This document shows, one piece after another, positions 1-64,000 of a DNA stretch of 64,000 nucleotides. The translations under genes were made by a program, and so were the position numbers. Under the pieces are notes generated by a model. That model saw nothing but the letters and a program-made list of their open reading frames with translations. It ran no database searches and was not told the origin of the DNA. Numbering within the stretch: the first letter of the stretch is position 1; the number at the start of each line of letters is the position of its first letter. The stretch is from assembly GCA_902793685.1 (NCBI GenBank), contig CADBEN010000008.1, positions 1 to 64,000 on the forward strand. Direction: 5' to 3'. This stretch comes from an uncultured Lachnospiraceae bacterium (GTDB taxonomy: Bacteria; Bacillota; Clostridia; Lachnospirales; Lachnospiraceae).

Positions 1-125
1 GGCAGAAAAAATGCGCGTTTCCGCGCTTCCTGAGTTACAGGCGTATCCGCCGTCATTCAGTCCGCCGCCTAAAGCGGCAATGGAAGCACGCGACTTCAGT
101 CGTGTGAGTCTTCACCCGAGAGATC
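1..125 (+). mobile_element. Possible right-end remnant of an IS200/IS605 (TnpB-type) element
   Basis: Two small hairpins are visible: GCCGC/GCGGC at 63-78, and CACGCGAC/GTCGTGTG at 87-106 (one G-U pair), followed by AGTCTTCAC. A terminal 'cgacttcagtcg' hairpin followed by a short TTCAC-like cleavage sequence is typical of right ends of IS200/IS605 elements in Firmicutes. A frame stays open from the left edge to a stop at 176-178 (about 58 residues), but it resembles no family I know and runs through the hairpins, so it may not be coding. The rest of the element would lie left of the window. Confidence 0.35.
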
Positions 126-206
126 TGAGACACAAGGATATCCCTGAGGTAATGAAGATCCTCATCAGCGGAGAATGACTGAGCCGGGGAGAGCATGCCG
201 TATGAT

Positions 207-235
207 TTCAGAATTTTTTACGGATATGATATAAT
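207..235 (+). promoter_or_regulatory. Sigma-A promoter of the zinc-ribbon repeat protein
   Basis: The -35 is TTCAGA (207-212) and the -10 is a perfect TATAAT (230-235) with a 17-base spacer. A TG dinucleotide one base before the -10 makes it an extended -10. The start codon lies 60 bases downstream. Confidence 0.65.
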
Positions 236-294
236 TATTTTGAAGCGTCAGACGGCTTTTGAAAGCGGCGCAGTTTTCGGAGGAGGAGCAGAGC

Positions 295-1665
295 ATGTTT
301 TGCAGAGTGTGCGGAAATCAGTTGGCAGACGGTGTTAAGTTCTGCCCCAAGTGCGGTACGCAGGTCATGAGCGCCCCGTCACAGCAGGGACAGCCCGGGC
401 AGGGATATTCCCAGCCGCAGATGCAGCAGGGGCAGGGATATTCCCAGCCGCAGATGCAGCAGGGACAGGGATACTCCCAGCCGCAGATACAGCAAGGGCA
501 GGGATATTCCCAGCCGCAGATGCAGCAGGGACAGGGATACTCCCAGCCGCAGATGCAGCAGGGGCGGGGGTATTCCCGGCCGCAGATGCAGGCAGGCCGG
601 AATACCGTCAAAACGGCGGCCGGCCAGGCGGCGGGAGGCGCCGCGAAGACTGCCGGAAAGGCGCTGGGCGGCGGCCTTGTGAAGGTGGCGGCAGTGGCAG
701 CGGCAGCCGTCATCGGAGTCACTGCCTATACGGCGATCTCTGACGGAGGCGGCGGGGGCGGAGGCCAGAGACCCACTGTGAGCAGTACACAGCCGTACGG
801 CAGCTCAGGTTCGGGGAAGACAGGTGGTTCGGGCTCCGGCCAGAGCGGCAGCTCAGGTTCCGGCCAGGGCGGCAGCTCAGGCTCCGGCAAGACCGGCGGC
901 TCAGGCTCCGCACAGAAAAAAGACGGCAATTATCAGTATTTTCTGTGGCAGACCTATGAGTACGAGACCGGCGGTGATTTCAGTGTTGACGAATTGATCG
1001 TGTACGCGGAATTTGATGAGGTGTCCGGCAAGCTGTACCTGTATCCGGTGGACTCGGACGGGCATGTGGAAGAGGATGATGCTTTGACGCTGAATTACAG
1101 TCCATCGTCGGGAACCGCGACCATGAGCATGTCGGAGGACGATGCGCATGCTCAGCTCCGGATCCAGAAGAATTCTGACGGATCCCTCTCCGGCACCATT
1201 TCCGGGGGTGATGAGGAGTCAGAAGGCACTACCTACACAAAGCTTACCGGACTTACAGGTACGCCGGAACAGTATAAGGTCTCCACGACAGGCGAGACGG
1301 CTTCCTATTCGGAACTGTGCTACGGGGAAGCCGATATGACACATAATCTGTTCATCGCGGAAGCGCAGCATTATATTCTCGAGAACGGACTTACCTATTA
1401 CGAAAAGGACGGCGGAAGCTCCACGCCCACGGCGGCTTATAATCCTCAGCCGGTCAGCCGCCCGCCGGCGTCCGGAAAGGTCGATCCGCCGAAGGAAGTC
1501 CTGGACTATTACGTGGCGGTGGAGGCGCAGAACCGGATCAGGGAAGATGCGCTCAAAACGCCGCAGGGCCACGTTACGCTGCCCTCAGACTGGAATATCT
1601 CCCAGTCAGAGTTTGACAGGCTGGTGGAGGAAGAGATGAGGAAACACTATCGGAAGGATCAGTGA
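295..1665 (+). CDS. Zinc-ribbon membrane protein with Gln-rich 11-residue repeats
   Basis: The protein has 456 residues. The ATG at 295 is chosen because AGGAGGAG sits 7 bases upstream and the zinc ribbon begins at residue 1; an upstream TTG at 259 would only add an extension. Order of parts: a zinc ribbon (CRVC...CPKC, residues 2-20), about six copies of a GYSQPQMQQGQ repeat, an Ala/Gly/Val-rich membrane segment (about residues 125-150), a Gly/Ser linker, and an acidic C-terminal domain of about 230 residues that I do not recognise. Zinc-ribbon plus one membrane helix is a common layout for Firmicute envelope proteins of unknown role. It stands alone and is convergent with the next gene. Confidence 0.85.
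   Translation: MFCRVCGNQLADGVKFCPKCGTQVMSAPSQQGQPGQGYSQPQMQQGQGYSQPQMQQGQGYSQPQIQQGQGYSQPQMQQGQGYSQPQMQQGRGYSRPQMQAGRNTVKTAAGQAAGGAAKTAGKALGGGLVKVAAVAAAAVIGVTAYTAISDGGGGGGGQRPTVSSTQPYGSSGSGKTGGSGSGQSGSSGSGQGGSSGSGKTGGSGSAQKKDGNYQYFLWQTYEYETGGDFSVDELIVYAEFDEVSGKLYLYPVDSDGHVEEDDALTLNYSPSSGTATMSMSEDDAHAQLRIQKNSDGSLSGTISGGDEESEGTTYTKLTGLTGTPEQYKVSTTGETASYSELCYGEADMTHNLFIAEAQHYILENGLTYYEKDGGSSTPTAAYNPQPVSRPPASGKVDPPKEVLDYYVAVEAQNRIREDALKTPQGHVTLPSDWNISQSEFDRLVEEEMRKHYRKDQ
400..590 (+). repeat. 33-bp in-frame tandem repeat
   Basis: About six copies of a 33-base unit encode GYSQPQMQQGQ with small changes (M to I, Q to R). The period is a multiple of three, so copy number can change without a frameshift. 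Confidence 0.85.
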
Positions 1666-1672
1666 TCCTGCT

Positions 1673-2887
1673 TCAGGGCAGGAGGATCCTGCCGTCGTCA
1701 TCGATCTGAACATCCGGAGAGAGACTTCTCATGTAATTGAGGAGTCTCTCTTTTTCTGCGCCGGAAAGAGTGAAGACCTTCATGTTCCTGCACTGCATGG
1801 GGACAAAACGCAGGGTTTCAAGGCAGCGGTCCGCGGGCCGGAACACTGCCTGGATCACCCCGGTGTCATAGGTCCCGGAGTGGAAGAGGTAGTTGCCCAG
1901 GCTGTAGCAGACCGGCACCTTTCCAAGATGACTGATGCCCTGCAGCACATGGGGATGGCCGCCGATGATCAGGTCGGCGCCGGCATCGGCCGCGCCTTTT
2001 GCCACCGTCAGCTGCTTTTCGTTAGGGGTGGATTTCCCCTCGGAACCCCAGTGGGTGACGACAATACAGTAATCGGATTCCGCTTTTGCCCGCCGGACTG
2101 CATCGTAGAGGAGTTCCGGACGATAGCTGTCGAAGGTGCCGGGCTTGTCCCCTACGGCGGTCTGGGCCGGAGGATTGGCATTGAACAGGATGATTTCCGC
2201 ATTCAGGATAGAGATCCGGAAGTCCCCGATCGTAAGGATCATCGCACGCTCGGCATCCGCCTGGGTCTTGCCGGCGCCGATATAGGGGATGCCTTCCTGA
2301 TCCAGGGTGTTCAGGGTATCCAGAAGCCCTTCTTCCCCGTAGTCGTAGGTGTGGTTGTTTCCCAGGGTCACGAGATCTGCGCCCATATCTGTGAGAAAGT
2401 GGACATGCTTCGGATCCGCGCGGAAATTGTACTCCTTGGAGACAGCGGTGCCGCCGGCGGTCCAGGCAAATTCATTGTTTACCACAAAAAGATCCGCCCC
2501 GCGCATCAGGGCGAGGGCCTCTTCGTCAAAGCTGCCCTCCGCGCCCCGCTGTGTCAGCGCAGCGCCTGCAGAGTAGCCGGGATCCATCAGGATATCACCG
2601 GCGAAGGTGATGGTGTAGGTGCGGTCGGCTGCATCAGGTGTATCGGAGGTCCCGGGAGCGACGTCGGTCTCCTCAGCGAGGGGTTCTGTGATGACGTTGA
2701 TCACCGGCCGCTCTTCAGCTGACGATTGCGGCGCGGACGAGGTCTCCTTTGCTGCAGAGGCTTTTGAAGCGGCGCCGCTTTCCGCGGAGGAAGCTGCTCC
2801 GGATGCGGTATTTGTATGATTTCCTCCGCAGGCAGCCGTTCCGGCGGCCAACAGCAGGGACAGTAAGAGAATGCTCAGTTTTTTCAT
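1673..2887 (-). CDS. CapA-family lipoprotein (metallophosphoesterase-like fold)
   Basis: The protein has 404 residues with a lipoprotein signal peptide (hydrophobic stretch ending in TAAC, Cys at about residue 20) and a Ser/Ala-rich linker. The mature domain matches the PGA_cap/CapA family: FAGDILMD, a LGNNHTYDYG motif, THWGSE, GGHPHVLQG and YSLGNYLF all supply metal-binding residues of this calcineurin-like fold. CapA proteins were named for poly-gamma-glutamate capsule synthesis, but no capB or capC lies nearby, so that role is not supported here. It is probably an extracytoplasmic, membrane-tethered hydrolase. It is transcribed alone, with a TATACT -10 at 2934-2939. Confidence 0.88.
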   Translation of the reverse strand: MKKLSILLLSLLLAAGTAACGGNHTNTASGAASSAESGAASKASAAKETSSAPQSSAEERPVINVITEPLAEETDVAPGTSDTPDAADRTYTITFAGDILMDPGYSAGAALTQRGAEGSFDEEALALMRGADLFVVNNEFAWTAGGTAVSKEYNFRADPKHVHFLTDMGADLVTLGNNHTYDYGEEGLLDTLNTLDQEGIPYIGAGKTQADAERAMILTIGDFRISILNAEIILFNANPPAQTAVGDKPGTFDSYRPELLYDAVRRAKAESDYCIVVTHWGSEGKSTPNEKQLTVAKGAADAGADLIIGGHPHVLQGISHLGKVPVCYSLGNYLFHSGTYDTGVIQAVFRPADRCLETLRFVPMQCRNMKVFTLSGAEKERLLNYMRSLSPDVQIDDDGRILLP

Positions 2888-2933
2888 AGGGCCTCCCGGG
2901 ATCCTGCTTTCAGGGATGATTTCGCATGGCTCC

Positions 2934-2939
2934 AGTATA
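2934..2939 (-). promoter_or_regulatory. Probable -10 element of the CapA-like gene
   Basis: TATACT on the minus strand, 47 bases upstream of the start codon. No convincing -35 is visible at the standard distance. Confidence 0.35.
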
Positions 2940-2964
2940 GCAGAAAAGAAGGATGCGCTGACAT

Positions 2965-2996
2965 GAAAAGACCCCGCATTTGCGGGGCCTTTTTTC
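2965..2996. terminator. Intrinsic terminator after the dicarboxylate symporter
   Basis: A CCCCGCA/TGCGGGG hairpin with a two-base loop. T tracts flank both sides (six on the plus strand, four on the minus strand). On the minus strand it lies just after the symporter stop codon. Confidence 0.8.
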
Positions 2997-3043
2997 GACG
3001 GCAGTAAAGATTCAGATGAAGCGGAAGTTCCGGAGCAGGGGGC

Positions 3044-4261
3044 TCAGGCTTTTTTCCTGCGCTCGGAGTTGGAAACCACGATGGCGCAGGAGGCATCGCC
3101 CGTAATGTTCACGACGGTTCTTCCCATATCGAAGATCCGGTCCACGCCTGCCACCAGGGCAATACCTTCCACCGGAAGTCCTACGGACTGAAGGACCATG
3201 GCCAGCATGACCATGCCGGCGCCGGGAACCCCGGCCGTACCGATGGATGCCAGAGTCGCGGTCAGAACGATGGTCAGCATCTGCGGGAAGGTCAGGGATA
3301 TTCCGAAGCAGGATGCGATGAACACGGAGCAGACACCCTGGTAGATCGCGGTTCCGTCCATGTTGATGGTGGCGCCCAGCGGAAGGACGAAGGAAGCGAC
3401 TTCTCTGTCTGCGCCGAGCTTTTCGGTGCACTCAAGATTCAGCGGCAGCGTACCTACGGAGGACGCGGAGGAGAACGCCATGATGATCGCAGGCATCATG
3501 CCTTTGAAGAAGGTGAGGGGGCTCATACCGCCGAGGACGCTGACCGAGGCGGAATAGATGACCACTGCGTGGATGATGTAGCAGAGGTAGGCCACCAGGA
3601 GGACCTTCAGGAGCGAGCCCAGGACCGACGGGCCGTTCACTGCCACCACAGGGCACAGAAGGCAGAAGACACCGACGGGGGAGAGGCGGAGGATCATTTC
3701 CATGACCTTCATGCAGATCTCGTTCATGATCTCGACGGCCTGGAAATCAATGTTGTCAAACTTTTCGCTGACCATGATCAGGGCGAAGCCGATCAGCAGG
3801 GACGCCACGATGATCTGAAGCATGTTCGCGTCGACAAAGGGCTTCACGAAGTTGGAGGGGAAGATGTTGACCAGGGTGTCCATGAAATTGACGCTGGTCG
3901 CGGAAGGCTCATACTTCAGGTCCGTGGTGGAGAGGACCGGGAAGGTGCCCTTGAAGATATTGGCGAAGAACAGGCCGATGGCCACCGCGAAGGCCGTGGT
4001 GCAGAGGTAGTATACGACGGTCTTTCCGCCTATGGCGCCGACCTTTCTGATGTCCCGCATGGAGACGACGCCGGCCATGATGGAGAAGAAGACCAGCGGA
4101 CAGACGATCCACTTGATGAGGTTCAGGAAAATCGTACCGAAAGGCTTGATGTAGTTGGTCGCAAAGTCAGGATTTCCCGTCAATGCGATTCCCGCACCGA
4201 TGGCAAGCAAAAGAGCGATGAAGATCTGAGTTGACAGAGCCGGCTTTTTCTTTTGAGTCAT
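3044..4261 (-). CDS. Dicarboxylate/amino acid:cation symporter (DAACS/GltP family)
   Basis: The protein has 405 residues and several membrane helices. It carries the DAACS signatures: a serine-rich re-entrant loop (SSASSVGTLP) and the cation/substrate motif NMDGTA, followed by the GTAGVPGAG loop of the second re-entrant hairpin. These carriers couple uptake of glutamate, aspartate, C4-dicarboxylates or serine/threonine to sodium or protons; the substrate cannot be fixed from sequence. The start has a GAAGGGGG ribosome site. An extended -10 lies at 4330-4338 and a terminator follows the gene, so it looks monocistronic. Confidence 0.92.
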   Translation of the reverse strand: MTQKKKPALSTQIFIALLLAIGAGIALTGNPDFATNYIKPFGTIFLNLIKWIVCPLVFFSIMAGVVSMRDIRKVGAIGGKTVVYYLCTTAFAVAIGLFFANIFKGTFPVLSTTDLKYEPSATSVNFMDTLVNIFPSNFVKPFVDANMLQIIVASLLIGFALIMVSEKFDNIDFQAVEIMNEICMKVMEMILRLSPVGVFCLLCPVVAVNGPSVLGSLLKVLLVAYLCYIIHAVVIYSASVSVLGGMSPLTFFKGMMPAIIMAFSSASSVGTLPLNLECTEKLGADREVASFVLPLGATINMDGTAIYQGVCSVFIASCFGISLTFPQMLTIVLTATLASIGTAGVPGAGMVMLAMVLQSVGLPVEGIALVAGVDRIFDMGRTVVNITGDASCAIVVSNSERRKKA

Positions 4262-4329
4262 GTTGGATTCCCCCTTCTTTAAAGAATTGACCTGTACGGA
4301 CCATGTTCCTGCATCCGCTTTGCATTTTT

Positions 4330-4338
4330 ATTATATCA
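4330..4338 (-). promoter_or_regulatory. Extended -10 promoter of the symporter
   Basis: TGATATAAT on the minus strand, an extended -10 overlapping the last codons of the upstream kinase gene. A recognisable -35 is absent, as is common for extended -10 promoters. Confidence 0.5.
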
Positions 4339-4960
4339 TAATGTCGCAGGTCTCACGGATCCTGCAGGCGGAGAGATAGTTCTCCTCCAGCGGAATCCAT
4401 ATTTGCCGGAAGTTTTCCAGTCCCGCGGGACCATTCCGCAGGAGGATCCGCTTCTCCTGTTCCCCGCGGCCGATGTCGGAGAACACCCGGAGATCCGCAT
4501 AGTCCCCGAAAACCGGATGCAGACTGTAGGCGCCTTCCACGATGACCCGCTGTCCGGAACGGACGCTGCAGACTTCCGGAAAAGAACGGGTCGGGAAATC
4601 ATATCTCCGGTAGGAGAAGCTCCCCGGCTTCCCCAGACGGGGCAGCACTTCTTCCGAAAAGCGCTCGTAATTCACATTTCCGCCGGGCTCTGAAAACCGC
4701 GCTTTGGTGCGCTGCTCCGGTGTCAGGTAAAAATAGTCCATGTGGACCGCGTCGGCGTTCAGACGGTCGCAGAGCACTGCGGTGAGGGTGGTCTTCCCTG
4801 AGCCGCAGCGGCCGTCGACGGCGATTACAAAACAGTCCGCCGGAATGCCCTTTTCCCGCATGGCAGCAATGATCCGGTCCGCCTTCGCGGCTGCATCCGC
4901 AGACACTGCTCCGGGCGCCGGCACCGGCGCTGCACAGGACGGATCCGGGCGTCCGGTCAT
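4331..4960 (-). CDS. Uridine kinase-like P-loop kinase
   Basis: The protein has 209 residues. A Walker A motif (GRCGSGKT, about residues 50-57) and a following HMDYFYL segment match the uridine kinase/phosphoribulokinase/pantothenate kinase fold. The first 30 residues are Ala/Pro-rich and probably disordered. Its start overlaps the stop of the ECF S-component gene by 4 bases (ATGA), so the two are translationally coupled. Coupling to a vitamin-type S component suggests it phosphorylates and traps the imported compound, a nucleoside- or vitamin-like molecule. That substrate link is inference. Confidence 0.8.
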   Translation of the reverse strand: MTGRPDPSCAAPVPAPGAVSADAAAKADRIIAAMREKGIPADCFVIAVDGRCGSGKTTLTAVLCDRLNADAVHMDYFYLTPEQRTKARFSEPGGNVNYERFSEEVLPRLGKPGSFSYRRYDFPTRSFPEVCSVRSGQRVIVEGAYSLHPVFGDYADLRVFSDIGRGEQEKRILLRNGPAGLENFRQIWIPLEENYLSACRIRETCDIMI

Positions 4961-5502
4961 CGTGGATACCTCCGGGGGATCAGCCCTGCCTGCTCAAGCG
5001 CAAAATACACGGCCGGGATCACCAGAAGATGGATCACGATCCCCGGCGCCGTGCCGGCAAAGTAGGCGGTGGTCCACATCTTCATGGAATACGCTCCCCG
5101 CATGAAGATCAGGGCATTGGCGAGGCCGCCGGCAATGCGGCCGATGATCATCGCGATCAGCAGGCTGAGCCAGAGATCCGTGCGCAGCTTTCCGGAGCGG
5201 ATAAATTTCATTCCGAGGCCGGTGAAGAGACCGTAGCACCCCAGCTCCAGTATCATCTGCGGGAGTTTTCCTGCCGGAGGCATTCCCGTGACTGCGAAGG
5301 AGAACAGCGGTCCGAGGATCCCTGCCGCCAGTCCGTACCACGGGCCTGTCACCAGTCCGCACAGCAGGGCCGGGATGTGCATGGGACTGAAGAGCTGCCG
5401 CCCGTTCGGGAACAGTCCCGCAAAAATCGGGACCACAGGGCAGAGGGCGATGCACATCGCCGTGAAGAGCATGTTTCTGAGGTTGTCGTTTTTCGGAGTC
5501 AT
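4957..5502 (-). CDS. ECF transporter S component (substrate-binding membrane subunit)
   Basis: The protein has 181 residues and about six hydrophobic segments. The stretch FPNGRQLFSPMHIPALLCGL followed by GPWYGLAAGILGPL and GMPPAGKLPQM is typical of the ECF S-component superfamily (the group holding pantothenate- and other vitamin-type S components). S components bind a micronutrient and dock onto a shared EcfA/A'/T module encoded elsewhere. It is first in a two-gene operon with a kinase, behind a roughly 300-nt leader with tandem hairpins and a terminator, so expression is probably controlled by attenuation. The ligand is unknown. Confidence 0.85.
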   Translation of the reverse strand: MTPKNDNLRNMLFTAMCIALCPVVPIFAGLFPNGRQLFSPMHIPALLCGLVTGPWYGLAAGILGPLFSFAVTGMPPAGKLPQMILELGCYGLFTGLGMKFIRSGKLRTDLWLSLLIAMIIGRIAGGLANALIFMRGAYSMKMWTTAYFAGTAPGIVIHLLVIPAVYFALEQAGLIPRRYPR

Positions 5503-5544
5503 TGCTTTTTCCTTTCTTACTTAAATACAATCTGCCAGGAGGTA

Positions 5545-5599
5545 CAAAAAAGACCGCGAAGGCCTTTCCCCTGCAGGGGAACCCGGACCTTCGTGGTCT
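5545..5599 (-). terminator. Leader terminator upstream of the ECF S-component gene
   Basis: Read on the minus strand, a 12-bp stem (AGACCACGAAGG with CCTTCGCGGTCT, one mismatch or wobble) encloses a second perfect hairpin TCCCCTGCAGGGGA and is followed by six T residues. It lies about 45 bases before the S-component start and after the predicted promoter, so it should act as an attenuator. Confidence 0.75.
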
Positions 5600-5635
5600 G
5601 TGTGTGTTTCCTGTTATGTTTCCGGCAGTCCTTTG

Positions 5636-5702
5636 GCAGGTACAGCCGGACTTTCCCGGCCGCCGCTTTTCGCAAGGAACAGCCGGATGTCCCGGCCGCC
5701 GC
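5636..5702 (-). ncRNA. Tandem structured RNA elements in the ECF leader (candidate riboswitch)
   Basis: Two 31-nt copies (5672-5702 then 5636-5666 in transcription order) fold the same way: GC/GC, a small bulge, GG/CC, an asymmetric internal loop with UGUU or UGUA on one side, then GCCGG/CCGGC closing a 5-6 nt loop that differs between copies (GACAU, GAAAGU). Paired bases are kept while loops drift. A perfect palindrome GGTGACGTCACC (5708-5719) precedes them. Tandem hairpin elements are known for the pan motif of pantothenate genes, but I cannot confirm that match. Confidence 0.5.
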
Positions 5703-5805
5703 CCTTCGGTGACGTCACCCGGGCCTTCAGACCCGCATGCTTCTTCCTGAAGCACAGCCACCCGCGGCTCTGCGTAAAATACCGGAACAGAGAACGCCTG
5801 CCGTC

Positions 5806-5834
5806 ATGTTATCACAGGATGAAAGAATCATCAA
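5806..5834 (-). promoter_or_regulatory. Sigma-A promoter of the ECF/kinase operon
   Basis: TTGATG (-35), a 17-base spacer and TAACAT (-10) on the minus strand. This gives a leader of about 300 nt containing the tandem hairpins and the terminator. Confidence 0.6.
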
Positions 5835-5892
5835 CATCCGGCGGCCCGCTTTCTTCCCCGAAGGAAAAGCGGAAAGCATATCTAAAGAGAAG

Positions 5893-5921
5893 GGGACAAA
5901 TCGGTATCTACCTTGTATAAT
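5893..5921 (+). promoter_or_regulatory. Sigma-A promoter of the MMPL transporter operon
   Basis: GGGACA (-35, four of six consensus bases), a 17-base spacer and a perfect TATAAT (-10, 5916-5921), about 50 bases before the start codon. Confidence 0.6.
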
Positions 5922-5971
5922 ATTCCTCATGGATTGAATTCCGACAGCTTCAGGAGGGGGGAATCCGCAGG

Positions 5972-8518
5972 ATGGAGAACAAATCATCACCGATTATAAA
6001 GATATGCTCCTTTATCGTTGACAAAAGGAACCTGTTTTTTCTGATATACCTGATTCTCGTCATCTTTTCTCTGTTTTCCTCAAAATGGGTATCGGTGGAG
6101 AATGACCTTTCCGCCTACCTGAGCGAGGATACGGAGACCAGGCAGGGGCTGGATCTGATGGACTCCGAGTACACCACCTTCGGATCGGCGAAGGTGATGG
6201 TGTCAAATATCACCCTTGACGAGGCGTTCCGGGTGTATGAGAACATCCAGGATTCTCCCGGCGTGTCGGAGGTCACCTTCCTTCCGGACTACCTGAAGCC
6301 GGGATCCGGCGAGACCCCGGATGAGGACGAGGAGCTGACGATCAGCGAGATCCGGGAGCACTATAACAACGCCTCCGCCCTGTATGATGTGACCTTCCAC
6401 TACGCGGACGATGACGACCGGGCGCTGGAGTCCCTGGACGCCCTGAAGGCTTCGCTTTCTTCCTACGATCTCCATGTCTCCTCGGAGCTCGGGGATGTGC
6501 AGGCGGATGCCATCGCGGAAGAGATGAAGACCATCATCGCGGTGGTGGGGATCGTGGTCGTCACCGTGCTGATCCTGACCTCAGAGACCTTCGGAGAGGT
6601 GCCGGTGCTGCTTCTCACCTTCGGAGCGGCGGCGCTGATCAACAACGGGACGAACTTCCTGATGGGGACCATCTCCTTCGTCTCAAATTCCGTGGCCATC
6701 GTCCTGCAGCTGGCGCTGTCCATCGACTACGCCATCATATTCTGCAATAATTTCAAGGAGGAGCGGGAACATTACGACACCCGGGACGCGGTCATCGTGT
6801 CCCTGAGCCATTCGATCCCGGAGATCTCCTCCAGCTCACTGACGACCATCTCCGGTCTTCTGGCCCTTCTGTTCATGGGCTACCGTCTTGGCGTAGATCT
6901 CGGAACCACTCTTACCAAGTCCATTATCATCAGCCTGATCTCGGTGTTTACCCTGATGCCGGGCCTTCTTGTGCTGTTCTCCAACCTGATGATGAAGACA
7001 AAGCATAAGAACCTGATTCCGAAGATCCCCTTTGTGGGCAGGTTTGCCTACGCGACAAGGGTCCTGATCCCGCCGCTTTTCCTGGCGCTGGCCATCGGCG
7101 CCTATTTCGTGTCCTCCAAATGCCCTTATGTGTACGGATACTCCACTCTGAAGACGCCGATCAAAAATGAGTCGCAGATCACGGATGACATGATCCGGGA
7201 CACCTTCGGAGATGAGAATATCATTGCGGTCAATCTTCCGAGCCGTGATTACTACAAGATCTCCGAGATCGCGGGGCTCCTGGAGGCGATGCCGGAGGTG
7301 AAGGAGGTGACGTCCCTCGCCAATACGGAAGCGAAGAAGGGCTACATGGTCTCGCAGCCGCTGACGCCGCGCCAGTTTTCCGAGATGGCGGATCTGGACT
7401 ACGACGTGGCGGCCATGCTGTACAGCATGTATGCGTCAGACAGGGAGGAGTACGGACGCATCATCGGCGGCGTCGGAAACTACCGTATCCCCTTTATCGA
7501 TATCTACATGTTCCTGCACGACAAGGTGGACGAGGGCTATGTGGACCTCGACGAAGCGGACCGGGCAGACCTGGACGATACCTATGAGACCCTGATGAAC
7601 GCGAGAAAGCAGCTGCAGGGGAAGACTTATGAACGTCTGCTCCTGTCCCTGAATCTTCCGGAGGAGAGCGACGAGACCTTCGCCTTCCTTGGCGGACTGC
7701 ACCGGGTGATCGACCCGGTGTTTGAGGAGGAGATGGACGAGGATCCTTCCCGCAGGGTCTATATCGTCGGAGAGTCCACCTCGGAGATGGACCTCAGGAG
7801 CCAGTTTGAGACGGACAATATCATCGTATCCGTGGTGTCGGTCCTCTTCGTCCTGCTGATCCTGCTCTTCACCTTCCAGTCCGCGGGAATGCCGCTGCTG
7901 CTCATCGCGGTCATCGAGGGCGCGATCTTCATCAATTTCTCCTTCCCGGCCCTGATGCACGCGAACCTGTTCTTCATCAGTTACCTGATCGTCTCCTCCA
8001 TTCAGATGGGCGCGAACATCGATTACGCGATCGTAATCGGTTCCCGGTACCAGGAGTGCAGAAAGACCCTTGGCCGGAAGGAGTCCATCATCGAGACGGT
8101 GAACTTTGCCTTCCCGACGATCATTACTTCCGGTTCGATCCTTGCCATCGCCGGCACAGTGATCGGCTTTCTGACGTCGGACGGCGCCATCGCCGGCATC
8201 GGACAGTGCCTGGGCCGCGGAACCTTGATCTCCATGTTCCTGGTGCTGTTTGTCCTGCCGCAGATCCTGATCCTCGGAGACAAGGTCATTTCCATGACAG
8301 CATTCTCTGTCTCCCGGCCTATCAAGGCGAAGGACGAGAGCGGCATTATCCGTGTCGACGGCATGATCCGCGGCCATATTTCCGGTCAGATCATCGGAAC
8401 GGTCCACGGAATCGTCCGCGGCGACGTGAGAGTATCTATTGTTTCCGGAGATATTAAGAAACTGGCAGATAACGAAGGGCAGAATATTGAGGAATATATC
8501 AATGAAGAGGATAAGTAA
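5972..8518 (+). CDS. MMPL/RND-superfamily membrane exporter
   Basis: The protein has 848 residues in two homologous halves, each with one N-terminal helix, a large extracytoplasmic domain and a block of five helices. The first helix is near residue 20 and the first helix block begins near residue 187 (…SIDYAIIFCNNF). The second block contains IDYAIVIGSRYQE. These SSD-like 'DYA' segments mark the MMPL branch of RND proteins, which move lipids or hydrophobic compounds. The last 60 residues form a hydrophilic cytoplasmic tail with repeated IRG/VRGDV-like strands. An AGGAGGGGG site precedes the start. The next gene overlaps by 17 bases, implying a shared function. Confidence 0.9.
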   Translation: MENKSSPIIKICSFIVDKRNLFFLIYLILVIFSLFSSKWVSVENDLSAYLSEDTETRQGLDLMDSEYTTFGSAKVMVSNITLDEAFRVYENIQDSPGVSEVTFLPDYLKPGSGETPDEDEELTISEIREHYNNASALYDVTFHYADDDDRALESLDALKASLSSYDLHVSSELGDVQADAIAEEMKTIIAVVGIVVVTVLILTSETFGEVPVLLLTFGAAALINNGTNFLMGTISFVSNSVAIVLQLALSIDYAIIFCNNFKEEREHYDTRDAVIVSLSHSIPEISSSSLTTISGLLALLFMGYRLGVDLGTTLTKSIIISLISVFTLMPGLLVLFSNLMMKTKHKNLIPKIPFVGRFAYATRVLIPPLFLALAIGAYFVSSKCPYVYGYSTLKTPIKNESQITDDMIRDTFGDENIIAVNLPSRDYYKISEIAGLLEAMPEVKEVTSLANTEAKKGYMVSQPLTPRQFSEMADLDYDVAAMLYSMYASDREEYGRIIGGVGNYRIPFIDIYMFLHDKVDEGYVDLDEADRADLDDTYETLMNARKQLQGKTYERLLLSLNLPEESDETFAFLGGLHRVIDPVFEEEMDEDPSRRVYIVGESTSEMDLRSQFETDNIIVSVVSVLFVLLILLFTFQSAGMPLLLIAVIEGAIFINFSFPALMHANLFFISYLIVSSIQMGANIDYAIVIGSRYQECRKTLGRKESIIETVNFAFPTIITSGSILAIAGTVIGFLTSDGAIAGIGQCLGRGTLISMFLVLFVLPQILILGDKVISMTAFSVSRPIKAKDESGIIRVDGMIRGHISGQIIGTVHGIVRGDVRVSIVSGDIKKLADNEGQNIEEYINEEDK

Positions 8519-11500
8519 GCTGATCACGGCAGCGCTGCTTTCCGGCTGCCTTGCCATTCTTGGAATCTCTGCTGCTGAAGCGGCAGACACTGTATTTCAG
8601 ATTAATTCCGCGGAAGATCTGCAGCGTCTTTCCGAAAACTGCAGGACCAACACCTGGTCCGACGGAGTGACGGTGGAGCTGAACACGGATCTGGACCTCC
8701 TGAACGGACCGTACGTTGGAAGCATTGCGTATTTTAACGGGACCTTCCACGGGAATTCCCATAAGATCGTGAACCTGGAGGGACAGCGCCCGCTGTTCCA
8801 GACCATTGGTCCGGAGGGCCGGGTCAGTGACCTCAGGCTTTCCGCAACCATCGATTCGACCCGGGACAATACGGCGGCCCTTGTGTCGGAAAATAACGGC
8901 ACGCTGGAGAAAATCACCGTGGACGGACTGGTCACAGGCAAGTCGACGGCAGGACTCCTTTCCGCAGTCAATAACGGAATCATTTCCACCTGTGAAGTGA
9001 CCGGAGTACTTACGGGAGACAACTCTGTCGGCAGTATTGCCGGCAAGAACCAGGGCTACATCGATTCCTGCGTGAACCGTGCTTATATCAATACCAACGT
9101 GGATGATTCCAATGTCGGGATCGACGAGATCCGGGACATCATGGAAAACATCCTGCTGACAAAAACCATCAACAATGTGGAAAACCTGAGGACCAGGATC
9201 GACGTCGGCGGGATCGCGGGATTCAACATGAACGGCGGCACCGTCATCAACTGCACCAATGAAGGGATCGTCGGTTACCCGCACAACGGCTTCAACACCG
9301 GCGGCATCTGCGGAAGATCCGGCGGTGTGGTGGAAAACTGCGTGAACAGCGGAAATGTTTACGGCAGGAGAGGAACCGGCGGAATAGTGGGAAAACAGCA
9401 GCCGGAGATCAACCTGGACTTCTCTCAGGACGTGCTTTCTTCCATGTCGGATGAGATGGAAGGGATCAACAGTCTGATCACCGACACACTGAACACTACG
9501 GAAAACATCAGCGAGAGTACCTACAACAGGCTGTCCGGACTTTCCAGGTCCATGACGGACGTGAAGAATTCCACCAATGTGATCTACAATGCCTCCCTGG
9601 ACCGCTTTGATGAGGTCGCGGATGAAGTCAATTCCACAACAGACACCCTCGTCGGCGCGGCGGAAGACATTGCGGCGGATACGGAGGGTCTGGATGAAAG
9701 CTTTGACGATCTGAGCAGAATGACCCGCCAGATCGACGATGCAGCGGATGATATGACCGAGGCCTTCGGGCTGACCGCGGAAGAGCGGGGCAGACTCATT
9801 TCCCTGAATGAACAGCTGAAGAGCGACATGAATACGACCCTTCCCTTTACTCAGGAGGTCGAGAATAACCTGCTGCCCCAGGTCCCGGAGGAACGGCGCG
9901 CCCGAATCTCCCAGGGACTTGCCGGGATCAACAGGATGGCCGGGGACATCCGGGCCATGCGTACCATGCTTTTCGGTCTCCGGAATACCCGGGACCGGAT
10001 CGCGGACGGCTCTGTCGGAGTCGAAGCGAACCAGAGGGAAAAAGCCCTGAGCGCCGGCGTCAGCGGAGTTCTGGACTCTCTGGGCGATCTGGACGATGCG
10101 CTTTCCGAGTTTTCTTCCTTCGCGTCAAGCCTCGGAGGCACCATTTCCGGAGCGGCAGGCAGCATCGATATCAATCTTAAGGCGAATGAGACTGTCCGGA
10201 ACGCCGGCAATGATATCTATGCGGGACTGGACAGCATCTCCGGACAGCTGGACAGCATGAATGCCGGCGCCAGAGAGGACAGCCTGGAGGTCATCAGGAA
10301 CCTGAATGAGATCAACAGCCGGTTCTCGCGGCTGACAGATCTCATGAAGAATGAACGGGACCGCCTGAATGACATCGCGGACAACGGCGGCATCTTTGTG
10401 GATACCTCCACCGATGTGAACTCGGCTTCCCGGATCGTTTCCTGCCGGAACATGGCGGACATTTCCGGCGATTCCCTGACCGGCGGCATCGCCGGGACCA
10501 TCGGAGTGGAATACGACCTTGACCCGGATGAAGACATTCTGCGCACCAACAGCAGATCTCTGGATTATTCCTTCGGCGTGTCTGCAGCCATCTTTGATTC
10601 CGTCAACGCCGGCGGCGTGTCTGCCAGGGCCAACCATGCAGGCGGCATCACCGGAAAGGCGGATCTGGGATATCTCAAAATGAACACCAATGAGGGCGAT
10701 GTTACCTCTGAAGACGGCTACTTTATCGGCGGCATCGCGGGATATTCCGAGGCGAGTCTGGAAGGTAATACCGCACGATGCCGGGTCACCGGAAAGAAGA
10801 ACACCGGTGGCATCTGCGGCTACGGCAAGGAGCTGTGGGACAACCGGGCAGTGGTGACAGTTCTGGGAACGGAAGAGTACGCCGGCACCATCGCAGGAAA
10901 CGTGGATTCCCTGGATCCGGAGAACCTCAGAAACAATCTGTATTATTCCGGTAATTACGGAGCGGTCGATGACATCGACTACGCCGGAATGGCAGAGAAG
11001 GCGGAGACGCCGCTGGATACGGTCCTTGTAAAGTTCCTGGTGAACGGTCACCTCGCCGGACTGGAGGAAGTGAAGGCCGGTACCGTCCTGAAGGATATTC
11101 CGCATCCGGAAGCGGAGGAGCGGGAAGGCTTTTATCTCCGGTGGGATACGGATCCGGAGACTGTCATAAGCGAGGACACGGTCGTTGATTCCGTCTACAG
11201 TCTGCCTGTGGCTTCCCTGTCTTCACAGGAGACGGAGGCCGGCACGAACAAGCCGCTGGTGATCGTGGACGGACAGTTCCGGGAGGAGGATGTTCTCACC
11301 TGCCGGAGAGAGGGCGAAGGTCATTATTTCGTGACCATCCCGGATGATGGTCTCGCGGAACGCCAGGTCCGTGTGCTGAAGCCCGTAATGCTGAACAGGG
11401 TGACCCGTAAGCCGCTCTCCGCGAAGACCAGGATCGCTGTCAACGGCGCGGAAGCCGGGACAGAGACCTTCGGAGATTATCTCATCTTCAGAACCGGAGC

Positions 11501-11693
11501 CAGGGAGCTTGAAATCGTCGTGACCCAGGAGGAGCCCCTGATCCGGAGGATCGCGGCTCCGGCGGCCGCGGTGCTTACGATACTGGTGCTTCTGATCATC
11601 ACAGCTGTCGTGAAAAAGCGGAAGAGGCTGTCAAGGCCCGAAAAGGCAGAGCAGACAGGACCTTCCGCAGGTGCAGGGAAGGAGGATTCCTGA
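8502..11693 (+). CDS. Membrane-anchored secreted protein with GLUG-type repeats and a coiled-coil core
   Basis: The protein has 1063 residues. The ATG at 8502 is chosen because it is followed at once by a signal peptide (KRISKLITAALL...SAAEAA); it lies inside the end of the MMPL gene. Residues about 90-300 hold Gly-rich GLUG-like repeats (…GGIAGFNMNGGTVINC, GGICGRSGGVVENC). Residues about 310-640 are rich in Asp/Asn/Ser heptads and predicted coiled coil. More GLUG repeats follow, then a beta-rich region, one membrane helix (about 1010-1035) and a basic cytoplasmic tail. There is no LPxTG motif. It is probably an exported partner or receptor-like subunit for the MMPL exporter; I know of no defined function. 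Confidence 0.8.
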   Translation: MKRISKLITAALLSGCLAILGISAAEAADTVFQINSAEDLQRLSENCRTNTWSDGVTVELNTDLDLLNGPYVGSIAYFNGTFHGNSHKIVNLEGQRPLFQTIGPEGRVSDLRLSATIDSTRDNTAALVSENNGTLEKITVDGLVTGKSTAGLLSAVNNGIISTCEVTGVLTGDNSVGSIAGKNQGYIDSCVNRAYINTNVDDSNVGIDEIRDIMENILLTKTINNVENLRTRIDVGGIAGFNMNGGTVINCTNEGIVGYPHNGFNTGGICGRSGGVVENCVNSGNVYGRRGTGGIVGKQQPEINLDFSQDVLSSMSDEMEGINSLITDTLNTTENISESTYNRLSGLSRSMTDVKNSTNVIYNASLDRFDEVADEVNSTTDTLVGAAEDIAADTEGLDESFDDLSRMTRQIDDAADDMTEAFGLTAEERGRLISLNEQLKSDMNTTLPFTQEVENNLLPQVPEERRARISQGLAGINRMAGDIRAMRTMLFGLRNTRDRIADGSVGVEANQREKALSAGVSGVLDSLGDLDDALSEFSSFASSLGGTISGAAGSIDINLKANETVRNAGNDIYAGLDSISGQLDSMNAGAREDSLEVIRNLNEINSRFSRLTDLMKNERDRLNDIADNGGIFVDTSTDVNSASRIVSCRNMADISGDSLTGGIAGTIGVEYDLDPDEDILRTNSRSLDYSFGVSAAIFDSVNAGGVSARANHAGGITGKADLGYLKMNTNEGDVTSEDGYFIGGIAGYSEASLEGNTARCRVTGKKNTGGICGYGKELWDNRAVVTVLGTEEYAGTIAGNVDSLDPENLRNNLYYSGNYGAVDDIDYAGMAEKAETPLDTVLVKFLVNGHLAGLEEVKAGTVLKDIPHPEAEEREGFYLRWDTDPETVISEDTVVDSVYSLPVASLSSQETEAGTNKPLVIVDGQFREEDVLTCRREGEGHYFVTIPDDGLAERQVRVLKPVMLNRVTRKPLSAKTRIAVNGAEAGTETFGDYLIFRTGARELEIVVTQEEPLIRRIAAPAAAVLTILVLLIITAVVKKRKRLSRPEKAEQTGPSAGAGKEDS

Positions 11694-11694
11694 A

Positions 11695-12000
11695 ATGGTA
11701 AAACACATCAATTTATGGAAGTACAGAGAAGAGCTCACGGAGGAGCAGAAGGCAGCAGTCCGTCAGGGCATGAAGGAGGCCTTTGAGGCGCTTCCGGGGA
11801 AGATTCCCGGCATGGTGTCCTGCGTGATCCGCACGGAGCTGGGACCGAAGTCCAACGCGGACTGCATGATGGAGTGCACCTTCGAAAGTATGGAAGCACT
11901 GGAAGCCTACCGCGGGAATCCGCTCCACATGGAGATCGCGGTCAGCAAAGTAAGACCCTATACCATTGACCGCCTGGGTGTGGATTACGAAGAGCAGTAA
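11695..12000 (+). CDS. Dabb (stress-responsive A/B barrel) domain protein
   Basis: The protein has 101 residues. It opens MVKHINLWK, the hallmark of Dabb proteins, and ends with a VRPYTIDRLGVDY-type strand. These small ferredoxin-like alpha/beta-barrel proteins usually form dimers; some bind or cyclise polyketide-like substrates, most have no known reaction. The start at 11695 has GGAAGGAGG upstream; an in-frame ATG at 11671 lies inside the preceding gene and lacks such a site. It begins one base after the preceding stop and is probably cotranscribed. Confidence 0.85.
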   Translation: MVKHINLWKYREELTEEQKAAVRQGMKEAFEALPGKIPGMVSCVIRTELGPKSNADCMMECTFESMEALEAYRGNPLHMEIAVSKVRPYTIDRLGVDYEEQ

Positions 12001-12013
12001 GAAGGATGCAGTT

Positions 12014-12302
12014 ATGGACGAAACATTTCGCAGCATGTACCAGCAATATCTGAAAGACGAATCCAGGACCACCGGATACGCGGAATCCATCTCTTTTCCC
12101 GGGACGGAGGACGAGGTCCGGGCGGACCTGAAAGAATACTGCGGCCGGGGGATCCCGGTCACCGTCCAGGGCGCCAGGACCGGACTTACCGGCGGATGCG
12201 TGCCCTTTGGCGGACATATCCTGAACACCTCCGGCCTCGACCGCATTCTCGGTCTTACGAGAGCGGCGGACGGAAGCTTCCTGATCCGTCTGGAGCCCGG
12301 CA
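12014..12302 (+). pseudogene. 5' remnant of an FAD-linked oxidase (GlcD-like)
   Basis: About 96 residues match the start of the FAD-binding PCMH domain of D-lactate/glycolate-type oxidases, including the FAD-loop GARTGLTGG and the segment ending RLEPGI. The homology stops abruptly near 12302. The frame then runs through unrelated codons to a stop at 12377-12379, giving a 121-residue chimera. The family is normally about 460 residues, so roughly four fifths is missing. The breakpoint joins directly to a SpoIIE-type phosphatase remnant, which implies a deletion. An AAGGA ribosome site remains, so the fragment may still be translated. Confidence 0.8.
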
Positions 12303-13076
12303 TTTACTGCCGAGAAGGAAAGGCTGGGCGCGGAACTGTCCCTTGCCAGCAACATTCAGGAGAAGGCTCTGCCGAATAAATTCCCGGCCTTCCCTGACCG
12401 GACGGAGTTTGATATTTACGCATCCATGACGCCGGCCAAAGAGGTCGGAGGCGATTTCTACAATTTTTTCCTAATCGATCATGATCATCTGCTCATGCTG
12501 ATCGGCGACGTCTCCGGCAAGGGAATCCCGGCTGCCCTGTTCATGATGCAGAACAATATCATTCTGAGCGACCGGGCCCGGATGGGAGGAACGCCTGCGG
12601 AGATCCTGGAGTTCGCGAATAAACGGATCTGTGAACAGGACCAGTCGGACATGTTCGTCACGCTCTGGGCGGGGATCCTGGACCTTTCCACCGGCAGGCT
12701 CATATTCGCTAACGCCGGGCATGAGGATCCCGCAGTTTACCGTAGGAACGGATCCTTTGAACTATACAGGACAAAGCACGGCCTGGTCTGCGGTGCGATG
12801 CCGGATATCAGGTACAGAGATTTCGAACTGCAGATGGAGCCGGGCAGCAAGCTGTTTATCTATACGGACGGCGTGCCGGAGGCATCCGACAAGGATTTCA
12901 ACATGTTTATGTACAAGCGGATGCTGGAATCGCTGAACAGGGATAAAGAAGGAACTCCGGAAGAAATTCTGGAGGGCGTCCGCAGGAGTGTGAAAGAATT
13001 TGTGGGAGATTCCCCACAGTTTGATGATCTGACCATGCTCTGCGTGGAATACCGCGGCGCAGAGATAAAAAACTGA
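12303..13076 (+). pseudogene. 3' remnant of a SpoIIE/RsbU-type PP2C phosphatase
   Basis: From 12303 the frame reads FTAEKERLGAELSLASNIQ and continues through the whole PP2C domain (GGDFYNFF, GDVSGKGIPAALFM, ANAGHEDP, YTDGVPEA, FDDLTML). It aligns along its length with the intact paralogue at 13120-14751 from that protein's post-HAMP linker onward; the sensor, membrane helices and HAMP are lost. The first in-frame ATG (12426) falls inside the catalytic domain's first strand. If translated from there (216 residues) it could give a free but probably damaged phosphatase. The 5' boundary is the deletion junction. Confidence 0.8.
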
Positions 13077-13119
13077 TCCCGGGCCGGATACATCGGCTCA
13101 GCGTCACGGGGGACAGGAT

Positions 13120-14751
13120 ATGACTATGATAAAAAGAATCAAGTCCAGCATGGCGGCCAGCCTCATTGCCACCATCGTACTGGCGCTGCTTCTGCTGGGA
13201 ATCATCATCAGCAGCTTTGGCTTCTGGGGCCATTTCCGCAGTTTCCGCAATGAGTACACGAATACGGCCTACCATATTGCAAATACGGCGGCAGTCATGG
13301 TGAACGGCGATCATATCGATGCATATCTGGCGGGGGAGGAGACCGAAGAGTATCAGGACTCCAAAAAGTATCTGGACATTTTCTGCCAGCGTATGGGAGT
13401 ATCGCTGATCTATGTTATCAAAGTGGACACGCAGGACTACCAGAGCTTCGAATCCGTTTTCAACAGCGTCAACAACAGCGTGGACGATTCCGGCTATACG
13501 GAGTGGCCTCTCGGACATCGGAGAAAGACCACAAATGAAGAATACCGGAAGATCTATCAGGACCTTTACGAGAACAAAGAAGCATTCGGGACAGTCTACC
13601 GTCCGAACCCGGACGACGGAGCACATCCGCACATGACTACCCTGGTGCCGGTCCGGAATTCTGCCGGAGAAGTGACCGCGCTGCTCTGCGTTCAGAGGCC
13701 CATCCGTGAGATCCGCCGGCTCATCCGTCCCTATCTGGTAACGATTGTTTTCATTACGCTGGTCTTATCCCTGTTTAGTTCCTGGTTTGTCGTACGGTTT
13801 CTCAGAAAGCAGATCATCACACCGGTCAGGAAGATCTCTGACGAGGCTGCCCGCTTTGCGGAAGAGAGCAGGATCGGGACCCCGCTCGGCACCATCAGCC
13901 CTTACCGGGAGATCACGGGGCTGGCGGAATCCATCGATAAGATGGAGGCGGACATGGTAGCCTATATCGACAACCTGACTGCCGCCACAGCAGAACGGGA
14001 AAGAATCGAAACGGAGCTCGCCTTCGCAAGTTCGATCCAGGAAAACGCGCTGCCGAATGAGTTTCCCGCTTTCCCCGGGCGGAAGGATTTTGATATCTAC
14101 GCCTCCATGACACCGGCGAAAGCAGTCGGCGGCGACTTTTACAATTTCTTCCTGACCGATGAAGACCACCTGGTGCTGATGATCGGCGACGTCTCCGGGA
14201 AGGGGGTTCCTGCTGCGCTTTTCATGATGGAGAACAGCATTCTGCTGAGAGAGAGGGCGAAATCGGGAGGAACGCCCGCCGAGATCCTGGAATCCGTGAA
14301 TGAATATGTCTGCGGTCATAACAAGACGGATATGTTCTTTACTCTGTGGATGGGGATCCTGGATCTTTCCACAGGAGTGGTCACCTTCGCGAACGCGGGA
14401 CATGAAGATGCTGCGGTCTGCAGGAAAGGCAGCGGGTTTGAACTGTTCCGGACAAAGCATGGCTTTGTCTGCGGCGGCATGTCGGGAGTCAGGTACCGGA
14501 ATTCAGAGCTGAAGCTGGAAAAGGGAGACAAGCTGTTCCTCTTTACAGACGGCGTCCCGGAAGCGACGGACGGGAACAACCGGATGTTTGCCGAAAAGAG
14601 AATGCTTGACGCCCTGAATGAGCATCAGGATGGGACGCCCCAGGAGATCCTGGAAGGAGTTTACCGAAACGTTCAGCATTTCGTGGGGGATGCCCCGCAG
14701 TTTGACGACCTGACCATGCTGGGGCTGGAATATCGGGGGAAGGAAGAATGA
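13120..14751 (+). CDS. Membrane sensor with SpoIIE-type PP2C serine phosphatase domain
   Basis: The protein has 543 residues: a helix at about 11-33, an extracytoplasmic sensor of about 170 residues, a second helix at about 207-228, a HAMP-like linker, then a PP2C/SpoIIE domain from about 320 to the end. Metal-binding aspartates are visible in GGDFYNFF, GDVSGKG, TDGVPEA and FDDLTML. Such RsbU/SpoIIE phosphatases dephosphorylate anti-sigma-factor antagonists in partner-switching pathways; no anti-sigma or antagonist gene is nearby. It follows its own truncated paralogue and overlaps the next gene by 4 bases. Confidence 0.9.
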   Translation: MTMIKRIKSSMAASLIATIVLALLLLGIIISSFGFWGHFRSFRNEYTNTAYHIANTAAVMVNGDHIDAYLAGEETEEYQDSKKYLDIFCQRMGVSLIYVIKVDTQDYQSFESVFNSVNNSVDDSGYTEWPLGHRRKTTNEEYRKIYQDLYENKEAFGTVYRPNPDDGAHPHMTTLVPVRNSAGEVTALLCVQRPIREIRRLIRPYLVTIVFITLVLSLFSSWFVVRFLRKQIITPVRKISDEAARFAEESRIGTPLGTISPYREITGLAESIDKMEADMVAYIDNLTAATAERERIETELAFASSIQENALPNEFPAFPGRKDFDIYASMTPAKAVGGDFYNFFLTDEDHLVLMIGDVSGKGVPAALFMMENSILLRERAKSGGTPAEILESVNEYVCGHNKTDMFFTLWMGILDLSTGVVTFANAGHEDAAVCRKGSGFELFRTKHGFVCGGMSGVRYRNSELKLEKGDKLFLFTDGVPEATDGNNRMFAEKRMLDALNEHQDGTPQEILEGVYRNVQHFVGDAPQFDDLTMLGLEYRGKEE

Positions 14752-15554
14752 GGCGGATCATCAGAGGGGTTCTTGCGGCAGTTGTCCTGATCTTCTGCTT
14801 CTGTGCCGTTGGCATGACGGGCAGAGACAGCGGGACAACGGAATCCCGGGAAGAGGAGGCAGTTCCGGAGAGCCGGGAAACAGAAGCAGAAACAGCCCCG
14901 GAGAGCCGGAGGGCGGAAGAGGAAACAATGGATACGGAAAACGCGTTTTACAGTACGGAGATCACGGATGAATTGATGGAGCGGATGCGCGGGAAATCCT
15001 GGAAGGACAGCTGCACGCTTCCGCGGGAGGACCTGAGATATCTGCACCTGCTGCACCGGGATCTGGAAGGAGAGATCCGGGAAGGTGAGATGGTCTGCAA
15101 TGTCCATATCGCGGACACGCTCCTCTCGATCTTCCGGGAGCTGTACGAAGCAGGCTATCCCATCGAAAAGATCTGCCTGGTGGATGAATATGATGCTGAG
15201 GATGAGCGGTCCATGGCGGACAACAATTCCTCCTGCTTTAATTTCCGCTTCGTCTCCTATACGAAAAAGGTCTCAAAGCACGGCCTGGGGATGGCGGTGG
15301 ACATCAACCCGCTTTACAATCCCTACGTGAAGACCGTCAGCGGACGCCTGAACATTGAGCCTGCCAATGGCAGTCCTTACGTCGACCGGACCGGAGAGTT
15401 CCCCTGTAAGATCGACGAAAACGATCTTTGTTACAAAGCTTTTACATCCCGCGGGTTTTCGTGGGGCGGAAGCTGGAGGAACTCTAAGGACTATCAGCAC
15501 TTCGAGGTCCCGACAGAAGTAATCCGTACCTGGTATCCGGACTACGGGACCTGA
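14748..15554 (+). CDS. M15-family peptidoglycan peptidase (VanY/CwlK-like)
   Basis: The protein has 268 residues. After an N-terminal signal or anchor helix comes an acidic linker rich in Glu, Ser and Arg, then the M15 domain. Zinc-site motifs are SKHGLGMAVDINP (His and Asp ligands) and DYQHFE (catalytic Glu region and His ligand). This pattern fits the D-Ala-D-Ala carboxypeptidase / L-alanyl-D-glutamate endopeptidase group acting on cell-wall peptides outside the membrane. Its ATG overlaps the phosphatase stop (ATGA), so the two are cotranslated; the functional link is unknown. Confidence 0.85.
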   Translation: MRRIIRGVLAAVVLIFCFCAVGMTGRDSGTTESREEEAVPESRETEAETAPESRRAEEETMDTENAFYSTEITDELMERMRGKSWKDSCTLPREDLRYLHLLHRDLEGEIREGEMVCNVHIADTLLSIFRELYEAGYPIEKICLVDEYDAEDERSMADNNSSCFNFRFVSYTKKVSKHGLGMAVDINPLYNPYVKTVSGRLNIEPANGSPYVDRTGEFPCKIDENDLCYKAFTSRGFSWGGSWRNSKDYQHFEVPTEVIRTWYPDYGT

Positions 15555-15558
15555 GATA

Positions 15559-16353
15559 TCACCGGTGCTTCAGCCGGCAGATCAGCTGGGTCATGGTGCC
15601 CATGGGACAGAAGCTGCACCAGGTGCGGGGACGGTACAGCGCCATGACGATGAGTCCGATCAGGGTGGAGGTCAGCATGATGCTGTAGAACCCGAAACTG
15701 TACTGCGCGATCCAGTCCGGCACCAGGCCGGGAGTATAGGCGAAGCTCCACGGCACCCGGAAGGTCCAGAAGAGTTTGACGGCCTGCCGGAGGGAAGCGG
15801 CGCCGGAAAAGACCAGCCAGGTCTGGAAGAGCATGTTCCCGAACATGGTCAGGAAGAAGATCAGGAAGCCATAGCGGAAGGCTTTGGAGGAGATCCACCC
15901 GGGGGCGGGTCTGTTCCGGGACAGCTTTTTCTTTTCGCCGAGGACGGTGAGCAGCTGGCCCCGGCCGCAAAGATTATTGCAGAACCATTTGTCCCCGCCG
16001 AAGAGGGCGATGAGGATGGGGACCATAAAATCGATCATACCGAGCCAGGCGAAGACGATGTTGAAAAAGCCCAGGGCAAAGTAGATGATGGTCCAGATCC
16101 AGAGATAATCATACCACCGGCGCGGGCGTTTTGTTCCGGCCTTCACGGAGGGAACGGGCTCCGGACGGTCCAGGATCCGGATGCAGTCTGCGGGACAGAT
16201 CTTTGCGCATTTCCCGCAGCCCACACAGAGCTCCGGGTCTGCGAAAGCGTGGATCCCGTTTTTTACCGAAAGCGCGCCCTTCGGACATTCCTTTACGCAG
16301 GCGCCGCAGGACACACAGCGCCGTTCATCCACCATTGCAATTCGTTTGATCAT
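15559..16353 (-). CDS. Membrane polyferredoxin (NapH-like, 4Fe-4S)
   Basis: The protein has 264 residues. Two N-terminal 4Fe-4S clusters (CVSCGACVKECP and CVGCGKCAKICP, residues about 13-55) precede about four membrane helices. The cysteine pairs CNNLCGRGQL and CSFCPMGTMTQL lie in membrane-proximal loops, as in NapH/CcoG-type ferredoxins. It probably carries electrons between a cytoplasmic donor and a membrane or periplasmic acceptor. The ATG at 16353 is preferred over an in-frame ATG nine codons upstream because GGAAGGA sits 9 bases before it. No partner redox enzyme is adjacent. It is convergent with the M15 peptidase gene. Confidence 0.85.
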   Translation of the reverse strand: MIKRIAMVDERRCVSCGACVKECPKGALSVKNGIHAFADPELCVGCGKCAKICPADCIRILDRPEPVPSVKAGTKRPRRWYDYLWIWTIIYFALGFFNIVFAWLGMIDFMVPILIALFGGDKWFCNNLCGRGQLLTVLGEKKKLSRNRPAPGWISSKAFRYGFLIFFLTMFGNMLFQTWLVFSGAASLRQAVKLFWTFRVPWSFAYTPGLVPDWIAQYSFGFYSIMLTSTLIGLIVMALYRPRTWCSFCPMGTMTQLICRLKHR

Positions 16354-16431
16354 TTTCTTATTCCTTCCCGCGCCTGGCAATACAGAGACCGTCTGATATG
16401 TTAAGTATACACGGATTCTTCTGAAAAGTCC

Positions 16432-16460
16432 TTGACGCTGGCAGTCTGGCGTGATAAATT
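16432..16460 (+). promoter_or_regulatory. Sigma-A promoter for a candidate small RNA
   Basis: TTGACG (16432-16437), exactly 17 bases, then TAAATT (16455-16460). The predicted start near 16467 is just upstream of a compact fold with a terminator. A perfect 14-base palindrome GGTCTGATCAGACC (16481-16494) lies in the initially transcribed region. Confidence 0.6.
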
Positions 16461-16466
16461 AATCTT

Positions 16467-16571
16467 CCAAAATTGAATCTGGTCTGATCAGACCGATGCA
16501 TAACAGATGACTACGGATGATGCTCCTGGGAGGAGTGTATCCAAAAATATCTGTCACGCATCGGTTTTTTT
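16467..16571 (+). ncRNA. Candidate structured small RNA or riboswitch-terminator of about 105 nt
   Basis: Nested helices are visible: ACCGATGC (16492-16499) with GCATCGGT (16558-16565), ACAGAT (16503-16508) with ATCTGT (16549-16554), GGAT (16515-16518) with ATCC (16539-16542), and CTCCT/AGGAG (16523-16535) closing a GGG loop. The outer helix is followed at once by seven T residues, so the fold is also an intrinsic terminator. No open frame of note lies within it. It matches no RNA family I can name. It could act in trans, or as an attenuator for the AAA+ gene 300 bases downstream. Confidence 0.5.
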
Positions 16572-16573
16572 GT

Positions 16574-16867
16574 GCTGCAAAAGCCCTGCAGGTACATTGA
16601 CAATTTCATCCGCAGATCCCTCCGGCAGCCGGCCCGGGGAAGCAGCGCCACGACCCGCGAAAGCGGCGAGCGTGCCAAGGGAAATACCGGGGGGAGACAT
16701 GCGGGCGCGGACACAGCTTCGGAAATCTACAGGAGGCGGAGAAGGGAGGAGACATACAGAAGCATCAGAAACAGTAAGGCCTGAGAAACAGAAGGAGACT
16801 CAGAAACAGAAGAAGGGGAAGAACCCGCAGAACGAGAGTGCGGATCAAAGAAAGGGAGGAATGGCAT
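16574..16867 (+). other. Intergenic stretch with no recognised gene
   Basis: Between the small-RNA terminator and the AAA+ gene. The last 150 bases are purine-rich with imperfect CAGAAACAGAAG-type repeats. Short open frames here have no ribosome site or recognisable protein. No convincing promoter for the downstream gene is visible. Confidence 0.5.
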
Positions 16868-18802
16868 ATGGCAGACATCAGATTTACGACGGACATGGCG
16901 CTGGAGCTTGCAGGCTGCGACGGTGTGTTTCCCGTGGAATTTCCGGAGGGGACCGGGAAGGATCTGGATGATAGGATGGCGTCCATGCCTGAGGCCGGTG
17001 AGCGGTTCCTGGGGGCGGGGGCGCTGCTTCCTGAGGACGCCTTCCTCGGATGGCAGGTCGGCGCGCGGGGCGAAGAGGCCGGGCAGATGGTCGTGTTTTC
17101 CAGCCCCGGAAGGCAGGCGGCGCAGGAAGATCTCCGCTGGGTCTTCGAGGATGCCGCGGAGATCGGCAGTTTCCGGGATGGAAAGCCGGAGGATCTCCGG
17201 GGAGAAGGGCGCCGGCTGTATCTGATCTGCATGGATGCGAAGGAATCCATGGAAGCGCAGGGATCCATGGATGCGAAGGGATCCATGGAAGCGCCGGGGA
17301 AGGCTCCCTCCGATCTTCCGGTTCCGGGAAAAGACAATGGCAGCAGAATGGGCCGGAAGAAATTTCTCTGGGATTTCATCAAGGCGGTGAAAGATTCCGG
17401 CGGCATCGCCCGCGGGATCCTGCAGGGCGGACGGAGCAATCGCGGGATGCTCCTGATCAGTCTCAGGGAAGAAATCAGCCTGCGGATGCGGACCATGCTT
17501 TCCATGGCCATTCCGGGGGCCGATGCCGTTGAGATCCGGGCGGACGGCACTGGACTTTGCCGGACGGAAGGCCTTTCGGGCAGTGTGATGTCCTTCTGCA
17601 CTGCGGAGACCCTGAGAGAGCACTGCATGGAGGCGGTGGTGGAAGCGGAAAATACTTCCATATCCGAGGATACGCCCATCAAGGAACTGGAGCTCAGTGT
17701 CCGCAGCATGAACTGTCTGCTGCGCGCCGGGATCCGTACGCTGGGAGAACTGTGTGCGCTTCGTCCGGAAGAAATTGCCGGGATCCGGAATCTCGGAAAG
17801 AAGGGAGTGGATGAGATCCTGGCGATGCAGCACCGGCTGGCGGGTGCATGTTCCGAAGAAACCGGGACGCAGGACGGCAAGGACTTCCGGAAAGAACCGG
17901 ATCCTTTGGATGTGCCGAAAAAGCAGAACCGACCCGCCAGGCTGGAGGAGCTGGTCGGGCTGGAGAATGTGAAGACGCAGGTCCGGAAGATCACTGCTTT
18001 TGCGCGGATGAATCAGGATCTGGCGGCGTGGGGAAAGGCGTCGGTTCCGGTGGTCCTGAACATGGAATTCTCCGGAAATCCCGGTACTGCGAAGACTACG
18101 GTGGCCAGGATCCTGGCAGGCCTGTTTGCCCGTGCGGGCGTGATCCGCAGCGGGGAAGTGGTCGAAGCAGGCCGCCCGGACCTGGTGGGGGAGTATTTAG
18201 GACAGACTGCCGTGAAGGTCAGAGACGTGTTCCGGCGGGCCAGGGGAAAGCTTCTTTTCATCGACGAGGCTTACTCCCTGGTGGAAGGACACAGAGGCAG
18301 CTATGGAGATGAAGCCATCAATACCATTGTGCAGGAGATGGAAAACCACCGGGACGATACTGTCGTGATCTTTGCGGGGTATCCGGAGCAGATGGCGGAA
18401 TTCTTCTCGCGGAATCCCGGACTCCGGTCAAGGGTGCCTTTTACGGTGCGGTTCGCTGACTACGATGCCGCGGAACTGGCGCAGATCGCCGGGCTTGAGG
18501 CAAAGAAGCGCGGTTTTTCCATCAGCCCGGAAGCGGAGGAGAAGGTGCTTTCCATCTGTACGGAAGCTGCAGGGCGCAGTGAGCTGGGGAACGGGCGCTT
18601 CTGCAGGAACCTCGTGGAGAGCGCTGTCCTGGAGTACGCGTACAGAGTTTACGGGGACGGAGTGAAGTCTGTGCCGCCGGAAAGGGATTTCATCCTCAGG
18701 GCGGAGGATTTCGCGGCGGCGGAATCTCTGACGGCGCAGAAGGAAAAGGCGCCGGCCGGGTTCCATCCGGTGCGGAAACAGTCGCTGGCTGATGCCGGTT
18801 AA
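16868..18802 (+). CDS. CbxX/SpoVK-type AAA+ ATPase with an RNA-polymerase alpha-CTD-like domain
   Basis: The protein has 644 residues; the ATG at 16868 has GGGAGGA 7 bases upstream. Residues 1-260 form an unrecognised region containing a short repeat (GSMDAKGSMEA, about 126-144). Residues about 267-322 (IKELELSVRSMNCLLRAGIR... RNLGKKGVDEIL) closely resemble the helix-hairpin C-terminal domain of RpoA. Residues about 357-620 are a CbxX/CfxQ AAA+ module with Walker A GNPGTAKT (about 402; Ala replaces the usual Gly before Lys), Walker B LLFIDEAYS (about 462) and an Arg-rich GLRSRVPF segment. CbxX ATPases remodel protein complexes (for example Rubisco activation; SpoVK in sporulation). The alpha-CTD hints at DNA or transcription-factor contact; this is inference. 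Confidence 0.85.
   Translation: MADIRFTTDMALELAGCDGVFPVEFPEGTGKDLDDRMASMPEAGERFLGAGALLPEDAFLGWQVGARGEEAGQMVVFSSPGRQAAQEDLRWVFEDAAEIGSFRDGKPEDLRGEGRRLYLICMDAKESMEAQGSMDAKGSMEAPGKAPSDLPVPGKDNGSRMGRKKFLWDFIKAVKDSGGIARGILQGGRSNRGMLLISLREEISLRMRTMLSMAIPGADAVEIRADGTGLCRTEGLSGSVMSFCTAETLREHCMEAVVEAENTSISEDTPIKELELSVRSMNCLLRAGIRTLGELCALRPEEIAGIRNLGKKGVDEILAMQHRLAGACSEETGTQDGKDFRKEPDPLDVPKKQNRPARLEELVGLENVKTQVRKITAFARMNQDLAAWGKASVPVVLNMEFSGNPGTAKTTVARILAGLFARAGVIRSGEVVEAGRPDLVGEYLGQTAVKVRDVFRRARGKLLFIDEAYSLVEGHRGSYGDEAINTIVQEMENHRDDTVVIFAGYPEQMAEFFSRNPGLRSRVPFTVRFADYDAAELAQIAGLEAKKRGFSISPEAEEKVLSICTEAAGRSELGNGRFCRNLVESAVLEYAYRVYGDGVKSVPPERDFILRAEDFAAAESLTAQKEKAPAGFHPVRKQSLADAG
17236..17304 (+). repeat. 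Short in-frame repeat (GSMDAK/GSMEA units)
   Basis: Three near-identical units around GGATCCATGGA encode S-M-(E/D)-A-(Q/K/P)-G. They sit between the N-terminal region and the alpha-CTD-like domain of the AAA+ protein, probably in a flexible linker. Confidence 0.7.
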
Positions 18803-18805
18803 GTC

Positions 18806-18863
18806 TTTCCGGCTTCTTCAGAGAAGCCTGCTTTTACGGCGGGACAGATGAAGAAGCCGGAAA
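18806..18863 (+). terminator. Long hairpin after the AAA+ gene
   Basis: A perfect 14-bp stem (TTTCCGGCTTCTTC with GAAGAAGCCGGAAA) closes a 30-base loop, starting 4 bases after the stop codon. No T tract follows on the plus strand, so it may protect the mRNA end rather than terminate efficiently. Confidence 0.5.
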
Positions 18864-18967
18864 AATCAGGTATACTATAATTGTTCAGCTCTCCGGATCC
18901 GGGGGGCCGGGCAGAAGTCATTTGCTGCACCTGTCAATGGGCGAAAGCCCGAGGAAAGGGAGGACCC

Positions 18968-20671
18968 ATGAATAAACTGATCATCGCAGCTGCCGTCGGC
19001 GTGATCGGCGTGCTGTTTTTTACCGCCTGCCATAAAGATGTAAATACGCCTGCCGGGAGCCCGGCGGCGGGAACCTCGTCCGCGCCTGAATCCGTGGCAG
19101 CCCCGAAAGGGGACAGCCCTGTCGGGATCTGGTACGAGCAGAACGACAGCGGAGACAGGCTTGAGATCACCAAGGACAAGATCAAATATATTTCCGGCAG
19201 GAACAATTTCGAAGATGAAATGAAGTACAAGTCCGCAAAGCAGGGAGACAAGATCCTGATCGAGCCGGAGGACTTCTTTATTTATGAGGACATCTCCTAC
19301 GACCGGAAGCAGGATATGGTGATCGGGTACACCATGTCCCACACGGACGGAGACGGCGGCCATCACTATCTGGAATTCCTGCGGGTGCCTTACATCGCAC
19401 CGCCGCCCCCTGTCTATCCGGATGCGGTGGACAAGTCGGATCCGAATGCGAAAAAGGACTTTGAGGATCTGACGGTCCGTTCCATGAAGCTCTCCTTCTA
19501 CGACAAAGGCATGCCTTACGACATAAACTCCAGCATGGCGCCGGAGCCGCCATATGCGGATCATTATTCCTATGACCTGAAGGTCCTGGAGGACGGCACA
19601 GGACTCGTCTCTTCCTCCTTCTGCCGGGAGATCGAGCTCACAAAGGAGCAGGTGGACGAACTGCAGAAGCTGGTCCGGGAGGCGGATCTGGGACAGATCA
19701 ACGGCATCGACATCCATACGGCTGACGTACCGTACGATGCGCCGGAGTACGAAGCTGAGATCGAGCTGGCATCCGGGGACATCATCCGTTCCTCTGCGAA
19801 CTGGGACAATGTGCCGGAAAACTGGAAGCAGTTCCAGGAACCCGTGCACCATCTGCTCTTCTTTGCCTTTGTGGACGCAGGATACCATTATAACGGCGGA
19901 GACTTCCACTCTACAAAGCCGATGAAGCGTGTCAGGGCTTCCGGGCGGCTGTACCGGGCGGAGACCGGCCTCAAGGAGGACGAGGTCTATATTAAACCGG
20001 ACTGGAAGAAGGGCTACGAGTACAGTCTGGACACGCACTATTTCAAGTTCTCTGATCCGGAGAACAGGTATCCGGTACTGATGAAGACGCTGGACGCGCT
20101 CAGCGACAAATACCGGAAGACCGCGGAGGAGCAGCTGAAGAAAGACTATGAGATGATGGAGAAGGTCCCGAAGAACGTTTGGAAGAAGGCGGACCGGAAG
20201 TACTGCTACTCTCTTTTCGCGGTAGACCAGTGGGAGATGAACGGACGTCTGTTCCGCTTCACAGTCTCTGTCGGATTCAGCAATTCCCTGGGAGCGGGAG
20301 ATAACGGCTACGGCAGATATTACTACGACCACTACCTGATCGACGCAGAGACGGGAGAGATCCTGTCCCTTTCCGACCTGTTCGTGAGTCCGGAAGCCAT
20401 CAGCAGCTTCCTGTCTGAGCAGATGATCGGACGATACGGGACCCACAACGAAGCAGGGAAACGGGTACACAGGGAGGACTTCCCCCAGGCTTTGGCGGAA
20501 GCCGTGAAACAGCCGGGGCCGGAAGGCATCGGCTGCACCATCGGATATGACGAGCTGACGCTGTGGATGCCCGGACAGCTGTTCCCATCCGAGGACTCCT
20601 CGCTCATGGAGATCATTTACTACGATGAGCTGCAGGACATTCTGAGCGACAGGTATACGGAAGTCTGGTAA
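18968..20671 (+). CDS. Lipoprotein with C-terminal DUF3298-type domain
   Basis: The protein has 567 residues. The ATG at 18968 follows GGGAGGA and opens a lipoprotein signal peptide with lipobox FTAC. Residues about 20-110 form a lipocalin-like strand region (GIWYEQNDSGDRLEITKDKIKY). The middle has no recognised domain. The C-terminus (YYYDHYLIDAETGEILSLSDLF ... GCTIGYDELTLWMPG) matches the DUF3298 pattern seen in RsiV-like and other envelope proteins. It is likely an outer-face membrane lipoprotein of unknown role. A TATACT/TATAAT stretch at 18871-18881 may be its -10. The glyoxalase gene follows after 24 bases. Confidence 0.82.
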   Translation: MNKLIIAAAVGVIGVLFFTACHKDVNTPAGSPAAGTSSAPESVAAPKGDSPVGIWYEQNDSGDRLEITKDKIKYISGRNNFEDEMKYKSAKQGDKILIEPEDFFIYEDISYDRKQDMVIGYTMSHTDGDGGHHYLEFLRVPYIAPPPPVYPDAVDKSDPNAKKDFEDLTVRSMKLSFYDKGMPYDINSSMAPEPPYADHYSYDLKVLEDGTGLVSSSFCREIELTKEQVDELQKLVREADLGQINGIDIHTADVPYDAPEYEAEIELASGDIIRSSANWDNVPENWKQFQEPVHHLLFFAFVDAGYHYNGGDFHSTKPMKRVRASGRLYRAETGLKEDEVYIKPDWKKGYEYSLDTHYFKFSDPENRYPVLMKTLDALSDKYRKTAEEQLKKDYEMMEKVPKNVWKKADRKYCYSLFAVDQWEMNGRLFRFTVSVGFSNSLGAGDNGYGRYYYDHYLIDAETGEILSLSDLFVSPEAISSFLSEQMIGRYGTHNEAGKRVHREDFPQALAEAVKQPGPEGIGCTIGYDELTLWMPGQLFPSEDSSLMEIIYYDELQDILSDRYTEVW

Positions 20672-20695
20672 CCTTGAAGAAAACAGGAGGAAACG

Positions 20696-21067
20696 ATGAG
20701 ATTCAGAATGGTTCATGAGAATTACAATGTGGTCGATCTTGAGAAATCTCTGGCCTTCTACGAGAAGGCGCTGGGGCTGAAGGAGGTCCGCAGGAAGACC
20801 CCGGAGGATGGTTCCTTCATCATCGTCTACGTCGCCAACGAATATGCCGACTTCGAGCTGGAGCTCACCTGGCTGCGGGACCATCCGCAGAAGTATGATA
20901 TCGGCGAGGAAGAGTTCCACCTGGCATTCAAGGTGGATGATTTTGAAGCCGCCCACAAGCTGCATGAGGAGATGGGATGCATCTGCTTCGAGAACCACAG
21001 CATGGGGATCTATTTCATCCAGGACCCCGACGGATACTGGCTGGAGGTCATTCCGGAGAGAAGATAA
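20696..21067 (+). CDS. gloA: Glyoxalase I (lactoylglutathione lyase-like)
   Basis: The protein has 123 residues, a single vicinal-oxygen-chelate unit. All four metal ligands of the GloA family can be placed: His7 (VHENYNVVDL), Glu in ELELTW, His in EFHLAFKVDD, and Glu in YWLEVIPE. The enzyme isomerises the hemithioacetal of methylglyoxal and a low-molecular-weight thiol in the cytoplasm. A related VOC lyase cannot be excluded from sequence alone. It has a clear AGGAGG site and is followed by a terminator. Confidence 0.88.
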   Translation: MRFRMVHENYNVVDLEKSLAFYEKALGLKEVRRKTPEDGSFIIVYVANEYADFELELTWLRDHPQKYDIGEEEFHLAFKVDDFEAAHKLHEEMGCICFENHSMGIYFIQDPDGYWLEVIPERR

Positions 21068-21107
21068 ACGCTTTCCAAGGTGACGAACGGATATAATAAA
21101 TGAAAAA

Positions 21108-21166
21108 CGGCTGCCGCGTTCAGGAAAAAGATTTCAAAAACCTTAATGCGGCGGCCGTGTTGTTTT
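21108..21166 (+). terminator. Terminator after the glyoxalase gene
   Basis: CGGCTGCCGC pairs with GCGGCGGCCG across a 30-base loop and is followed by TGTTGTTTT. Confidence 0.65.
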
Positions 21167-21213
21167 GATCTGAGTTCAGTCCGGGACAATTTCCTGAGAA
21201 GGCGGATTAAGAC

Positions 21214-21243
21214 TTTACAGATGAAACTTGTTTCATGTATGAT
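21214..21243 (+). promoter_or_regulatory. rpiR promoter with palindromic operator (autoregulation)
   Basis: TTTACA (21214-21219), an 18-base spacer and TATGAT (21238-21243). The spacer holds the palindrome ATGAAAC-TT-GTTTCAT (21221-21236). Its other strand contains the core GAAACAAGTT that recurs in the rraA-like and tctC promoters. Further ATGAAA half-sites lie just downstream. The position inside the spacer suggests repression by the encoded RpiR protein. Confidence 0.7.
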
Positions 21244-21285
21244 GAAATCAGAAGCAAATGAAACCTGGACTGAAGGGTAGGGGAA

Positions 21286-22206
21286 ATGGAAAACAGAAAG
21301 ACGATCATCGAGGGGCAGAGCGAACTTAGGTCAAGGATCGGGCTGTACCGTCCTAAATTCAATGCCACGCAGAACCGGATCGCGGAATTCCTGCTGGCGG
21401 ATGAGCAGGCTGCTCTGGATATGAGCATCTATGAGATGGCGGAAAAGATCGGCACCAGCGTGGCGACGGTGACCCGTTTCTGCCAGATGATCGGCTACAG
21501 CGGCCTTGCGGAGATGAAGTTTCATATGCAGCAGCAGGCCGTCAGCCTGGAAAAGGACATCGGCATCACCCGCAGCGACAGCGTCAACGTGATCAAGCAG
21601 AAGATGATGCGCTTCAGCGAAAACGCGCTGCACAGCTGTCTAATGGACCTGAACAATGATGCGCTGGAAGGGGCTATCGACATCGTCGGAAAAGCAAAGC
21701 GGATCATGCTGACGGCCAGCGGAAGTGCCGGCGGCGTCACCCATACTGCCGTGGGCCTTTTTATGAATATGGGATTTGACGCCTTTATGGTCAGTGACCA
21801 GCTGCTGCAGCTGCGGACGGCGGCAAATCTCGGAAAAGACGATGTGCTGATCGCTGTGAGTTATGACGGCCGCGCGAAAAGCACGGGTGACGCCATGATG
21901 GTGGCGCAGAAAGCCGGCGCCAGGGTGATCCTTGTCACATCCCTCAGCGATTCGCTGCTGAGCCGGCATGCGGATATCGTCCTTCTGACACCGGCCAGAG
22001 CTGCAGGAAACGCCATGAACATCACCGCGACAGCCCTCTGCCAGCTGAGCATCCTTCAGCTCCTGATGATCGGGGCTGTGACCCGCTACTATGACCGGTT
22101 CCATGAGAAGAGCAGGCTTCAGCTGAAGATCAGTGACCTGGACCGTTACGATATGAAGCAAAAGGAGATCACGGTGAATGCCGTGAGAAGCGATACAGAG
22201 AACTGA
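21286..22206 (+). CDS. MurR/RpiR-family transcriptional regulator
   Basis: The protein has 306 residues. An N-terminal RpiR helix-turn-helix (about residues 15-85, containing EMAEKIGTSVATVTRFCQMIGYSGLAEMKF) is joined to a C-terminal SIS domain (about 125-260, LTASGSAGG ... VSYDGRAKSTGDAMMVAQKAGA). SIS domains of this family usually sense a phosphorylated sugar or sugar acid. The gene stands first before the carboxylate cluster and is followed by a strong terminator, so it is transcribed separately. An operator palindrome in its own promoter recurs upstream of two neighbouring operons, making it their likely regulator. Confidence 0.92.
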   Translation: MENRKTIIEGQSELRSRIGLYRPKFNATQNRIAEFLLADEQAALDMSIYEMAEKIGTSVATVTRFCQMIGYSGLAEMKFHMQQQAVSLEKDIGITRSDSVNVIKQKMMRFSENALHSCLMDLNNDALEGAIDIVGKAKRIMLTASGSAGGVTHTAVGLFMNMGFDAFMVSDQLLQLRTAANLGKDDVLIAVSYDGRAKSTGDAMMVAQKAGARVILVTSLSDSLLSRHADIVLLTPARAAGNAMNITATALCQLSILQLLMIGAVTRYYDRFHEKSRLQLKISDLDRYDMKQKEITVNAVRSDTEN

Positions 22207-22211
22207 ATACA

Positions 22212-22353
22212 GGTTTCAGGTCCCGCTTGCGGGACCTGAAACCGCACAGGCTGCCGTCAGGCAGCAGCTTTTACTGCCATGTGATTCAGCGGGGGCAGCA
22301 TTCAGGGAAAGAGCAGACATTGTTTCCCGGAATGCTGTCTCCGCTGTTTTTTT
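22212..22353 (+). terminator. Triple hairpin with terminator after rpiR
   Basis: A perfect hairpin GGTTTCAGGTCCCGC/GCGGGACCTGAAACC (22212-22243) is followed by a small GGCTGCC/GGCAGC hairpin. A 16-bp hairpin (22288-22303 with 22330-22345) and seven T residues then form the actual terminator. Confidence 0.8.
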
Positions 22354-22385
22354 GTTTCCGAAGCCATATACCGGCACTTCTGTAG

Positions 22386-22473
22386 AAACTGCACAAAATC
22401 AGCAGCTGTGTATTGTACATAGTTACAAATTTAAAAATAATACTTGAAACAAGTTACATTCGGGTGTATGCTG
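22386..22473 (+). promoter_or_regulatory. Promoter module A with operator, driving the rraA-like operon
   Basis: TTGAAA (-35, 22445-22450), 17 bases, TATGCT (-10, 22468-22473). The -35 is the left part of the operator TTGAAACAAGTTACAT (22445-22460). The 60 bases upstream, from AAACTGCACAAAA through AGTTACAAATTT, recur almost base for base before tctC (26857 onward). Confidence 0.75.
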
Positions 22474-22516
22474 ATTCCAGAAACAAGATACATATATAAA
22501 AAGCGAACGAGAAATA

Positions 22517-22544
22517 AGAAACAAGAAACAAGAAACAAGAAACA
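22517..22544 (+). repeat. Four tandem AGAAACA heptamers in the rraA-like leader
   Basis: Four perfect head-to-tail copies of AGAAACA, with degenerate copies on both sides, lie between the promoter and the start codon. Each junction reads GAAACAAG, the left part of the operator core. They may be spaced half-sites for the regulator or an unstructured leader spacer. Confidence 0.8.
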
Positions 22545-22619
22545 AGAACCACCTTTCAGAGCAGCTGTAACAGATCCATCCGGTACACATTAAAAACCTA
22601 ACTCAGGAGGAAAAGAATC

Positions 22620-23321
22620 ATGGCAGTTGGAAAGAGAATCTATCTCAAGAGAAATATGCCCGATCATGACGTTATGATGCAGTTCAAGAACATCCCGGCA
22701 TCCAACACCGCGGACTGCATGGGAAGAAGCTGCGCGATGAACCCCAGGATCCACCTGGTGTCCAGCCCCAAGGACCAGATGATGGTGGGACCGGCCTTCA
22801 CCGTGAAGTGCCGTGCCGGCGATAACCTGGCCCTCCACGCTGCACTGAACCTCTGCAACGAAGGCGACGTCCTGGTCGTTTCCAACGAAGAGGACAACAC
22901 CCGTGCACTGATGGGCGAGGTCATGATGGCTTATCTGTACCTTCAGAAGAAGGTTGCCGGCATCGTCCTCGACGGCCCGATCAGAGACATCGATGAGATC
23001 GGCAAGTGGGATTTCCCGGTCTATGCCACCGGCACCACCCCGGGCGGCCCCTACAAGGAGGGCCCGGGCGAAGTGAACGTCCCGATCGCCTGCGGCGGCA
23101 TCAGCGTTGAGCCGGGCGACATCATCCTGGCGGATCCGGACGGCGTCATCGTCATCCCGAGAAACGACGCAGCCACCATCCTTGAGGATGCGAAGAAGTT
23201 CCAGGCGGCCGATGAGGGTAAGCTTGAGAAGACCCGTCAGGGCACCATCAACCGCAGCTGGGTCGACAAGGCGCTGGAAGACAAGGGCTTCGAGTTCATC
23301 GACGACGTGTACCGCGTCTGA
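22620..23321 (+). CDS. RraA-family aldolase/decarboxylase
   Basis: The protein has 233 residues. It shows the RraA/HMG-aldolase core: GPAFTVKC, GEVMMAYLYLQKKVAGIVLDGPIRD (catalytic Arg and Asp) and a DPDGVIVIPR segment. Members include 4-hydroxy-4-methyl-2-oxoglutarate aldolase and oxaloacetate decarboxylase, both metal-dependent C-C lyases yielding pyruvate; the RNase E inhibitor role belongs to another branch. Codon use is strongly biased (AAG, GTC, ATC, ACC), suggesting high expression. It is the first gene behind promoter module A and has an AGGAGG site. The catabolic neighbours favour an enzymatic role. Confidence 0.88.
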   Translation: MAVGKRIYLKRNMPDHDVMMQFKNIPASNTADCMGRSCAMNPRIHLVSSPKDQMMVGPAFTVKCRAGDNLALHAALNLCNEGDVLVVSNEEDNTRALMGEVMMAYLYLQKKVAGIVLDGPIRDIDEIGKWDFPVYATGTTPGGPYKEGPGEVNVPIACGGISVEPGDIILADPDGVIVIPRNDAATILEDAKKFQAADEGKLEKTRQGTINRSWVDKALEDKGFEFIDDVYRV

Positions 23322-23340
23322 GCAGGAAACTGAAAGATAG

Positions 23341-23372
23341 TTCCGGGCCGGTCCCAGACAGCCGGCCCGGAA
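23341..23372 (+). other. Intercistronic hairpin
   Basis: TTCCGGGCCGGT/AGCCGGCCCGGAA around a short loop, without a T tract. It probably shields the upstream message or sets the ratio of the two gene products. Confidence 0.5.
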
Positions 23373-23481
23373 CATGAAACGAAACATAAAACACGGAACA
23401 CAGACAGACACCAGAAAACAGAGAAAGAGTATCAGAGATACATGAGCAGGCCGGCGATGGACCGGCAGAAGGGAGCGCAAC

Positions 23482-24510
23482 ATGGGTTGGAAGATTTTAC
23501 TGCCGCAGGAGATCATGTCCGAGGGAAGAAAGCTGCTTGAGGATGCAGGCCACGAGCTGATCATGGGCCGCGGCTTCGAGACCGAGGATGTCCTCGAGGA
23601 TATGAAGAAGTATCAGCCGGACGCTATGATCGTTCGCATCACCCCCATCACCAGAGAGGTCATTGAGGCCAATCCGAACCTGAAGGTCATCGTCCGCCAC
23701 GGCGCCGGTTTCGACACTGTGGACCTCAAGGCCTGCGAAGACAACAATGTCAAGACCCTGTATGCTCCGGTCGCAAACAGCACCTCCGTCGCTGAGACCG
23801 CTCTGCTCCTGATGTTCGAGACCTCCAGAAACGTCACTGTCCTTCACAAGACCTGGGTTAACGAGTTCTACAAGGCAAAGCTGAAGGTCAGAAAGAACAC
23901 CCTGAACGGAAAGACCCTGGGCCTGATCGGCTGCGGAAACATCGGAAGCCGCGTCGCTGTCAGAGCTCTGGCTCTTGAGATGAACGTTCTGGCTTACGAT
24001 CCCTACAAGCCGGCGAAGGATTTCCCGGACGGTGTCGAAGTTGTCCGTGACCTGAACCGTATCTTCAAGGAGTGCGACTATGTTTCCCTGCACGCACCGG
24101 CGACCCCGGTCACGAGAAACATGGTCAACAAGGAGACGCTGGCCATGATGAAGCCCACCGCCATCCTGATCAATACCGCCCGCGGCGCTCTGGTGGTGGA
24201 GGAAGATCTCTACGAGGCATGCAAGAACGGTGTCATCACCGCTGCAGGTCTTGACGCGATCCGTCAGGAGCCGGTGGATCCGAAGAACCCGCTGCTTACT
24301 CTGGACAACGTCATCATCTATCCGCACATCGGCGGCAACACCGTCGAGGCTGCCCACAGAGCGTCCTATTTCTCCGCCATGGGCATCCAGGAGGTCTATG
24401 AGGGCAAGGAGCCCACATGGCCCATCCACAACATCGACTACACCACCGCGAAGACCTATGACGACGTGAAATTCCCGACCAAGAAGCCGGCAGGAATGTT
24501 CGATTTCTGA
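23482..24510 (+). CDS. D-isomer-specific 2-hydroxyacid dehydrogenase (SerA-like)
   Basis: The protein has 342 residues. The NAD-binding loop is GLIGCGNIGSRVA (about residues 152-164). The catalytic triad is present: Arg in INTARGALV, Glu in RQEPVDP, His in YPHIGGNT. It reduces a 2-oxo acid or oxidises a D-2-hydroxy acid. There is no C-terminal ACT domain, so classic feedback-regulated SerA is unlikely. It follows the RraA-like gene by 160 bases and ends with a strong terminator. A second enzyme of the same family lies at 25814, so the pair probably handles successive or alternative 2-hydroxyacids. Confidence 0.9.
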   Translation: MGWKILLPQEIMSEGRKLLEDAGHELIMGRGFETEDVLEDMKKYQPDAMIVRITPITREVIEANPNLKVIVRHGAGFDTVDLKACEDNNVKTLYAPVANSTSVAETALLLMFETSRNVTVLHKTWVNEFYKAKLKVRKNTLNGKTLGLIGCGNIGSRVAVRALALEMNVLAYDPYKPAKDFPDGVEVVRDLNRIFKECDYVSLHAPATPVTRNMVNKETLAMMKPTAILINTARGALVVEEDLYEACKNGVITAAGLDAIRQEPVDPKNPLLTLDNVIIYPHIGGNTVEAAHRASYFSAMGIQEVYEGKEPTWPIHNIDYTTAKTYDDVKFPTKKPAGMFDF

Positions 24511-24567
24511 TCACAGAATTGATCAAAAGTTACTGAGCTTTGCTCAGCTCCTCCAAAAAAGAAGGCG

Positions 24568-24605
24568 AGCCTGCCGCGTATCTGCGCGGCAGGCTTGTCT
24601 TTTTT
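24568..24605 (+). terminator. Terminator after the first hydroxyacid dehydrogenase
   Basis: A perfect 11-bp stem AGCCTGCCGCG/CGCGGCAGGCT with a six-base loop, followed by TGTC and six T residues. Confidence 0.88.
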
Positions 24606-24797
24606 ACAGTAAAGACCCCGCAGGCGGCCGCCTGCCTGACAGCAAAACGGGGCAACAACATAATAGTTGTCGGAAAATGAAATATATACTGTTAGACATT
24701 GTGAAATGCGGGAATTACACTGTACTTGGAAACAAAATCAACGAATATGAATGTATTGGATTTCATAAAGGGCTTTATAGAAAGAGAGGACAAAGCA

Positions 24798-25799
24798 ATG
24801 AGCGTTACGTTGATGGACTGCACCCTGAGAGACGGAGCAAATGTGGTCGGCAAGGGATTTGACGCGGAGATCACCGACATGGTGCTGGACGGCCTGACGG
24901 CGGCAGGCGTGCCGATCATCGAATTCGGAAACGCCGGCGGCATCGGTGCGTATGAGGTGGCTGGTTTTACCCAGGCAGAGACCGACGATACCTACCTTGA
25001 GATCGTGCAGAAGTACCTGAACCGCGGTTCCGAGATCGGCATGTTCCTGAACGCGAAGCGCTACCGCAGCCACAACGTCCTGAAGGCAAAAGACAACGGC
25101 CTCGCCTTCCTCCGTGTCGGCGCGGACGCGGGCGATGCCGACATCTCCATCCAGCCGGTGAAGGAGATCAAGGAAGCAGGCCTGAAGGCGTTCTATTCTC
25201 TTATGAAGGCGTACCTTCTGACCCCGGACGAGCTGGCGGAAGAGGCGAAGAAGCTGGAGGCTGCCGGTCTTGACGAGATCACCATCATGGATTCCGCAGG
25301 AACCATGACGCCGGACCAGGTGGTGCAGTATACGAAAAAGCTGAAGGCTGCGGTGAAGATCCCGGTGGCATTCCACTGCCACAACAATCTGGGCCTCTCC
25401 GCGGCGAACGCCATCGCGGCCTATGAGAACGGCGCGGACATCCTGGACTGCGGCCTCATGGGCATGGCGAGAAGTGCGGGAAACCTGGCGACGGAGATCT
25501 GTGTGGCCATCATGCAGCGCTACGGCGAGATGAAGGACATCGACCTCTTCGGCATGCTGGACTTCATCGACACCCGCCTGCAGCCTGCCATGGCGAAACA
25601 TGACTATCACAACCCGGTGACGCCGCTGGATCTGACCCTGGGCATCTCCGGCTGCCATTCCAGCTTCCTGAAGACCTTCAAGGCGGTGGCGAAGGAAGAG
25701 CAGGTCAATCTTTTCAAGCTGATCTGCGAGGTCTCCGCCATCAACCAGAAGAACCCGAACGAAGTGCTGATCCGGGAAATCGCGGGAAAGCTGAAATAA
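24798..25799 (+). CDS. HMGL-like (DRE-TIM) aldolase, related to 4-hydroxy-2-oxovalerate aldolase
   Basis: The protein has 333 residues. The metal and catalytic signature DCTLRDGAN appears at residues 7-15, and FHCHNNLGLSAANAIAAYENGAD carries the His pair that completes the divalent metal site. This puts it in the HMG-CoA lyase / oxovalerate aldolase family, which cleaves or joins pyruvate- or acyl-type units. No acetaldehyde dehydrogenase partner (DmpF/BphJ) is nearby, so the dmpG-type channeling pair is absent. The start at 24798 has AGAGGA upstream; an in-frame ATG at 24726 has no such site. An inverted repeat CAACAACATAATAGTTGTCG lies further upstream. Confidence 0.85.
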   Translation: MSVTLMDCTLRDGANVVGKGFDAEITDMVLDGLTAAGVPIIEFGNAGGIGAYEVAGFTQAETDDTYLEIVQKYLNRGSEIGMFLNAKRYRSHNVLKAKDNGLAFLRVGADAGDADISIQPVKEIKEAGLKAFYSLMKAYLLTPDELAEEAKKLEAAGLDEITIMDSAGTMTPDQVVQYTKKLKAAVKIPVAFHCHNNLGLSAANAIAAYENGADILDCGLMGMARSAGNLATEICVAIMQRYGEMKDIDLFGMLDFIDTRLQPAMAKHDYHNPVTPLDLTLGISGCHSSFLKTFKAVAKEEQVNLFKLICEVSAINQKNPNEVLIREIAGKLK

Positions 25800-25813
25800 A
25801 GGAGGGGCAGATC

Positions 25814-26791
25814 ATGATGAAAGTCGTTCTCGCGGGAACCTATCCCGCACACACCTATGAGAAGCTCAGGAAGCTGCTGCCGGCGGATCAGTTCGACTTC
25901 GTCGCGGTGGACAGCCAGGAAGCGTATGACGCCATGACGGATGCGGAGATCATGATCCTCCGGATCTTCAAGGCGCCGAAAGAGGTGATCGAGCGCAATC
26001 CGAATCTGAAAATGATCCTGCGCTGGGGCGCAGGCTTTGACTCCGTGGATATCGAGGCTGCAGGCGCCAGGGGGATCCTGGTGACCAATACCCCCGGCGC
26101 CAACGCGAACGCAGTGTCGGAGCTTGCTGTGACGCTGATGCTGACTGTATACCGGAAGATCCTGGAGCACACGGACAGCCTGAGAAGCGGCGCGTGGAGC
26201 AAGAACACCTACCTGAATTCCAGCTTCAGCCTGTTCGACAAGACGGTGGGGATCGTCGGCGGCGGGAACATCGGCCGCCAGGTCGCCCTGAAGGTGCAGG
26301 CATTCGGCGCGGAAGTACAGTATTATGACGCGTTCCGTCTGCCTGCGGAGACGGAAGAGAAATTCAATATGAAATATGTTTCACTGGAGGAGCTCCTGAA
26401 GACCTCCGACATCGTCACCCTGCATGTGCCGCTGCTGGATTCCACCCGCCACATGATCGGGGAGGACCAGATCAAGTCCATGAAGGACGACGCGGTGATC
26501 ATCAACACGGCCCGGGGCGGCCTGGTGGACGACAAGGCGCTGTGCGCCGCGGTGAAGGCAGGAAAGCTTCTGGGCGCGGGCCTGGACGGCGTGGAAGAGG
26601 AGCCGCTTCCGGCGGGACATGAACTGCTCACGACGCCGGGCATCGTGGTGACGCCCCATGTGGGCGGCGGTACGGCTGACATCGGCGATGTCATCATGCC
26701 GATGCTGGCGAAGGACATCTGCGATTTCGCCGGGACCGGGGACTGCGCACATGTGGTGAACCGGAAGTATCTGCAGCCGGAGAAGAACTGA
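25814..26791 (+). CDS. D-isomer-specific 2-hydroxyacid dehydrogenase (second copy)
   Basis: The protein has 325 residues with the NAD loop VGIVGGGNIGRQVA (about 142-155) and catalytic Arg (INTARGGLVDD), Glu (EEEPLPAG) and His (TPHVGGGT). It begins 14 bases after the aldolase stop behind GGAGGGG, so the two form one transcript. It is clearly diverged from the copy at 23482, so they are paralogues with probably different substrates rather than a recent duplication. The likely product or substrate is the 2-oxo/2-hydroxy acid handled by the adjacent aldolase. Confidence 0.9.
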   Translation: MMKVVLAGTYPAHTYEKLRKLLPADQFDFVAVDSQEAYDAMTDAEIMILRIFKAPKEVIERNPNLKMILRWGAGFDSVDIEAAGARGILVTNTPGANANAVSELAVTLMLTVYRKILEHTDSLRSGAWSKNTYLNSSFSLFDKTVGIVGGGNIGRQVALKVQAFGAEVQYYDAFRLPAETEEKFNMKYVSLEELLKTSDIVTLHVPLLDSTRHMIGEDQIKSMKDDAVIINTARGGLVDDKALCAAVKAGKLLGAGLDGVEEEPLPAGHELLTTPGIVVTPHVGGGTADIGDVIMPMLAKDICDFAGTGDCAHVVNRKYLQPEKN

Positions 26792-26856
26792 TCCGGACAG
26801 GGGAGACCCGCATCGTGGAAATACGCGTTCCCATGACCGAAGGCGGTAAAACTGTA

Positions 26857-26942
26857 AAACTGCACAAAAACAGAACAGTGATTTGTGCAGAGTTACAAAT
26901 TTGTAAAAATCACTTGAAACAAGTTACATTATCGTGTAGTAT
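26857..26942 (+). promoter_or_regulatory. Promoter module B with operator, driving tctCBA
   Basis: TTGAAA (26914-26919), 17 bases, TAGTAT (26937-26942). The operator TTGAAACAAGTTACAT (26914-26929) is identical to the one in module A. A perfect 14-base palindrome TTACAAATTTGTAA (26893-26906) sits just upstream; module A keeps only its left half. Confidence 0.75.
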
Positions 26943-26972
26943 GTAACCAGAAACAAGAAACAAACAAAAATC

Positions 26973-26988
26973 ATGAAACAAGTTAACA
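26973..26988 (+). promoter_or_regulatory. Second operator-like site in the tctC leader
   Basis: ATGAAACAAGTTAACA repeats the GAAACAAGTT core about 35 bases downstream of the -10. Two sites on the same promoter could allow looping or a roadblock by RpiR. Confidence 0.6.
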
Positions 26989-27053
26989 AATCTGCTCTGT
27001 AAGAACTGAACCGAAACCAAACCGAAATGAACCATATTGAAAGGAGTTCTACT

Positions 27054-28109
27054 ATGAAGAAGATGTTTGCTGCTGCTCTCGCTCTTACCATGGCTGCCCT
27101 GACCGCCTGCGGCGGATCCTCCGCTCCGGCCACCACCGCTGCTCCGGCTGCCACCGCTGCTGCTCCGGCTGCTGCCGCTGACACCACCGCTGCCGCTGCT
27201 GCAGCAGAGACCGACTGGCCCACCGGCACCGTCAACGTCACTGTTCCCTACAACGCAGGCGGCGACACCGATACCTACTGCCGCGCCCTGTTCGACCGTA
27301 TCGCGAAGAAGACCGGCCAGAACTTCGTCGTCACCAACCTGACCGGCGGATCCGGAATGGTCGCAGCGATGGATGTCATGCAGAAGAAGCCGGACGGCTA
27401 CACCATCCTCTTCAACCACACCGGCGCATCCCTTGTCCAGGAAGCCACCGGAACCGCTGAGTTCTCCTACACCAACGACTTCGAGAACTGCGCCACCGTC
27501 GCTCTGGATCAGACCTACGCTCTGTGCGCAGTCTCCCCGGACGGCCAGTACAAGCAGTACAGCAAGGGCTTCAAGGATCTGCCGGGCATGATCGAGTACG
27601 CGAAGGCAAACCCGGGCGCAGTCCGTTACTCCACCGTCTTCGGTTCCACCACCGAGTATGTCGGAAACCGTCTCCAGAAGCTGGCTGACATCCAGTTCGA
27701 CAACATTGACGTCGGAACCTCCACCGGTGACCGTCTCGCAGCACTTCTTGGCGGCCAGGTCGAGCTTGGCGCTTACAACTACATGAACGTTGCCGATTAC
27801 ATCGAAGCCGGCGATCTGGTCTGCCTCGGCATCATGGCAAACGAGAGAGTCGACGGCATCGACTTCCCGACCTTCAAGGAGCAGGGCTACGATGTTGTCA
27901 ACGCGAAGAAGTACGAGGTCAAGTTCCCGAAGGGCACCGATCCGGCCATCGTCAACAAGCTTTCCGCACTGTGCAAGGAAGTCGCTGAGGATCCGGAGTT
28001 CGCAGAAGTCCTGAAGACCTACTACGCAGAGCCCTACTACCGCGATGCTGCGACCATGAACGTCGAGGATCCGGCTGAGGTCGAAGAACTGAAGGCCAAC
28101 CTCCAGTAA
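27054..28109 (+). CDS. tctC: TctC/Bug-type solute-binding lipoprotein of a tripartite carboxylate transporter
   Basis: The protein has 351 residues. The ATG at 27054 follows GAAAGGAG and opens a lipoprotein signal peptide (lipobox LTAC) and an Ala/Thr-rich linker. The mature protein shows Bug-family features: VTVPYNAGGDTD near the N-terminus, NLTGGSGMVAAMDVMQKKPDGYTILF, and a GTSTGDRLAALLGGQVELG motif. It captures a carboxylate outside the cell and hands it to the TctAB membrane unit. Codon use is extremely biased, as for an abundant protein. A hairpin after the stop probably lets only part of the transcription continue into tctB. Confidence 0.92.
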   Translation: MKKMFAAALALTMAALTACGGSSAPATTAAPAATAAAPAAAADTTAAAAAAETDWPTGTVNVTVPYNAGGDTDTYCRALFDRIAKKTGQNFVVTNLTGGSGMVAAMDVMQKKPDGYTILFNHTGASLVQEATGTAEFSYTNDFENCATVALDQTYALCAVSPDGQYKQYSKGFKDLPGMIEYAKANPGAVRYSTVFGSTTEYVGNRLQKLADIQFDNIDVGTSTGDRLAALLGGQVELGAYNYMNVADYIEAGDLVCLGIMANERVDGIDFPTFKEQGYDVVNAKKYEVKFPKGTDPAIVNKLSALCKEVAEDPEFAEVLKTYYAEPYYRDAATMNVEDPAEVEELKANLQ

Positions 28110-28152
28110 TCTGAACATAACAAGAGGCTGATAATTAAGAGCTGATCACAGA

Positions 28153-28189
28153 GCCGCCCGACCCAGAACAACGGGCCGGGCGGCCTTTG
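28153..28189 (+). terminator. Partial terminator between tctC and tctB
   Basis: GCCGCCCGACCC/GGGCCGGGCGGC hairpin (one A-C mismatch) followed by only three T residues. The weak T tract fits read-through at reduced level, giving excess binding protein. Confidence 0.65.
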
Positions 28190-28228
28190 TATCCGGAAGC
28201 TCTGTAAGAAATAAAGGAGAATATGAGT

Positions 28229-28699
28229 ATGACGAACAAACAGCGTAATCTCCTGACCTCCGTCCTATTCCTGGTCTTCGGTGTCTTCATGTTCATCCAA
28301 TCCCAGGGCGTGAAGCACAAGATCGCAAGCGACGTCGGTTCAGGCTATGTCCCCGCATTCATCGCAGGCTGCCTCATCGTGGTCTCTGTTTCCAAGCTGA
28401 TCATCACCCTCACGAGAAAAGATCCGGCGGACAATGTGAAGAAGCAGAGCGATTCCAGCACCAAGGGCGGCATCGTGACCATCCTCATCATGCTGATCTA
28501 CATGCTGGCCTTCGAACCGGTGGGCTTCATCGTTTCCAGCATCCTGTTCCTGTTCGCGCTGATGAACTGGTTCGCGAATAATGAGAACCGCAACATTCCG
28601 CTTTTCGCCATCATCTCGGTCCTTCTTCCGGTGGCGGTGGACGCACTCTTTGTTTTTGTCATCAAGATGCCGCTTCCCAAGGGCATCATCGGATTCTGA
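28229..28699 (+). CDS. tctB: TctB small membrane subunit
   Basis: The protein has 156 residues with four hydrophobic segments (about 10-28, 40-62, 82-102 and 105-150), the standard TctB layout. The ATG at 28229 is preferred because AGGAG lies 9 bases upstream; an in-frame ATG at 28223 is only 3 bases from that site. It is the small subunit of the sodium-driven tripartite tricarboxylate transporter and acts with TctA, whose gene starts 19 bases downstream. Confidence 0.88.
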   Translation: MTNKQRNLLTSVLFLVFGVFMFIQSQGVKHKIASDVGSGYVPAFIAGCLIVVSVSKLIITLTRKDPADNVKKQSDSSTKGGIVTILIMLIYMLAFEPVGFIVSSILFLFALMNWFANNENRNIPLFAIISVLLPVAVDALFVFVIKMPLPKGIIGF

Positions 28700-28717
28700 G
28701 AAAGGAGGAGCAACTGA

Positions 28718-30259
28718 ATGGTACCTGCAAATATGGTAGCGGAAGCGTTTGCCAATACATTTACCCCCATGTGTCTGTTCCTCATCTGGTTCGGCACCAT
28801 CATCGGAATCATCTTCGGATCCATCCCGGGCCTGTCCGCAACGATGGCAGTCGTCCTGTTCCTGCCCCTGACCTTCGGCATGGAGACCACCCAGGGCCTC
28901 GCGCTTCTCTGCGGCCTGTACATGGGCGGCATCTCCGGCGGTCTGATCTCCGCCATCCTCTTAAAGATCCCCGGCACCCCGTCCTCCATCTCCACCGTGT
29001 TCGACGGCGGTCCGATGGCAGAGAAGGGTGAAGCGGGGCGCGCCCTGGGCGTCGGCATCCTGTTCTCCTTCCTGGGCTCGGTCCTCGGAATCTTTGCTCT
29101 GATGTTCGTCTCCCCGCTGCTGGCTAAGGTCTGCCTTCTCTTCAGCGCGGCGGACTACTTCGCAGTCGCGGTCTTCGCCCTTTCCATCATCGCATCCCTG
29201 TCCGGCAAGGACATGCTGAACGGTCTGATCGCAGGTCTGATCGGTATCGCCCTTTCCATGGTCGGTATGGCACCCATCGACGCGGTGGTCCGCTTCACCT
29301 TCGGAAACTACCAGCTGATGTCCGGCTTTGACATCACGGTCCTTCTGATCGGTGTCTTCGCGATCACCGACATCATCCTCGCCGGTTTCGACAGAGATCA
29401 TCTGGCGGACAAGATGGAGAAGAAAAAGTATAAGCTGAAGGGCTACGGCCTTTCTGTGCAGGAATTCATCGAGCAGATCCCGAACACCATCATCTCTTCG
29501 ATCATCGGTATCGGCATCGGCATCCTGCCCGGCATCGGCGGCTCCACCTCCGGCCTTCTGGCCTACACCACGGCCCGCAACCGTTCCAAGTATCCGGAGA
29601 AGTTCGGTACCGGCATCATCGACGGCGTCATCGCTTCCGAGACCGCGAACAACGCCACCATCGGCGGCTCCATGATCCCGCTGCTCTGCATGGGTATCCC
29701 GGGCAACACGGTCTCCGCCATCTTCCTGGGCGGCCTTCAGGTCCACGCCATCAGCCCGGGTCCGCTGATCTTCAACAAGTCCGGACAGTACGTCTACGGT
29801 ATTTACCTGGCCCTCATCATCTCCTCGATCTTCATGCTGATCTTCGAGAGAGCTGGCCTTCCGATCTTCGTAAAGCTGCTTGATATCCCGAAGCACATCC
29901 TGCTTCCCTGCATCGTGGTCATGTGCTGCGTCGGCGGATACTCCTCCAACAGCCGTGTCTTCGACGTCCAGTGCATCCTGTTCTTCGGTCTCCTGGGCCT
30001 TCTGTTCAAGGTCCTGAAGATCCCGAGCACCCCGCTGATCATCGGCTTCATCGTGGGCAGCATGTTCGAAGAGAACCTGCGCCAGGCGCTGCAGGCCGGA
30101 CACGGCAGCTGGAGCATTTTCCTGACCCGTCCCATCGCCATGGGCTTCCTGATCATCACCGTGATCTCCTGCGTGATGACCGTGCGGAAGAACATGCAGG
30201 AGAAGAAGGCCGCGGAAGCTGCAGGCAAGGAATTCGATACTGCCGAGGAAGAGGGCTGA
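28718..30259 (+). CDS. tctA: TctA large membrane subunit
   Basis: The protein has 513 residues and 11-12 hydrophobic segments. It shows the TctA hallmarks: GSIPGLSATMAVVLFLPLTF near the N-terminus, GGISGGLISAILLKIPGTPSS, and a related GIGILPGIGGSTSGL ... NNATIGGSMIPLLCMGIPG in the second half. These paired re-entrant loops bind substrate and sodium. An AAAGGAGG site precedes the ATG. The C-terminus is charged and cytoplasmic. It completes the tctCBA operon. Confidence 0.93.
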   Translation: MVPANMVAEAFANTFTPMCLFLIWFGTIIGIIFGSIPGLSATMAVVLFLPLTFGMETTQGLALLCGLYMGGISGGLISAILLKIPGTPSSISTVFDGGPMAEKGEAGRALGVGILFSFLGSVLGIFALMFVSPLLAKVCLLFSAADYFAVAVFALSIIASLSGKDMLNGLIAGLIGIALSMVGMAPIDAVVRFTFGNYQLMSGFDITVLLIGVFAITDIILAGFDRDHLADKMEKKKYKLKGYGLSVQEFIEQIPNTIISSIIGIGIGILPGIGGSTSGLLAYTTARNRSKYPEKFGTGIIDGVIASETANNATIGGSMIPLLCMGIPGNTVSAIFLGGLQVHAISPGPLIFNKSGQYVYGIYLALIISSIFMLIFERAGLPIFVKLLDIPKHILLPCIVVMCCVGGYSSNSRVFDVQCILFFGLLGLLFKVLKIPSTPLIIGFIVGSMFEENLRQALQAGHGSWSIFLTRPIAMGFLIITVISCVMTVRKNMQEKKAAEAAGKEFDTAEEEG

Positions 30260-30328
30260 TTTCCCCCGGACGGGAAACAGAACAGTCGGTTTGGTTCCGA
30301 AAGGAGCTTTTCCATATGGTTCGGGAAG

Positions 30329-30359
30329 CCGGGCGCCTCGTGCGCCCGGTTTCTCTTTT
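30329..30359 (+). terminator. Terminator after tctA
   Basis: CCGGGCGC/GCGCCCGG hairpin followed by TTTCTCTTTT. Confidence 0.75.
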
Positions 30360-30409
30360 ATCCGGGAACTGCAGACTGGAAAGCCCGCAGGCTTTGCCCG
30401 GCGCAATGA

Positions 30410-30415
30410 TATAAT
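30410..30415 (+). promoter_or_regulatory. -10 element of the amidohydrolase gene
   Basis: A perfect TATAAT, 55 bases before the start codon. No good -35 at the standard distance. Confidence 0.45.
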
Positions 30416-30469
30416 GAATACACAGAATGCGGTCATACCTGCGCCGCCGGCGCGGAAAGGAAGGACAGA

Positions 30470-31630
30470 ATGCTTCTTATAAAAAACGGACATGTGATCG
30501 ATCCGCTGAACGGAACCGACCGGGTCTGCGATGTTGCTGCGGACGGTGCCCGGATCCTGAAGACCGGCGAGAATCTCCCGGCAGATCCGAAGGACAATGT
30601 GATCGATGCTTCCGGATGCTATGTGGTTCCGGGACTTATCGACCACCACGCCCATGTGCAGCCCCTGGCGAAGATCGGTCTTCCCACGGAGGCCAGCTGC
30701 TTTGCTTCCGGCGTCACCGCCGTGGTGGACGCGGGAAGTACGGGATGCGCGAACTACATTTATCATCAGGGGATCCTGGAGCGTCTCAGGGTGAACGTGC
30801 TGGCTTATCTGAATGTCTGCACCACAGGCCTTGACAGTCTTCCGGGATGCCTTGAGGACGTGAATCCGGCCCACTGGGACCGGGGCGCCATCCGGGAATG
30901 CTTTGACCGTTTCGGGCAGAAGGCCGGCGGCCGTCTGGCGGGGCTGAAGCTCCGCACCAGCGAACCGATCGTGAAGGATCTGGGCTACAAGGTGCTGGAG
31001 GAGACAGTGAAGCTCGGTGAGGAGCTGGGCGTCTCCGTGATGGTGCACTGCACCAATCCGCCGGGACCGCTGGCGGATCTTCTGAACCTGCTTCGTCCCG
31101 GGGATACCATCACCCATATGTACATGAACATCGGCCCCAATCTGCTCAACGAGAAGGGAGAGGTCATTCCGGAAGCCTGGGAAGCCAGGGAGCGGGGCGT
31201 TTATTTTGAGGCGGCCGATGCCAGAGCCCATTTCGGAATGCCGGTGGCCCAGGCAGCCATCGCCCAGGGCTTCCTTCCGGACTTCATCGCCACGGACACT
31301 ACGAAGCTCAGCATGAACCTGCGGCCCACGGCCTTCAGCATGGCCATGCAGATCGCGAAGTATACGGCCCTGGGCATTCCCTTTGAGAAGGTGATCGAGT
31401 GCGCCACCGTCAATCCGGCCCGGCAGCTCGGGCTTCTGGACCGTGCCGGTTCCCTGACTGCGGGACATCCGGCGGACATTGCAGTGTTCCGTCCGGTGGA
31501 TATGGAGACGGTCCACGGCGACCGGCCCTACGGCGTTCCCGAGCAGCACACCATCGTCGGACACCGGGTGTACCAGCCGGTGCTGACCGTGAAGAATGGT
31601 GAGATGGTATACCGCGACGTGACATTCTGA
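30470..31630 (+). CDS. Metal-dependent amidohydrolase (dihydroorotase/EF_0837-like)
   Basis: The protein has 386 residues. An N-terminal composite beta-sandwich leads to the metal motif GLIDHHAHVQP (residues about 57-67). Further ligands are a Lys in LAGLKLRTSE (candidate carboxylated lysine), His in VMVHCTNPPG and THMYMN, and Asp in FIATDTTKL. This is the amidohydrolase superfamily pattern, closest in layout to the EF_0837/AHA_3915 group of uncertain amide, imide or ester hydrolases. It lies after tctCBA but has its own -10 and terminator. It could release the carboxylate from an imported amide; this is inference. Confidence 0.82.
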   Translation: MLLIKNGHVIDPLNGTDRVCDVAADGARILKTGENLPADPKDNVIDASGCYVVPGLIDHHAHVQPLAKIGLPTEASCFASGVTAVVDAGSTGCANYIYHQGILERLRVNVLAYLNVCTTGLDSLPGCLEDVNPAHWDRGAIRECFDRFGQKAGGRLAGLKLRTSEPIVKDLGYKVLEETVKLGEELGVSVMVHCTNPPGPLADLLNLLRPGDTITHMYMNIGPNLLNEKGEVIPEAWEARERGVYFEAADARAHFGMPVAQAAIAQGFLPDFIATDTTKLSMNLRPTAFSMAMQIAKYTALGIPFEKVIECATVNPARQLGLLDRAGSLTAGHPADIAVFRPVDMETVHGDRPYGVPEQHTIVGHRVYQPVLTVKNGEMVYRDVTF

Positions 31631-31681
31631 GCGGTTCCGTATCCGGAACAGGCTGAAAACAAAACAGATACCGAAAGAAAT

Positions 31682-31713
31682 ACAGAGCGTTCCATATGGA
31701 GCGCTCTGTTTAT
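31682..31713 (+). terminator. Hairpin terminator after the amidohydrolase gene
   Basis: ACAGAGCG/CGCTCTGT stem with CATATG in the loop, followed by a short TTTAT. Confidence 0.6.
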
Positions 31714-31814
31714 GGTATAATCAAACCACAGGAATCCGCCCGCCGCGGGAAACGCAGTGTGCGGACCGGGTATTCGCCGCTTTGGCGGCGGGAAATGACG
31801 GGGGGAGACAGATT

Positions 31815-31982
31815 ATGACAGATATGGAACACGAGATCATGGAAAACCAGATCGAGAGCATTAAGAGTGATTATAAAAAGGAAGAGTGGATCGCGGAGCT
31901 CTCCTCTATGCTGCGCGATGCTTACCGGATGGGATACTACGCAGGCAGACGTTCCGCGGAAGAGGGCGAATCCGCCTACTGA
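31815..31982 (+). CDS. Small hypothetical protein of 55 residues
   Basis: Starts MTDMEHEIMENQ behind a strong GGGGGAG site, after a TATAAT -10 at 31716-31721, and is followed by a clean terminator at 32005-32030. It is thus a complete small transcription unit. The sequence is charged and helical (IKSDYKKEEWIAELSSML) with a Tyr/Gly-rich end (YRMGYYAGRRS). No membrane segment or cysteines. I do not recognise the family. Confidence 0.65.
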   Translation: MTDMEHEIMENQIESIKSDYKKEEWIAELSSMLRDAYRMGYYAGRRSAEEGESAY

Positions 31983-32004
31983 TCCCGGAAACAGAAACAG
32001 CCGG

Positions 32005-32030
32005 GCTGCCGCAATGCGGCAGCTTTTTTT
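32005..32030 (+). terminator. Terminator after the small protein gene
   Basis: GCTGCCGC/GCGGCAGC hairpin followed by seven T residues. Confidence 0.88.
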
Positions 32031-32209
32031 GGTGAAACAGGGTATACGTCAGTCTTCCCGGTCACCGGTCCGCCGGAAAATACTGAAAAATCTTTAAAAA
32101 AAATAAAATTGGCATTACAATGAGGAAGAGGCATTCTGGACAGACGGTCCAGTAAAAATTGCACTAATTATACAATTTGCACAATTTACATTCAGGAGGA
32201 AGGGAAGGT

Positions 32210-33124
32210 ATGGCAAAACTTGTTGAATGCATTCCGAATTTCAGCTGCAGCAAGGAGAAGGACGAGGCGACCTACAATGCCCTGGTCGAGGCTGCAAACA
32301 GCGTACCGGGCTGCACGCTTTTCGATGCCCAGACTGACGGAAACCACAACCGCTGTGTGTTCACGTTGATCGGTTCTCCGGAGGCTATCGAGGAGGTCGC
32401 TTTCCGGCTGACCAAGGTCGCGACGGAGAGGATCGACATGAATCACCACAAGGGTGAGCACAAGCGCATGGGCGCCACAGACGTGATCCCTTTTGTCCCG
32501 CAGATGGATGTGACGGTGGAAGAGGCGGTCGAGATGTCAAAGCGCGTCGCGAAGCGGATCTGGGAGGAGCTGAAGGTCCCGTCCTTCCTCTATGAGGACA
32601 GCGCGACCCGTCCGGAGCGCAGAAATCTGGCGACCTGCCGGAAGGGTGAGTTCGAAGGTATGCCGGAAAAGCTTCTTCAGGAAGAGTGGGCGCCGGACTA
32701 TGGCGAGAGAAAGATCCATCCCACCGCAGGCATCACGGCCATCGGCGCGCGTATGCCGCTGATCGCCTTCAACTGCAACCTGGCAACCTCGGACGTCTCC
32801 ATCGCGAAGAAGATCGCCAAGGTGATCCGCGGTTCTTCCGGCGGTTTCCGCAGCTGCAAGGCCATGGGGTTCATGCTCGAGGACAGAGGTATCGCCCAGG
32901 TCTCCATGAACATGGTGAACTATGAGGACACGCCGCTCTATGTGGTCTACGAGATGATCAAGTCTCTGGCGGAGCGCTACGGGACCACCGTCATCGAGAG
33001 CGAGATGGTCGGCCTGACCCCGGGCAAGGCTCTGATCGACTGCGCGGAATATTATCTGAAGCTGAAGGATTTTGACTGCAAGAACCAGGTCATGGAATAT
33101 CATCTGATCGACATGAATCAGTGA
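32210..33124 (+). CDS. ftcD: Glutamate formimidoyltransferase (stand-alone)
   Basis: The protein has 304 residues, matching the transferase half of bifunctional FTCD. Conserved segments are ECIPNFSCSKEKDE at the N-terminus, NHNRCVFTLIG and GEHKRMGATDVIPF, whose His84 corresponds to the catalytic histidine. It moves the formimino group from N-formimino-L-glutamate to tetrahydrofolate. The start has an AGGAGGAAGG site. The cyclodeaminase gene follows 62 bases on, giving the full two-step route in one operon; hutH, hutU and hutI are absent here. The leader holds two TTGCAC direct repeats spaced by 18 bases (32159, 32177). Confidence 0.9.
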   Translation: MAKLVECIPNFSCSKEKDEATYNALVEAANSVPGCTLFDAQTDGNHNRCVFTLIGSPEAIEEVAFRLTKVATERIDMNHHKGEHKRMGATDVIPFVPQMDVTVEEAVEMSKRVAKRIWEELKVPSFLYEDSATRPERRNLATCRKGEFEGMPEKLLQEEWAPDYGERKIHPTAGITAIGARMPLIAFNCNLATSDVSIAKKIAKVIRGSSGGFRSCKAMGFMLEDRGIAQVSMNMVNYEDTPLYVVYEMIKSLAERYGTTVIESEMVGLTPGKALIDCAEYYLKLKDFDCKNQVMEYHLIDMNQ

Positions 33125-33185
33125 CCCGCATTTTCAGGCGGGCGGATGTCCCGGGACCGACAAATACATACAGGAGGTGGTTCCC

Positions 33186-33815
33186 ATGAAACTTGCAGAA
33201 ATGGAAGTCAAAGATTTTGCGGCGGTGCTGGCGTCCGATGCTCCCGCGCCGGGCGGCGGATCCGTCGCCGGGCTGGAGGGCGCCCTGGGTGCGGCGCTTA
33301 CATCCATGGTCACCGCGCTGACCGTGGGAAAGAAAAAGTATGCTGACGTGCAGGAGCAGGCGGAGAAGACCGGGGAAAAGGCACGGGCCCTGAAGGACCG
33401 GTTTGTCGAGATCATGGACCGCGACACGGAAACCTTCAATATTCTGAGCGCGGCATTTGCGATGCCGAAGGCCACCGATGAAGAGAAGGCAGCCCGTTCC
33501 GCAAAGATCCAGGAAGGCCTGAAGCTCTGCACCAAAGTGCCGTATGAGACGATGGAGCTCTGCGCGGAGGGGATCGATCTCGTCGCAGCCTCTGTCGGAA
33601 AGTTCAATGCTTCCGCGGCCAGCGATCTCGGCGTCGCGGCCCTGTCCCTGAAGGCAGGGATGCTGAGCGCATGGCTGAACGTTCTTATCAATATAGGAAG
33701 CATCAAGGACAAGGTCTTCGCGGAGGAGTACCGCGCGAAGGGCGAAAAACTGCTTCAGCATGCGCTGAAGACTGCCGATGACTGTTATCAGGCAGTTCTC
33801 ACGTCGCTGGAATAA
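33186..33815 (+). CDS. fchA: Formimidoyltetrahydrofolate cyclodeaminase
   Basis: The protein has 209 residues. The start at 33186 follows AGGAGGTGG with proper spacing; an in-frame GTG at 33177 lies within that site. The family motif APAPGGGSVAGLEGALGAAL is at residues about 19-38, followed by a helical bundle. The enzyme releases ammonia from 5-formimino-THF to give 5,10-methenyl-THF. It acts directly after the adjacent formimidoyltransferase, linking formiminoglutamate breakdown to one-carbon pools and ammonium. Confidence 0.92.
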   Translation: MKLAEMEVKDFAAVLASDAPAPGGGSVAGLEGALGAALTSMVTALTVGKKKYADVQEQAEKTGEKARALKDRFVEIMDRDTETFNILSAAFAMPKATDEEKAARSAKIQEGLKLCTKVPYETMELCAEGIDLVAASVGKFNASAASDLGVAALSLKAGMLSAWLNVLINIGSIKDKVFAEEYRAKGEKLLQHALKTADDCYQAVLTSLE

Positions 33816-33858
33816 TAAAATGTAACGGATCAATCATGGAATCAAAGGGGGTAATATT

Positions 33859-35100
33859 ATGACGTTTGAAATTGCGGAAGGCGTTCTGAACATCAATTGT
33901 ACCGCCATCATGACCACGGCCATGGCAGCGGTCCTGCTGCTGATCGGCTATTTTGTCAAGAGCAAGGCAGAGTTCCTGAACAAGTACTGCATCCCGGCTC
34001 CGGTGGTGGGCGGATTCATCTTCATGTTCATCACCTTCATCGGCCACACCACAGGTACTTTCGGATTTAAGTTCGACACCTATTTCCAGAGCCCGTTCAT
34101 GCTGGCCTTCTTCACCTGCGTGGGCTTCGGCGCAAGCTTCGCGCTTCTGGCGAAGGGCGGTGCGCTGCTGGTCATCTACTGGCTGTGCGCGGGCGTGATC
34201 TCGATCTTCCAGAACGTGATCGGCATCGGCGTCGGCAAGGCTGTGGGCCTGGAAGCGCCCTACGCCCTGCTGGCCAGCGCCATCTCCATGATCGGCGGAC
34301 ACGGAGCCGCGGGCGCCTACGGCCAGACCTTCGCGGACATGGGTTATACGGCCGGCGTTGAGGTCGGTGCCGCGGCGGCGACCTTCGGCCTGATCTCCGG
34401 CGTCCTGCTGGGCGGTCCGCTGGCAAGAAAGCTCATCGTAAAATATGATCTGAAGCCGGATGCCAGTGAAGATTACATTACGGACCTTGACAAGATCAAC
34501 GCATCCACCGGAGAGAAGCTTTCCTCCCTGGATGTCATCAAAAATGTCACGGCCCTTCTGGTGGCAATGGCGGTCGGAACCATGGTCTCCGGCTTTATCG
34601 GCAAGCTGATCGGCATGTCCTTCCCGAGCTACGTCGGCGCGATGTTCGTCGCAGTCATTTTCAGAAACCTGAACGAGTCGCTGCATCTGTACCGCTTTGA
34701 TTTCGCCCTGATGGACGGCATCGGCGACGTCATGCTGGCCCTGTACCTGTCCATTGCCCTCATGAGCCTGAAGCTCTGGGATCTCCTGGGACTGCTGGGC
34801 GGCGTCCTGATGGTCGTTCTCTGCCAGGTCATCTTCATGGCGCTGATCAGCTACTTTGTGGTCTTCCGGATCCTGGGCAGCAATTATGACGCGGCTGTCA
34901 TGTGCGCAGGACTCTGCGGCCACGGCCTCGGCGCTACCCCGACGGCGATCGTCAACATGACGGCAGTCAAGGACCGCTACGGCATGTCCAGAAAGGCATT
35001 CATGATCGTCCCGATCGTCGGCGCGTTCCTGGTCGACATCATCTACCAGCCGCAGACCATCGCATTCATCAAGTTCTTCGTGGCAGGCTTCAACGGCTGA
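33859..35100 (+). CDS. gltS: GltS-type sodium/glutamate symporter (copy 1)
   Basis: The protein has 413 residues with two homologous sets of helices. GltS motifs are CIPAPVVGGF, SMIGGHGAAGAYGQTF, AAATFGLISGVLLGGPLA, and the second-half equivalents GSNYDAAVMCAGLCGHGLGATPTAIVNM and a final MIVPIVGAFLVDI. It imports glutamate, or a close analogue, with sodium. It starts 44 bases after the cyclodeaminase gene behind AAGGGGGT, so it is probably the third gene of that operon. Formiminoglutamate is a possible substrate by context only. Confidence 0.9.
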   Translation: MTFEIAEGVLNINCTAIMTTAMAAVLLLIGYFVKSKAEFLNKYCIPAPVVGGFIFMFITFIGHTTGTFGFKFDTYFQSPFMLAFFTCVGFGASFALLAKGGALLVIYWLCAGVISIFQNVIGIGVGKAVGLEAPYALLASAISMIGGHGAAGAYGQTFADMGYTAGVEVGAAAATFGLISGVLLGGPLARKLIVKYDLKPDASEDYITDLDKINASTGEKLSSLDVIKNVTALLVAMAVGTMVSGFIGKLIGMSFPSYVGAMFVAVIFRNLNESLHLYRFDFALMDGIGDVMLALYLSIALMSLKLWDLLGLLGGVLMVVLCQVIFMALISYFVVFRILGSNYDAAVMCAGLCGHGLGATPTAIVNMTAVKDRYGMSRKAFMIVPIVGAFLVDIIYQPQTIAFIKFFVAGFNG

Positions 35101-35101
35101 T

Positions 35102-35131
35102 TTGTGTGAAAAACAGATCATTTTGTATAAT
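35102..35131 (+). promoter_or_regulatory. Promoter of the small secreted protein gene
   Basis: TTGTGT (35102-35107), 18 bases, TATAAT (35126-35131). A second TATAAT at 35195-35200 lies 23 bases before the start codon and could be an alternative promoter. Confidence 0.5.
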
Positions 35132-35222
35132 ATTGCGCGTTTAGCTCTTGAATCAGAGAAGTGAACGGCCATATATTAGATATGTAATGTCATGTATAAT
35201 TTTTTCAGAAAGGGGTTTGATT

Positions 35223-35552
35223 ATGAGACTGAAATCTTTGATCCTTGCAGCAGCTCTGACCCTCGGAATGGCTTCAACGGCATTTGCCGGGACCTGGAAG
35301 ATGGGTGTCACCCGTCCGGGAGAGTATTGGTATGATTTCGGAGACGGATCCTATCCGGCAAACCAGTGGGTCTGGATCGACGGCAATTATGACGGCGTCG
35401 CGGAGTGCTACTATTTTGACGGCAGCGGCTGGATGATCCACAGCCAGCAGGCTCCGGACGGCTTTGTCACCAACGAGACCGGCGCATGGACTCTTCTGGG
35501 TGTTGTTCAGCAGAAGGCAGTGACTCCGGGTTCTGTGACCGTCTGCAAGTAA
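35223..35552 (+). CDS. Small secreted cell-wall-binding-repeat-like protein
   Basis: The protein has 109 residues. The ATG at 35223 has AAAGGGG upstream and begins a clear signal peptide (MRLKSLILAAALTLGM..., cleavage after AFA). The mature 85 residues are aromatic and Gly-rich: WKMGVTRPGEYWYDFGDGSY, WVWIDGNYDGVAECYYFDGSGWMIH. This resembles single units of choline/cell-wall-binding repeats (GW...YYFDGSGWM). It probably attaches to surface glycans; no catalytic domain is present. It has its own promoter and terminator between the two gltS genes. Confidence 0.8.
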   Translation: MRLKSLILAAALTLGMASTAFAGTWKMGVTRPGEYWYDFGDGSYPANQWVWIDGNYDGVAECYYFDGSGWMIHSQQAPDGFVTNETGAWTLLGVVQQKAVTPGSVTVCK

Positions 35553-35599
35553 ACTGATCTTCAGTAATCAGAAAATATCAATAAAGATATGACTCGAAA

Positions 35600-35655
35600 A
35601 GCCGCTGTCGCGGTTCCGGGAATCAGAGATCCGGATCTGCGGCAGCGGCTCTTTA
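35600..35655 (+). terminator. Terminator after the small secreted protein
   Basis: AGCCGCTG/CAGCGGCT outer stem with inner paired segments, followed by CTTTAT. Confidence 0.7.
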
Positions 35656-35764
35656 TCCCGGGAGAAAGGAGCGCTGCCTGGAATTCATGAACCTTTATTC
35701 AAGTAAAGCGGCAGATATATGAGGTGCATTTCTGAAATTTTCTTTATTTTCTTTCTGAAACTTT

Positions 35765-35792
35765 TTGTAATTTTATGAAGCCTGAATATTAT
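35765..35792 (+). promoter_or_regulatory. Promoter of the second gltS-like gene
   Basis: TTGTAA (35765-35770), 16 bases, TATTAT (35787-35792). About 16 bases downstream is TTGTTTCAT, matching one arm of the RpiR-type operator but without the other arm. Confidence 0.5.
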
Positions 35793-35839
35793 TCTTCGTA
35801 CATACACTGTTGTTTCATCAATTAGAGGAGGATATTATT

Positions 35840-37051
35840 ATGCAGACAATTGAACTGAACATGTATCAGGCGATTGCTGTAGCAGTGCTGATGCTGCTGC
35901 TCGGAAGAATGATGGTTTCCAAAATCGCATTTCTCAGACGTTACTGTATCCCGGCTCCTGTTGTCGGCGGACTGGTCTTCGCTATCATCCACATGATCCT
36001 CAGAAGCGCAGGTGTGCTGGAGTTCCAGCTTGATACCACCCTGCAGAGCGTGTTCATGACTGCTTTCTTCTGCTCCGTCGGATATATGGCTGCATTTAAG
36101 GAGCTGAAGAAGGGCGGTGTCGGCGTCATTAAGTTCCTGATCGTCTCTATCGTGATGTGCTGCATCCAGGACCTGGTCGGCGGCTTCGGCGCAAAGATCT
36201 TCGGTCTTGACCCCCGTCTGGGCCTGACCATGGGTTCCATCCCGCTGGTCGGCGGACACGGAACTGCAGGCTCCTTCGGTCCCTTCCTTGAGGATCTGGG
36301 TGTGGCGAACGCTACGACTGTCGCTGTCGCTGCTGCAACCTACGGTCTGATCTCAGGCTGCATGATCGGCGGACCGATCGCAGTCAGCAAGATCAAAAAG
36401 TACAACCTGAAGTCCAGCGGTGAGGTCGTCCCGGCGGCTGAAGGCAAGGGAACCGCAGAGGTCGATGTCGACAAGAACACCGGCGCAATGGATGAGGCTG
36501 ATCTTATGAACGCTGCCCTGTACATCGTCGTCGCAGTCGGTGCCGGAACCATTGTTTCCGCTCTGATAGGAAAAGTCCTGACCATGCCGGCATACATCGG
36601 CGCAATGCTTGTGGGCGCTGTCATCCGTAACGTGCAGGAGTCCCGCGGCGTCAAGATGCCCATGGGTGAGATGGGTGCCCTCGGCAACATCTGCCTGTCC
36701 CTGTTCCTGGGCCTTGCAATGATCAACCTGAAGCTGTGGCAGCTGATCGACCTGGCTCTGCCGATGATCGTCATCCTGCTGATCCAGACCGTCATCATGT
36801 TCCTGTATGCTTCCTTCGTGGTCTTCAACGTCATGGGACGTGACTACGATGCGGCGACCATCTCCAGTGGTTTCTGCGGATTCGGTATGGGCGCTACCCC
36901 GAACGCTATGGCAAACATGCAGGCTGTCACCAACAAGTACGGTCCCGCTCCGGTCGCTTTCATGATCGTCCCGCTGGTCGGTTCTCTGTTCATCGACTTC
37001 TTCAACGCTGCGATCATCACCGGTTTCGCGAACTTCTTCGCAAACTTCTGA
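35840..37051 (+). CDS. gltS: GltS-type sodium/glutamate symporter (copy 2)
   Basis: The protein has 403 residues. The ATG at 35840 has GAGGAGG upstream; an in-frame ATG at 35810 lacks a site. It shows the same family motifs as copy 1 (CIPAPVVGGL, LVGGHGTAGSFGPF, AAATYGLISGCMIGGPIA, GRDYDAATISSGFCGFGMGATPNAMANM). It is diverged throughout, so the two are old paralogues and may differ in substrate. It has its own promoter and a perfect 16-bp terminator and is convergent with the peptidase gene. Confidence 0.9.
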   Translation: MQTIELNMYQAIAVAVLMLLLGRMMVSKIAFLRRYCIPAPVVGGLVFAIIHMILRSAGVLEFQLDTTLQSVFMTAFFCSVGYMAAFKELKKGGVGVIKFLIVSIVMCCIQDLVGGFGAKIFGLDPRLGLTMGSIPLVGGHGTAGSFGPFLEDLGVANATTVAVAAATYGLISGCMIGGPIAVSKIKKYNLKSSGEVVPAAEGKGTAEVDVDKNTGAMDEADLMNAALYIVVAVGAGTIVSALIGKVLTMPAYIGAMLVGAVIRNVQESRGVKMPMGEMGALGNICLSLFLGLAMINLKLWQLIDLALPMIVILLIQTVIMFLYASFVVFNVMGRDYDAATISSGFCGFGMGATPNAMANMQAVTNKYGPAPVAFMIVPLVGSLFIDFFNAAIITGFANFFANF

Positions 37052-37072
37052 TCAAAGATATACTCCTGAAAA

Positions 37073-37111
37073 ACAAGGGCTGTGCACCGGAAGGTGCACA
37101 GCCCTTGTTTT
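37073..37111. terminator. Bidirectional terminator between gltS copy 2 and the M20 peptidase
   Basis: A perfect 16-bp stem ACAAGGGCTGTGCACC/GGTGCACAGCCCTTGT with a GGAA loop. T-rich sequence follows on both strands, serving two convergent genes. Confidence 0.9.
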
Positions 37112-37162
37112 GTTCCGCAAGCGGGACTTGAATTTACAGCGGAGATTCCTGCCGGAGGATTC

Positions 37163-38338
37163 TCAGCCCAGGTATTTCTCCGCGATCCGCACAAACAGCG
37201 CGGCACCCTCCCAGAGGACGTCCTCGTCCACGTCGAAATAAGGACTGTGGTGCGGGAAATCTGTATGTTTTTCCGGATCCGCGGAGCTTAAGAAAAGGAA
37301 GGCGCCCGGGCATTCCAGAAGATACAGGGCAAAATCTTCGCCGATCATGGTGGGAGCGGTGAGATTCCGGATCACTTTCTCCGGCCCCAGAAGCTCCTCC
37401 GCGCAGTCTGCGGCCAGCGCTGCCATGGCAGGATCATTGACCACCGGCGGCGCGCCCCATGCGATTTCCGTCTCCGCAGTCCCGCGGAAGGCGGACGCGA
37501 TGGAGGAGGCGATCTCTCCGATGCGGGATGCGATCATCTTCCGCACCTCTTCATCGAGGGTCCGGAACGTTCCCTCGATCAGGGCATCAGACGGGAAGAC
37601 GTTGAAGGTTTTTCCTGCCTCAATGTGGCATACGGTCAGGACGGCGGGTTTCACAGCCGCCAGCTCCCGGGCCAGGATCTCCTGAAGACCGGTGACGATA
37701 TGGGCCGCGATGTTGATGGGGTCGACGCCTTTCTCCGGGGTCGATCCGTGGCAGCCTTCGTCATGCACCCGGACCGTGAACTTGTCCATGGAAGCCATGA
37801 CCGGGCCCGGCGCCGCGATCACGGTGCCGGAGGGGATGGCGGAGGAAATGATGCAGCCGATGTGAGTCCCGAAGACCGCGTCCACGTCCTTCAGACCGCC
37901 TTCGGCGATGGTCCGTACCGCTCCGGCAGCATTTTCCTCTTCGGTCTGGAAGAGGAGACGCACGGTGCCTTTCAGCTCCGGAGAGTGCTCCTTCAGTACT
38001 TTCGCCGCGCCGAGAAGCATGGCCATGTGGGCGTCGTGGCCGCAGGCATGCATCCGGCCGGGATTTTCAGAGGAGAAGGGGAGGCAGGTGGCCTCCTCCA
38101 CCGGCAGGGCGTCCATGTCGGCGCGGAGGGCAAGGATCTTTCCCGGGCACGCGCCGCGGATCTCGGCAGTGAGTCCGTCGTCCGACCGGTTCTCTGTGAA
38201 GGGAATTCCGAATTCCCGGAGCTTTTCTTCCACATAGGCCCGGGTAGCCGGCAGGCGTCCTCCGGTCTCCGGGATGCGGTGCAGATCCCTTCGGTATTCT
38301 GTGATGGTGTTCTGGAGTTCACGGCAGTCTTTCCACAT
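37163..38338 (-). CDS. M20D-family amidohydrolase (aminoacylase/hippuricase-like)
   Basis: The protein has 391 residues. It carries the M20D metal motifs: ALRADMDALPVEE, the GRMHACGHDAHMAMLLGAA block (Cys and His ligands) and LLFQTEEEN. A dimerisation domain lies in the middle, with MASMDKFTVRVHDEGCHGSTPEKGVDPI showing the usual conserved His. Family members remove N-acyl groups from amino acids or from diaminopimelate precursors. With dapL (no acetylated intermediate) present in the window, a DapE-type role is not needed. A TGA-ended small frame lies 18 bases upstream on the same strand. Confidence 0.9.
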   Translation of the reverse strand: MWKDCRELQNTITEYRRDLHRIPETGGRLPATRAYVEEKLREFGIPFTENRSDDGLTAEIRGACPGKILALRADMDALPVEEATCLPFSSENPGRMHACGHDAHMAMLLGAAKVLKEHSPELKGTVRLLFQTEEENAAGAVRTIAEGGLKDVDAVFGTHIGCIISSAIPSGTVIAAPGPVMASMDKFTVRVHDEGCHGSTPEKGVDPINIAAHIVTGLQEILARELAAVKPAVLTVCHIEAGKTFNVFPSDALIEGTFRTLDEEVRKMIASRIGEIASSIASAFRGTAETEIAWGAPPVVNDPAMAALAADCAEELLGPEKVIRNLTAPTMIGEDFALYLLECPGAFLFLSSADPEKHTDFPHHSPYFDVDEDVLWEGAALFVRIAEKYLG

Positions 38339-38356
38339 GGATTTCCTCCGTTAAGG

Positions 38357-38503
38357 TCATTTTCTTTTGAAGACTTTCTTCAGGGCAAAGATGATCAGGT
38401 GGTTGATCTTTTCATCAAGAGCCCGGAGGATCTCCTCATCCTCCTGTTGTTTTACGGATTGCTGCAGCTGCCCGGCCCCCCGGATCCGGGAGACTTGAAC
38501 CAT
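38357..38503 (-). CDS. Possible 48-residue small protein upstream of the M20 amidohydrolase
   Basis: An ATG-to-TGA frame encodes a polar helix-forming peptide (QQSVKQQEDEEILRALDEKI) ending in a hydrophobic then basic tail (IIFALKKVFKRK). The stop is 18 bases before the amidohydrolase ATG. A TAGAAT -10 (38516-38521) lies just 12 bases upstream of its ATG. No ribosome site is visible, so translation would have to be nearly leaderless. It may instead be untranslated leader. Confidence 0.3.
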   Translation of the reverse strand: MVQVSRIRGAGQLQQSVKQQEDEEILRALDEKINHLIIFALKKVFKRK

Positions 38504-38661
38504 TGCAATAGTTCTATTCTAGCAGAAACGTCATGTATGAAAAAGACAATATGGCGTCCACCGTCATTTCAGAGACCGAAAAAGCGTCGGCATTCATCGA
38601 CAGCCCCGGGAAAATGGTCTAAGATGGAATTGCAGCTGCAGGGAAAGGAAAGGAGTTCTGA

Positions 38662-39252
38662 TTGGTCCGGTTTCTTGAGAAAAGCGAGTTCGGGAGAACC
38701 GTCCCGCTGTTTGAGCAGTGCTTCGGAAAAGATCCGGAGTTCGAGGCGGAATACTACGGGGACGATGTTCATGCGGGCGAGGTCTTTAAGGGCAGGATCG
38801 CCGTGCTGGAAGAGGACGGGCGGATCCTTTCCATGGTCCACCTGAAGCCGGTCCTGGCGGAGTACGGTCCGGCAGAGTCTGTCCCGGAGGACTGCGCGGT
38901 GAAACGTCCCGGCGGGACGACTGCGGCAGAGGAAACGGAGCTTCCCGTCACCTATCTTCTCTGCATTGCGACGGATCCGGCCTGCCGTCACCGGGGATAT
39001 ATGGACCGGGTCATGGATCTGGCGGAGGAGACGCTGCGGTCGGAGGGCTCGCCCTGGTGTTTCCTGGTGGCGGTGGACAAGGAGATCTACCGGCACCGCG
39101 GCTATGTTTACGACTGGCCCTTCCGGGATGAAGAGCGGGAGCTTCTGGCGGCGGAGGATGACCTTTCCGACTGCTCCGCGAAGCTTCTCAATGCGGAGGG
39201 CTTCCGCCCGCCGGCGGCACTGAAGAATTCGAAAGGAGAGAGCGGCGAATGA
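38662..39252 (+). CDS. GNAT-family N-acetyltransferase
   Basis: The protein has 196 residues if started at TTG 38662, which has an AGGAG site 6 bases upstream; no in-frame ATG exists before the fold begins. Residues about 97-130 hold the acetyl-CoA region (LLCIATDPACRHRGYMDRVM, matching the R-x-x-G-x pattern with a Tyr). The preceding strand carries VLEEDGRILSMVHL. The end is a variable domain. The acceptor is unknown. Its stop overlaps the next start by 4 bases (ATGA). Confidence 0.8.
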   Translation: MVRFLEKSEFGRTVPLFEQCFGKDPEFEAEYYGDDVHAGEVFKGRIAVLEEDGRILSMVHLKPVLAEYGPAESVPEDCAVKRPGGTTAAEETELPVTYLLCIATDPACRHRGYMDRVMDLAEETLRSEGSPWCFLVAVDKEIYRHRGYVYDWPFRDEERELLAAEDDLSDCSAKLLNAEGFRPPAALKNSKGESGE

Positions 39253-40238
39253 AAAAACTGAACTGGAAGCACATCCTGGGAGCGCTGATGCTTTCCATCG
39301 CCCTGACCTTTGTCACGGTGCAGGCAGTGCGGATCATACCGCGCTATTTCAAGGCACAGAACGCGAAGACGGATTTCGGGGATTTCTCCGGCGGCAGCGA
39401 TTACGGCGGCAGCTGGGACAGCGGCAGCTCCTGGGACAGCGGCAGCTCCTGGGACAGCGGCAGTTCCTGGGGCGGCGGCTCCTACTACGATTACGACGGA
39501 TATGATGATTTCGGCGGCATTCCGGGCTTCTATCTGTTCTCCTTCGGATTCGAGATCATCTGGTTCATCATCTGTATCTGGTTCATCATCCGGATCATCA
39601 ACCGGATGCAGCACAACACTGTGCCGGTGCAGCCGCCGCAGACCGGTCAGTCCGGAAGCGAGGTTGCTGACGCCCTGGCGGATCTGAAGGCCCGGGATCC
39701 GGGCTTCAGTGAGACCCGGTTCCTGGAGGACGCAGCAAATCTCTACATCCGCCTTCAGAATGCCTGGACTGACCGGAACCTGGAGCCGGTGCGGGCAAGG
39801 CTTTCCGAGGAGCAGTACGCCGCGGCGAAGCGGGGGGTGGACCAGTATCTCAGGGCGAAGCAGACGAACCATGTGGACCGCATCGCAGTCCTGGGGACAG
39901 AGATCATCGGCTGCTTCAAAGACAGCCGGAATGACAACATCGTCATCCGCATGAGCACAAGGATCACAGACTATGTCACGGACGATGCCACCGGAAAGGT
40001 AGTGCGGGGCGACATGAACCGGGAAAAGTTCATGACTTACCACTGGACGATGATCCGGAGCCTCGGGAAGAAGACGGCGGTGTCAGGGAAGATCAGCGCA
40101 AAGTACTGTCCGCACTGCGGCGCGCCTCTGGATTTCAATCAGAGCGGAGAGTGCCCCTTCTGCCGTTCCATCGTGACCAGTGACGACCATGACTGGGTCC
40201 TGGCGAAGATCGAGGGCATCAGCCAGCGGACCGTATGA
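39249..40238 (+). CDS. Membrane protein with Tim44-like domain and C-terminal zinc ribbon
   Basis: The protein has 329 residues. A first hydrophobic helix (about 9-28) is followed by a Ser/Gly/Trp-rich repeat (SWDSGSS three times, about 57-78), a second helix (about 95-117), then a Tim44-like cytoplasmic domain (about 150-270: ARDPGFSETRFLEDAANLYI ... RMSTRITDYV). It ends with a zinc ribbon (YCPHCGAPL ... CPFCRS). Tim44-like domains in bacteria are found at the membrane next to transport or secretion systems, but the role here is unknown. It is coupled to the GNAT gene and convergent with trpB2. Confidence 0.82.
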   Translation: MKKLNWKHILGALMLSIALTFVTVQAVRIIPRYFKAQNAKTDFGDFSGGSDYGGSWDSGSSWDSGSSWDSGSSWGGGSYYDYDGYDDFGGIPGFYLFSFGFEIIWFIICIWFIIRIINRMQHNTVPVQPPQTGQSGSEVADALADLKARDPGFSETRFLEDAANLYIRLQNAWTDRNLEPVRARLSEEQYAAAKRGVDQYLRAKQTNHVDRIAVLGTEIIGCFKDSRNDNIVIRMSTRITDYVTDDATGKVVRGDMNREKFMTYHWTMIRSLGKKTAVSGKISAKYCPHCGAPLDFNQSGECPFCRSIVTSDDHDWVLAKIEGISQRTV

Positions 40239-40309
40239 CGGCAGCTGATCAGATGAGAAAAGACCCGGAAAACCCCGGAAAGAATGAAAACTCCACAGGA
40301 GAAAACGAA

Positions 40310-40351
40310 GGCAGCCGCGCCAGTCTGAATGAACTGGTGCGGCTGCCTTTT
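40310..40351. terminator. Bidirectional terminator between the Tim44-like gene and trpB2
   Basis: A 15-bp stem GGCAGCCGCGCCAGT/ACTGGTGCGGCTGCC (one wobble) with an 8-base loop and T-rich flanks on both strands. Confidence 0.85.
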
Positions 40352-40379
40352 ATCCTGTCGGGATGGGGGAATCCCGGCA

Positions 40380-41765
40380 TCAGCCCTTGTAATCCACCTT
40401 CGGCAGGCTTGCGAAGCCGGGGGCCAGGTCTTCATCTGTCGGGATGTAGTCGGTCATCTCGCCGTTGTTGAATTTCTCGTAGGCGACCATGTCGAAGTAG
40501 CCGGTGCCGGTCAGGCCGAAGACGATGGTCTTTTCTTCCCCGGTCTCCTTGCACTTCAGGGCCTCGTCGATGGCGGCGCGGATCGCGTGGCTGCTCTCCG
40601 GCGCCGGGAGGATGCCCTCGACCCGGGCAAACTGCTCCGCAGCTTCGAAGACTGCGGTCTGCTCGACGGCGACGGCGCGCATCAGGCCTTCGTGGTAGAG
40701 CTCGGAGAGCACCGGGCTCATGCCGTGGAAGCGGAGACCGCCGGCGTGGTTCGGGGACGGGATGAAGCCGCTGCCCAGGGTGTACATCTTTGCCAGCGGG
40801 CAGATCATTCCGGTATCGCAGAAGTCGTAGGCGTACTTGCCGCGGGTGAAGCTCGGGCAGCTGGCCGGCTCTACCGCGATGATGTCATAGTCCGCCTCGC
40901 CGCGGAGCTTCTCGCCCATGAACGGTGCGATGAGGCCGCCCAGGTTGGAGCCGCCGCCGGCACAGCCGATGATCATATCCGGCTTGATGCCGTACTTGTC
41001 CAGCGCCGCCTTGGTCTCGAGGCCGATGACAGACTGGTGCAGGAGGACCTGGTTCAGGACGGAGCCCAGCACATAGCGGTAGCCCGGGTTCTTCACAGCG
41101 ACCTCGACCGCCTCGGAGATGGCGCAGCCAAGGCTTCCGGTGGTGCCGGGATGAGCTTCCAGGATCTTTTTGCCGACGTCGGTGGTCATGGACGGGGACG
41201 GGGTCACGGAAGCGCCGTAGGTGCGCATGACTTCGCGGCGGAAGGGCTTCTGCTCATAGGAGACCTTGACCATGAAGACCTTGCAGTCGAGACCGAGGAA
41301 GGCACAGGCCATGGAGAGGGCGGTGCCCCACTGTCCGGCGCCGGTCTCGGTGGTGACGCCCTTCAGGCCCTGCTTCTTCGCGTAGTAAGCCTGGGCGATG
41401 GCGGAGTTCAGCTTGTGGGAGCCGGAGGTATTGTTGCCCTCGAACTTGTAGTAGATCTTTGCCGGGGTGCCCAGCTCCTTCTCAAGGAAGTAGGCGCGGA
41501 CCAGCGGGGACGGGCGGTACATTTTGTAGAAGTCCAGGATCTCCTGGGGGATCGGGAAATAGGGCGTGTCGTTGTCCAGCTCCTGGGCTACGAGGTCGGC
41601 GCAGAAGACCCCGCCCAGTTCTTCGGCGGTCATGGGCCGGCCGGTGCCGGGGTTCAGAAGCGGTGCGGGCTTTGTCTTCATGTCGGCCCGGACATTGTAC
41701 CAGGAAATGGGAAGCTCATTTTCTTCCAGATAAATCTTGTACGGGATCTTTCTTTCTTCTGCCAT
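40380..41765 (-). CDS. trpB: TrpB2-type tryptophan synthase beta subunit
   Basis: The protein has 461 residues, the length of the TrpB2 class (TrpB1 is about 400). The PLP lysine is in GNNTSGSHKLNSA, followed by TETGAGQWGTALS and the phosphate-binding GCAGGGSNLGG. The enzyme condenses serine with indole. TrpB2 proteins often lack a TrpA partner and salvage free indole; no other trp gene is present here. The start at 41765 is chosen because homology begins there. A T-box leader directly upstream controls it, so it responds to uncharged tRNA, most likely tRNA-Trp. Confidence 0.92.
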   Translation of the reverse strand: MAEERKIPYKIYLEENELPISWYNVRADMKTKPAPLLNPGTGRPMTAEELGGVFCADLVAQELDNDTPYFPIPQEILDFYKMYRPSPLVRAYFLEKELGTPAKIYYKFEGNNTSGSHKLNSAIAQAYYAKKQGLKGVTTETGAGQWGTALSMACAFLGLDCKVFMVKVSYEQKPFRREVMRTYGASVTPSPSMTTDVGKKILEAHPGTTGSLGCAISEAVEVAVKNPGYRYVLGSVLNQVLLHQSVIGLETKAALDKYGIKPDMIIGCAGGGSNLGGLIAPFMGEKLRGEADYDIIAVEPASCPSFTRGKYAYDFCDTGMICPLAKMYTLGSGFIPSPNHAGGLRFHGMSPVLSELYHEGLMRAVAVEQTAVFEAAEQFARVEGILPAPESSHAIRAAIDEALKCKETGEEKTIVFGLTGTGYFDMVAYEKFNNGEMTDYIPTDEDLAPGFASLPKVDYKG

Positions 41766-41821
41766 TGTTTTTCTCCTTTTTGTTTTGATGAACGGTTGCG
41801 GGACAAGGGGTTTCCGCATAC

Positions 41822-42103
41822 AAAAAGACTCCTGTCCCAACAGTTGCTGTCGGGACAGGAGCCGTAAATTGTACGTTCCTGCGGTGCCACCCAACTTGAC
41901 GGAGAGATCCGCCCGCTCATGCATACAGTCATATGCAGGAATTTGTTAACGGAGTTCCGCCTCCGTCTCGCCTACACCGTCTGTCTTCAACGGTTCGGCT
42001 CGCCCTCAGAAGACCATTCGCCGCTGCCTGTCATACTGCGATTCCACCATCCGCAGCTCTCTGTGATGCAAGAGCAGAGGTTACTTCCTCTTCGTCATCG
42101 GTT
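41822..42103 (-). promoter_or_regulatory. T-box riboregulator upstream of trpB2
   Basis: The minus strand reads AAGUUGGGUGGCACCGCAGG (T-box core at 41897-41881), then a terminator CTCCTGTCCC/GGGACAGGAG closed by a CAGCAACTG-containing loop and ending in TCTTTTT (41822-41863). A long stem I region lies upstream. A candidate Trp specifier UGG is in GCGAAUGGUCUUC (42016-42014). The T-box core and terminator are mutually exclusive folds. Confidence 0.92.
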
Positions 42104-42109
42104 TTATTC

Positions 42110-42138
42110 AAATTAGCACGGAACATCTCATCCGTCAA
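42110..42138 (-). promoter_or_regulatory. Sigma-A promoter of the T-box/trpB2 unit
   Basis: TTGACG, exactly 17 bases, TAATTT on the minus strand, placed immediately before stem I of the T-box. Confidence 0.7.
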
Positions 42139-42317
42139 GTGGAAAATTATGCATTGTTGTCGGAATTGAGAGATAATTATGCGATAATACCGGATGCAAA
42201 TGAATAATTATCTTTGTGACTGCCCGGAAGAACAAGGAAAAACCGGGGAAAGCTGAGGAAAAACCGGGGGAAGCCAGGACTGTAAAAAACTGCACAGCGG
42301 AACTGCGGACGATGTGG

Positions 42318-42323
42318 TATACT
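42318..42323 (+). promoter_or_regulatory. -10 element of the ATP-grasp gene
   Basis: TATACT preceded by TGTGG, 90 bases before the start codon. The -35 region is weak. The 270 bases between the trpB2 promoter and the ATP-grasp gene hold no other recognisable feature. Confidence 0.4.
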
Positions 42324-42413
42324 TGAAAAAAGTATCTGCCGGCAGCGGAACTGCGGACTGCCCCGCGCTGCCGGTACGGATCCTGAAACGGAATGAGCAA
42401 GGAGGAACGATCC

Positions 42414-43634
42414 ATGAATGTTATCTTTATATCGCCCCAGTTCCCGTCCAACTACTGGAATTTCTGCGACCGCCTGAGAAGAAACGGCGTGAACGTCCTG
42501 GGTATCGGAGACGCTCCCTATGACGGACTTTCGCAGCAGCTGAAGAACGCGCTGACGGAGTATTACCGCGTCGGCAGCATGGAGGACTATGACCAGATGC
42601 TCCGCGCGGTCGCTTTCTTCACCTTCAAGTACGGAAAGATCGACTGGATCGAGTCCAACAATGAGTACTGGCTCGGACAGGACGCGAGACTGCGCACGGA
42701 CTTCCACGTCACCACCGGCGTGAACGCGGACGAGATCGCCCGGTTCCGCAGAAAATCCGAGATGAAGGCCTGCTACGCCGCGGGGAACATTCCCAGCGCG
42801 CGCTGCCATCTGATTCCCCTTCCGGCGGAAGGAGAGGTGCTGGCAAAGGAGAAGGAGGAAGCGGCGGCTTTCCTGAAGAAGGTCGGCTATCCGGTCATCG
42901 TGAAGCCGGACATCGGCGTCGGCGCCTGCGACACCTGGAAGCTGAAGAATGAAGAGGAGTTCGATGCTTTCTTTGCCGCGTACCATCCGGTGGACTATGT
43001 CATGGAGGAGTTCGTGACGGGCGACATCCGCTCCTACGACGCCATCTGCGACAGTCACGGCGAGCCGCTGTTTGAATCCATGACCATGTGGCCGCCGTCC
43101 ATCATGGATATCGTGAACGAGAAGCTGGACCTGGCATATTATGTGGCGGCGGAGATGCCGGAGGAGCTTCGGAAGCTGGGCCGCGCGGCCCTGAAATCCT
43201 TTGGCGTGAAGAGCCGTTTTGTCCATCTGGAGTTCTTCCAGCTGACCAAGGCGAAGAAGGGCCTGGGCAAGGTCGGAGATTTCGTCGGCCTGGAGGTCAA
43301 TATGCGTCCAGCCGGCGCCAACACGCCCGACATGATGAACTATGCTCATTCCCTGGACGTCTACCAGATCTGGGCGGATATGGTCACCGCGGACAGGCGC
43401 CTGTTCCCGGAGCCGGGACAGGATCATTTCTGCGTCTACGCGGGCCGCAGGGACATCTACAGCTACGTTCACACTCACGAGGAGATCTTCGCGAAGTACG
43501 GTAACGAGATCGTCATGTGCGAGCGTCTGCCGGAGATGAGCGTCCCGCAGATGGGCAACCAGATGTACATGGCCCATGCCGCGGACGAGGCTGCCGCAAA
43601 GGAATTCATAGAGTTCGTGCAGGCAAGAAGCTGA
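42414..43634 (+). CDS. ATP-grasp domain ligase-like protein
   Basis: The protein has 406 residues. The ATG at 42414 has AAGGAGG upstream. Residues about 1-95 form a Rossmann-like pre-ATP-grasp domain (MNVIFISPQFPSNYWNF). The ATP-grasp domain follows: VGYPVIVKPDIGVGACDTWKL (ATP-binding lysine and glycine loop), DYVMEEFVTGDIRSYDA, and a metal-binding GLEVNMRPAGANTPDM. These enzymes join a carboxylate to an amine or thiol through an acyl phosphate. The substrate is not evident, and the neighbours (trpB2, purF) do not settle it. It is convergent with purF. Confidence 0.85.
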   Translation: MNVIFISPQFPSNYWNFCDRLRRNGVNVLGIGDAPYDGLSQQLKNALTEYYRVGSMEDYDQMLRAVAFFTFKYGKIDWIESNNEYWLGQDARLRTDFHVTTGVNADEIARFRRKSEMKACYAAGNIPSARCHLIPLPAEGEVLAKEKEEAAAFLKKVGYPVIVKPDIGVGACDTWKLKNEEEFDAFFAAYHPVDYVMEEFVTGDIRSYDAICDSHGEPLFESMTMWPPSIMDIVNEKLDLAYYVAAEMPEELRKLGRAALKSFGVKSRFVHLEFFQLTKAKKGLGKVGDFVGLEVNMRPAGANTPDMMNYAHSLDVYQIWADMVTADRRLFPEPGQDHFCVYAGRRDIYSYVHTHEEIFAKYGNEIVMCERLPEMSVPQMGNQMYMAHAADEAAAKEFIEFVQARS

Positions 43635-43644
43635 GTTCCCGGGA

Positions 43645-45051
43645 TCAGTGCCTGCTTTCGGGGACCGGGAAAGGATAACCTGCGTCGAAGCAGCCGGTAC
43701 AGATGGGAAGCCCTTTTACCATTTCCGGCAGCGCACTGAGAGGAAGATAGCCCAGGGAATCTGCGTCAAGCTTCTGCCGCAGCTTTTCACAAAGATCTGT
43801 TTCTGAATACTGATTTGCGATCAGCTCCTCGCCCGAGGGGACGTCCGTGCCGAAATAGCAGGGATGCCGGAAGGGCGGGGAGCTGATGCGTATATGGACC
43901 TCTTTTGCCCCGGCGTCTTTCAGCATCCGGATAAGATTTGCCATGGTCGTACCGCGGACGATCGAATCGTCCACAAGGACGATACGCTTCCCTTTGACGG
44001 CGGAGTCAAGGACGCCGAGCTTCATCCGGACCCCGGAGCTTCGGGCTTCCCGGGTCGGCCTGATGAAGGTGCGCCCTACATAAGAGTTTTTGTAAAAGGC
44101 ATAGCCGAAGGGGATCCCGGAGTGCTCCGCGTATCCCATGGCGGCGGTGAGACCGGATTCCGGCACGCCGGAGACCATGTCGGCTTCCACCGGATGTGCT
44201 TCCGCGAGCGCTTTTCCGGCGCAGATGCGGGCATCGTAGACACTGATGCCATCGATCCGGCTGTCCAGGCGCGCAAAATAGATATACTCAAAAATACAGT
44301 GGGCCGGCCGGCTGATCTGGAGAGAACGGTCGGAATGGATCCCTCCTGCGGATATGGAGATCAGTTCGCCAGGTTCAATGTCGCGGACATATTCCGCACC
44401 GACTGCGGAGAGCGCACAGCTTTCAGAAGCCAGGATCCAGGCAGGACCGCGCTTTCCCAGGCAGAGGGGTCTGAGTCCCCAGGGGTCACGCATGCCGATC
44501 AGCTTTCGAGGACTCATGATCACGAGGGAGTAGGCGCCGGCAAGTTTCCGGGCAGCTGCCAGGACCGCTTCTTCCACTGTGGCAGTCCGGACCCGTTCCC
44601 GGGCAATGTGGAATGCGATCACTTCGGAGTCCGTCGTAGTGTGGAATATGGCGCCGGTGCGGACCAGTTCCCTTTTCAGGGTCTCTGTGTTGATGAGGTT
44701 TCCGTTGTGGGCAAGCCCCAGAGTCCCTTTGATGTAGGAGAGGACCAGAGGCTGCGCATTTTCCGCCACAGAGGCGCCGGTGGTGGAATAGCGGACGTGG
44801 CCGATGCCGAGGTTCCCCTTCAGCTTTCCGAGAAACTCCGGATCGTGGAATACTTCAGAGACCAGCCCCAGATCCTTCCGGAAGCTGCAGTTTCCGACAG
44901 TTCCCTCTGTTTCGGAGACAGCGATGCCGCAGGCCTCCTGGCCCCGGTGCTGAAGGGCAGTCAGCCCGAGAAAAATGTCCGGAGCGATATCTGTTCCGGC
45001 CTGCTCCAGAATACCGAAAACACCACATTCTTCTTTGATTTTTCTTCCCAT
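43645..45051 (-). CDS. purF: Amidophosphoribosyltransferase
   Basis: The protein has 468 residues. The N-terminal glutamine amidotransferase (class II) starts at Cys9 (EECGVFGI) after a short propeptide. The C-terminal phosphoribosyltransferase holds the PRPP motif IVLVDDSIVRGTT. Near the C-terminus are the Cys pair regions (ICTGC) that often bind a 4Fe-4S cluster in this family. It makes phosphoribosylamine from PRPP and glutamine, the first step of purine synthesis. It lies downstream of asnB on the same strand, separated by a hairpin terminator, so it may depend on read-through. No other pur genes are in the window. Confidence 0.95.
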   Translation of the reverse strand: MGRKIKEECGVFGILEQAGTDIAPDIFLGLTALQHRGQEACGIAVSETEGTVGNCSFRKDLGLVSEVFHDPEFLGKLKGNLGIGHVRYSTTGASVAENAQPLVLSYIKGTLGLAHNGNLINTETLKRELVRTGAIFHTTTDSEVIAFHIARERVRTATVEEAVLAAARKLAGAYSLVIMSPRKLIGMRDPWGLRPLCLGKRGPAWILASESCALSAVGAEYVRDIEPGELISISAGGIHSDRSLQISRPAHCIFEYIYFARLDSRIDGISVYDARICAGKALAEAHPVEADMVSGVPESGLTAAMGYAEHSGIPFGYAFYKNSYVGRTFIRPTREARSSGVRMKLGVLDSAVKGKRIVLVDDSIVRGTTMANLIRMLKDAGAKEVHIRISSPPFRHPCYFGTDVPSGEELIANQYSETDLCEKLRQKLDADSLGYLPLSALPEMVKGLPICTGCFDAGYPFPVPESRH

Positions 45052-45077
45052 GGCAATTTACTCCCGATAAATGAAAA

Positions 45078-45117
45078 GCTGCCGCAGCTGTCCGGGACAC
45101 GGACAGGCTGCGGCAAA
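45078..45117 (-). terminator. Terminator between asnB and purF
   Basis: GCCGCAG...TGTCC pairs with GGACA...CTGCGGC, followed on the minus strand by AGCTTTTC. The short T tract may allow partial read-through into purF. Confidence 0.6.
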
Positions 45118-45132
45118 GCTGTCAGATGGGGT

Positions 45133-46716
45133 TCAGGTCCCGCTGGCGCCGTAGTTGGACAGCACGCGGGCGGAAGGATCGTTCACGTCGCAGCCTTCCC
45201 AGCTCCGGTTCGGCATCCAGAAATCCGCGACCATTTCCGACTGGCCGGGATAGTACTTCTCAAAGATCTCCCGGTAAAGCAGGGATTCTTTGGTGAAGGG
45301 CATGGCGTGAGTATATTTCCGGCGAAGCGTTTCATACGCTTCATCGGTGTAGCAGGCTTCCGCGTACTCCTGGAGATCGTCCTTCAGGGAGTGGCCCACC
45401 GCGTCGGAGAAGGCGGCTTTTTCCCGCATCAGGATGCTGCGGGGGATCAGCTGATCCTTCTCAAAGGCATGGCGCAGAAGATACTTTCCGATACCGTAGC
45501 GGTTCAGCTTCTTTTCGGGGTCGATGTGCATGACGTAGTCCACAAATGCCAGATCGCCGAAGGGGACCCGCGCTTCCAGGGAGTGGACGGAGATGCAGCG
45601 GTCTGCCCGCAGCACATCGTACATATGGAGCTCCCGCACCCGTTTTTCCGCTTCCTTCTGGAAGGCTTCCGCGTCCGGCGCGAAATCCGTGTATTTGTAG
45701 CCGAAGATCTCGTCCGAGATCTCCCCGGTGAGGAGGACCCGGATGTCGGTATTTTCATGGATCCACCTGCACACCAGGTACATGCCGATGGAAGCGCGGA
45801 TGGTGGTGATGTCGTAGGTTCCCAGAGCCGCGATGACAGGCTCCAGGGCACCGATCACATCGTCCCGGGTGATGATGACCTCATGATGATTGCTGTGGAT
45901 ATACTCTGCCACTTCCCTGGCGTACTTGAGGTCGATGGCGTCCACATCCATGCCGATGGAGAAGGTCTCCAGTGGGCGGTCCAGAAGCTTCGCTGCGGCA
46001 CCGCACACCAGAGAGGAATCAAGGCCGCCGGAGAGCAGGAAGCCTAACGGCGCGTCGGCGTCCAGGCGTTTTTCGATTCCTTTCAGCAGAAGGTCGTGGA
46101 TGTTCTTCGCGATTTCATCCATGCCGTCGCTGCTGTATTTGTCAACGCGGGAAGGATCGTGGTAGCAGACGAACTCGCCGTTCTTATAGTAGTGACCAGG
46201 CGGGAAGGGCATGATGGTCTCACAGGTGCCGGTAAGCATCTTCGGCTCGGAGGCGAAGACCAGGGTGCCGGCGGCATCGTATCCGTAATAGAGGGGGCGG
46301 ATGCCGATGGGATCCCGGGCTGCGATGAAGGTATCCTCGGCGGCATCGTAGATGATGCAGGCGAATTCCGCGTCCAGGAACGCGAACATGGAGACGCCAA
46401 GACGATCGTACAGCGGGAGAAGGATCTCGCAGTCGCTTTCGCTTTCAAAGCGGTACCCGATGGAGGAGAGGTATTCCTTCAGCGGGCGGAAGCCGTAGAT
46501 CTCTCCGTTGCAGACGCAGGCATTGTTATTTAAAAGGAACGGCTGCATGCCGTGCTCCGTCAGTCCCATGATCGCAAGGCGGTCAAAACCGAGGGTCCCG
46601 TTTCCGATCTGCAGAAGTCCTGTCTGATCCGGACCTCTGGAACCGGCGATCTCAAGCATGCCCCGGCATGTCTCAGGGCTTCCGCTCTTTCCGCAGTATC
46701 CAAGAACTGTACACAT
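45133..46716 (-). CDS. asnB: Asparagine synthetase B (glutamine-hydrolysing)
   Basis: The protein has 527 residues. The ATG at 46716 is chosen because it places the nucleophile at Cys2 (MCTVLGYCG) and has GGAGGTG upstream; an in-frame ATG at 46749 would bury the cysteine. The class II amidotransferase domain runs to about residue 185. The synthetase domain holds the ATP-pyrophosphatase loop FLLSGGLDSSLVCG and the GEISDEIFGYKY segment. It converts aspartate and glutamine to asparagine and glutamate. A strong promoter and a leader hairpin lie upstream. Confidence 0.93.
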   Translation of the reverse strand: MCTVLGYCGKSGSPETCRGMLEIAGSRGPDQTGLLQIGNGTLGFDRLAIMGLTEHGMQPFLLNNNACVCNGEIYGFRPLKEYLSSIGYRFESESDCEILLPLYDRLGVSMFAFLDAEFACIIYDAAEDTFIAARDPIGIRPLYYGYDAAGTLVFASEPKMLTGTCETIMPFPPGHYYKNGEFVCYHDPSRVDKYSSDGMDEIAKNIHDLLLKGIEKRLDADAPLGFLLSGGLDSSLVCGAAAKLLDRPLETFSIGMDVDAIDLKYAREVAEYIHSNHHEVIITRDDVIGALEPVIAALGTYDITTIRASIGMYLVCRWIHENTDIRVLLTGEISDEIFGYKYTDFAPDAEAFQKEAEKRVRELHMYDVLRADRCISVHSLEARVPFGDLAFVDYVMHIDPEKKLNRYGIGKYLLRHAFEKDQLIPRSILMREKAAFSDAVGHSLKDDLQEYAEACYTDEAYETLRRKYTHAMPFTKESLLYREIFEKYYPGQSEMVADFWMPNRSWEGCDVNDPSARVLSNYGASGT

Positions 46717-46793
46717 GACGCACCTCCAGTATTCAGGAATCGCACGCACCTCCGCGGAGGAAGTACGCGCCCGCCGGAATCAGCTCCGGCAGG

Positions 46794-46827
46794 AAAAAAT
46801 GCGCAGGGACTGCCTTCCGGCAGCCCC
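46794..46827 (-). terminator. Leader hairpin and T tract before asnB (possible attenuator)
   Basis: On the minus strand GGGGCTGCC/GGCAGTCCC closes a GGAA loop, followed after six bases by six T residues. It lies between the promoter and the asnB start, so it should reduce read-through unless it is antagonised. Confidence 0.5.
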
Positions 46828-46842
46828 TTTGCTGATGCGGAC

Positions 46843-46871
46843 ATTATCACATTTCCTTATTATCGGGTCAA
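46843..46871 (-). promoter_or_regulatory. Sigma-A promoter of asnB
   Basis: TTGACC (46871-46866), 17 bases, GATAAT (46848-46843) on the minus strand, close to consensus. Confidence 0.75.
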
Positions 46872-46977
46872 GAAATCCGGGGGGTTCCCGGCCATACTTT
46901 GTTGGTATGACCGGCCGTCCGCTTTGGGTATTAGACAGGAATAACGATCTATGGCAGAATTTTCGCAAAAGAGCAAG

Positions 46978-47014
46978 GGCGCTCTGAGGGCTTCGGCCGT
47001 CAGAGCGCCTTTCT
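46978..47014 (+). promoter_or_regulatory. Leader hairpin before glnA
   Basis: A perfect 10-bp stem GGCGCTCTGA/TCAGAGCGCC encloses GGC-TTCG-GCC and is followed by TTTCTG, ending 21 bases before the start codon. A similar GGCGCT hairpin followed by TTCTGTTTT precedes amt (62269-62306). This suggests shared attenuation or antitermination of nitrogen genes, but no regulator is visible in the window. Confidence 0.5.
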
Positions 47015-47035
47015 GCAAGAAAAGGAGGCAGCATT

Positions 47036-49144
47036 ATGGAAAAAGCGATTCCGATCCCCGAAATCTACGGAAGTCTGGTTTTTAACGACAAGGTCATGAA
47101 GGACCGCCTCCCGAAGGATATCTACCGTGCAGTTCGCAAGACCATCCAGAACGGAACGCACCTGGAGCTCGATGTGGCGAATGCGGTCGCGGCGGCCATG
47201 AAGGAATGGGCTGTCGAGAACGGTGCCACCCACTTCACGCACTGGTTCCAGCCGATGACCGGTCTGACCGCGGAGAAGCATGACAGCTTCATCTCCCCGG
47301 AGGAGAACGGCGGGATCCTGATGGAGTTTTCCGGAAAGGAGCTGGTGAAGGGCGAGCCGGACGCGTCCAGCTTCCCCTCCGGCGGTCTGCGCGCCACCTT
47401 TGAGGCCCGCGGGTACACCGCGTGGGATCCGTCCTCGCCCGCGTTCATCAAGGACGGTTCGCTGTACATTCCCACAGCTTTCCTGTCTTACGGCGGAGAG
47501 GCACTGGATAAGAAGACGCCGCTGCTCCGCTCCATGCAGGCGCTGAGCACAGAGGCGGTGAAGCTTCTGCAGCTGATAGGCGAGAAGGATGTGACCAGGG
47601 TCACCGCGACCATCGGCTCCGAGCAGGAGTACTTCCTGATCGACAAGGAGCTTTTCCTTCAGAGAAAGGATCTTCTGCTCTGCGGCAGAACACTCCTCGG
47701 GGCAAACGCGCCGAAGGGCCAGGAGATGGAGGACCATTATTTCGGAGTCCTGAAGCCGAAGGTCGCCGCCTTCATGCACGACCTGGATATGGAGCTCTGG
47801 AAGCTGGGAATTCCGGCGAAGACCAAGCACAACGAGGTCGCGCCGGCACAGCACGAACTGGCGCCGGTCTATGAGACTGCGAACGTGGCAGCGGACCACA
47901 ACCAGCTGACCATGGAGATGATGAAGAAGGTGGCGGACCGTCACGGTTTTGCCTGCCTGCTTCATGAAAAGCCCTTCGAGGGAATCAACGGTTCCGGAAA
48001 GCACAACAACTGGTCGATCCAGACCAACACCGGCATCAACCTGATGGATCCCGGCAGGCATCCGGGCGAGAACCTGCGTTTCCTGACCTTCCTGATCGCG
48101 GTGATCGCAGCGGTGGACAAGTACGCGGATCTCCTGCGCGTTTCCGTCGCGACGGCAGGAAACGACCACCGCCTCGGCGCCAACGAGGCGCCGCCGGCCA
48201 TCGTCTCCATCTTCCTGGGCGAGGATCTTACAAGGGTCCTGGACGCGATGGAAAAAGGGGAATTCTTCGACGGGGCAGGCAAGAAGCAGATGGAGACCGG
48301 CGCCCTGGTGCTGCCGCACTTCATGCGGGACACCACGGACCGGAACCGCACCTCGCCCTTTGCCTTCACCGGAAACAAGTTCGAGTTCCGCATGCCGGGT
48401 TCCGCCCTCTCTGTGGCGAACCCCAACATCGTCCTCAACACCGCAGTGGCGGATATCCTTTCCGACATGTACGACGAACTGAAGGGAGTCCCGCAGGAGG
48501 AGCTCTCCGACGCACTGAAGGAGCTGCTGCGGAAGATGCTGACTGAGCACAAGAAGGTCCTCTTCAACGGGAACGGTTACACGGATGAGTGGGTGAAGGA
48601 AGCGGAGAGCCGCGGCCTCGACAACCTGAAGTCCCTGCCGGACGCGATGCCGCGCTGGATCTCCGAAAAGAGCGTGCGTCTCTTCACGAAGCATCACATC
48701 CTCACGAAGGAAGAGCTTCTGTCCCGCTACGAGATCGTCCTCGAGAACTATTCCAAGGCGATCCACATTGAGTCCCTGACCCTGCAGGAGATGGTCCGGA
48801 AGGATTTCGCGGACGGCATGATCGCCTACGTGAAGGATCTCGCGGAGGTGCTCGGCGCCCGCCGCACCATACTTCCGTCCCTGGCCTGCGCGGCAGAAGA
48901 GAAGCTGCTTACAGAGCTGGATGCGGACGCGGCGAAGATAAGCGAAGGCCTGGAGAAGCTGGCTGCGGACACAAAGAAGGCCGAGGCGGCGGAAGACGAA
49001 CTGGAGCGCGCGACGATCTACGAGGCGCAGGTCCTCTCCGACATGGTCGGGCTTCGCGAGTATATCGACCACGCGGAGACTCTGATCCCGGACCGTTACC
49101 TGCCGTATCCGACCTACGGGAAGATCCTGTTCTCGACACTGTAA
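47036..49144 (+). CDS. glnA: Glutamine synthetase type III (GlnN-like)
   Basis: The protein has 702 residues, the length of type III enzymes (types I and II are about 360-470). Type III features are an N-terminal region with [21 protein letters not shown], then active-site segments [10 protein letters not shown] (metal Glu), [33 protein letters not shown] and [20 protein letters not shown]. It makes glutamine from glutamate, ammonia and ATP. An AAAAGGAGG site precedes the start. It is the entry point of the nitrogen block, placed just before gltBD and carAB, which use its product. Confidence 0.95.
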
Positions 49145-49182
49145 CGAGACTTGACTCACAGGAGAGTCCTGAACACGCAGAT

Positions 49183-49214
49183 CCGGGGCGCTGCCAGAGG
49201 CAGAGCCCCGGTTT
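49183..49214 (+). terminator. Terminator-like hairpin between glnA and gltB
   Basis: CCGGGGC-G-CTGCC pairs with GGCAG-A-GCCCCGG around AGA, followed by three T residues. The short T tract suggests incomplete termination. Confidence 0.6.
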
Positions 49215-49247
49215 CCGCAAACAGAAAAAGAATACGGGGGAATACAG

Positions 49248-52200
49248 ATGGGGCAGAAGATACCGGATATGGAGGCGATCCTTCGGGAGAGGGACGCCTG
49301 CGGGATCGGCACGATCGTAAATATCGACGGGACGCAGGAATACGGCGTCCTGGATGACGCGCTGAAAATCGTGGAAAAGCTGGAACACCGTGCAGGAAAG
49401 GACGCGTCCGGCACCGTCGGCGACGGCGTCGGCATTCTGCTGCAGGTCTCCCACAGCTTTTTCAGTAAGGCGGCGGAGCAGGAGGGGATCCGCCTCGGCG
49501 GTGCCGGGGACTACGGCGTCGGCATGTTTTATCTGCCGCAGGACACCATGAAGAGAACCTTTGCCATGCGGATGATGCAGGTGATCGCAGAGAAGGAGGG
49601 ACTCCCCTTCCTGGGCTGGAGAAAGGTCCCGGTGCATCCGGAGATCCTGGGAAAGCGGGCAGTGGACTGTATGCCGTACATCTGCCAGTGCTTTATCGGC
49701 CGGCCGAAGACTCTGGAAAAGGGGCTGGCCTTTGACCGGCGGCTTTTCGTGATCCGGCGGGAGTTTGAGCAGAGCTCGGAGGACACCTACATCTGTTCTC
49801 TTTCCTCCCGGACCATCGTCTACAAGGGCATGTTCCTGGTGGGACAGCTCCGGCAGTTCTATCCGGATCTGCAGGATCACGATTACCGCACGGCCATCGC
49901 GGTGGTCCATTCCCGCTTCTCCACCAACACGACGCCCTCCTGGGAGCGGGCGCATCCCTACCGGATGCTGGCACACAACGGAGAGATCAACACGATCCGC
50001 GGCAACATCGACCGCATGCTTGCCCGTGAGGAGACGATGCACTCTTCGGTGCTGGAGGCGGACATGGACCGGATCTGCCCGGTCATCGCGGGGGAAGGGT
50101 CGGATTCCGCCATGCTGGACAACACCCTGGAATTCCTGACCATGAACGGGATGGACCTTCCGCTGGCCATGATGGTGCTGATCCCGGAGCCCTGGAAGCA
50201 CAACGGCTTCATGTCTCAGAAAAAGAAGGATTTCTATCACTACTATGCCACCATGATGGAACCCTGGGACGGCCCGGCGGCCATTCTTTTCACCGACGGC
50301 GAGCTGGTGGGAGCTACCCTGGACCGGAACGGACTCCGGCCCTCCCGCTACTATGTGACGGACACGGGGCGCCTGATCCTCGCGTCCGAGGTCGGCGTCC
50401 TGGACATTGACCCGAAGCACATCGTCAAGAAGTCCAGGCTGGAGCCCGGCAGGCTCCTTCTGGTGGATACGAAGCAGAAGCGCATCATCTCCGACGAGGA
50501 GTGCAAGGAGCGCTACGCGGGGCGCCACCCCTACGGGGAATGGCTGGACCGCTATCTGGTGCAGATGAAGGATCTGCCGGTGCCGAACCGGAAGATCCCG
50601 GTCCACACCCAGGCCATGCGCGACCGCCTCTACAAGGTCTTCGGCTACAGCTACGAGGACGTCCTGAACATGATCCTTCCCATGGCGGAGAACGGGGTCG
50701 AGCCCACCGGGTCCATGGGCCATGACGTCCCCATCGCCATGCTGTCTGAGCACCATCAGCCGCTGTTCAACTATTTCAAGCAGATGTTCGCACAGGTCAC
50801 GAACCCGCCCATCGATTCCCTCCGGGAGAAGGTGGTGACGGACACCACGGTCTACCTTGGCTCCGACGGAAATCTTCTTGAGGAAAAGGGCGGGAACTGC
50901 GGTGTTCTGGAGCTGGATTCGCCGATCCTGACCGGGGTAGAGCTTCTGGCCATCAAGGCTCTGGACCGGAAGGATCTCCGGGCGCGGGTCATCCCGCTTC
51001 TGTTCTACAAGAACACTTCCCTGGAGAAGGCCCTGACCCAGCTCAACATTTCCGTGGACCGGGCCGCGGCCGAGGGCGCCAACATCATTATTCTCTCGGA
51101 CCGTGGCGTGGACGAGAACCATGTGCCGATCCCGTCGCTGCTGGCGGTATCTTCCGTGGAGCAGCACCTGGTGCAGACCCGGAAGCGGACGGCGGTGTCC
51201 CTGATCCTGGAGAGCGGCGAACCCAGGGACGTGCATCAGATCGCGGCTCTTCTGGGCTTCGGCGTGCGGGCCGTGAACCCATACCTGGCCCACGAATGCA
51301 TTTCCGAGCTCATCGACCTCGGTCTCATGGACAAGGATTACCATACTGCCATCGCGGATTACAACAAGGCGCTGCTGGGCGGCGTCGTAAAGACCGCGGC
51401 GAAGATGGGGATCTCCACGATCCAGTCCTATCAGTCGGCCAGGATCTTCGAAGCCATCGGTCTCGGGAAAGAACTCATCGACAAGTATTTCACCGGGACC
51501 ATCAGCCGCGTCGGCGGCATCGGCCTCGCGGAGATCAGCGAAAATATCGCGTCCCGGCATGACCACGCCTTCGATCCCCTGGGCCTGACGGTGGATACGA
51601 CCCTTGACTCCAGCGGCTTCCATGCGCTGCGGAGCGGGGACGAGAAGGAAGACCACCTGTACCGGCCGGAGACCATCATTCTTCTCCAGCAGGCGGTGCG
51701 GGAAAACAGCTATGAGAAATTCAGGCAGTACACTGCCCTGGTGGACGATGCGGGCCGGCCCCACACGCTGCGGGCGCTTCTGCAGTTCGTGCCTGCCGGG
51801 GAGCCGGTGCCCATCGGCGAGGTGGAGAGTGTGGACAGCCTGGTGAAGCGTTTCCAGACCGGTGCCATGTCCTACGGTTCCATCTCCGAGGAAGCCCACC
51901 GGACCATGGCAGAGGCCATGAACACCCTGGGAGGAAAATCCAACACCGGCGAGGGCGGAGAAGCGGAGGACCGCTTCGGCACCATCTGGAACAGCGCGGT
52001 GAAGCAGGTGGCTTCCGGCCGCTTCGGCGTGACGAGCGCCTACCTGAACAGCGCACTGGAGATCCAGATCAAGATGGCCCAGGGCGCGAAGCCCGGAGAA
52101 GGCGGCCATCTGCCCGGGAAGAAGATCTATCCCTGGGTCGCGGCAACCCGGTTTTCGACCCCGGGCGTGTCGCTGATCTCCCCGCCGCCGCACCACGACA

Positions 52201-53936
52201 TCTATTCCATCGAGGATCTGGCTCAGCTGATCTACGATTTAAAGAACGCGAACCGGGATGCCCGGATCTCCGTGAAGCTTGCCTCCGAAGCCGGTGTCGG
52301 GACCATTGCATCCGGCGTGGCCAAGGCAGGGGCCCAAGTGATCCTGATCTGCGGATATGACGGAGGCACCGGCGCGGCGCCGTATTCCTCAATCCATCAC
52401 GCGGGACTTCCCTGGGAACTGGGAATCAGTGAGACGCACCAGACACTTATTGAGAACGGCCTCCGGGAGAGGGTCATCCTGGAGACGGACGGCAAGCTGA
52501 TGAGCGGCAGGGACGTGGCTATTGCCGCCATGCTGGGGGCCGAAGAATTCGGCTTTGCCACCGCGCCGCTGGTCTGCATGGGCTGCATGATGATGCGTGT
52601 CTGCTCGAAGGACACCTGCCCGGCGGGCATCGCGACCCAGAACGAGACCCTGAGAAAGCGGTTCAAGGGAAAGCCGGAGCACATCATGAACTTCATGCGC
52701 TTTATCGCGCAGGAGCTCCGGGAGATCATGGCTTCCCTTGGTTTCCGCACACTGGAGGAGATGGTGGGCCGCACGGACTGCCTGAAGCGGAAGGACGTCC
52801 TCCCGGTGCCGCAGAGCAGTCTGGCGGATCTTTCGAAGATCCTGGACCGGAAATATGTCTCCGCCGGCGGGACACACTTCCGTCCGGAGAAGGTCTATGA
52901 CTTCCATCTGGAGCGCACCAAGGACGAAACGCTGCTGCTGCCGGCCCTGGACAGCCTGGAAGGGGAGAGTGCCGGAACAGGCACTCTGGAGGGGGAGACC
53001 GCCGGCGCCGGAAAGTCTTCCGGCGGATCCCGGAAGATCCGGATCAAGGCCGAGGTCTCCAGTATCGACCGCACCTTCGGCACCATCCTGGGCAGCGAGA
53101 TCACAAGGCGGTACGGAGACCGGCTGCCGGAGGATACGGTCACGGTGGAATGCACCGGCGGCGGAGGACAGTCCTTCGGAGCCTTCATCCCGAAGGGACT
53201 GACGATCCGCCTGAAGGGCGACGCGAACGACGGCTTCGGAAAGGGGCTTTCCGGCGGAAAGCTGGTGATCACCCCGCCGGAGGACGCGGGATACACTGCC
53301 CATGACAATATCATCCTCGGGAACGTGGCACTGTACGGTGCCACCTCCGGCAAAGCCTATGTCTGCGGCATCGCCGGCGAGCGCTTCTGCGTCCGGAATT
53401 CCGGCGCGCTGGCGGTGGCGGAAGGCTGCGGAGACCACGGCCTGGAGTACATGACCGGCGGCCGCGCGGTGATCCTGGGCATGACCGGCAAGAACTTCGC
53501 CGCGGGCATGAGCGGCGGTATAGCCTACGTCCTGGACCGGGAGCACACGCTGTACCTCAGGATGAACAAGGACATGGCGTCTCTTGAGGAAGTGACGGAG
53601 AAGTACGATATCGCCGAGCTGAAGGGGATCCTGGAGGATTATGTGCGGGAGACCGGTTCTCCCTTCGCGTCGGAGATCCTTGCGGATCTGGACCGATGGA
53701 TCCCGGATTTCAAGAAGATCGTCCCGAATGATTACCAGAAAATGATCACGGCCATCGGCCGGTTTGAGGAGCGGGGCCTGCCCCACGACGAGGCGGTCCT
53801 GGAGGCCTTCAAAGAAAGTGCGCGCACCGCGGGCGCAGGCGCCTCGCGCACCGCGCACGACAATGAACGCGCGCGCACCGCGGGCGCAAGCGCCTCGCGC
53901 ACCGCGCACGAGATGGGGGGGAGCGGAAATGGGTAA
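49248..53936 (+). CDS. gltB: Glutamate synthase large subunit
   Basis: The protein has 1562 residues. The class II amidotransferase nucleophile is Cys18 (ERDACGIGTI), exposed after removal of a propeptide. The central and FMN-binding synthase domains include GAMSYGSISEEAH, PPPHHDIYSIEDL, and a 3Fe-4S site CMGCMMMRVCSKDTCPAGIATQ. The C-terminal beta-helix (GXGXG) domain follows a Gly/Glu-rich linker. It forms two glutamates from glutamine and 2-oxoglutarate. The last 45 residues are a low-complexity Ala/Arg/Thr tail created by a 40-bp direct repeat, beyond the normal end of the family. It overlaps gltD by 8 bases. Confidence 0.95.
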   Translation: MGQKIPDMEAILRERDACGIGTIVNIDGTQEYGVLDDALKIVEKLEHRAGKDASGTVGDGVGILLQVSHSFFSKAAEQEGIRLGGAGDYGVGMFYLPQDTMKRTFAMRMMQVIAEKEGLPFLGWRKVPVHPEILGKRAVDCMPYICQCFIGRPKTLEKGLAFDRRLFVIRREFEQSSEDTYICSLSSRTIVYKGMFLVGQLRQFYPDLQDHDYRTAIAVVHSRFSTNTTPSWERAHPYRMLAHNGEINTIRGNIDRMLAREETMHSSVLEADMDRICPVIAGEGSDSAMLDNTLEFLTMNGMDLPLAMMVLIPEPWKHNGFMSQKKKDFYHYYATMMEPWDGPAAILFTDGELVGATLDRNGLRPSRYYVTDTGRLILASEVGVLDIDPKHIVKKSRLEPGRLLLVDTKQKRIISDEECKERYAGRHPYGEWLDRYLVQMKDLPVPNRKIPVHTQAMRDRLYKVFGYSYEDVLNMILPMAENGVEPTGSMGHDVPIAMLSEHHQPLFNYFKQMFAQVTNPPIDSLREKVVTDTTVYLGSDGNLLEEKGGNCGVLELDSPILTGVELLAIKALDRKDLRARVIPLLFYKNTSLEKALTQLNISVDRAAAEGANIIILSDRGVDENHVPIPSLLAVSSVEQHLVQTRKRTAVSLILESGEPRDVHQIAALLGFGVRAVNPYLAHECISELIDLGLMDKDYHTAIADYNKALLGGVVKTAAKMGISTIQSYQSARIFEAIGLGKELIDKYFTGTISRVGGIGLAEISENIASRHDHAFDPLGLTVDTTLDSSGFHALRSGDEKEDHLYRPETIILLQQAVRENSYEKFRQYTALVDDAGRPHTLRALLQFVPAGEPVPIGEVESVDSLVKRFQTGAMSYGSISEEAHRTMAEAMNTLGGKSNTGEGGEAEDRFGTIWNSAVKQVASGRFGVTSAYLNSALEIQIKMAQGAKPGEGGHLPGKKIYPWVAATRFSTPGVSLISPPPHHDIYSIEDLAQLIYDLKNANRDARISVKLASEAGVGTIASGVAKAGAQVILICGYDGGTGAAPYSSIHHAGLPWELGISETHQTLIENGLRERVILETDGKLMSGRDVAIAAMLGAEEFGFATAPLVCMGCMMMRVCSKDTCPAGIATQNETLRKRFKGKPEHIMNFMRFIAQELREIMASLGFRTLEEMVGRTDCLKRKDVLPVPQSSLADLSKILDRKYVSAGGTHFRPEKVYDFHLERTKDETLLLPALDSLEGESAGTGTLEGETAGAGKSSGGSRKIRIKAEVSSIDRTFGTILGSEITRRYGDRLPEDTVTVECTGGGGQSFGAFIPKGLTIRLKGDANDGFGKGLSGGKLVITPPEDAGYTAHDNIILGNVALYGATSGKAYVCGIAGERFCVRNSGALAVAEGCGDHGLEYMTGGRAVILGMTGKNFAAGMSGGIAYVLDREHTLYLRMNKDMASLEEVTEKYDIAELKGILEDYVRETGSPFASEILADLDRWIPDFKKIVPNDYQKMITAIGRFEERGLPHDEAVLEAFKESARTAGAGASRTAHDNERARTAGASASRTAHEMGGSGNG
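53821..53911 (+). repeat. 40-bp direct repeat at the gltB 3' end
   Basis: Two copies (53821-53860 and 53872-53911) differ at one base and are 51 bases apart. They encode RTAGAGASRTAH and RTAGASASRTAH in the GltB tail. The second copy lies 17 bases before the gltD start. Confidence 0.85.
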
Positions 53937-55416
53937 AGCGACAGGATTTCTGGAGTTTTCGCGGAAAGACGACACGGTGATCCCGCCGGAGGAGCGGGTC
54001 CGGAGCTTTGCGGAATTCCGGGACCCCATGAAGGAAGAAGAGCGGATCCGGCAGGCCGGACGGTGCATGAACTGCGGCGTCCCCTTCTGCCAGTCCGCGA
54101 TGAAGCTTTCCGGCATGGTGGTGGGCTGTCCGCTCCATAACCTGATCCCGGAATGGAACGACCAGATCTGGCTCAGGCATCCGGGCCACGGCTTCGACCG
54201 GCTGCAGAAGACCTCCAGCTTTCCGGAGTTCACCGGAAGAGTCTGCCCGGCACTCTGCGAGAAGGCCTGCACCTGCGGAGAACATACGGATCCGGTCAGC
54301 GTCCACGAGAATGAAAAATATCTGGTCGAATGGGCTTTTGAACACGGCTATATCCGGCCGCGGATCCCGAAGATCCGCAGCGGAAAGCGCATCGCCGTGG
54401 TGGGAAGCGGGCCTTCGGGCCTCGCCGCCGCGGACTGGCTGAACCGGAGAGGCCATATGGTCTGCGTGTACGAGCGGGAGGACAGGATCGGCGGACTTCT
54501 GATGTACGGGATCCCGAACATGAAGCTGGACAAGGAAGTGGTGTTCCGGCGTCAGCGGCTCATGGAGCAGGAGGGCGTGGAATTCCGCACCGGCACGGAT
54601 ATCCGCGGCAGGGAAGCGGCGGACCGGCTCTTAAGGGAGTACGACGCGGTGGTGCTCTGCTGCGGCGCGAAACAGGCGCGGCCGCTTCCGGGAGCAGATC
54701 CGGAGAAGATCAGCGGGGTGCATTACGCCGTGGACTTCCTGAAGGATACCACGAGGGGACTTCTGAAGAGCGGGGATGTGAGCGCGGAAGCGCTCCTCCG
54801 CACCGGCGGCTTTGTCAGCGCGAAGAATAAGCATGTGGTGGTGGTAGGCGGCGGCGACACCGGAAACGACTGCATCGGCACGGTGATCCGCCACGGATGC
54901 AAGTCCGTCACGGCGCTGGAGATGATGCCGGAGCCGCCGGAAGAGCGGCTGCCCTCAAATCCCTGGCCGGAGTGGCCGAAAACGAAGCGCACGGATTACG
55001 GCCACGAGGAAGCTATTGCCCTCTGGGGACACGATCCGCGGGTCTATGAGACCACGGTGAAGGAGCTGGTCACCGGAAAGAACGGAAAACTGAAGTCCAT
55101 CGTCACGGTCAAAGTAAAGATGGAGAACGGAAGACCGGTGCCGCAGGAAGGGACGGAACAGATCCTGAAGTGCGACTTTCTTCTGATTGCTGCCGGCTTT
55201 ACCGGATGTGAGAGCTACACGCCCGAGGCCTTCGGAACGGCCCTGAGCGGCCGGAACACGGTGCAGACGCCGGAAGGCCGGTACTGCACCAGCGTGCCGG
55301 GAGTCTTCTCCGCGGGGGATATGCGCCGGGGCCAGTCCCTGGTGGTGTGGGCCATCGCGGAAGGCCGGGCCTGCGCGAAAGAGGTCGATGAGTATCTGAT
55401 GGGGTATACAGTATGA
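53929..55416 (+). CDS. gltD: Glutamate synthase small subunit (NADPH oxidoreductase)
   Basis: The protein has 495 residues. N-terminal 4Fe-4S cysteines appear in GRCMNCGVPFCQ, GCPLHNLIPEWN and CPALCEKACTCGEH. A FAD-binding GSGPSGLAAADWLNRRGH (about residue 160) and an NADPH loop VVGGGDTGNDCIGT (about 305) follow. The enzyme passes electrons from NADPH to GltB. The start at 53929 has a GGGGGGAG site and lies within the last codons of gltB, so the two are translationally coupled. It overlaps carA by 4 bases. Confidence 0.94.
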   Translation: MGKATGFLEFSRKDDTVIPPEERVRSFAEFRDPMKEEERIRQAGRCMNCGVPFCQSAMKLSGMVVGCPLHNLIPEWNDQIWLRHPGHGFDRLQKTSSFPEFTGRVCPALCEKACTCGEHTDPVSVHENEKYLVEWAFEHGYIRPRIPKIRSGKRIAVVGSGPSGLAAADWLNRRGHMVCVYEREDRIGGLLMYGIPNMKLDKEVVFRRQRLMEQEGVEFRTGTDIRGREAADRLLREYDAVVLCCGAKQARPLPGADPEKISGVHYAVDFLKDTTRGLLKSGDVSAEALLRTGGFVSAKNKHVVVVGGGDTGNDCIGTVIRHGCKSVTALEMMPEPPEERLPSNPWPEWPKTKRTDYGHEEAIALWGHDPRVYETTVKELVTGKNGKLKSIVTVKVKMENGRPVPQEGTEQILKCDFLLIAAGFTGCESYTPEAFGTALSGRNTVQTPEGRYCTSVPGVFSAGDMRRGQSLVVWAIAEGRACAKEVDEYLMGYTV

Positions 55417-56582
55417 AGGCTTATCTGATCCTGGAGGACGGCACGGTCTATGAAGGCCGCCCGGCCGGAACGCCGGGGGAGGTCATCTCCGAAATCGTTT
55501 TCAACACCTCCATGACAGGGTATCAGGAGATCCTGACAGATCCCTCCTACGCCGGACAGGCAGTGGCGCTGACCTACCCGCTGATCGGGAATTACGGGGT
55601 GTGCGCCGGGGACATGGAATCCGGAAGGCCTTTTGCGGACGGACTTATCGTCCGGGAGATCTCCGGGACGCCCGGCAGCTGGCGGGCGGAGAACACGCTT
55701 CGGAATTTTCTGCAGAAATACGGGATCACCGGGATCGCGGGAGTCGACACCAGGCATCTGACAAAGCAGATCCGGGACAAGGGGACCATGAACGGCTGCA
55801 TCACGACGCGGGAGTACGGCGAAGAAGAAATGCCGGCGCTGCTGGAGCGGATCCGGGCTTACAAAGTCGAAGGCGTGGTGCGGAAGACCTCGTCCGCGGA
55901 GATCCGGGAATACCCGGCGATGCCGCAGGGGACCGGCAGCCCGGCATCCGTCAGACCCGGATCCGGCGGAGCCATGACCGGCGTAAGACAAGCCGGGGCG
56001 GAAGTCTCCGGTTCCGGGAAGCGGGTCGCCCTGCTGGACACAGGAACCAAGCGGAACATCATCCGCTCCCTGCAGTCTCTGGGCTGCAGCGTGACGGTCT
56101 ACCCATGGAACACGCCGGCGGAGACGATCCTTGCAGGAAAGCCGGACGGCATCATGCTCTCCAACGGGCCGGGGGATCCGAAGGAGGAACCCGCTCTCAT
56201 CGCTGAAGTGCGGAAGCTGGCTCTGTCGGGGATCCCGCTGTTCGCCATCTGCCTCGGTCATCAGCTGACAGCTCTCGCCATGGGCGGGGACACGGCGCGG
56301 CTGAAATTCGGGCACCGGGGCGCGAACCAGCCGGTGAAGGACCTGCGTACCGGGAAAGTGTATATTACTTCCCAGAATCATGGCTACGCAGTGGTCAACG
56401 GTTCGCTGCCGGAGACGGTGGCGGTGCCGGCCTTCGTGAACCTGAACGACGGCACCAACGAGGGCCTGCGCTACGTGAAGCAGAACATCCTGACGGTCCA
56501 GTTTCACCCGGAGGCCAGCCCCGGACCCGGCGACGCAGGAGAGCTGTTCCGGGAATTCCTCAGGATGATGGAGGAGAAATAA
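55413..56582 (+). CDS. carA: Carbamoyl-phosphate synthase small subunit
   Basis: The protein has 389 residues. The N-terminal CarA domain (MKAYLILEDGTVYEGRP) is followed by a class I glutamine amidotransferase domain with nucleophile Cys in LFAICLGHQ and the His-Glu pair in VQFHPEASPG. A roughly 25-residue Gly/Ser/Ala-rich insert (about 170-200) separates the domains and is longer than usual. It supplies ammonia from glutamine to CarB for arginine and pyrimidine synthesis. Its start overlaps the gltD stop (ATGA), an unusual coupling of GltBD to CarAB. Confidence 0.95.
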   Translation: MKAYLILEDGTVYEGRPAGTPGEVISEIVFNTSMTGYQEILTDPSYAGQAVALTYPLIGNYGVCAGDMESGRPFADGLIVREISGTPGSWRAENTLRNFLQKYGITGIAGVDTRHLTKQIRDKGTMNGCITTREYGEEEMPALLERIRAYKVEGVVRKTSSAEIREYPAMPQGTGSPASVRPGSGGAMTGVRQAGAEVSGSGKRVALLDTGTKRNIIRSLQSLGCSVTVYPWNTPAETILAGKPDGIMLSNGPGDPKEEPALIAEVRKLALSGIPLFAICLGHQLTALAMGGDTARLKFGHRGANQPVKDLRTGKVYITSQNHGYAVVNGSLPETVAVPAFVNLNDGTNEGLRYVKQNILTVQFHPEASPGPGDAGELFREFLRMMEEK

Positions 56583-56585
56583 ATC

Positions 56586-59500
56586 ATGCGGGATCCGGAT
56601 ATTCGGAAGGTACTGGTGATCGGCTCGGGGCCGATCGTGATCGGGCAGGCAGCGGAGTTTGACTACGCAGGCACCCAGGCCTGCCGGGCACTGCGGGAAG
56701 AGGGGATCGAGGTGGTCCTTTTGAACTCCAACCCGGCGACCATCATGACAGACGGGGACATCGCGGACCACGTCTATATAGAACCGCTGACGGTTCCGGT
56801 GCTGAAGGCCCTGATCAAAAAAGAGCGGCCCGACGCGCTGCTGCCCACCATGGGCGGACAGGCGGGGCTGAATCTGGCCATGACTCTGGACGACGAAGGG
56901 TTTCTGGATTCACAGGGCGTGCGGCTGATCGGCGCCAGGGCAGAGACCATCCGGAAGGCGGAGGACCGTCTTCTGTTCAAGGAGACCATGCAGAAGATCG
57001 GGGAGCCGGTGGCGGAGTCGGAGATCGTCCGTGCGGTCGATGCAGGCCTCGCCGCGGCAGCGCGGATCGGCTATCCGGTGGTCCTGCGCCCCGCTTACAC
57101 TCTGGGCGGTTCCGGCGGCGGGATCGCGGAAAACGAAGAGGAATGCCGAAGTCTTCTGGAAGGAGGACTCCGGCTTTCCCGCGTGCATGAGGTCCTGGTG
57201 GAGCGCTGCATCGCGGGATGGAAAGAGATCGAATATGAGGTGATGCGGGACTGTGCAGGAAACGTCATCACCATCTGCAACATGGAAAACATGGACCCGG
57301 TGGGAATCCATACAGGGGATTCCATCGTGGCGGCGCCTTCCCAGACGCTGACTGACAAGGAATACCAGATGCTGCGCACAGCGTCGCGGAACATCATTTC
57401 GGAGCTGGAGATCGTCGGGGGCTGCAACGTTCAGTTCGCCCTGCATCCCGAAAGCTTCGAATATATCGTGATCGAAGTGAACCCGCGGGTTTCCCGGTCC
57501 TCGGCGCTGGCATCCAAAGCCACGGGCTATCCCATCGCCAGAGTGGCGGCGAAGGCGGCGCTGGGATACCGTCTGGACGAAATCCGGAACGCGGTCACCG
57601 GGAAGACCACGGCCTGCTTTGAGCCGGCTTTGGATTACTGCGTGGTCAAGATGCCGCGGCTGCCCTTCGACAAGTTCCGCACCGCGGATCATGTGCTGGG
57701 GACCCAGATGAAGGCCACCGGCGAGGTGATGGCGGTCAGCGGAAGCTTCGAAGGCGGTCTGATGAAGGCCGTCCGCTCTCTGGAGCAGCATGTGGACAGT
57801 CTGGATTCCTGCGATTTCTCAGGCCTGGACAATTACGATCTGGAAAAACGGCTCCGGGTCCCCGATGACCGGCGGGTCTGGCTTCTGGCAGAAGCCTTCC
57901 GGCGGGGTGTCAGCATCGACCGCCTTCATGAACTGACCATGATCAATCCCTGGTTCCTGGAGAAGGTCCGGAATCTGGTGGAGACGGAGCGGCGGCTCCG
58001 GGACGAGAACCTGAGCATCGCCCTTCTGGAGCGGGCAAAGCGTCAGGAATTCCCGGATGCCGTGATCGCGCGGCTCTCGGGAAAGACTGAAGCGGAGGTG
58101 CGCCGGATCCGGAAGGAGAAGGGAATCATGCCCGCCTTCCAGATGGTCGACACCTGCGCCGCGGAGTTCGAGGCGGAGACCCCGTATTTCTACTCGGTCT
58201 ACGGGGCGGAGGACGAGGCAGCGGAGTTCATCCGGAAGCACAGCGGCGCTGACAGACCTGCAGACGCCGGAGAACACAGCGGCGCGAAAAAGAAAAAGGT
58301 CCTCATCCTGGGCAGCGGGCCGATCCGCATCGGACAGGGGATCGAGTTCGATTTCTGCAGTGTCCACGCGGCATGGGCTTTCCGGAAGGAAGGATATGAG
58401 ACCATCATCATCAACAATAATCCGGAAACGGTGTCCACGGACTTTGACATCGCGGACCGGCTGTACTTTGAGCCTCTGACCCCGGAAAATGTCCGGAACG
58501 TGATCGAACTGGAGCGGCCGGACGGGGCCGTGGTGCAGTTCGGCGGCCAGACCGCCATCGGCCTGAGCCAGCATCTCACGGAGATGGGCGTGCCGATCCT
58601 GGGCACCGCGCCGGAGTGGGTGGACGCGGCGGAGGACCGGGAGCGTTTTGACGAGATCCTGGCGCAGGAGGAGATCCGCCGGCCCGCCGGGGACACCGTC
58701 TTCACGGCGGAGGAGGCGGCCGATGCCGCCGCACGTCTGGGATATCCCGTCCTGGTGCGGCCTTCCTATGTGCTGGGCGGCCAGGGCATGCGGATCGCGG
58801 TGAGCGATGCGGACGTCCGCGCTTTTATCTCGGACATCAACACGGTCCGGCAGGAGCATCCCATCCTGGTGGACAAATATATCCGGGGGACGGAGCTGGA
58901 GGTGGACGCGGTCTGCGACGGAGAGGACATCCTGATCCCCGGGATCATGGAACACATTGAGCGCACCGGCATCCATTCCGGAGATTCGATCTCCGTCTAC
59001 CCGGCCCGTTCCGTGTCAGACCAGGTCCGGAAGACCATCGTCTCTTATACGGAAAAACTGGCCCGGGCGCTGCACGTGTCCGGCATGATCAACATCCAGT
59101 TCATTGCAGCGGGGGATGAGGTATGGATCATCGAGGTGAACCCGCGCTCCTCCCGCACCGTGCCTTACATTTCCAAGGTCACCGGGATCCCCCTGATCCC
59201 GCTGGCTGTGCAGGTGGTCTGCGGAAAGAAGCTTAAGGAACTGGGATACGCGCCGGGGCTGCAGCCCGACCGGCCGCTGTACGCCGTCAAGATGCCGGTT
59301 TTCTCCTTTGAGAAGATCCGGGGCGCGGACATTTCCCTGGGGCCGGAGATGAAGTCCACCGGCGAATGCCTGGGCGTCTCTGGAGATTTTGAGGAAGCTC
59401 TGGGCAAGGCCTTCCAGGGCGCCGGGATGGACCTGCCCCACCATCAGAACATGGTCATCACGGTCCGGGACGCGGACAAGGCAGAGCTTGCGGAGACGGC

Positions 59501-59930
59501 GAAGCGGTACGAGAAGCTGGGCTACCGGATCTTCGCGACCCGGGGCACGGCGAAGGCCCTGACCGCGGCGGGCATCCGCTGTCTGCAGGTCCGCAAGGCG
59601 GAGCAGGAGTCCCCGAATATCATGGACCTGGTGCTGGGACATCAGCTGGACCTGATCATCGATATTCCGGGCGACGGTCTGCAGGGCGCGAAGGACGGCT
59701 TCGAGATCCGCCGCTGCGCGGTGGAGACCGGCGTCCGCGTCATCACGGCGGCAGACACTGCCAGGGCTCTGGCGGAGGCGCTGGAGCATGCAGGCGGCGA
59801 AGTTGGGCTCACGGACCTGGCGGAAGTGCCGGAATCTGCGGAATGTCCGGCACGCTGCGCAGATGACAGAGAAGAACGATCACCGGAAGACAGCGCGAAA
59901 CCGGCAGGACGGGGAGGAATTGAGAAATGA
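56586..59930 (+). CDS. carB: Carbamoyl-phosphate synthase large subunit
   Basis: The protein has 1114 residues in two ATP-grasp halves: IGSGPIVIGQAAEFDYAG at the start and LGSGPIRIGQGIEFDFCS at about residue 572. Each half has its own RPAYTLGGSGGG/RPSYVLGGQGM loop. A methylglyoxal-synthase-like allosteric domain ends the conserved part (about 935-1070). A short Ala/Asp-rich linker joins the halves, and about 40 low-complexity residues extend the C-terminus. It makes carbamoyl phosphate from bicarbonate, ammonia and two ATP. It begins 3 bases after carA and overlaps the next gene by 4 bases. Confidence 0.95.
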   Translation: MRDPDIRKVLVIGSGPIVIGQAAEFDYAGTQACRALREEGIEVVLLNSNPATIMTDGDIADHVYIEPLTVPVLKALIKKERPDALLPTMGGQAGLNLAMTLDDEGFLDSQGVRLIGARAETIRKAEDRLLFKETMQKIGEPVAESEIVRAVDAGLAAAARIGYPVVLRPAYTLGGSGGGIAENEEECRSLLEGGLRLSRVHEVLVERCIAGWKEIEYEVMRDCAGNVITICNMENMDPVGIHTGDSIVAAPSQTLTDKEYQMLRTASRNIISELEIVGGCNVQFALHPESFEYIVIEVNPRVSRSSALASKATGYPIARVAAKAALGYRLDEIRNAVTGKTTACFEPALDYCVVKMPRLPFDKFRTADHVLGTQMKATGEVMAVSGSFEGGLMKAVRSLEQHVDSLDSCDFSGLDNYDLEKRLRVPDDRRVWLLAEAFRRGVSIDRLHELTMINPWFLEKVRNLVETERRLRDENLSIALLERAKRQEFPDAVIARLSGKTEAEVRRIRKEKGIMPAFQMVDTCAAEFEAETPYFYSVYGAEDEAAEFIRKHSGADRPADAGEHSGAKKKKVLILGSGPIRIGQGIEFDFCSVHAAWAFRKEGYETIIINNNPETVSTDFDIADRLYFEPLTPENVRNVIELERPDGAVVQFGGQTAIGLSQHLTEMGVPILGTAPEWVDAAEDRERFDEILAQEEIRRPAGDTVFTAEEAADAAARLGYPVLVRPSYVLGGQGMRIAVSDADVRAFISDINTVRQEHPILVDKYIRGTELEVDAVCDGEDILIPGIMEHIERTGIHSGDSISVYPARSVSDQVRKTIVSYTEKLARALHVSGMINIQFIAAGDEVWIIEVNPRSSRTVPYISKVTGIPLIPLAVQVVCGKKLKELGYAPGLQPDRPLYAVKMPVFSFEKIRGADISLGPEMKSTGECLGVSGDFEEALGKAFQGAGMDLPHHQNMVITVRDADKAELAETAKRYEKLGYRIFATRGTAKALTAAGIRCLQVRKAEQESPNIMDLVLGHQLDLIIDIPGDGLQGAKDGFEIRRCAVETGVRVITAADTARALAEALEHAGGEVGLTDLAEVPESAECPARCADDREERSPEDSAKPAGRGGIEK

Positions 59931-60862
59931 GAAAAAGACGGATGGTCATTGCCCTGGGGCACAAGGATTTGGGGACGACGCTGCCGGAACAGCGGGAGGC
60001 AGTGCGCCGCACGGCGCAGCTCATCACGTTTTTCGTGCGGAAGGGCTTTCAGATCGCCCTGACCTTTTCCAATGCCCCTCAGGCAGGCATGATCTACACG
60101 GCCATGAAGGATCTCTCGGAGAGGTATCCGGATCAGTACACCCGGATCCCGCTGGCGCTGTGCTCGGCCATGAGCCAGGGACTCATCGGATATGATCTGC
60201 AGAACGCAGTCCACACGGAACTTCTGAAGCACGGGATCTACAGGACAGTCTCCACGGTGCTGACCCAGGTGCAGGTGGATCCTTACGATGAAAGCTTTTA
60301 CCACCCGGCAAAGCTCATCGGCCGGGAGATGGACGCTGCAGAGGCGGAAGCGGAGGAGGAGGCCGGAAACCACGTTTCAGAGGTTGCTCCCGGGCGGTTC
60401 CGCAGGATCGTACCTTCGCCGGTCCCGGAGGCCGTCATCGAAATCGAGGCGGTCCGGGGCCTTCTGGACCTGGACCAGATCGTGATCTGCTGCGGAGGAG
60501 GCGGAATTCCCGTCATGCGGCAGGGAACGGAGCTTCGGGGCGCCGCGGCGGTGATCGAGAAGGACCTGACTGCCGGCCTTCTCGCGGAGGAGATCGAAGC
60601 GGATCTTCTCCTGATCACGACGGCGGTGGAGCACGTCTCCCTGGATTTCGGAAAGCCGGGAGAGCGGGCAGTGGGACAGATGTCTGTCCTTGAAGCGAAG
60701 GAATATCTGGCGCGGGGGGAGTTCGAATTCCGGTCGATGCAGCCGAAGGTCGAGGCGGCAGTCCGCTTCATTGAGGACGGAAAGGACCGGGAGACCATCA
60801 TCACGACCATGGAAGCAGCGGAGAAAGCGTTCCTCGGCCTGACCGGGACGCACATCAGATAA
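59927..60862 (+). CDS. arcC: Carbamate kinase-like amino acid kinase with altered active-site motifs
   Basis: The protein has 311 residues, the size of ArcC. The overall fold and C-terminal motifs fit carbamate kinase: CCGGGGIPVM, VIEKDLTAGLLAEEIEADLLLI and GQMSVLEAKEYL with SMQPKVEAA. Two N-terminal motifs are changed: the family ALGGNAL reads ALGHKDLG (residues 9-16), and HGNGPQVG reads FSNAPQAG (47-54). These form the ATP-phosphate and carbamoyl-phosphate sites, so activity or substrate may differ. Its ATG overlaps the carB stop, so it is made together with carbamoyl-phosphate synthase. No arcA or arcB is present. Confidence 0.82.
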   Translation: MRKRRMVIALGHKDLGTTLPEQREAVRRTAQLITFFVRKGFQIALTFSNAPQAGMIYTAMKDLSERYPDQYTRIPLALCSAMSQGLIGYDLQNAVHTELLKHGIYRTVSTVLTQVQVDPYDESFYHPAKLIGREMDAAEAEAEEEAGNHVSEVAPGRFRRIVPSPVPEAVIEIEAVRGLLDLDQIVICCGGGGIPVMRQGTELRGAAAVIEKDLTAGLLAEEIEADLLLITTAVEHVSLDFGKPGERAVGQMSVLEAKEYLARGEFEFRSMQPKVEAAVRFIEDGKDRETIITTMEAAEKAFLGLTGTHIR

Positions 60863-60917
60863 AGGTTCCGGGCATGTCCGGGAGCACATCAGACAAGGGT
60901 TTCCGGCACGTCCGGGA
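60850..60917 (+). repeat. 34-bp tandem duplication spanning the kinase stop codon
   Basis: Copies at 60850-60883 and 60884-60917 share GCACATCAGA at the start and GTCCGGGA at the end, with about seven differences between. The second copy lies entirely in the intergenic space before dapL. Confidence 0.7.
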
Positions 60918-60942
60918 GCGCAAAGGCAGCAGGAGGTAAAAG

Positions 60943-62157
60943 ATGTTCCGAATCAACGACAATTATCTGAAACTGCAGGGAAGCTATCTGTTTTCCAGGG
61001 TCGGAGAAAAGGTCCGGGCCTATTCCGAGGCCCATCCGGACCGGGAGATCATCCGTCTCGGGATCGGGGACGTGACGCTCCCGCTGGCGGCACCGGTGAT
61101 CTCCGCGCTCCACGGCGCGGTGGATGAGATGGCGTGCCGGGACACGTTCCGGGGATATGCGCCGGACCGGGGCTATGAGTTCCTGAGAAGTGCCATCCGG
61201 AAACATGATTTCCTGGCCCGGGGCGCGGAGATCTGTATTGATGAGATCTTTGTCAGCGACGGTGCGAAGAGCGATTCCGGCAACATCGGGGATATCTTCT
61301 CAGAACAGAACCGGATCGCGGTCTGTGACCCGGTCTATCCGGTCTATCTGGACACCAACGTCATGGCAGGGCGCACAGGGGTTTACGACCCGTCCACCGG
61401 GCGCTATGGCGGCGTGGTCTATCTGCCCTGCACGGAAGAGAACGGCTTTGTCCCGCAGTTCCCGGAGGAGGAGCCGGACATCATCTATCTCTGTTTCCCG
61501 AACAATCCTACAGGAATGACGATCCCGAAGTCCGAGCTGCAGAAGTGGGTGGACTACGCGCTGCGCATCGGTGCGGTCATCATCTACGATGCGGCCTACG
61601 AGGCATATATCCGGGAGGACGGCATCGCCCGCACCATTTATGAGTGCGACGGGGCGGAACGCTGCGCCATCGAGCTTCGCAGCTTTTCCAAGAACGCCGG
61701 ATTCACCGGCACCCGCCTCGGCTACACGGTGATCCCGAAGCGGCTGAAGTGCGGCGGCGTCTCCCTGAATGCCCTCTGGGCGAGACGGCAGGGGACCAAG
61801 TTCAACGGCGCGCCTTACATCGTCCAGCGGGCCGGTGAGGCGGTCTATTCGGAACAGGGCAGGGCAAAGACCGCGGAACAGGTCGAGTATTACATGCAGA
61901 ACGCGCGGATGATCCGGGAAGGGCTTAAGGACGCGGGATACACGGTGTACGGCGGGGTCAATGCTCCCTACCTCTGGTGGAAGACACCGGACAGCATGAC
62001 CTCCTGGGAATTCTTTGATCATCTCCTGGAGAAGGCGAATGTGGTGGGCACGCCCGGATCCGGCTTCGGTCCCTGCGGCGAGCACTTCCTGCGCCTTACA
62101 GCCTTCGGATCCCACGAGAACACCCGGAAGGCGCTGGAGCGGATCAAGGCGCTGTAA
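60943..62157 (+). CDS. dapL: LL-diaminopimelate aminotransferase
   Basis: The protein has 404 residues, normal for DapL (about 410). Features are IIRLGIGDVTLPLAAPV near the N-terminus, YLCFPNNPTGMTIPK, and the PLP lysine in SFSKNAGFTGTRLGYTV, all typical of the DapL clade of class I/II aminotransferases. It converts tetrahydrodipicolinate directly to LL-diaminopimelate with glutamate, giving a short lysine and cell-wall route. A GCAGGAGG site lies upstream. Dependence on glutamate fits its place after gltBD. Confidence 0.93.
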   Translation: MFRINDNYLKLQGSYLFSRVGEKVRAYSEAHPDREIIRLGIGDVTLPLAAPVISALHGAVDEMACRDTFRGYAPDRGYEFLRSAIRKHDFLARGAEICIDEIFVSDGAKSDSGNIGDIFSEQNRIAVCDPVYPVYLDTNVMAGRTGVYDPSTGRYGGVVYLPCTEENGFVPQFPEEEPDIIYLCFPNNPTGMTIPKSELQKWVDYALRIGAVIIYDAAYEAYIREDGIARTIYECDGAERCAIELRSFSKNAGFTGTRLGYTVIPKRLKCGGVSLNALWARRQGTKFNGAPYIVQRAGEAVYSEQGRAKTAEQVEYYMQNARMIREGLKDAGYTVYGGVNAPYLWWKTPDSMTSWEFFDHLLEKANVVGTPGSGFGPCGEHFLRLTAFGSHENTRKALERIKAL

Positions 62158-62268
62158 GAGACGCTTTGCATCCTGCCGGGGGATACCTTTCAGGTCTTCC
62201 TCTCCGTTTATTCTATGTATTTTACAGAACAGCTCCGGACCGATAAAATCGGAATCAAAGTTCGGGCA

Positions 62269-62306
62269 AGGGCGCTGACAGAATACAGTCGGCGCTCTTT
62301 CTGTTT
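62269..62306 (+). promoter_or_regulatory. Leader hairpin with T tract before amt (possible attenuator)
   Basis: AGGGCGCTGAC pairs with GTCGGCGCTCT (one mismatch, one wobble) around an 8-base loop, followed by TTCTGTTTT. It ends 22 bases before the amt start. A smaller CCGAT/ATCGG hairpin lies at 62239-62251. It could be a terminator of dapL or an attenuator for amt. Confidence 0.55.
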
Positions 62307-62327
62307 TCCGGACAGAAGGAGGGAAAT

Positions 62328-64000
62328 ATGACATCTGATATTTTTGAGGCATTACATGGAGAGATCTACGGAATATGGTTCCTTGCGGGAGCCGCGCTGG
62401 TCTTCTGGATGCAGGCGGGCTTCGCAATGGTGGAGACCGGCTTCGCCAGGGCAAAGAACGCGGGAAACATCCTGATGAAGAACCTGATGGACTTCTGCAT
62501 CGGCACCGTGATGTTTATTCTTCTCGGGTACGGGCTCATGTTCGGGGAGAATGCCCTGGGAGGCTTTCTGGGGATCCCGACGATGGAGATCTTTTCCGGA
62601 TACGGAGCGTTTGACTGGTCGACCTTCGTGTTCAACCTGGTGTTCTGCGCCACCACGGCGACCATCGTCTCCGGCGCCATGGCGGAGCGGACGAGGTTCA
62701 TTTCCTACTGTGTCTATTCAGGGATCATCTCTGCAGTGATCTATCCCATCGAGGCCCACTGGACCTGGGGCGGAGGCTGGCTTTCACAGATCGGCTTCCA
62801 TGATTTCGCGGGATCCAACTGCATCCACATGGTCGGCGGCATCTGCGCCCTGGTCGGCGCCGCCATGCTGGGACCGCGGATCGGAAAGTTCACGAAGGAC
62901 AAGGATGGAAAGATCATCAAGGTCAACGCGTTTCCGGGCCACAACATCCCGCTGGGCGCTCTGGGCGTCTTTATTCTCTGGCTCGGCTGGTACGGCTTCA
63001 ACGGCGCGGCAGCCACAAGCCTGCCGCAGCTCGGGACGATCTTTCTGGTCACGACCGTGGCGCCTTCGGTGGCTACGGTGGTGTGCATGGTTTTCACCTG
63101 GGTCCGTTACGGAAAGCCTGATGTTTCCATGTGCCTGAACGCTTCCCTGGCCGGTCTGGTGGCAATTACGGCACCCTGCGATACCGTGGACTGCTTTGGT
63201 TCCATCATCATCGGCGCTGTGGCCGGCGTCCTGGTGGTCTTCGGGGTATGGTTCCTCGACAATGTGCTCCGCGTGGATGATCCGGTGGGTGCGGTGGCAG
63301 TCCACTGTATAAACGGCATCTGGGGCACTATTGCAGTAGGGCTGTTCTCCACGGATACGGTGCCCGGGTATTCCCTTGCGAATGCGGAAGGAGAGAAACT
63401 GCTGGGACTCTTCTACGGAGGCGGATTTGAACTGCTGGGGATCCAGCTTCTCGGAATGTTCTGTACGGCGGCATTTACCGCGGTCACGATCACCATTGCA
63501 TTTTCCATCATCAAGGCGCTCTTCGGGCTGCGGGCGTCCGCGGAGGAGGAGATCACCGGTCTCGATGTGACGGAACACGGCCTTACTTCGGCCTATGCCG
63601 GCTTCAGCATCATGGACATCACCGGCACCCAGATTCAGGCCAACGAGAACACAGATCTCGGCATATCGGATTATGAGGCAGCGCCGCAGGCGATGCGGGA
63701 TGCGGCAGTGAAGGTGACGGAAGTGAAGGTCACAGAGAGCGGAGAAAGCGCAGCGCGTCCCGACACGGGAATGCACAAGGTCGTGATCATCACCAGACTT
63801 TCCAAGTATGACCGCCTGACGAAGGCACTGAACGAGCTTGGCGTGACCGGCATGACCGCGACGCAGGTCATGGGCTGCGGCCTCCAGAAGGGCGCAGGAG
63901 AGCGTTACAGAGGCGTCGAGATCGACGCGACCCTGATCCCGAAGGTCAAGATCGAAGTGGTGGTCAGCAAGATCCCGGTCCAGGACGTAATCGACACCGC
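62328..64000 (+). CDS. amt: Ammonium transporter fused to a C-terminal PII signal domain (partial)
   Basis: The gene starts at ATG 62328 behind AGAAGGAGGG and runs past the window; 557 residues are visible. Residues about 1-410 are an Amt/MEP/Rh channel with 11 helices. Pore features include IEAHWTWGGGWL, DFAGSNCIHMVGG and AVHCINGIWGT, carrying the twin histidines. After a roughly 70-residue linker, a PII (GlnB/GlnK) domain begins near residue 482: VVIITRLSKYDRLTKALNEL, GVTGMTATQVMGCG, and the T-loop GERYRGVEIDA with the Tyr that is uridylylated in some PII proteins, then PKVKIEVVV. PII normally is a separate protein that plugs Amt; here the sensor is tethered. Confidence 0.92.
   Translation, partial: MTSDIFEALHGEIYGIWFLAGAALVFWMQAGFAMVETGFARAKNAGNILMKNLMDFCIGTVMFILLGYGLMFGENALGGFLGIPTMEIFSGYGAFDWSTFVFNLVFCATTATIVSGAMAERTRFISYCVYSGIISAVIYPIEAHWTWGGGWLSQIGFHDFAGSNCIHMVGGICALVGAAMLGPRIGKFTKDKDGKIIKVNAFPGHNIPLGALGVFILWLGWYGFNGAAATSLPQLGTIFLVTTVAPSVATVVCMVFTWVRYGKPDVSMCLNASLAGLVAITAPCDTVDCFGSIIIGAVAGVLVVFGVWFLDNVLRVDDPVGAVAVHCINGIWGTIAVGLFSTDTVPGYSLANAEGEKLLGLFYGGGFELLGIQLLGMFCTAAFTAVTITIAFSIIKALFGLRASAEEEITGLDVTEHGLTSAYAGFSIMDITGTQIQANENTDLGISDYEAAPQAMRDAAVKVTEVKVTESGESAARPDTGMHKVVIITRLSKYDRLTKALNELGVTGMTATQVMGCGLQKGAGERYRGVEIDATLIPKVKIEVVVSKIPVQDVIDT

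Follow-up and report, generated by a model that had tools for sequence, protein, structure and literature searches.

The locus described here lies in a draft Lachnospiraceae assembly (G000; 94.6% complete, 2.54 Mb), within a 64,000-nucleotide stretch that was analyzed as a whole and is called the window below. It holds a gene for an RpiR-type regulator, genes for enzymes and a transporter of organic acids, and the following predicted regulatory elements:

21214-21219 and 21238-21243: -35 box TTTACA and -10 box TATGAT of the rpiR promoter
21221..21236, no strand assigned: predicted operator of rpiR, ATGAAACTTGTTTCAT, filling the spacer that separates these boxes; first of three exact genome matches
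21286..22206, plus strand: rpiR, a regulator with HTH_6 and SIS domains that is proposed to bind the operators
22413..22428, plus strand: element O2 of the rraA promoter, TTGTACATAGTTACAA, which begins 31 bp ahead of O1
22444..22459, plus strand: predicted rraA operator O1, covering the -35 box TTGAAA; second exact match
22620..23321, plus strand: RraA-like aldolase
23482..24510, plus strand: D-2-hydroxyacid dehydrogenase
24558-24605: terminator-like inverted repeat downstream of the first dehydrogenase gene
24798..25799, plus strand: HMGL-like aldolase, with its own promoter region
25814..26791, plus strand: second D-2-hydroxyacid dehydrogenase, whose gene holds the intragenic site
26369..26384, no strand assigned: likely intragenic operator, 545 bp before tctC O1
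26883..26898, plus strand: element O2 of the tctC promoter, TTGTGCAGAGTTACAA, which begins 31 bp ahead of O1
26914..26929, plus strand: predicted tctC operator O1, covering the -35 box TTGAAA; third exact match
26973..26988, plus strand: weak tctC leader site
27054..30259, plus strand: tctC-tctB-tctA, tripartite tricarboxylate transporter

The RraA-like aldolase was recognized by PF03737 (154 bits) and the NCBIfam model PRK06201 (241.9 bits, cut-off 231), both dehydrogenases by PF02826 with PF00389, the HMGL-like aldolase by PF00682, and the transporter subunits by PF03401, PF07331 and PF01970. The first dehydrogenase is probably co-transcribed with rraA. No RpiR site was seen at the promoter of the HMGL-like aldolase, where none of the window's 25 top-scoring sites falls. 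A gene set for the uptake and breakdown of acids appears to be placed under one regulator.

The regulator itself combines an N-terminal HTH_6 domain (PF01418, 52.8 bits, cut-off 28.3) with a C-terminal SIS domain (PF01380, 54.6 bits, cut-off 25), which places it in the RpiR family. The inverted repeats at its own and the target promoters, a usual if not strictly defining feature of that family, are likewise present at the level of sequence. The protein does not reach the NCBIfam equivalog cut-offs for HexR (110.9 against 296 bits), MurR (90.4 against 408) or AlsR (94.1 against 400). One position of the SIS domain stands out in the comparison: the S-x-S-G loop, which we take to be the phosphate-binding loop and whose Ser/Thr is usual rather than defining, reads SYDG in all three RpiR orthologues. 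Among 13 relatives the same position is S or T in 11, with E and P in the remaining two, and it is Ser in each of five class-level relatives. Beyond the genus, no close RpiR relative turned up in 298 other family genomes (1e-40) or 391 other order genomes (1e-35), two samples that may overlap; four of 390 other class genomes encode one at 1e-40, 29-35% identical and with Ser in the loop, and none of nine other window proteins was found at those four loci.

The 14-letter palindrome TGWAACNNGTTWCA has exactly three matches in the 2.54 Mb of G000, at the rpiR, rraA and tctC promoters, and the pattern TGAAACAAGTTNCA, even with up to one mismatch, recovers the same three promoters and no other place. 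A search of the window with the 10-base sequence GAAACAAGTT at up to one mismatch gave six matches, against 1.77 ± 1.30 in shuffled sequence, a number reached by none of 100 shuffles. For the palindrome, seven one-mismatch places occur in G000 away from this locus. Sites of at least 14 bits are expected about 0.18 times per 64 kb, and a 17-bit site about once per genome by chance. The predicted operators cover the -35 box at rraA and at tctC and fill the spacer at rpiR, and the box positions bear out the initial annotation, which had placed them in this way; inspection confirms that the rpiR site is a perfect palindrome; the hexamers are in themselves weak evidence (seven found, against 3.6 ± 1.8 in shuffles). 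By alignment, about 100 bp of the rraA promoter is duplicated in that of tctC, so that their two sites are not independent, whereas the rpiR promoter has no similarity to them apart from the palindrome. The initial annotation treated the rraA and tctC pair without mention of this duplication.

A sister species (G637; draft, 82% complete, 5% contamination) encodes an RpiR that is 83% identical, with the HTH recognition segment GTSVATVTRFCQMIGYSGLA unchanged; at E <= 1e-12 this is the only RpiR found in that genome, just as G000 has only one. TGWAACNNGTTWCA again matches exactly at the same three promoters (3/3), the tctC O1 counterpart sitting on another contig, and all three sites read TGAAACATGTTACA on one strand, a sequence that is palindromic save for one outer pair. 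At the rpiR operator 14 of 16 bases are kept, against 63 identical positions of 146 in the upstream flank. The central bases differ from those of G000 in all three operators, and hence the center is free and the 10-base GAAACAAGTT, earlier put forward as the shared core, does not define the motif, which is instead the palindrome TGWAACNNGTTWCA. That sequence had also been said to occur in exactly four places, and all four stand (21225-21234 on the minus strand, 22446-22455, 26916-26925 and 26975-26984), with a fifth exact copy at 48372-48381, which we set aside as an operator as its 16-base context scores only 6.4 bits. An alternative core, the palindrome ACTTG-AAA-CAAGT, was ruled out, its symmetry being broken by ACTTGAAACATGT in the sister species.

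With the motif not scattered in the genome-wide search and the same three promoters kept in the sister species, the proposal of a compact regulon holds, its intact form being found in two species, G000 and G637, both draft assemblies. In 11 family genomes that lack a close RpiR, 14 promoter regions of these genes reach no more than 10.4 bits, whereas the operators score 22.8-25.3, and one control locus has a 16.3-bit site in an unrelated place. In a genus mate, G633, rraA is truncated with its operator one mismatch off, and a profile scan of the rpiR promoter found no site. That genome has ten one-mismatch places, of which six were inspected: two adjoin a LacI-type gene (L038), two lie near apparent phage-type genes on contig C6 (L077), one is within a GntR-type gene (L018) and one is at the rraA remnant (L078). 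A contig scan for further loci returned L020 and L021; the latter, on an odd contig, has an RpiR at 99% in two overlapping pieces, other genes downstream and the same two sites, and is counted as coming from this strain or one very close to it and not as independent evidence.

Within the second dehydrogenase gene, the 16-mer at 26369-26384 scores 17.4 bits and recurs identically in the sister species, 480 bp before tctC O1 there. It coincides with the gene's only run of four codons ending in A or T (317 windows), and we regard it as a probable intragenic operator. The tctC leader copy, earlier listed as an operator, does contain the core sequence, but the site is weak, lacking the outer bases of one arm and scoring 14.3 bits where the promoter sites score 23.6-24.3; the sister species has a 13.6-bit site at nearly the same offset (58 versus 59 bases). 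The leaders also carry AGAAACAAG repeats, for example at 22517-22544.

Upstream of rraA and tctC, the sister species conserves both the O2 element and its 31 bp spacing, and the O2 pattern TTGTRNNNNGTTACAA has two exact matches in each genome, both at these promoters, a confinement not expected of a global regulator. O2 may be the site of a different protein, which we hold to be less likely than not: its left arm departs from TGWAAC, reading TTGTA-N6-TACAA in three of the four promoters, and on the O1 profile it scores at chance level (10.7-13.7 bits; 12.2 for the rraA copy, and below 6.1 for the window's tctC copy, which is not among its 25 top-scoring sites). A second RpiR site is favored instead by the exact half-site GTTACA within O2, by its distance of about three helical turns from O1, and by its fit to the consensus TTGT-N7-8-ACAA of HexR (PMC5489143). 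Neither O2 nor the intragenic site figured in the initial annotation.

We consider it highly probable that RpiR is an autorepressor acting at the three promoter operators, a reading that draws on adjacency, on co-occurrence and on RpiR being the sole such protein found in the genome. Binding by another regulator of palindromes, such as one of the LacI family with RpiR as a bystander, is quite unlikely. LacI-type genes of the genus mates G634 and G633 are indeed flanked by sequences such as TGTAACCGGTTACA, whose arms agree fully or almost fully with those of the operators; however, these have a CG center, as do the cre and LacI consensus sequences, and this center is absent from all six promoter sites in G000 and G637, which also speaks against a CcpA cre or LacI site here. 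Moreover, the palindrome lies within the rpiR promoter and is exact at these promoters only where an rpiR orthologue is present. It is scarcely credible that the repeats are mere leftovers of the promoter duplication and of the A-rich AAGAAAC leader repeats, even if the latter may be the source of the leader copy at 26973: the rpiR promoter lies outside the duplication, and a palindrome kept while its center changed in all three sister-species sites calls for selection or repeated copying. Activation by RpiR from the same sites is very unlikely. The family includes activators, namely NanR of S. pneumoniae (PMC12713135) and GlaR, ClaR and B. subtilis GlvR (PMC6528599), but NanR binds some 55 bp upstream of the -35 box, whereas the main sites here cover that box or fill the spacer, and one of them is in the regulator's own promoter.

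The sites, how rare they are, their conservation with a common change of center in the sister species, and the codon pattern around the intragenic site are computed directly; from them we infer an ordinary kind of genetic switch, likely with an extra site inside a gene. An RpiR dimer would sit on TGWAACNNGTTWCA at the rpiR promoter spacer and across the rraA and tctCBA -35 boxes, and so block RNA polymerase at the three promoters. At rraA and tctC, the weaker O2 would present itself on the same helix face, and one tetramer may grip O2 and O1 together, though such bridging is at present a possibility more than an expectation. The intragenic and leader sites are probably auxiliary or road-block sites for tctC. 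The Asp in a loop position that is mostly Ser in relatives raises the possibility of a ligand other than a sugar phosphate. The inducer that would free RpiR from DNA could be a metabolite derived from the imported acid, though we put this reading of the ligand below even odds. The fuller combination, in which the Ser-to-Asp protein responds to a hydroxy- or oxo-acid that carries no phosphate and loops as a tetramer through promoter, upstream, leader and intragenic sites, strikes us as doubtful; on that reading, the intragenic site is retained within the gene before tctC in spite of codon preference. The locus offers a small, testable regulon for an uncharacterized Lachnospiraceae RpiR that goes with an RraA-like aldolase and a transporter of the tripartite tricarboxylate type, in which the Ser-to-Asp change is a concrete test case for whether SIS regulators can sense phosphate-free ligands, and the intragenic site one for RpiR looping or road-blocking.

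There are parallels to several RpiR-family systems. For the repressor MurR of E. coli, a tetramer has been proposed that spans a pair of neighboring sites at the -35 and -10 boxes, 47 bp in total (PMC12713135); MurR shares the HTH and SIS domains, and the O2-to-O1 span here is also 47 bp (26883-26929), but its regulon serves N-acetylmuramic acid, its loop is SYSG rather than SYDG, and its equivalog model is far from being reached. Pseudomonas HexR represses from the pseudo-palindrome that O2 fits (PMC5489143), whereas the main operator here is TGWAACNNGTTWCA, and HexR, whose model is likewise not reached, governs glucose catabolism. Pseudomonas RccR has a small regulon and binds at its own gene, at one promoter with a pair of sites separated by 68 bp, and within the open reading frame pckA (PMC5489143), all features with counterparts here, but its sites, TGTAGT/ACTACA, have longer spacers, and it acts in primary carbon metabolism with KDPG as its ligand. 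S. pneumoniae NanR binds near-palindromic 18-bp sites, with a dimer-tetramer equilibrium and a degenerate half-site near the main one (PMC12713135); near-palindromic sites and a weaker neighbor recur here, with the dimer and tetramer only proposed, but NanR is an activator with a sugar-phosphate ligand. Finally, the RpiR-like AguR of lactic acid bacteria (PMC3616900), compared by its description, likewise has a non-sugar pathway regulon inferred by comparative genomics, in its case for agmatine utilization.

A compact RpiR regulon under self-control is well supported at the sequence level; its details are new and its kind is ordinary. We found nothing on this gene module in the open-licence literature, where the operator strings matched only mammalian work, as judged by titles. 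The genes of the locus are:

21286-22206, rpiR
22620-23321, rraA-like gene
23482-24510, D-2-hydroxyacid dehydrogenase gene
24798-25799, HMGL-like aldolase gene
25814-26791, second D-2-hydroxyacid dehydrogenase gene
27054-30259, tctC-tctB-tctA
30470-31630, amidohydrolase gene

The initial annotation had placed a common core, GAAACAAGTT, at exactly four positions, in the rpiR, rraA and tctC promoters and the tctC leader; all four copies are where it put them, and a fifth is present at 48372. Its assignment of the rpiR site to the promoter spacer and of the rraA and tctC sites to the -35 boxes also holds, on the basis of promoter-like hexamers that are weak evidence by themselves (7 found vs 3.6 +/- 1.8 in shuffles). 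The main palindrome (21221-21236 at rpiR, 22444-22459 at rraA and 26914-26929 at tctC) is not scattered through the genome (63 contigs totalling 2.54 Mb, at 94.6% completeness) at background frequency, the outcome that had been named as fatal to the regulon, because the matches to TGAAACAAGTTNCA with at most one mismatch and the exact matches to TGWAACNNGTTWCA, a pattern defined only once the sister-species sites had been seen, number three each and are confined to the rpiR, rraA and tctC promoters. With up to one mismatch, TGWAACNNGTTWCA occurs at 11 places as against 3 in the control, and TGAAACNNGTTTCA at 8, half of them in the rpiR-tct locus; with up to two, TGAAACNNGTTTCA occurs at 53 places and its reversed control at 39. 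Over ~100 bp the promoters of rraA and tctC can be aligned; they are duplicates, so an operator common to both does not count as two independent lines of evidence. The rpiR promoter lies outside this duplication and has its own palindrome. Near the expected transcription start, CCAGAAAC (22477-22484 and 26949-26956) recurs without change at the promoters of rraA and tctC in this genome and in the sister species, and the rraA leader holds AAGAAAC tandem repeats (22517-22550).

Among seven genomes of the genus, RpiR orthologues are found in this one, the sister species G637 (83% identical) and G633 (67%); G636 holds no more than a 27% relative. The sister species, a MAG (82% complete, 5% contaminated), has three exact TGWAACNNGTTWCA matches, with the rpiR and rraA sites on one contig (L020) and the tctC site on another, where the aldolase-dehydrogenase-tct genes adjoin apparent transporter and lacZ genes and are not downstream of serA. 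All three are TGAAACATGTTACA on one or other strand, with AT at the centre, which is AA or TT in the three sites here and AA in the G633 remnant. When a profile is built solely from one species, the three sites of the other rank first across the window and two G637 stretches (18.8-22.9 and 19.4-19.9 bits). Between the two species, the -35 to -10 block of rpiR is identical at 27/30 positions, as against 63/146 upstream and 21/42 downstream of it. Exact TGWAACNNGTTWCA matches are absent from G633, G072 and G636; G635 has one, in a coding start, and G634 has two with a CG centre, flanking a LacI-type gene. At loci L037 (7079-8181) and L038 (6927-8015), a LacI-type gene stands between TGTAACCGGTTACA-kind sites and adjoins ribokinase-like and sugar-transport genes, likely a LacI regulon of the genus mates. 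A contig titled planctomycete (L021), perhaps chimeric or mislabelled, carries rpiR (99% identical) and rraA (93.5%), followed by genes of different make-up.

In G633, rraA stops after about residue 85, being 84% identical to that point (L078, 5645-5900). Its promoter is homologous and still recognisable, with an operator, TGGAACAAGTTACA, one mismatch off (19.6 bits); not one of the eight top-scoring sites in locus L018 falls at the rpiR promoter, which by eye retains only the half-site TGTTTC. A transposase-like gene pair, IS66-like by eye, lies downstream of rpiR. This single case fits relaxed selection after the breakage of a target. Across the family, 12 of 397 genomes, this one included, have an rraA match at 1e-70; in the other 11, the best RpiR match is at 8.2e-29 (27% identical), and no score above 10.4 bits is reached in the 14 stretches preceding rraA, serA or tctC that were scored, each of up to 400 bp and one of 306 bp. 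By eye, a LysR-type gene is near the module in all five of these 11 loci that were inspected.

The SIS loop at residues 192-195, which we take to be the phosphate-binding loop, reads SYDG in all three orthologues; its third position is S in 10, and T, E and P in one each, of 13 other RpiR relatives, and S in 5/5 class-level relatives. Solved relatives differ in having SYSG (MurR, 7en6) or SQSG (8k3b), and a preprint (PMC12713135) terms the phosphate-binding loop highly conserved. No sugar-phosphate enzyme is encoded among the locus genes from rpiR to the amidohydrolase, and the RpiR ligand might, we tentatively infer, be unphosphorylated.

A second element, TTGTRNNNNGTTACAA, begins 31 bp before the main palindrome in the rraA (22413-22428) and tctC (26883-26898) promoters of both this genome and the sister species, and a similar one begins 32 bp before it in the G633 remnant. 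All four exact copies in the two genomes, two in each, are at these promoters; with one mismatch, counts are close to those of controls. The element holds the half-site GTTACA and is more likely than not a weaker RpiR site; counting against this, it scores at the chance-expected level on the operator profile (10.7-13.7 bits), the window's tctC copy not being among the 25 best sites. For comparison, the HexR target is given as TTGTN7-8ACAA in PMC5489143, and the preprint (PMC12713135) describes crystal structures of RpiR regulators as tetrameric and mentions a proposed bridging by the E. coli MurR tetramer of two sites at the -35/-10 boxes over 47 bp, which is also the span of the two elements here.

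A further site (26369-26384) lies within the second dehydrogenase gene. Judged by score alone (17.4 bits), it could be a chance occurrence: simulated sequence yields 0.025 such sites per 64 kb, or ~1 per 2.54 Mb, and the control locus L065 has a 16.3-bit site by chance. Of the codons of this gene, 18% end in A or T, and in none of its 317 windows except this one (AAA TAT GTT TCA) do four such codons stand in a row; the synonym shares of these codons over 12 window genes are 0.16, 0.40, 0.12 and 0.03. All four are unchanged in the sister species, whose copy of the gene shows 85% identity and altered adjacent codons; a 94% identical paralogue, beside a LysR-type gene on contig C20 of this genome, has AAG TAC GTT TCC and no site. 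We consider 26369-26384 quite probably a real operator, which might loop to tctC (545 bp away here, 480 bp in the sister species) or, alternatively, block read-through from the aldolase-dehydrogenase unit. The promoter of that unit is without an RpiR site and has another conserved near-palindrome, ACAACATAATAGTTGT (24655-24670), altered forms of which are kept upstream of the aldolase gene in the C20 copy (L055) and the sister species (L036); because the C20 copy adjoins a LysR-type gene, this is possibly a LysR-type box. The C20 aldolase and second-dehydrogenase copies (L055, 7183-9188; 96% and 94% identical) also adjoin a transporter and an amidohydrolase gene, and are without RpiR sites.
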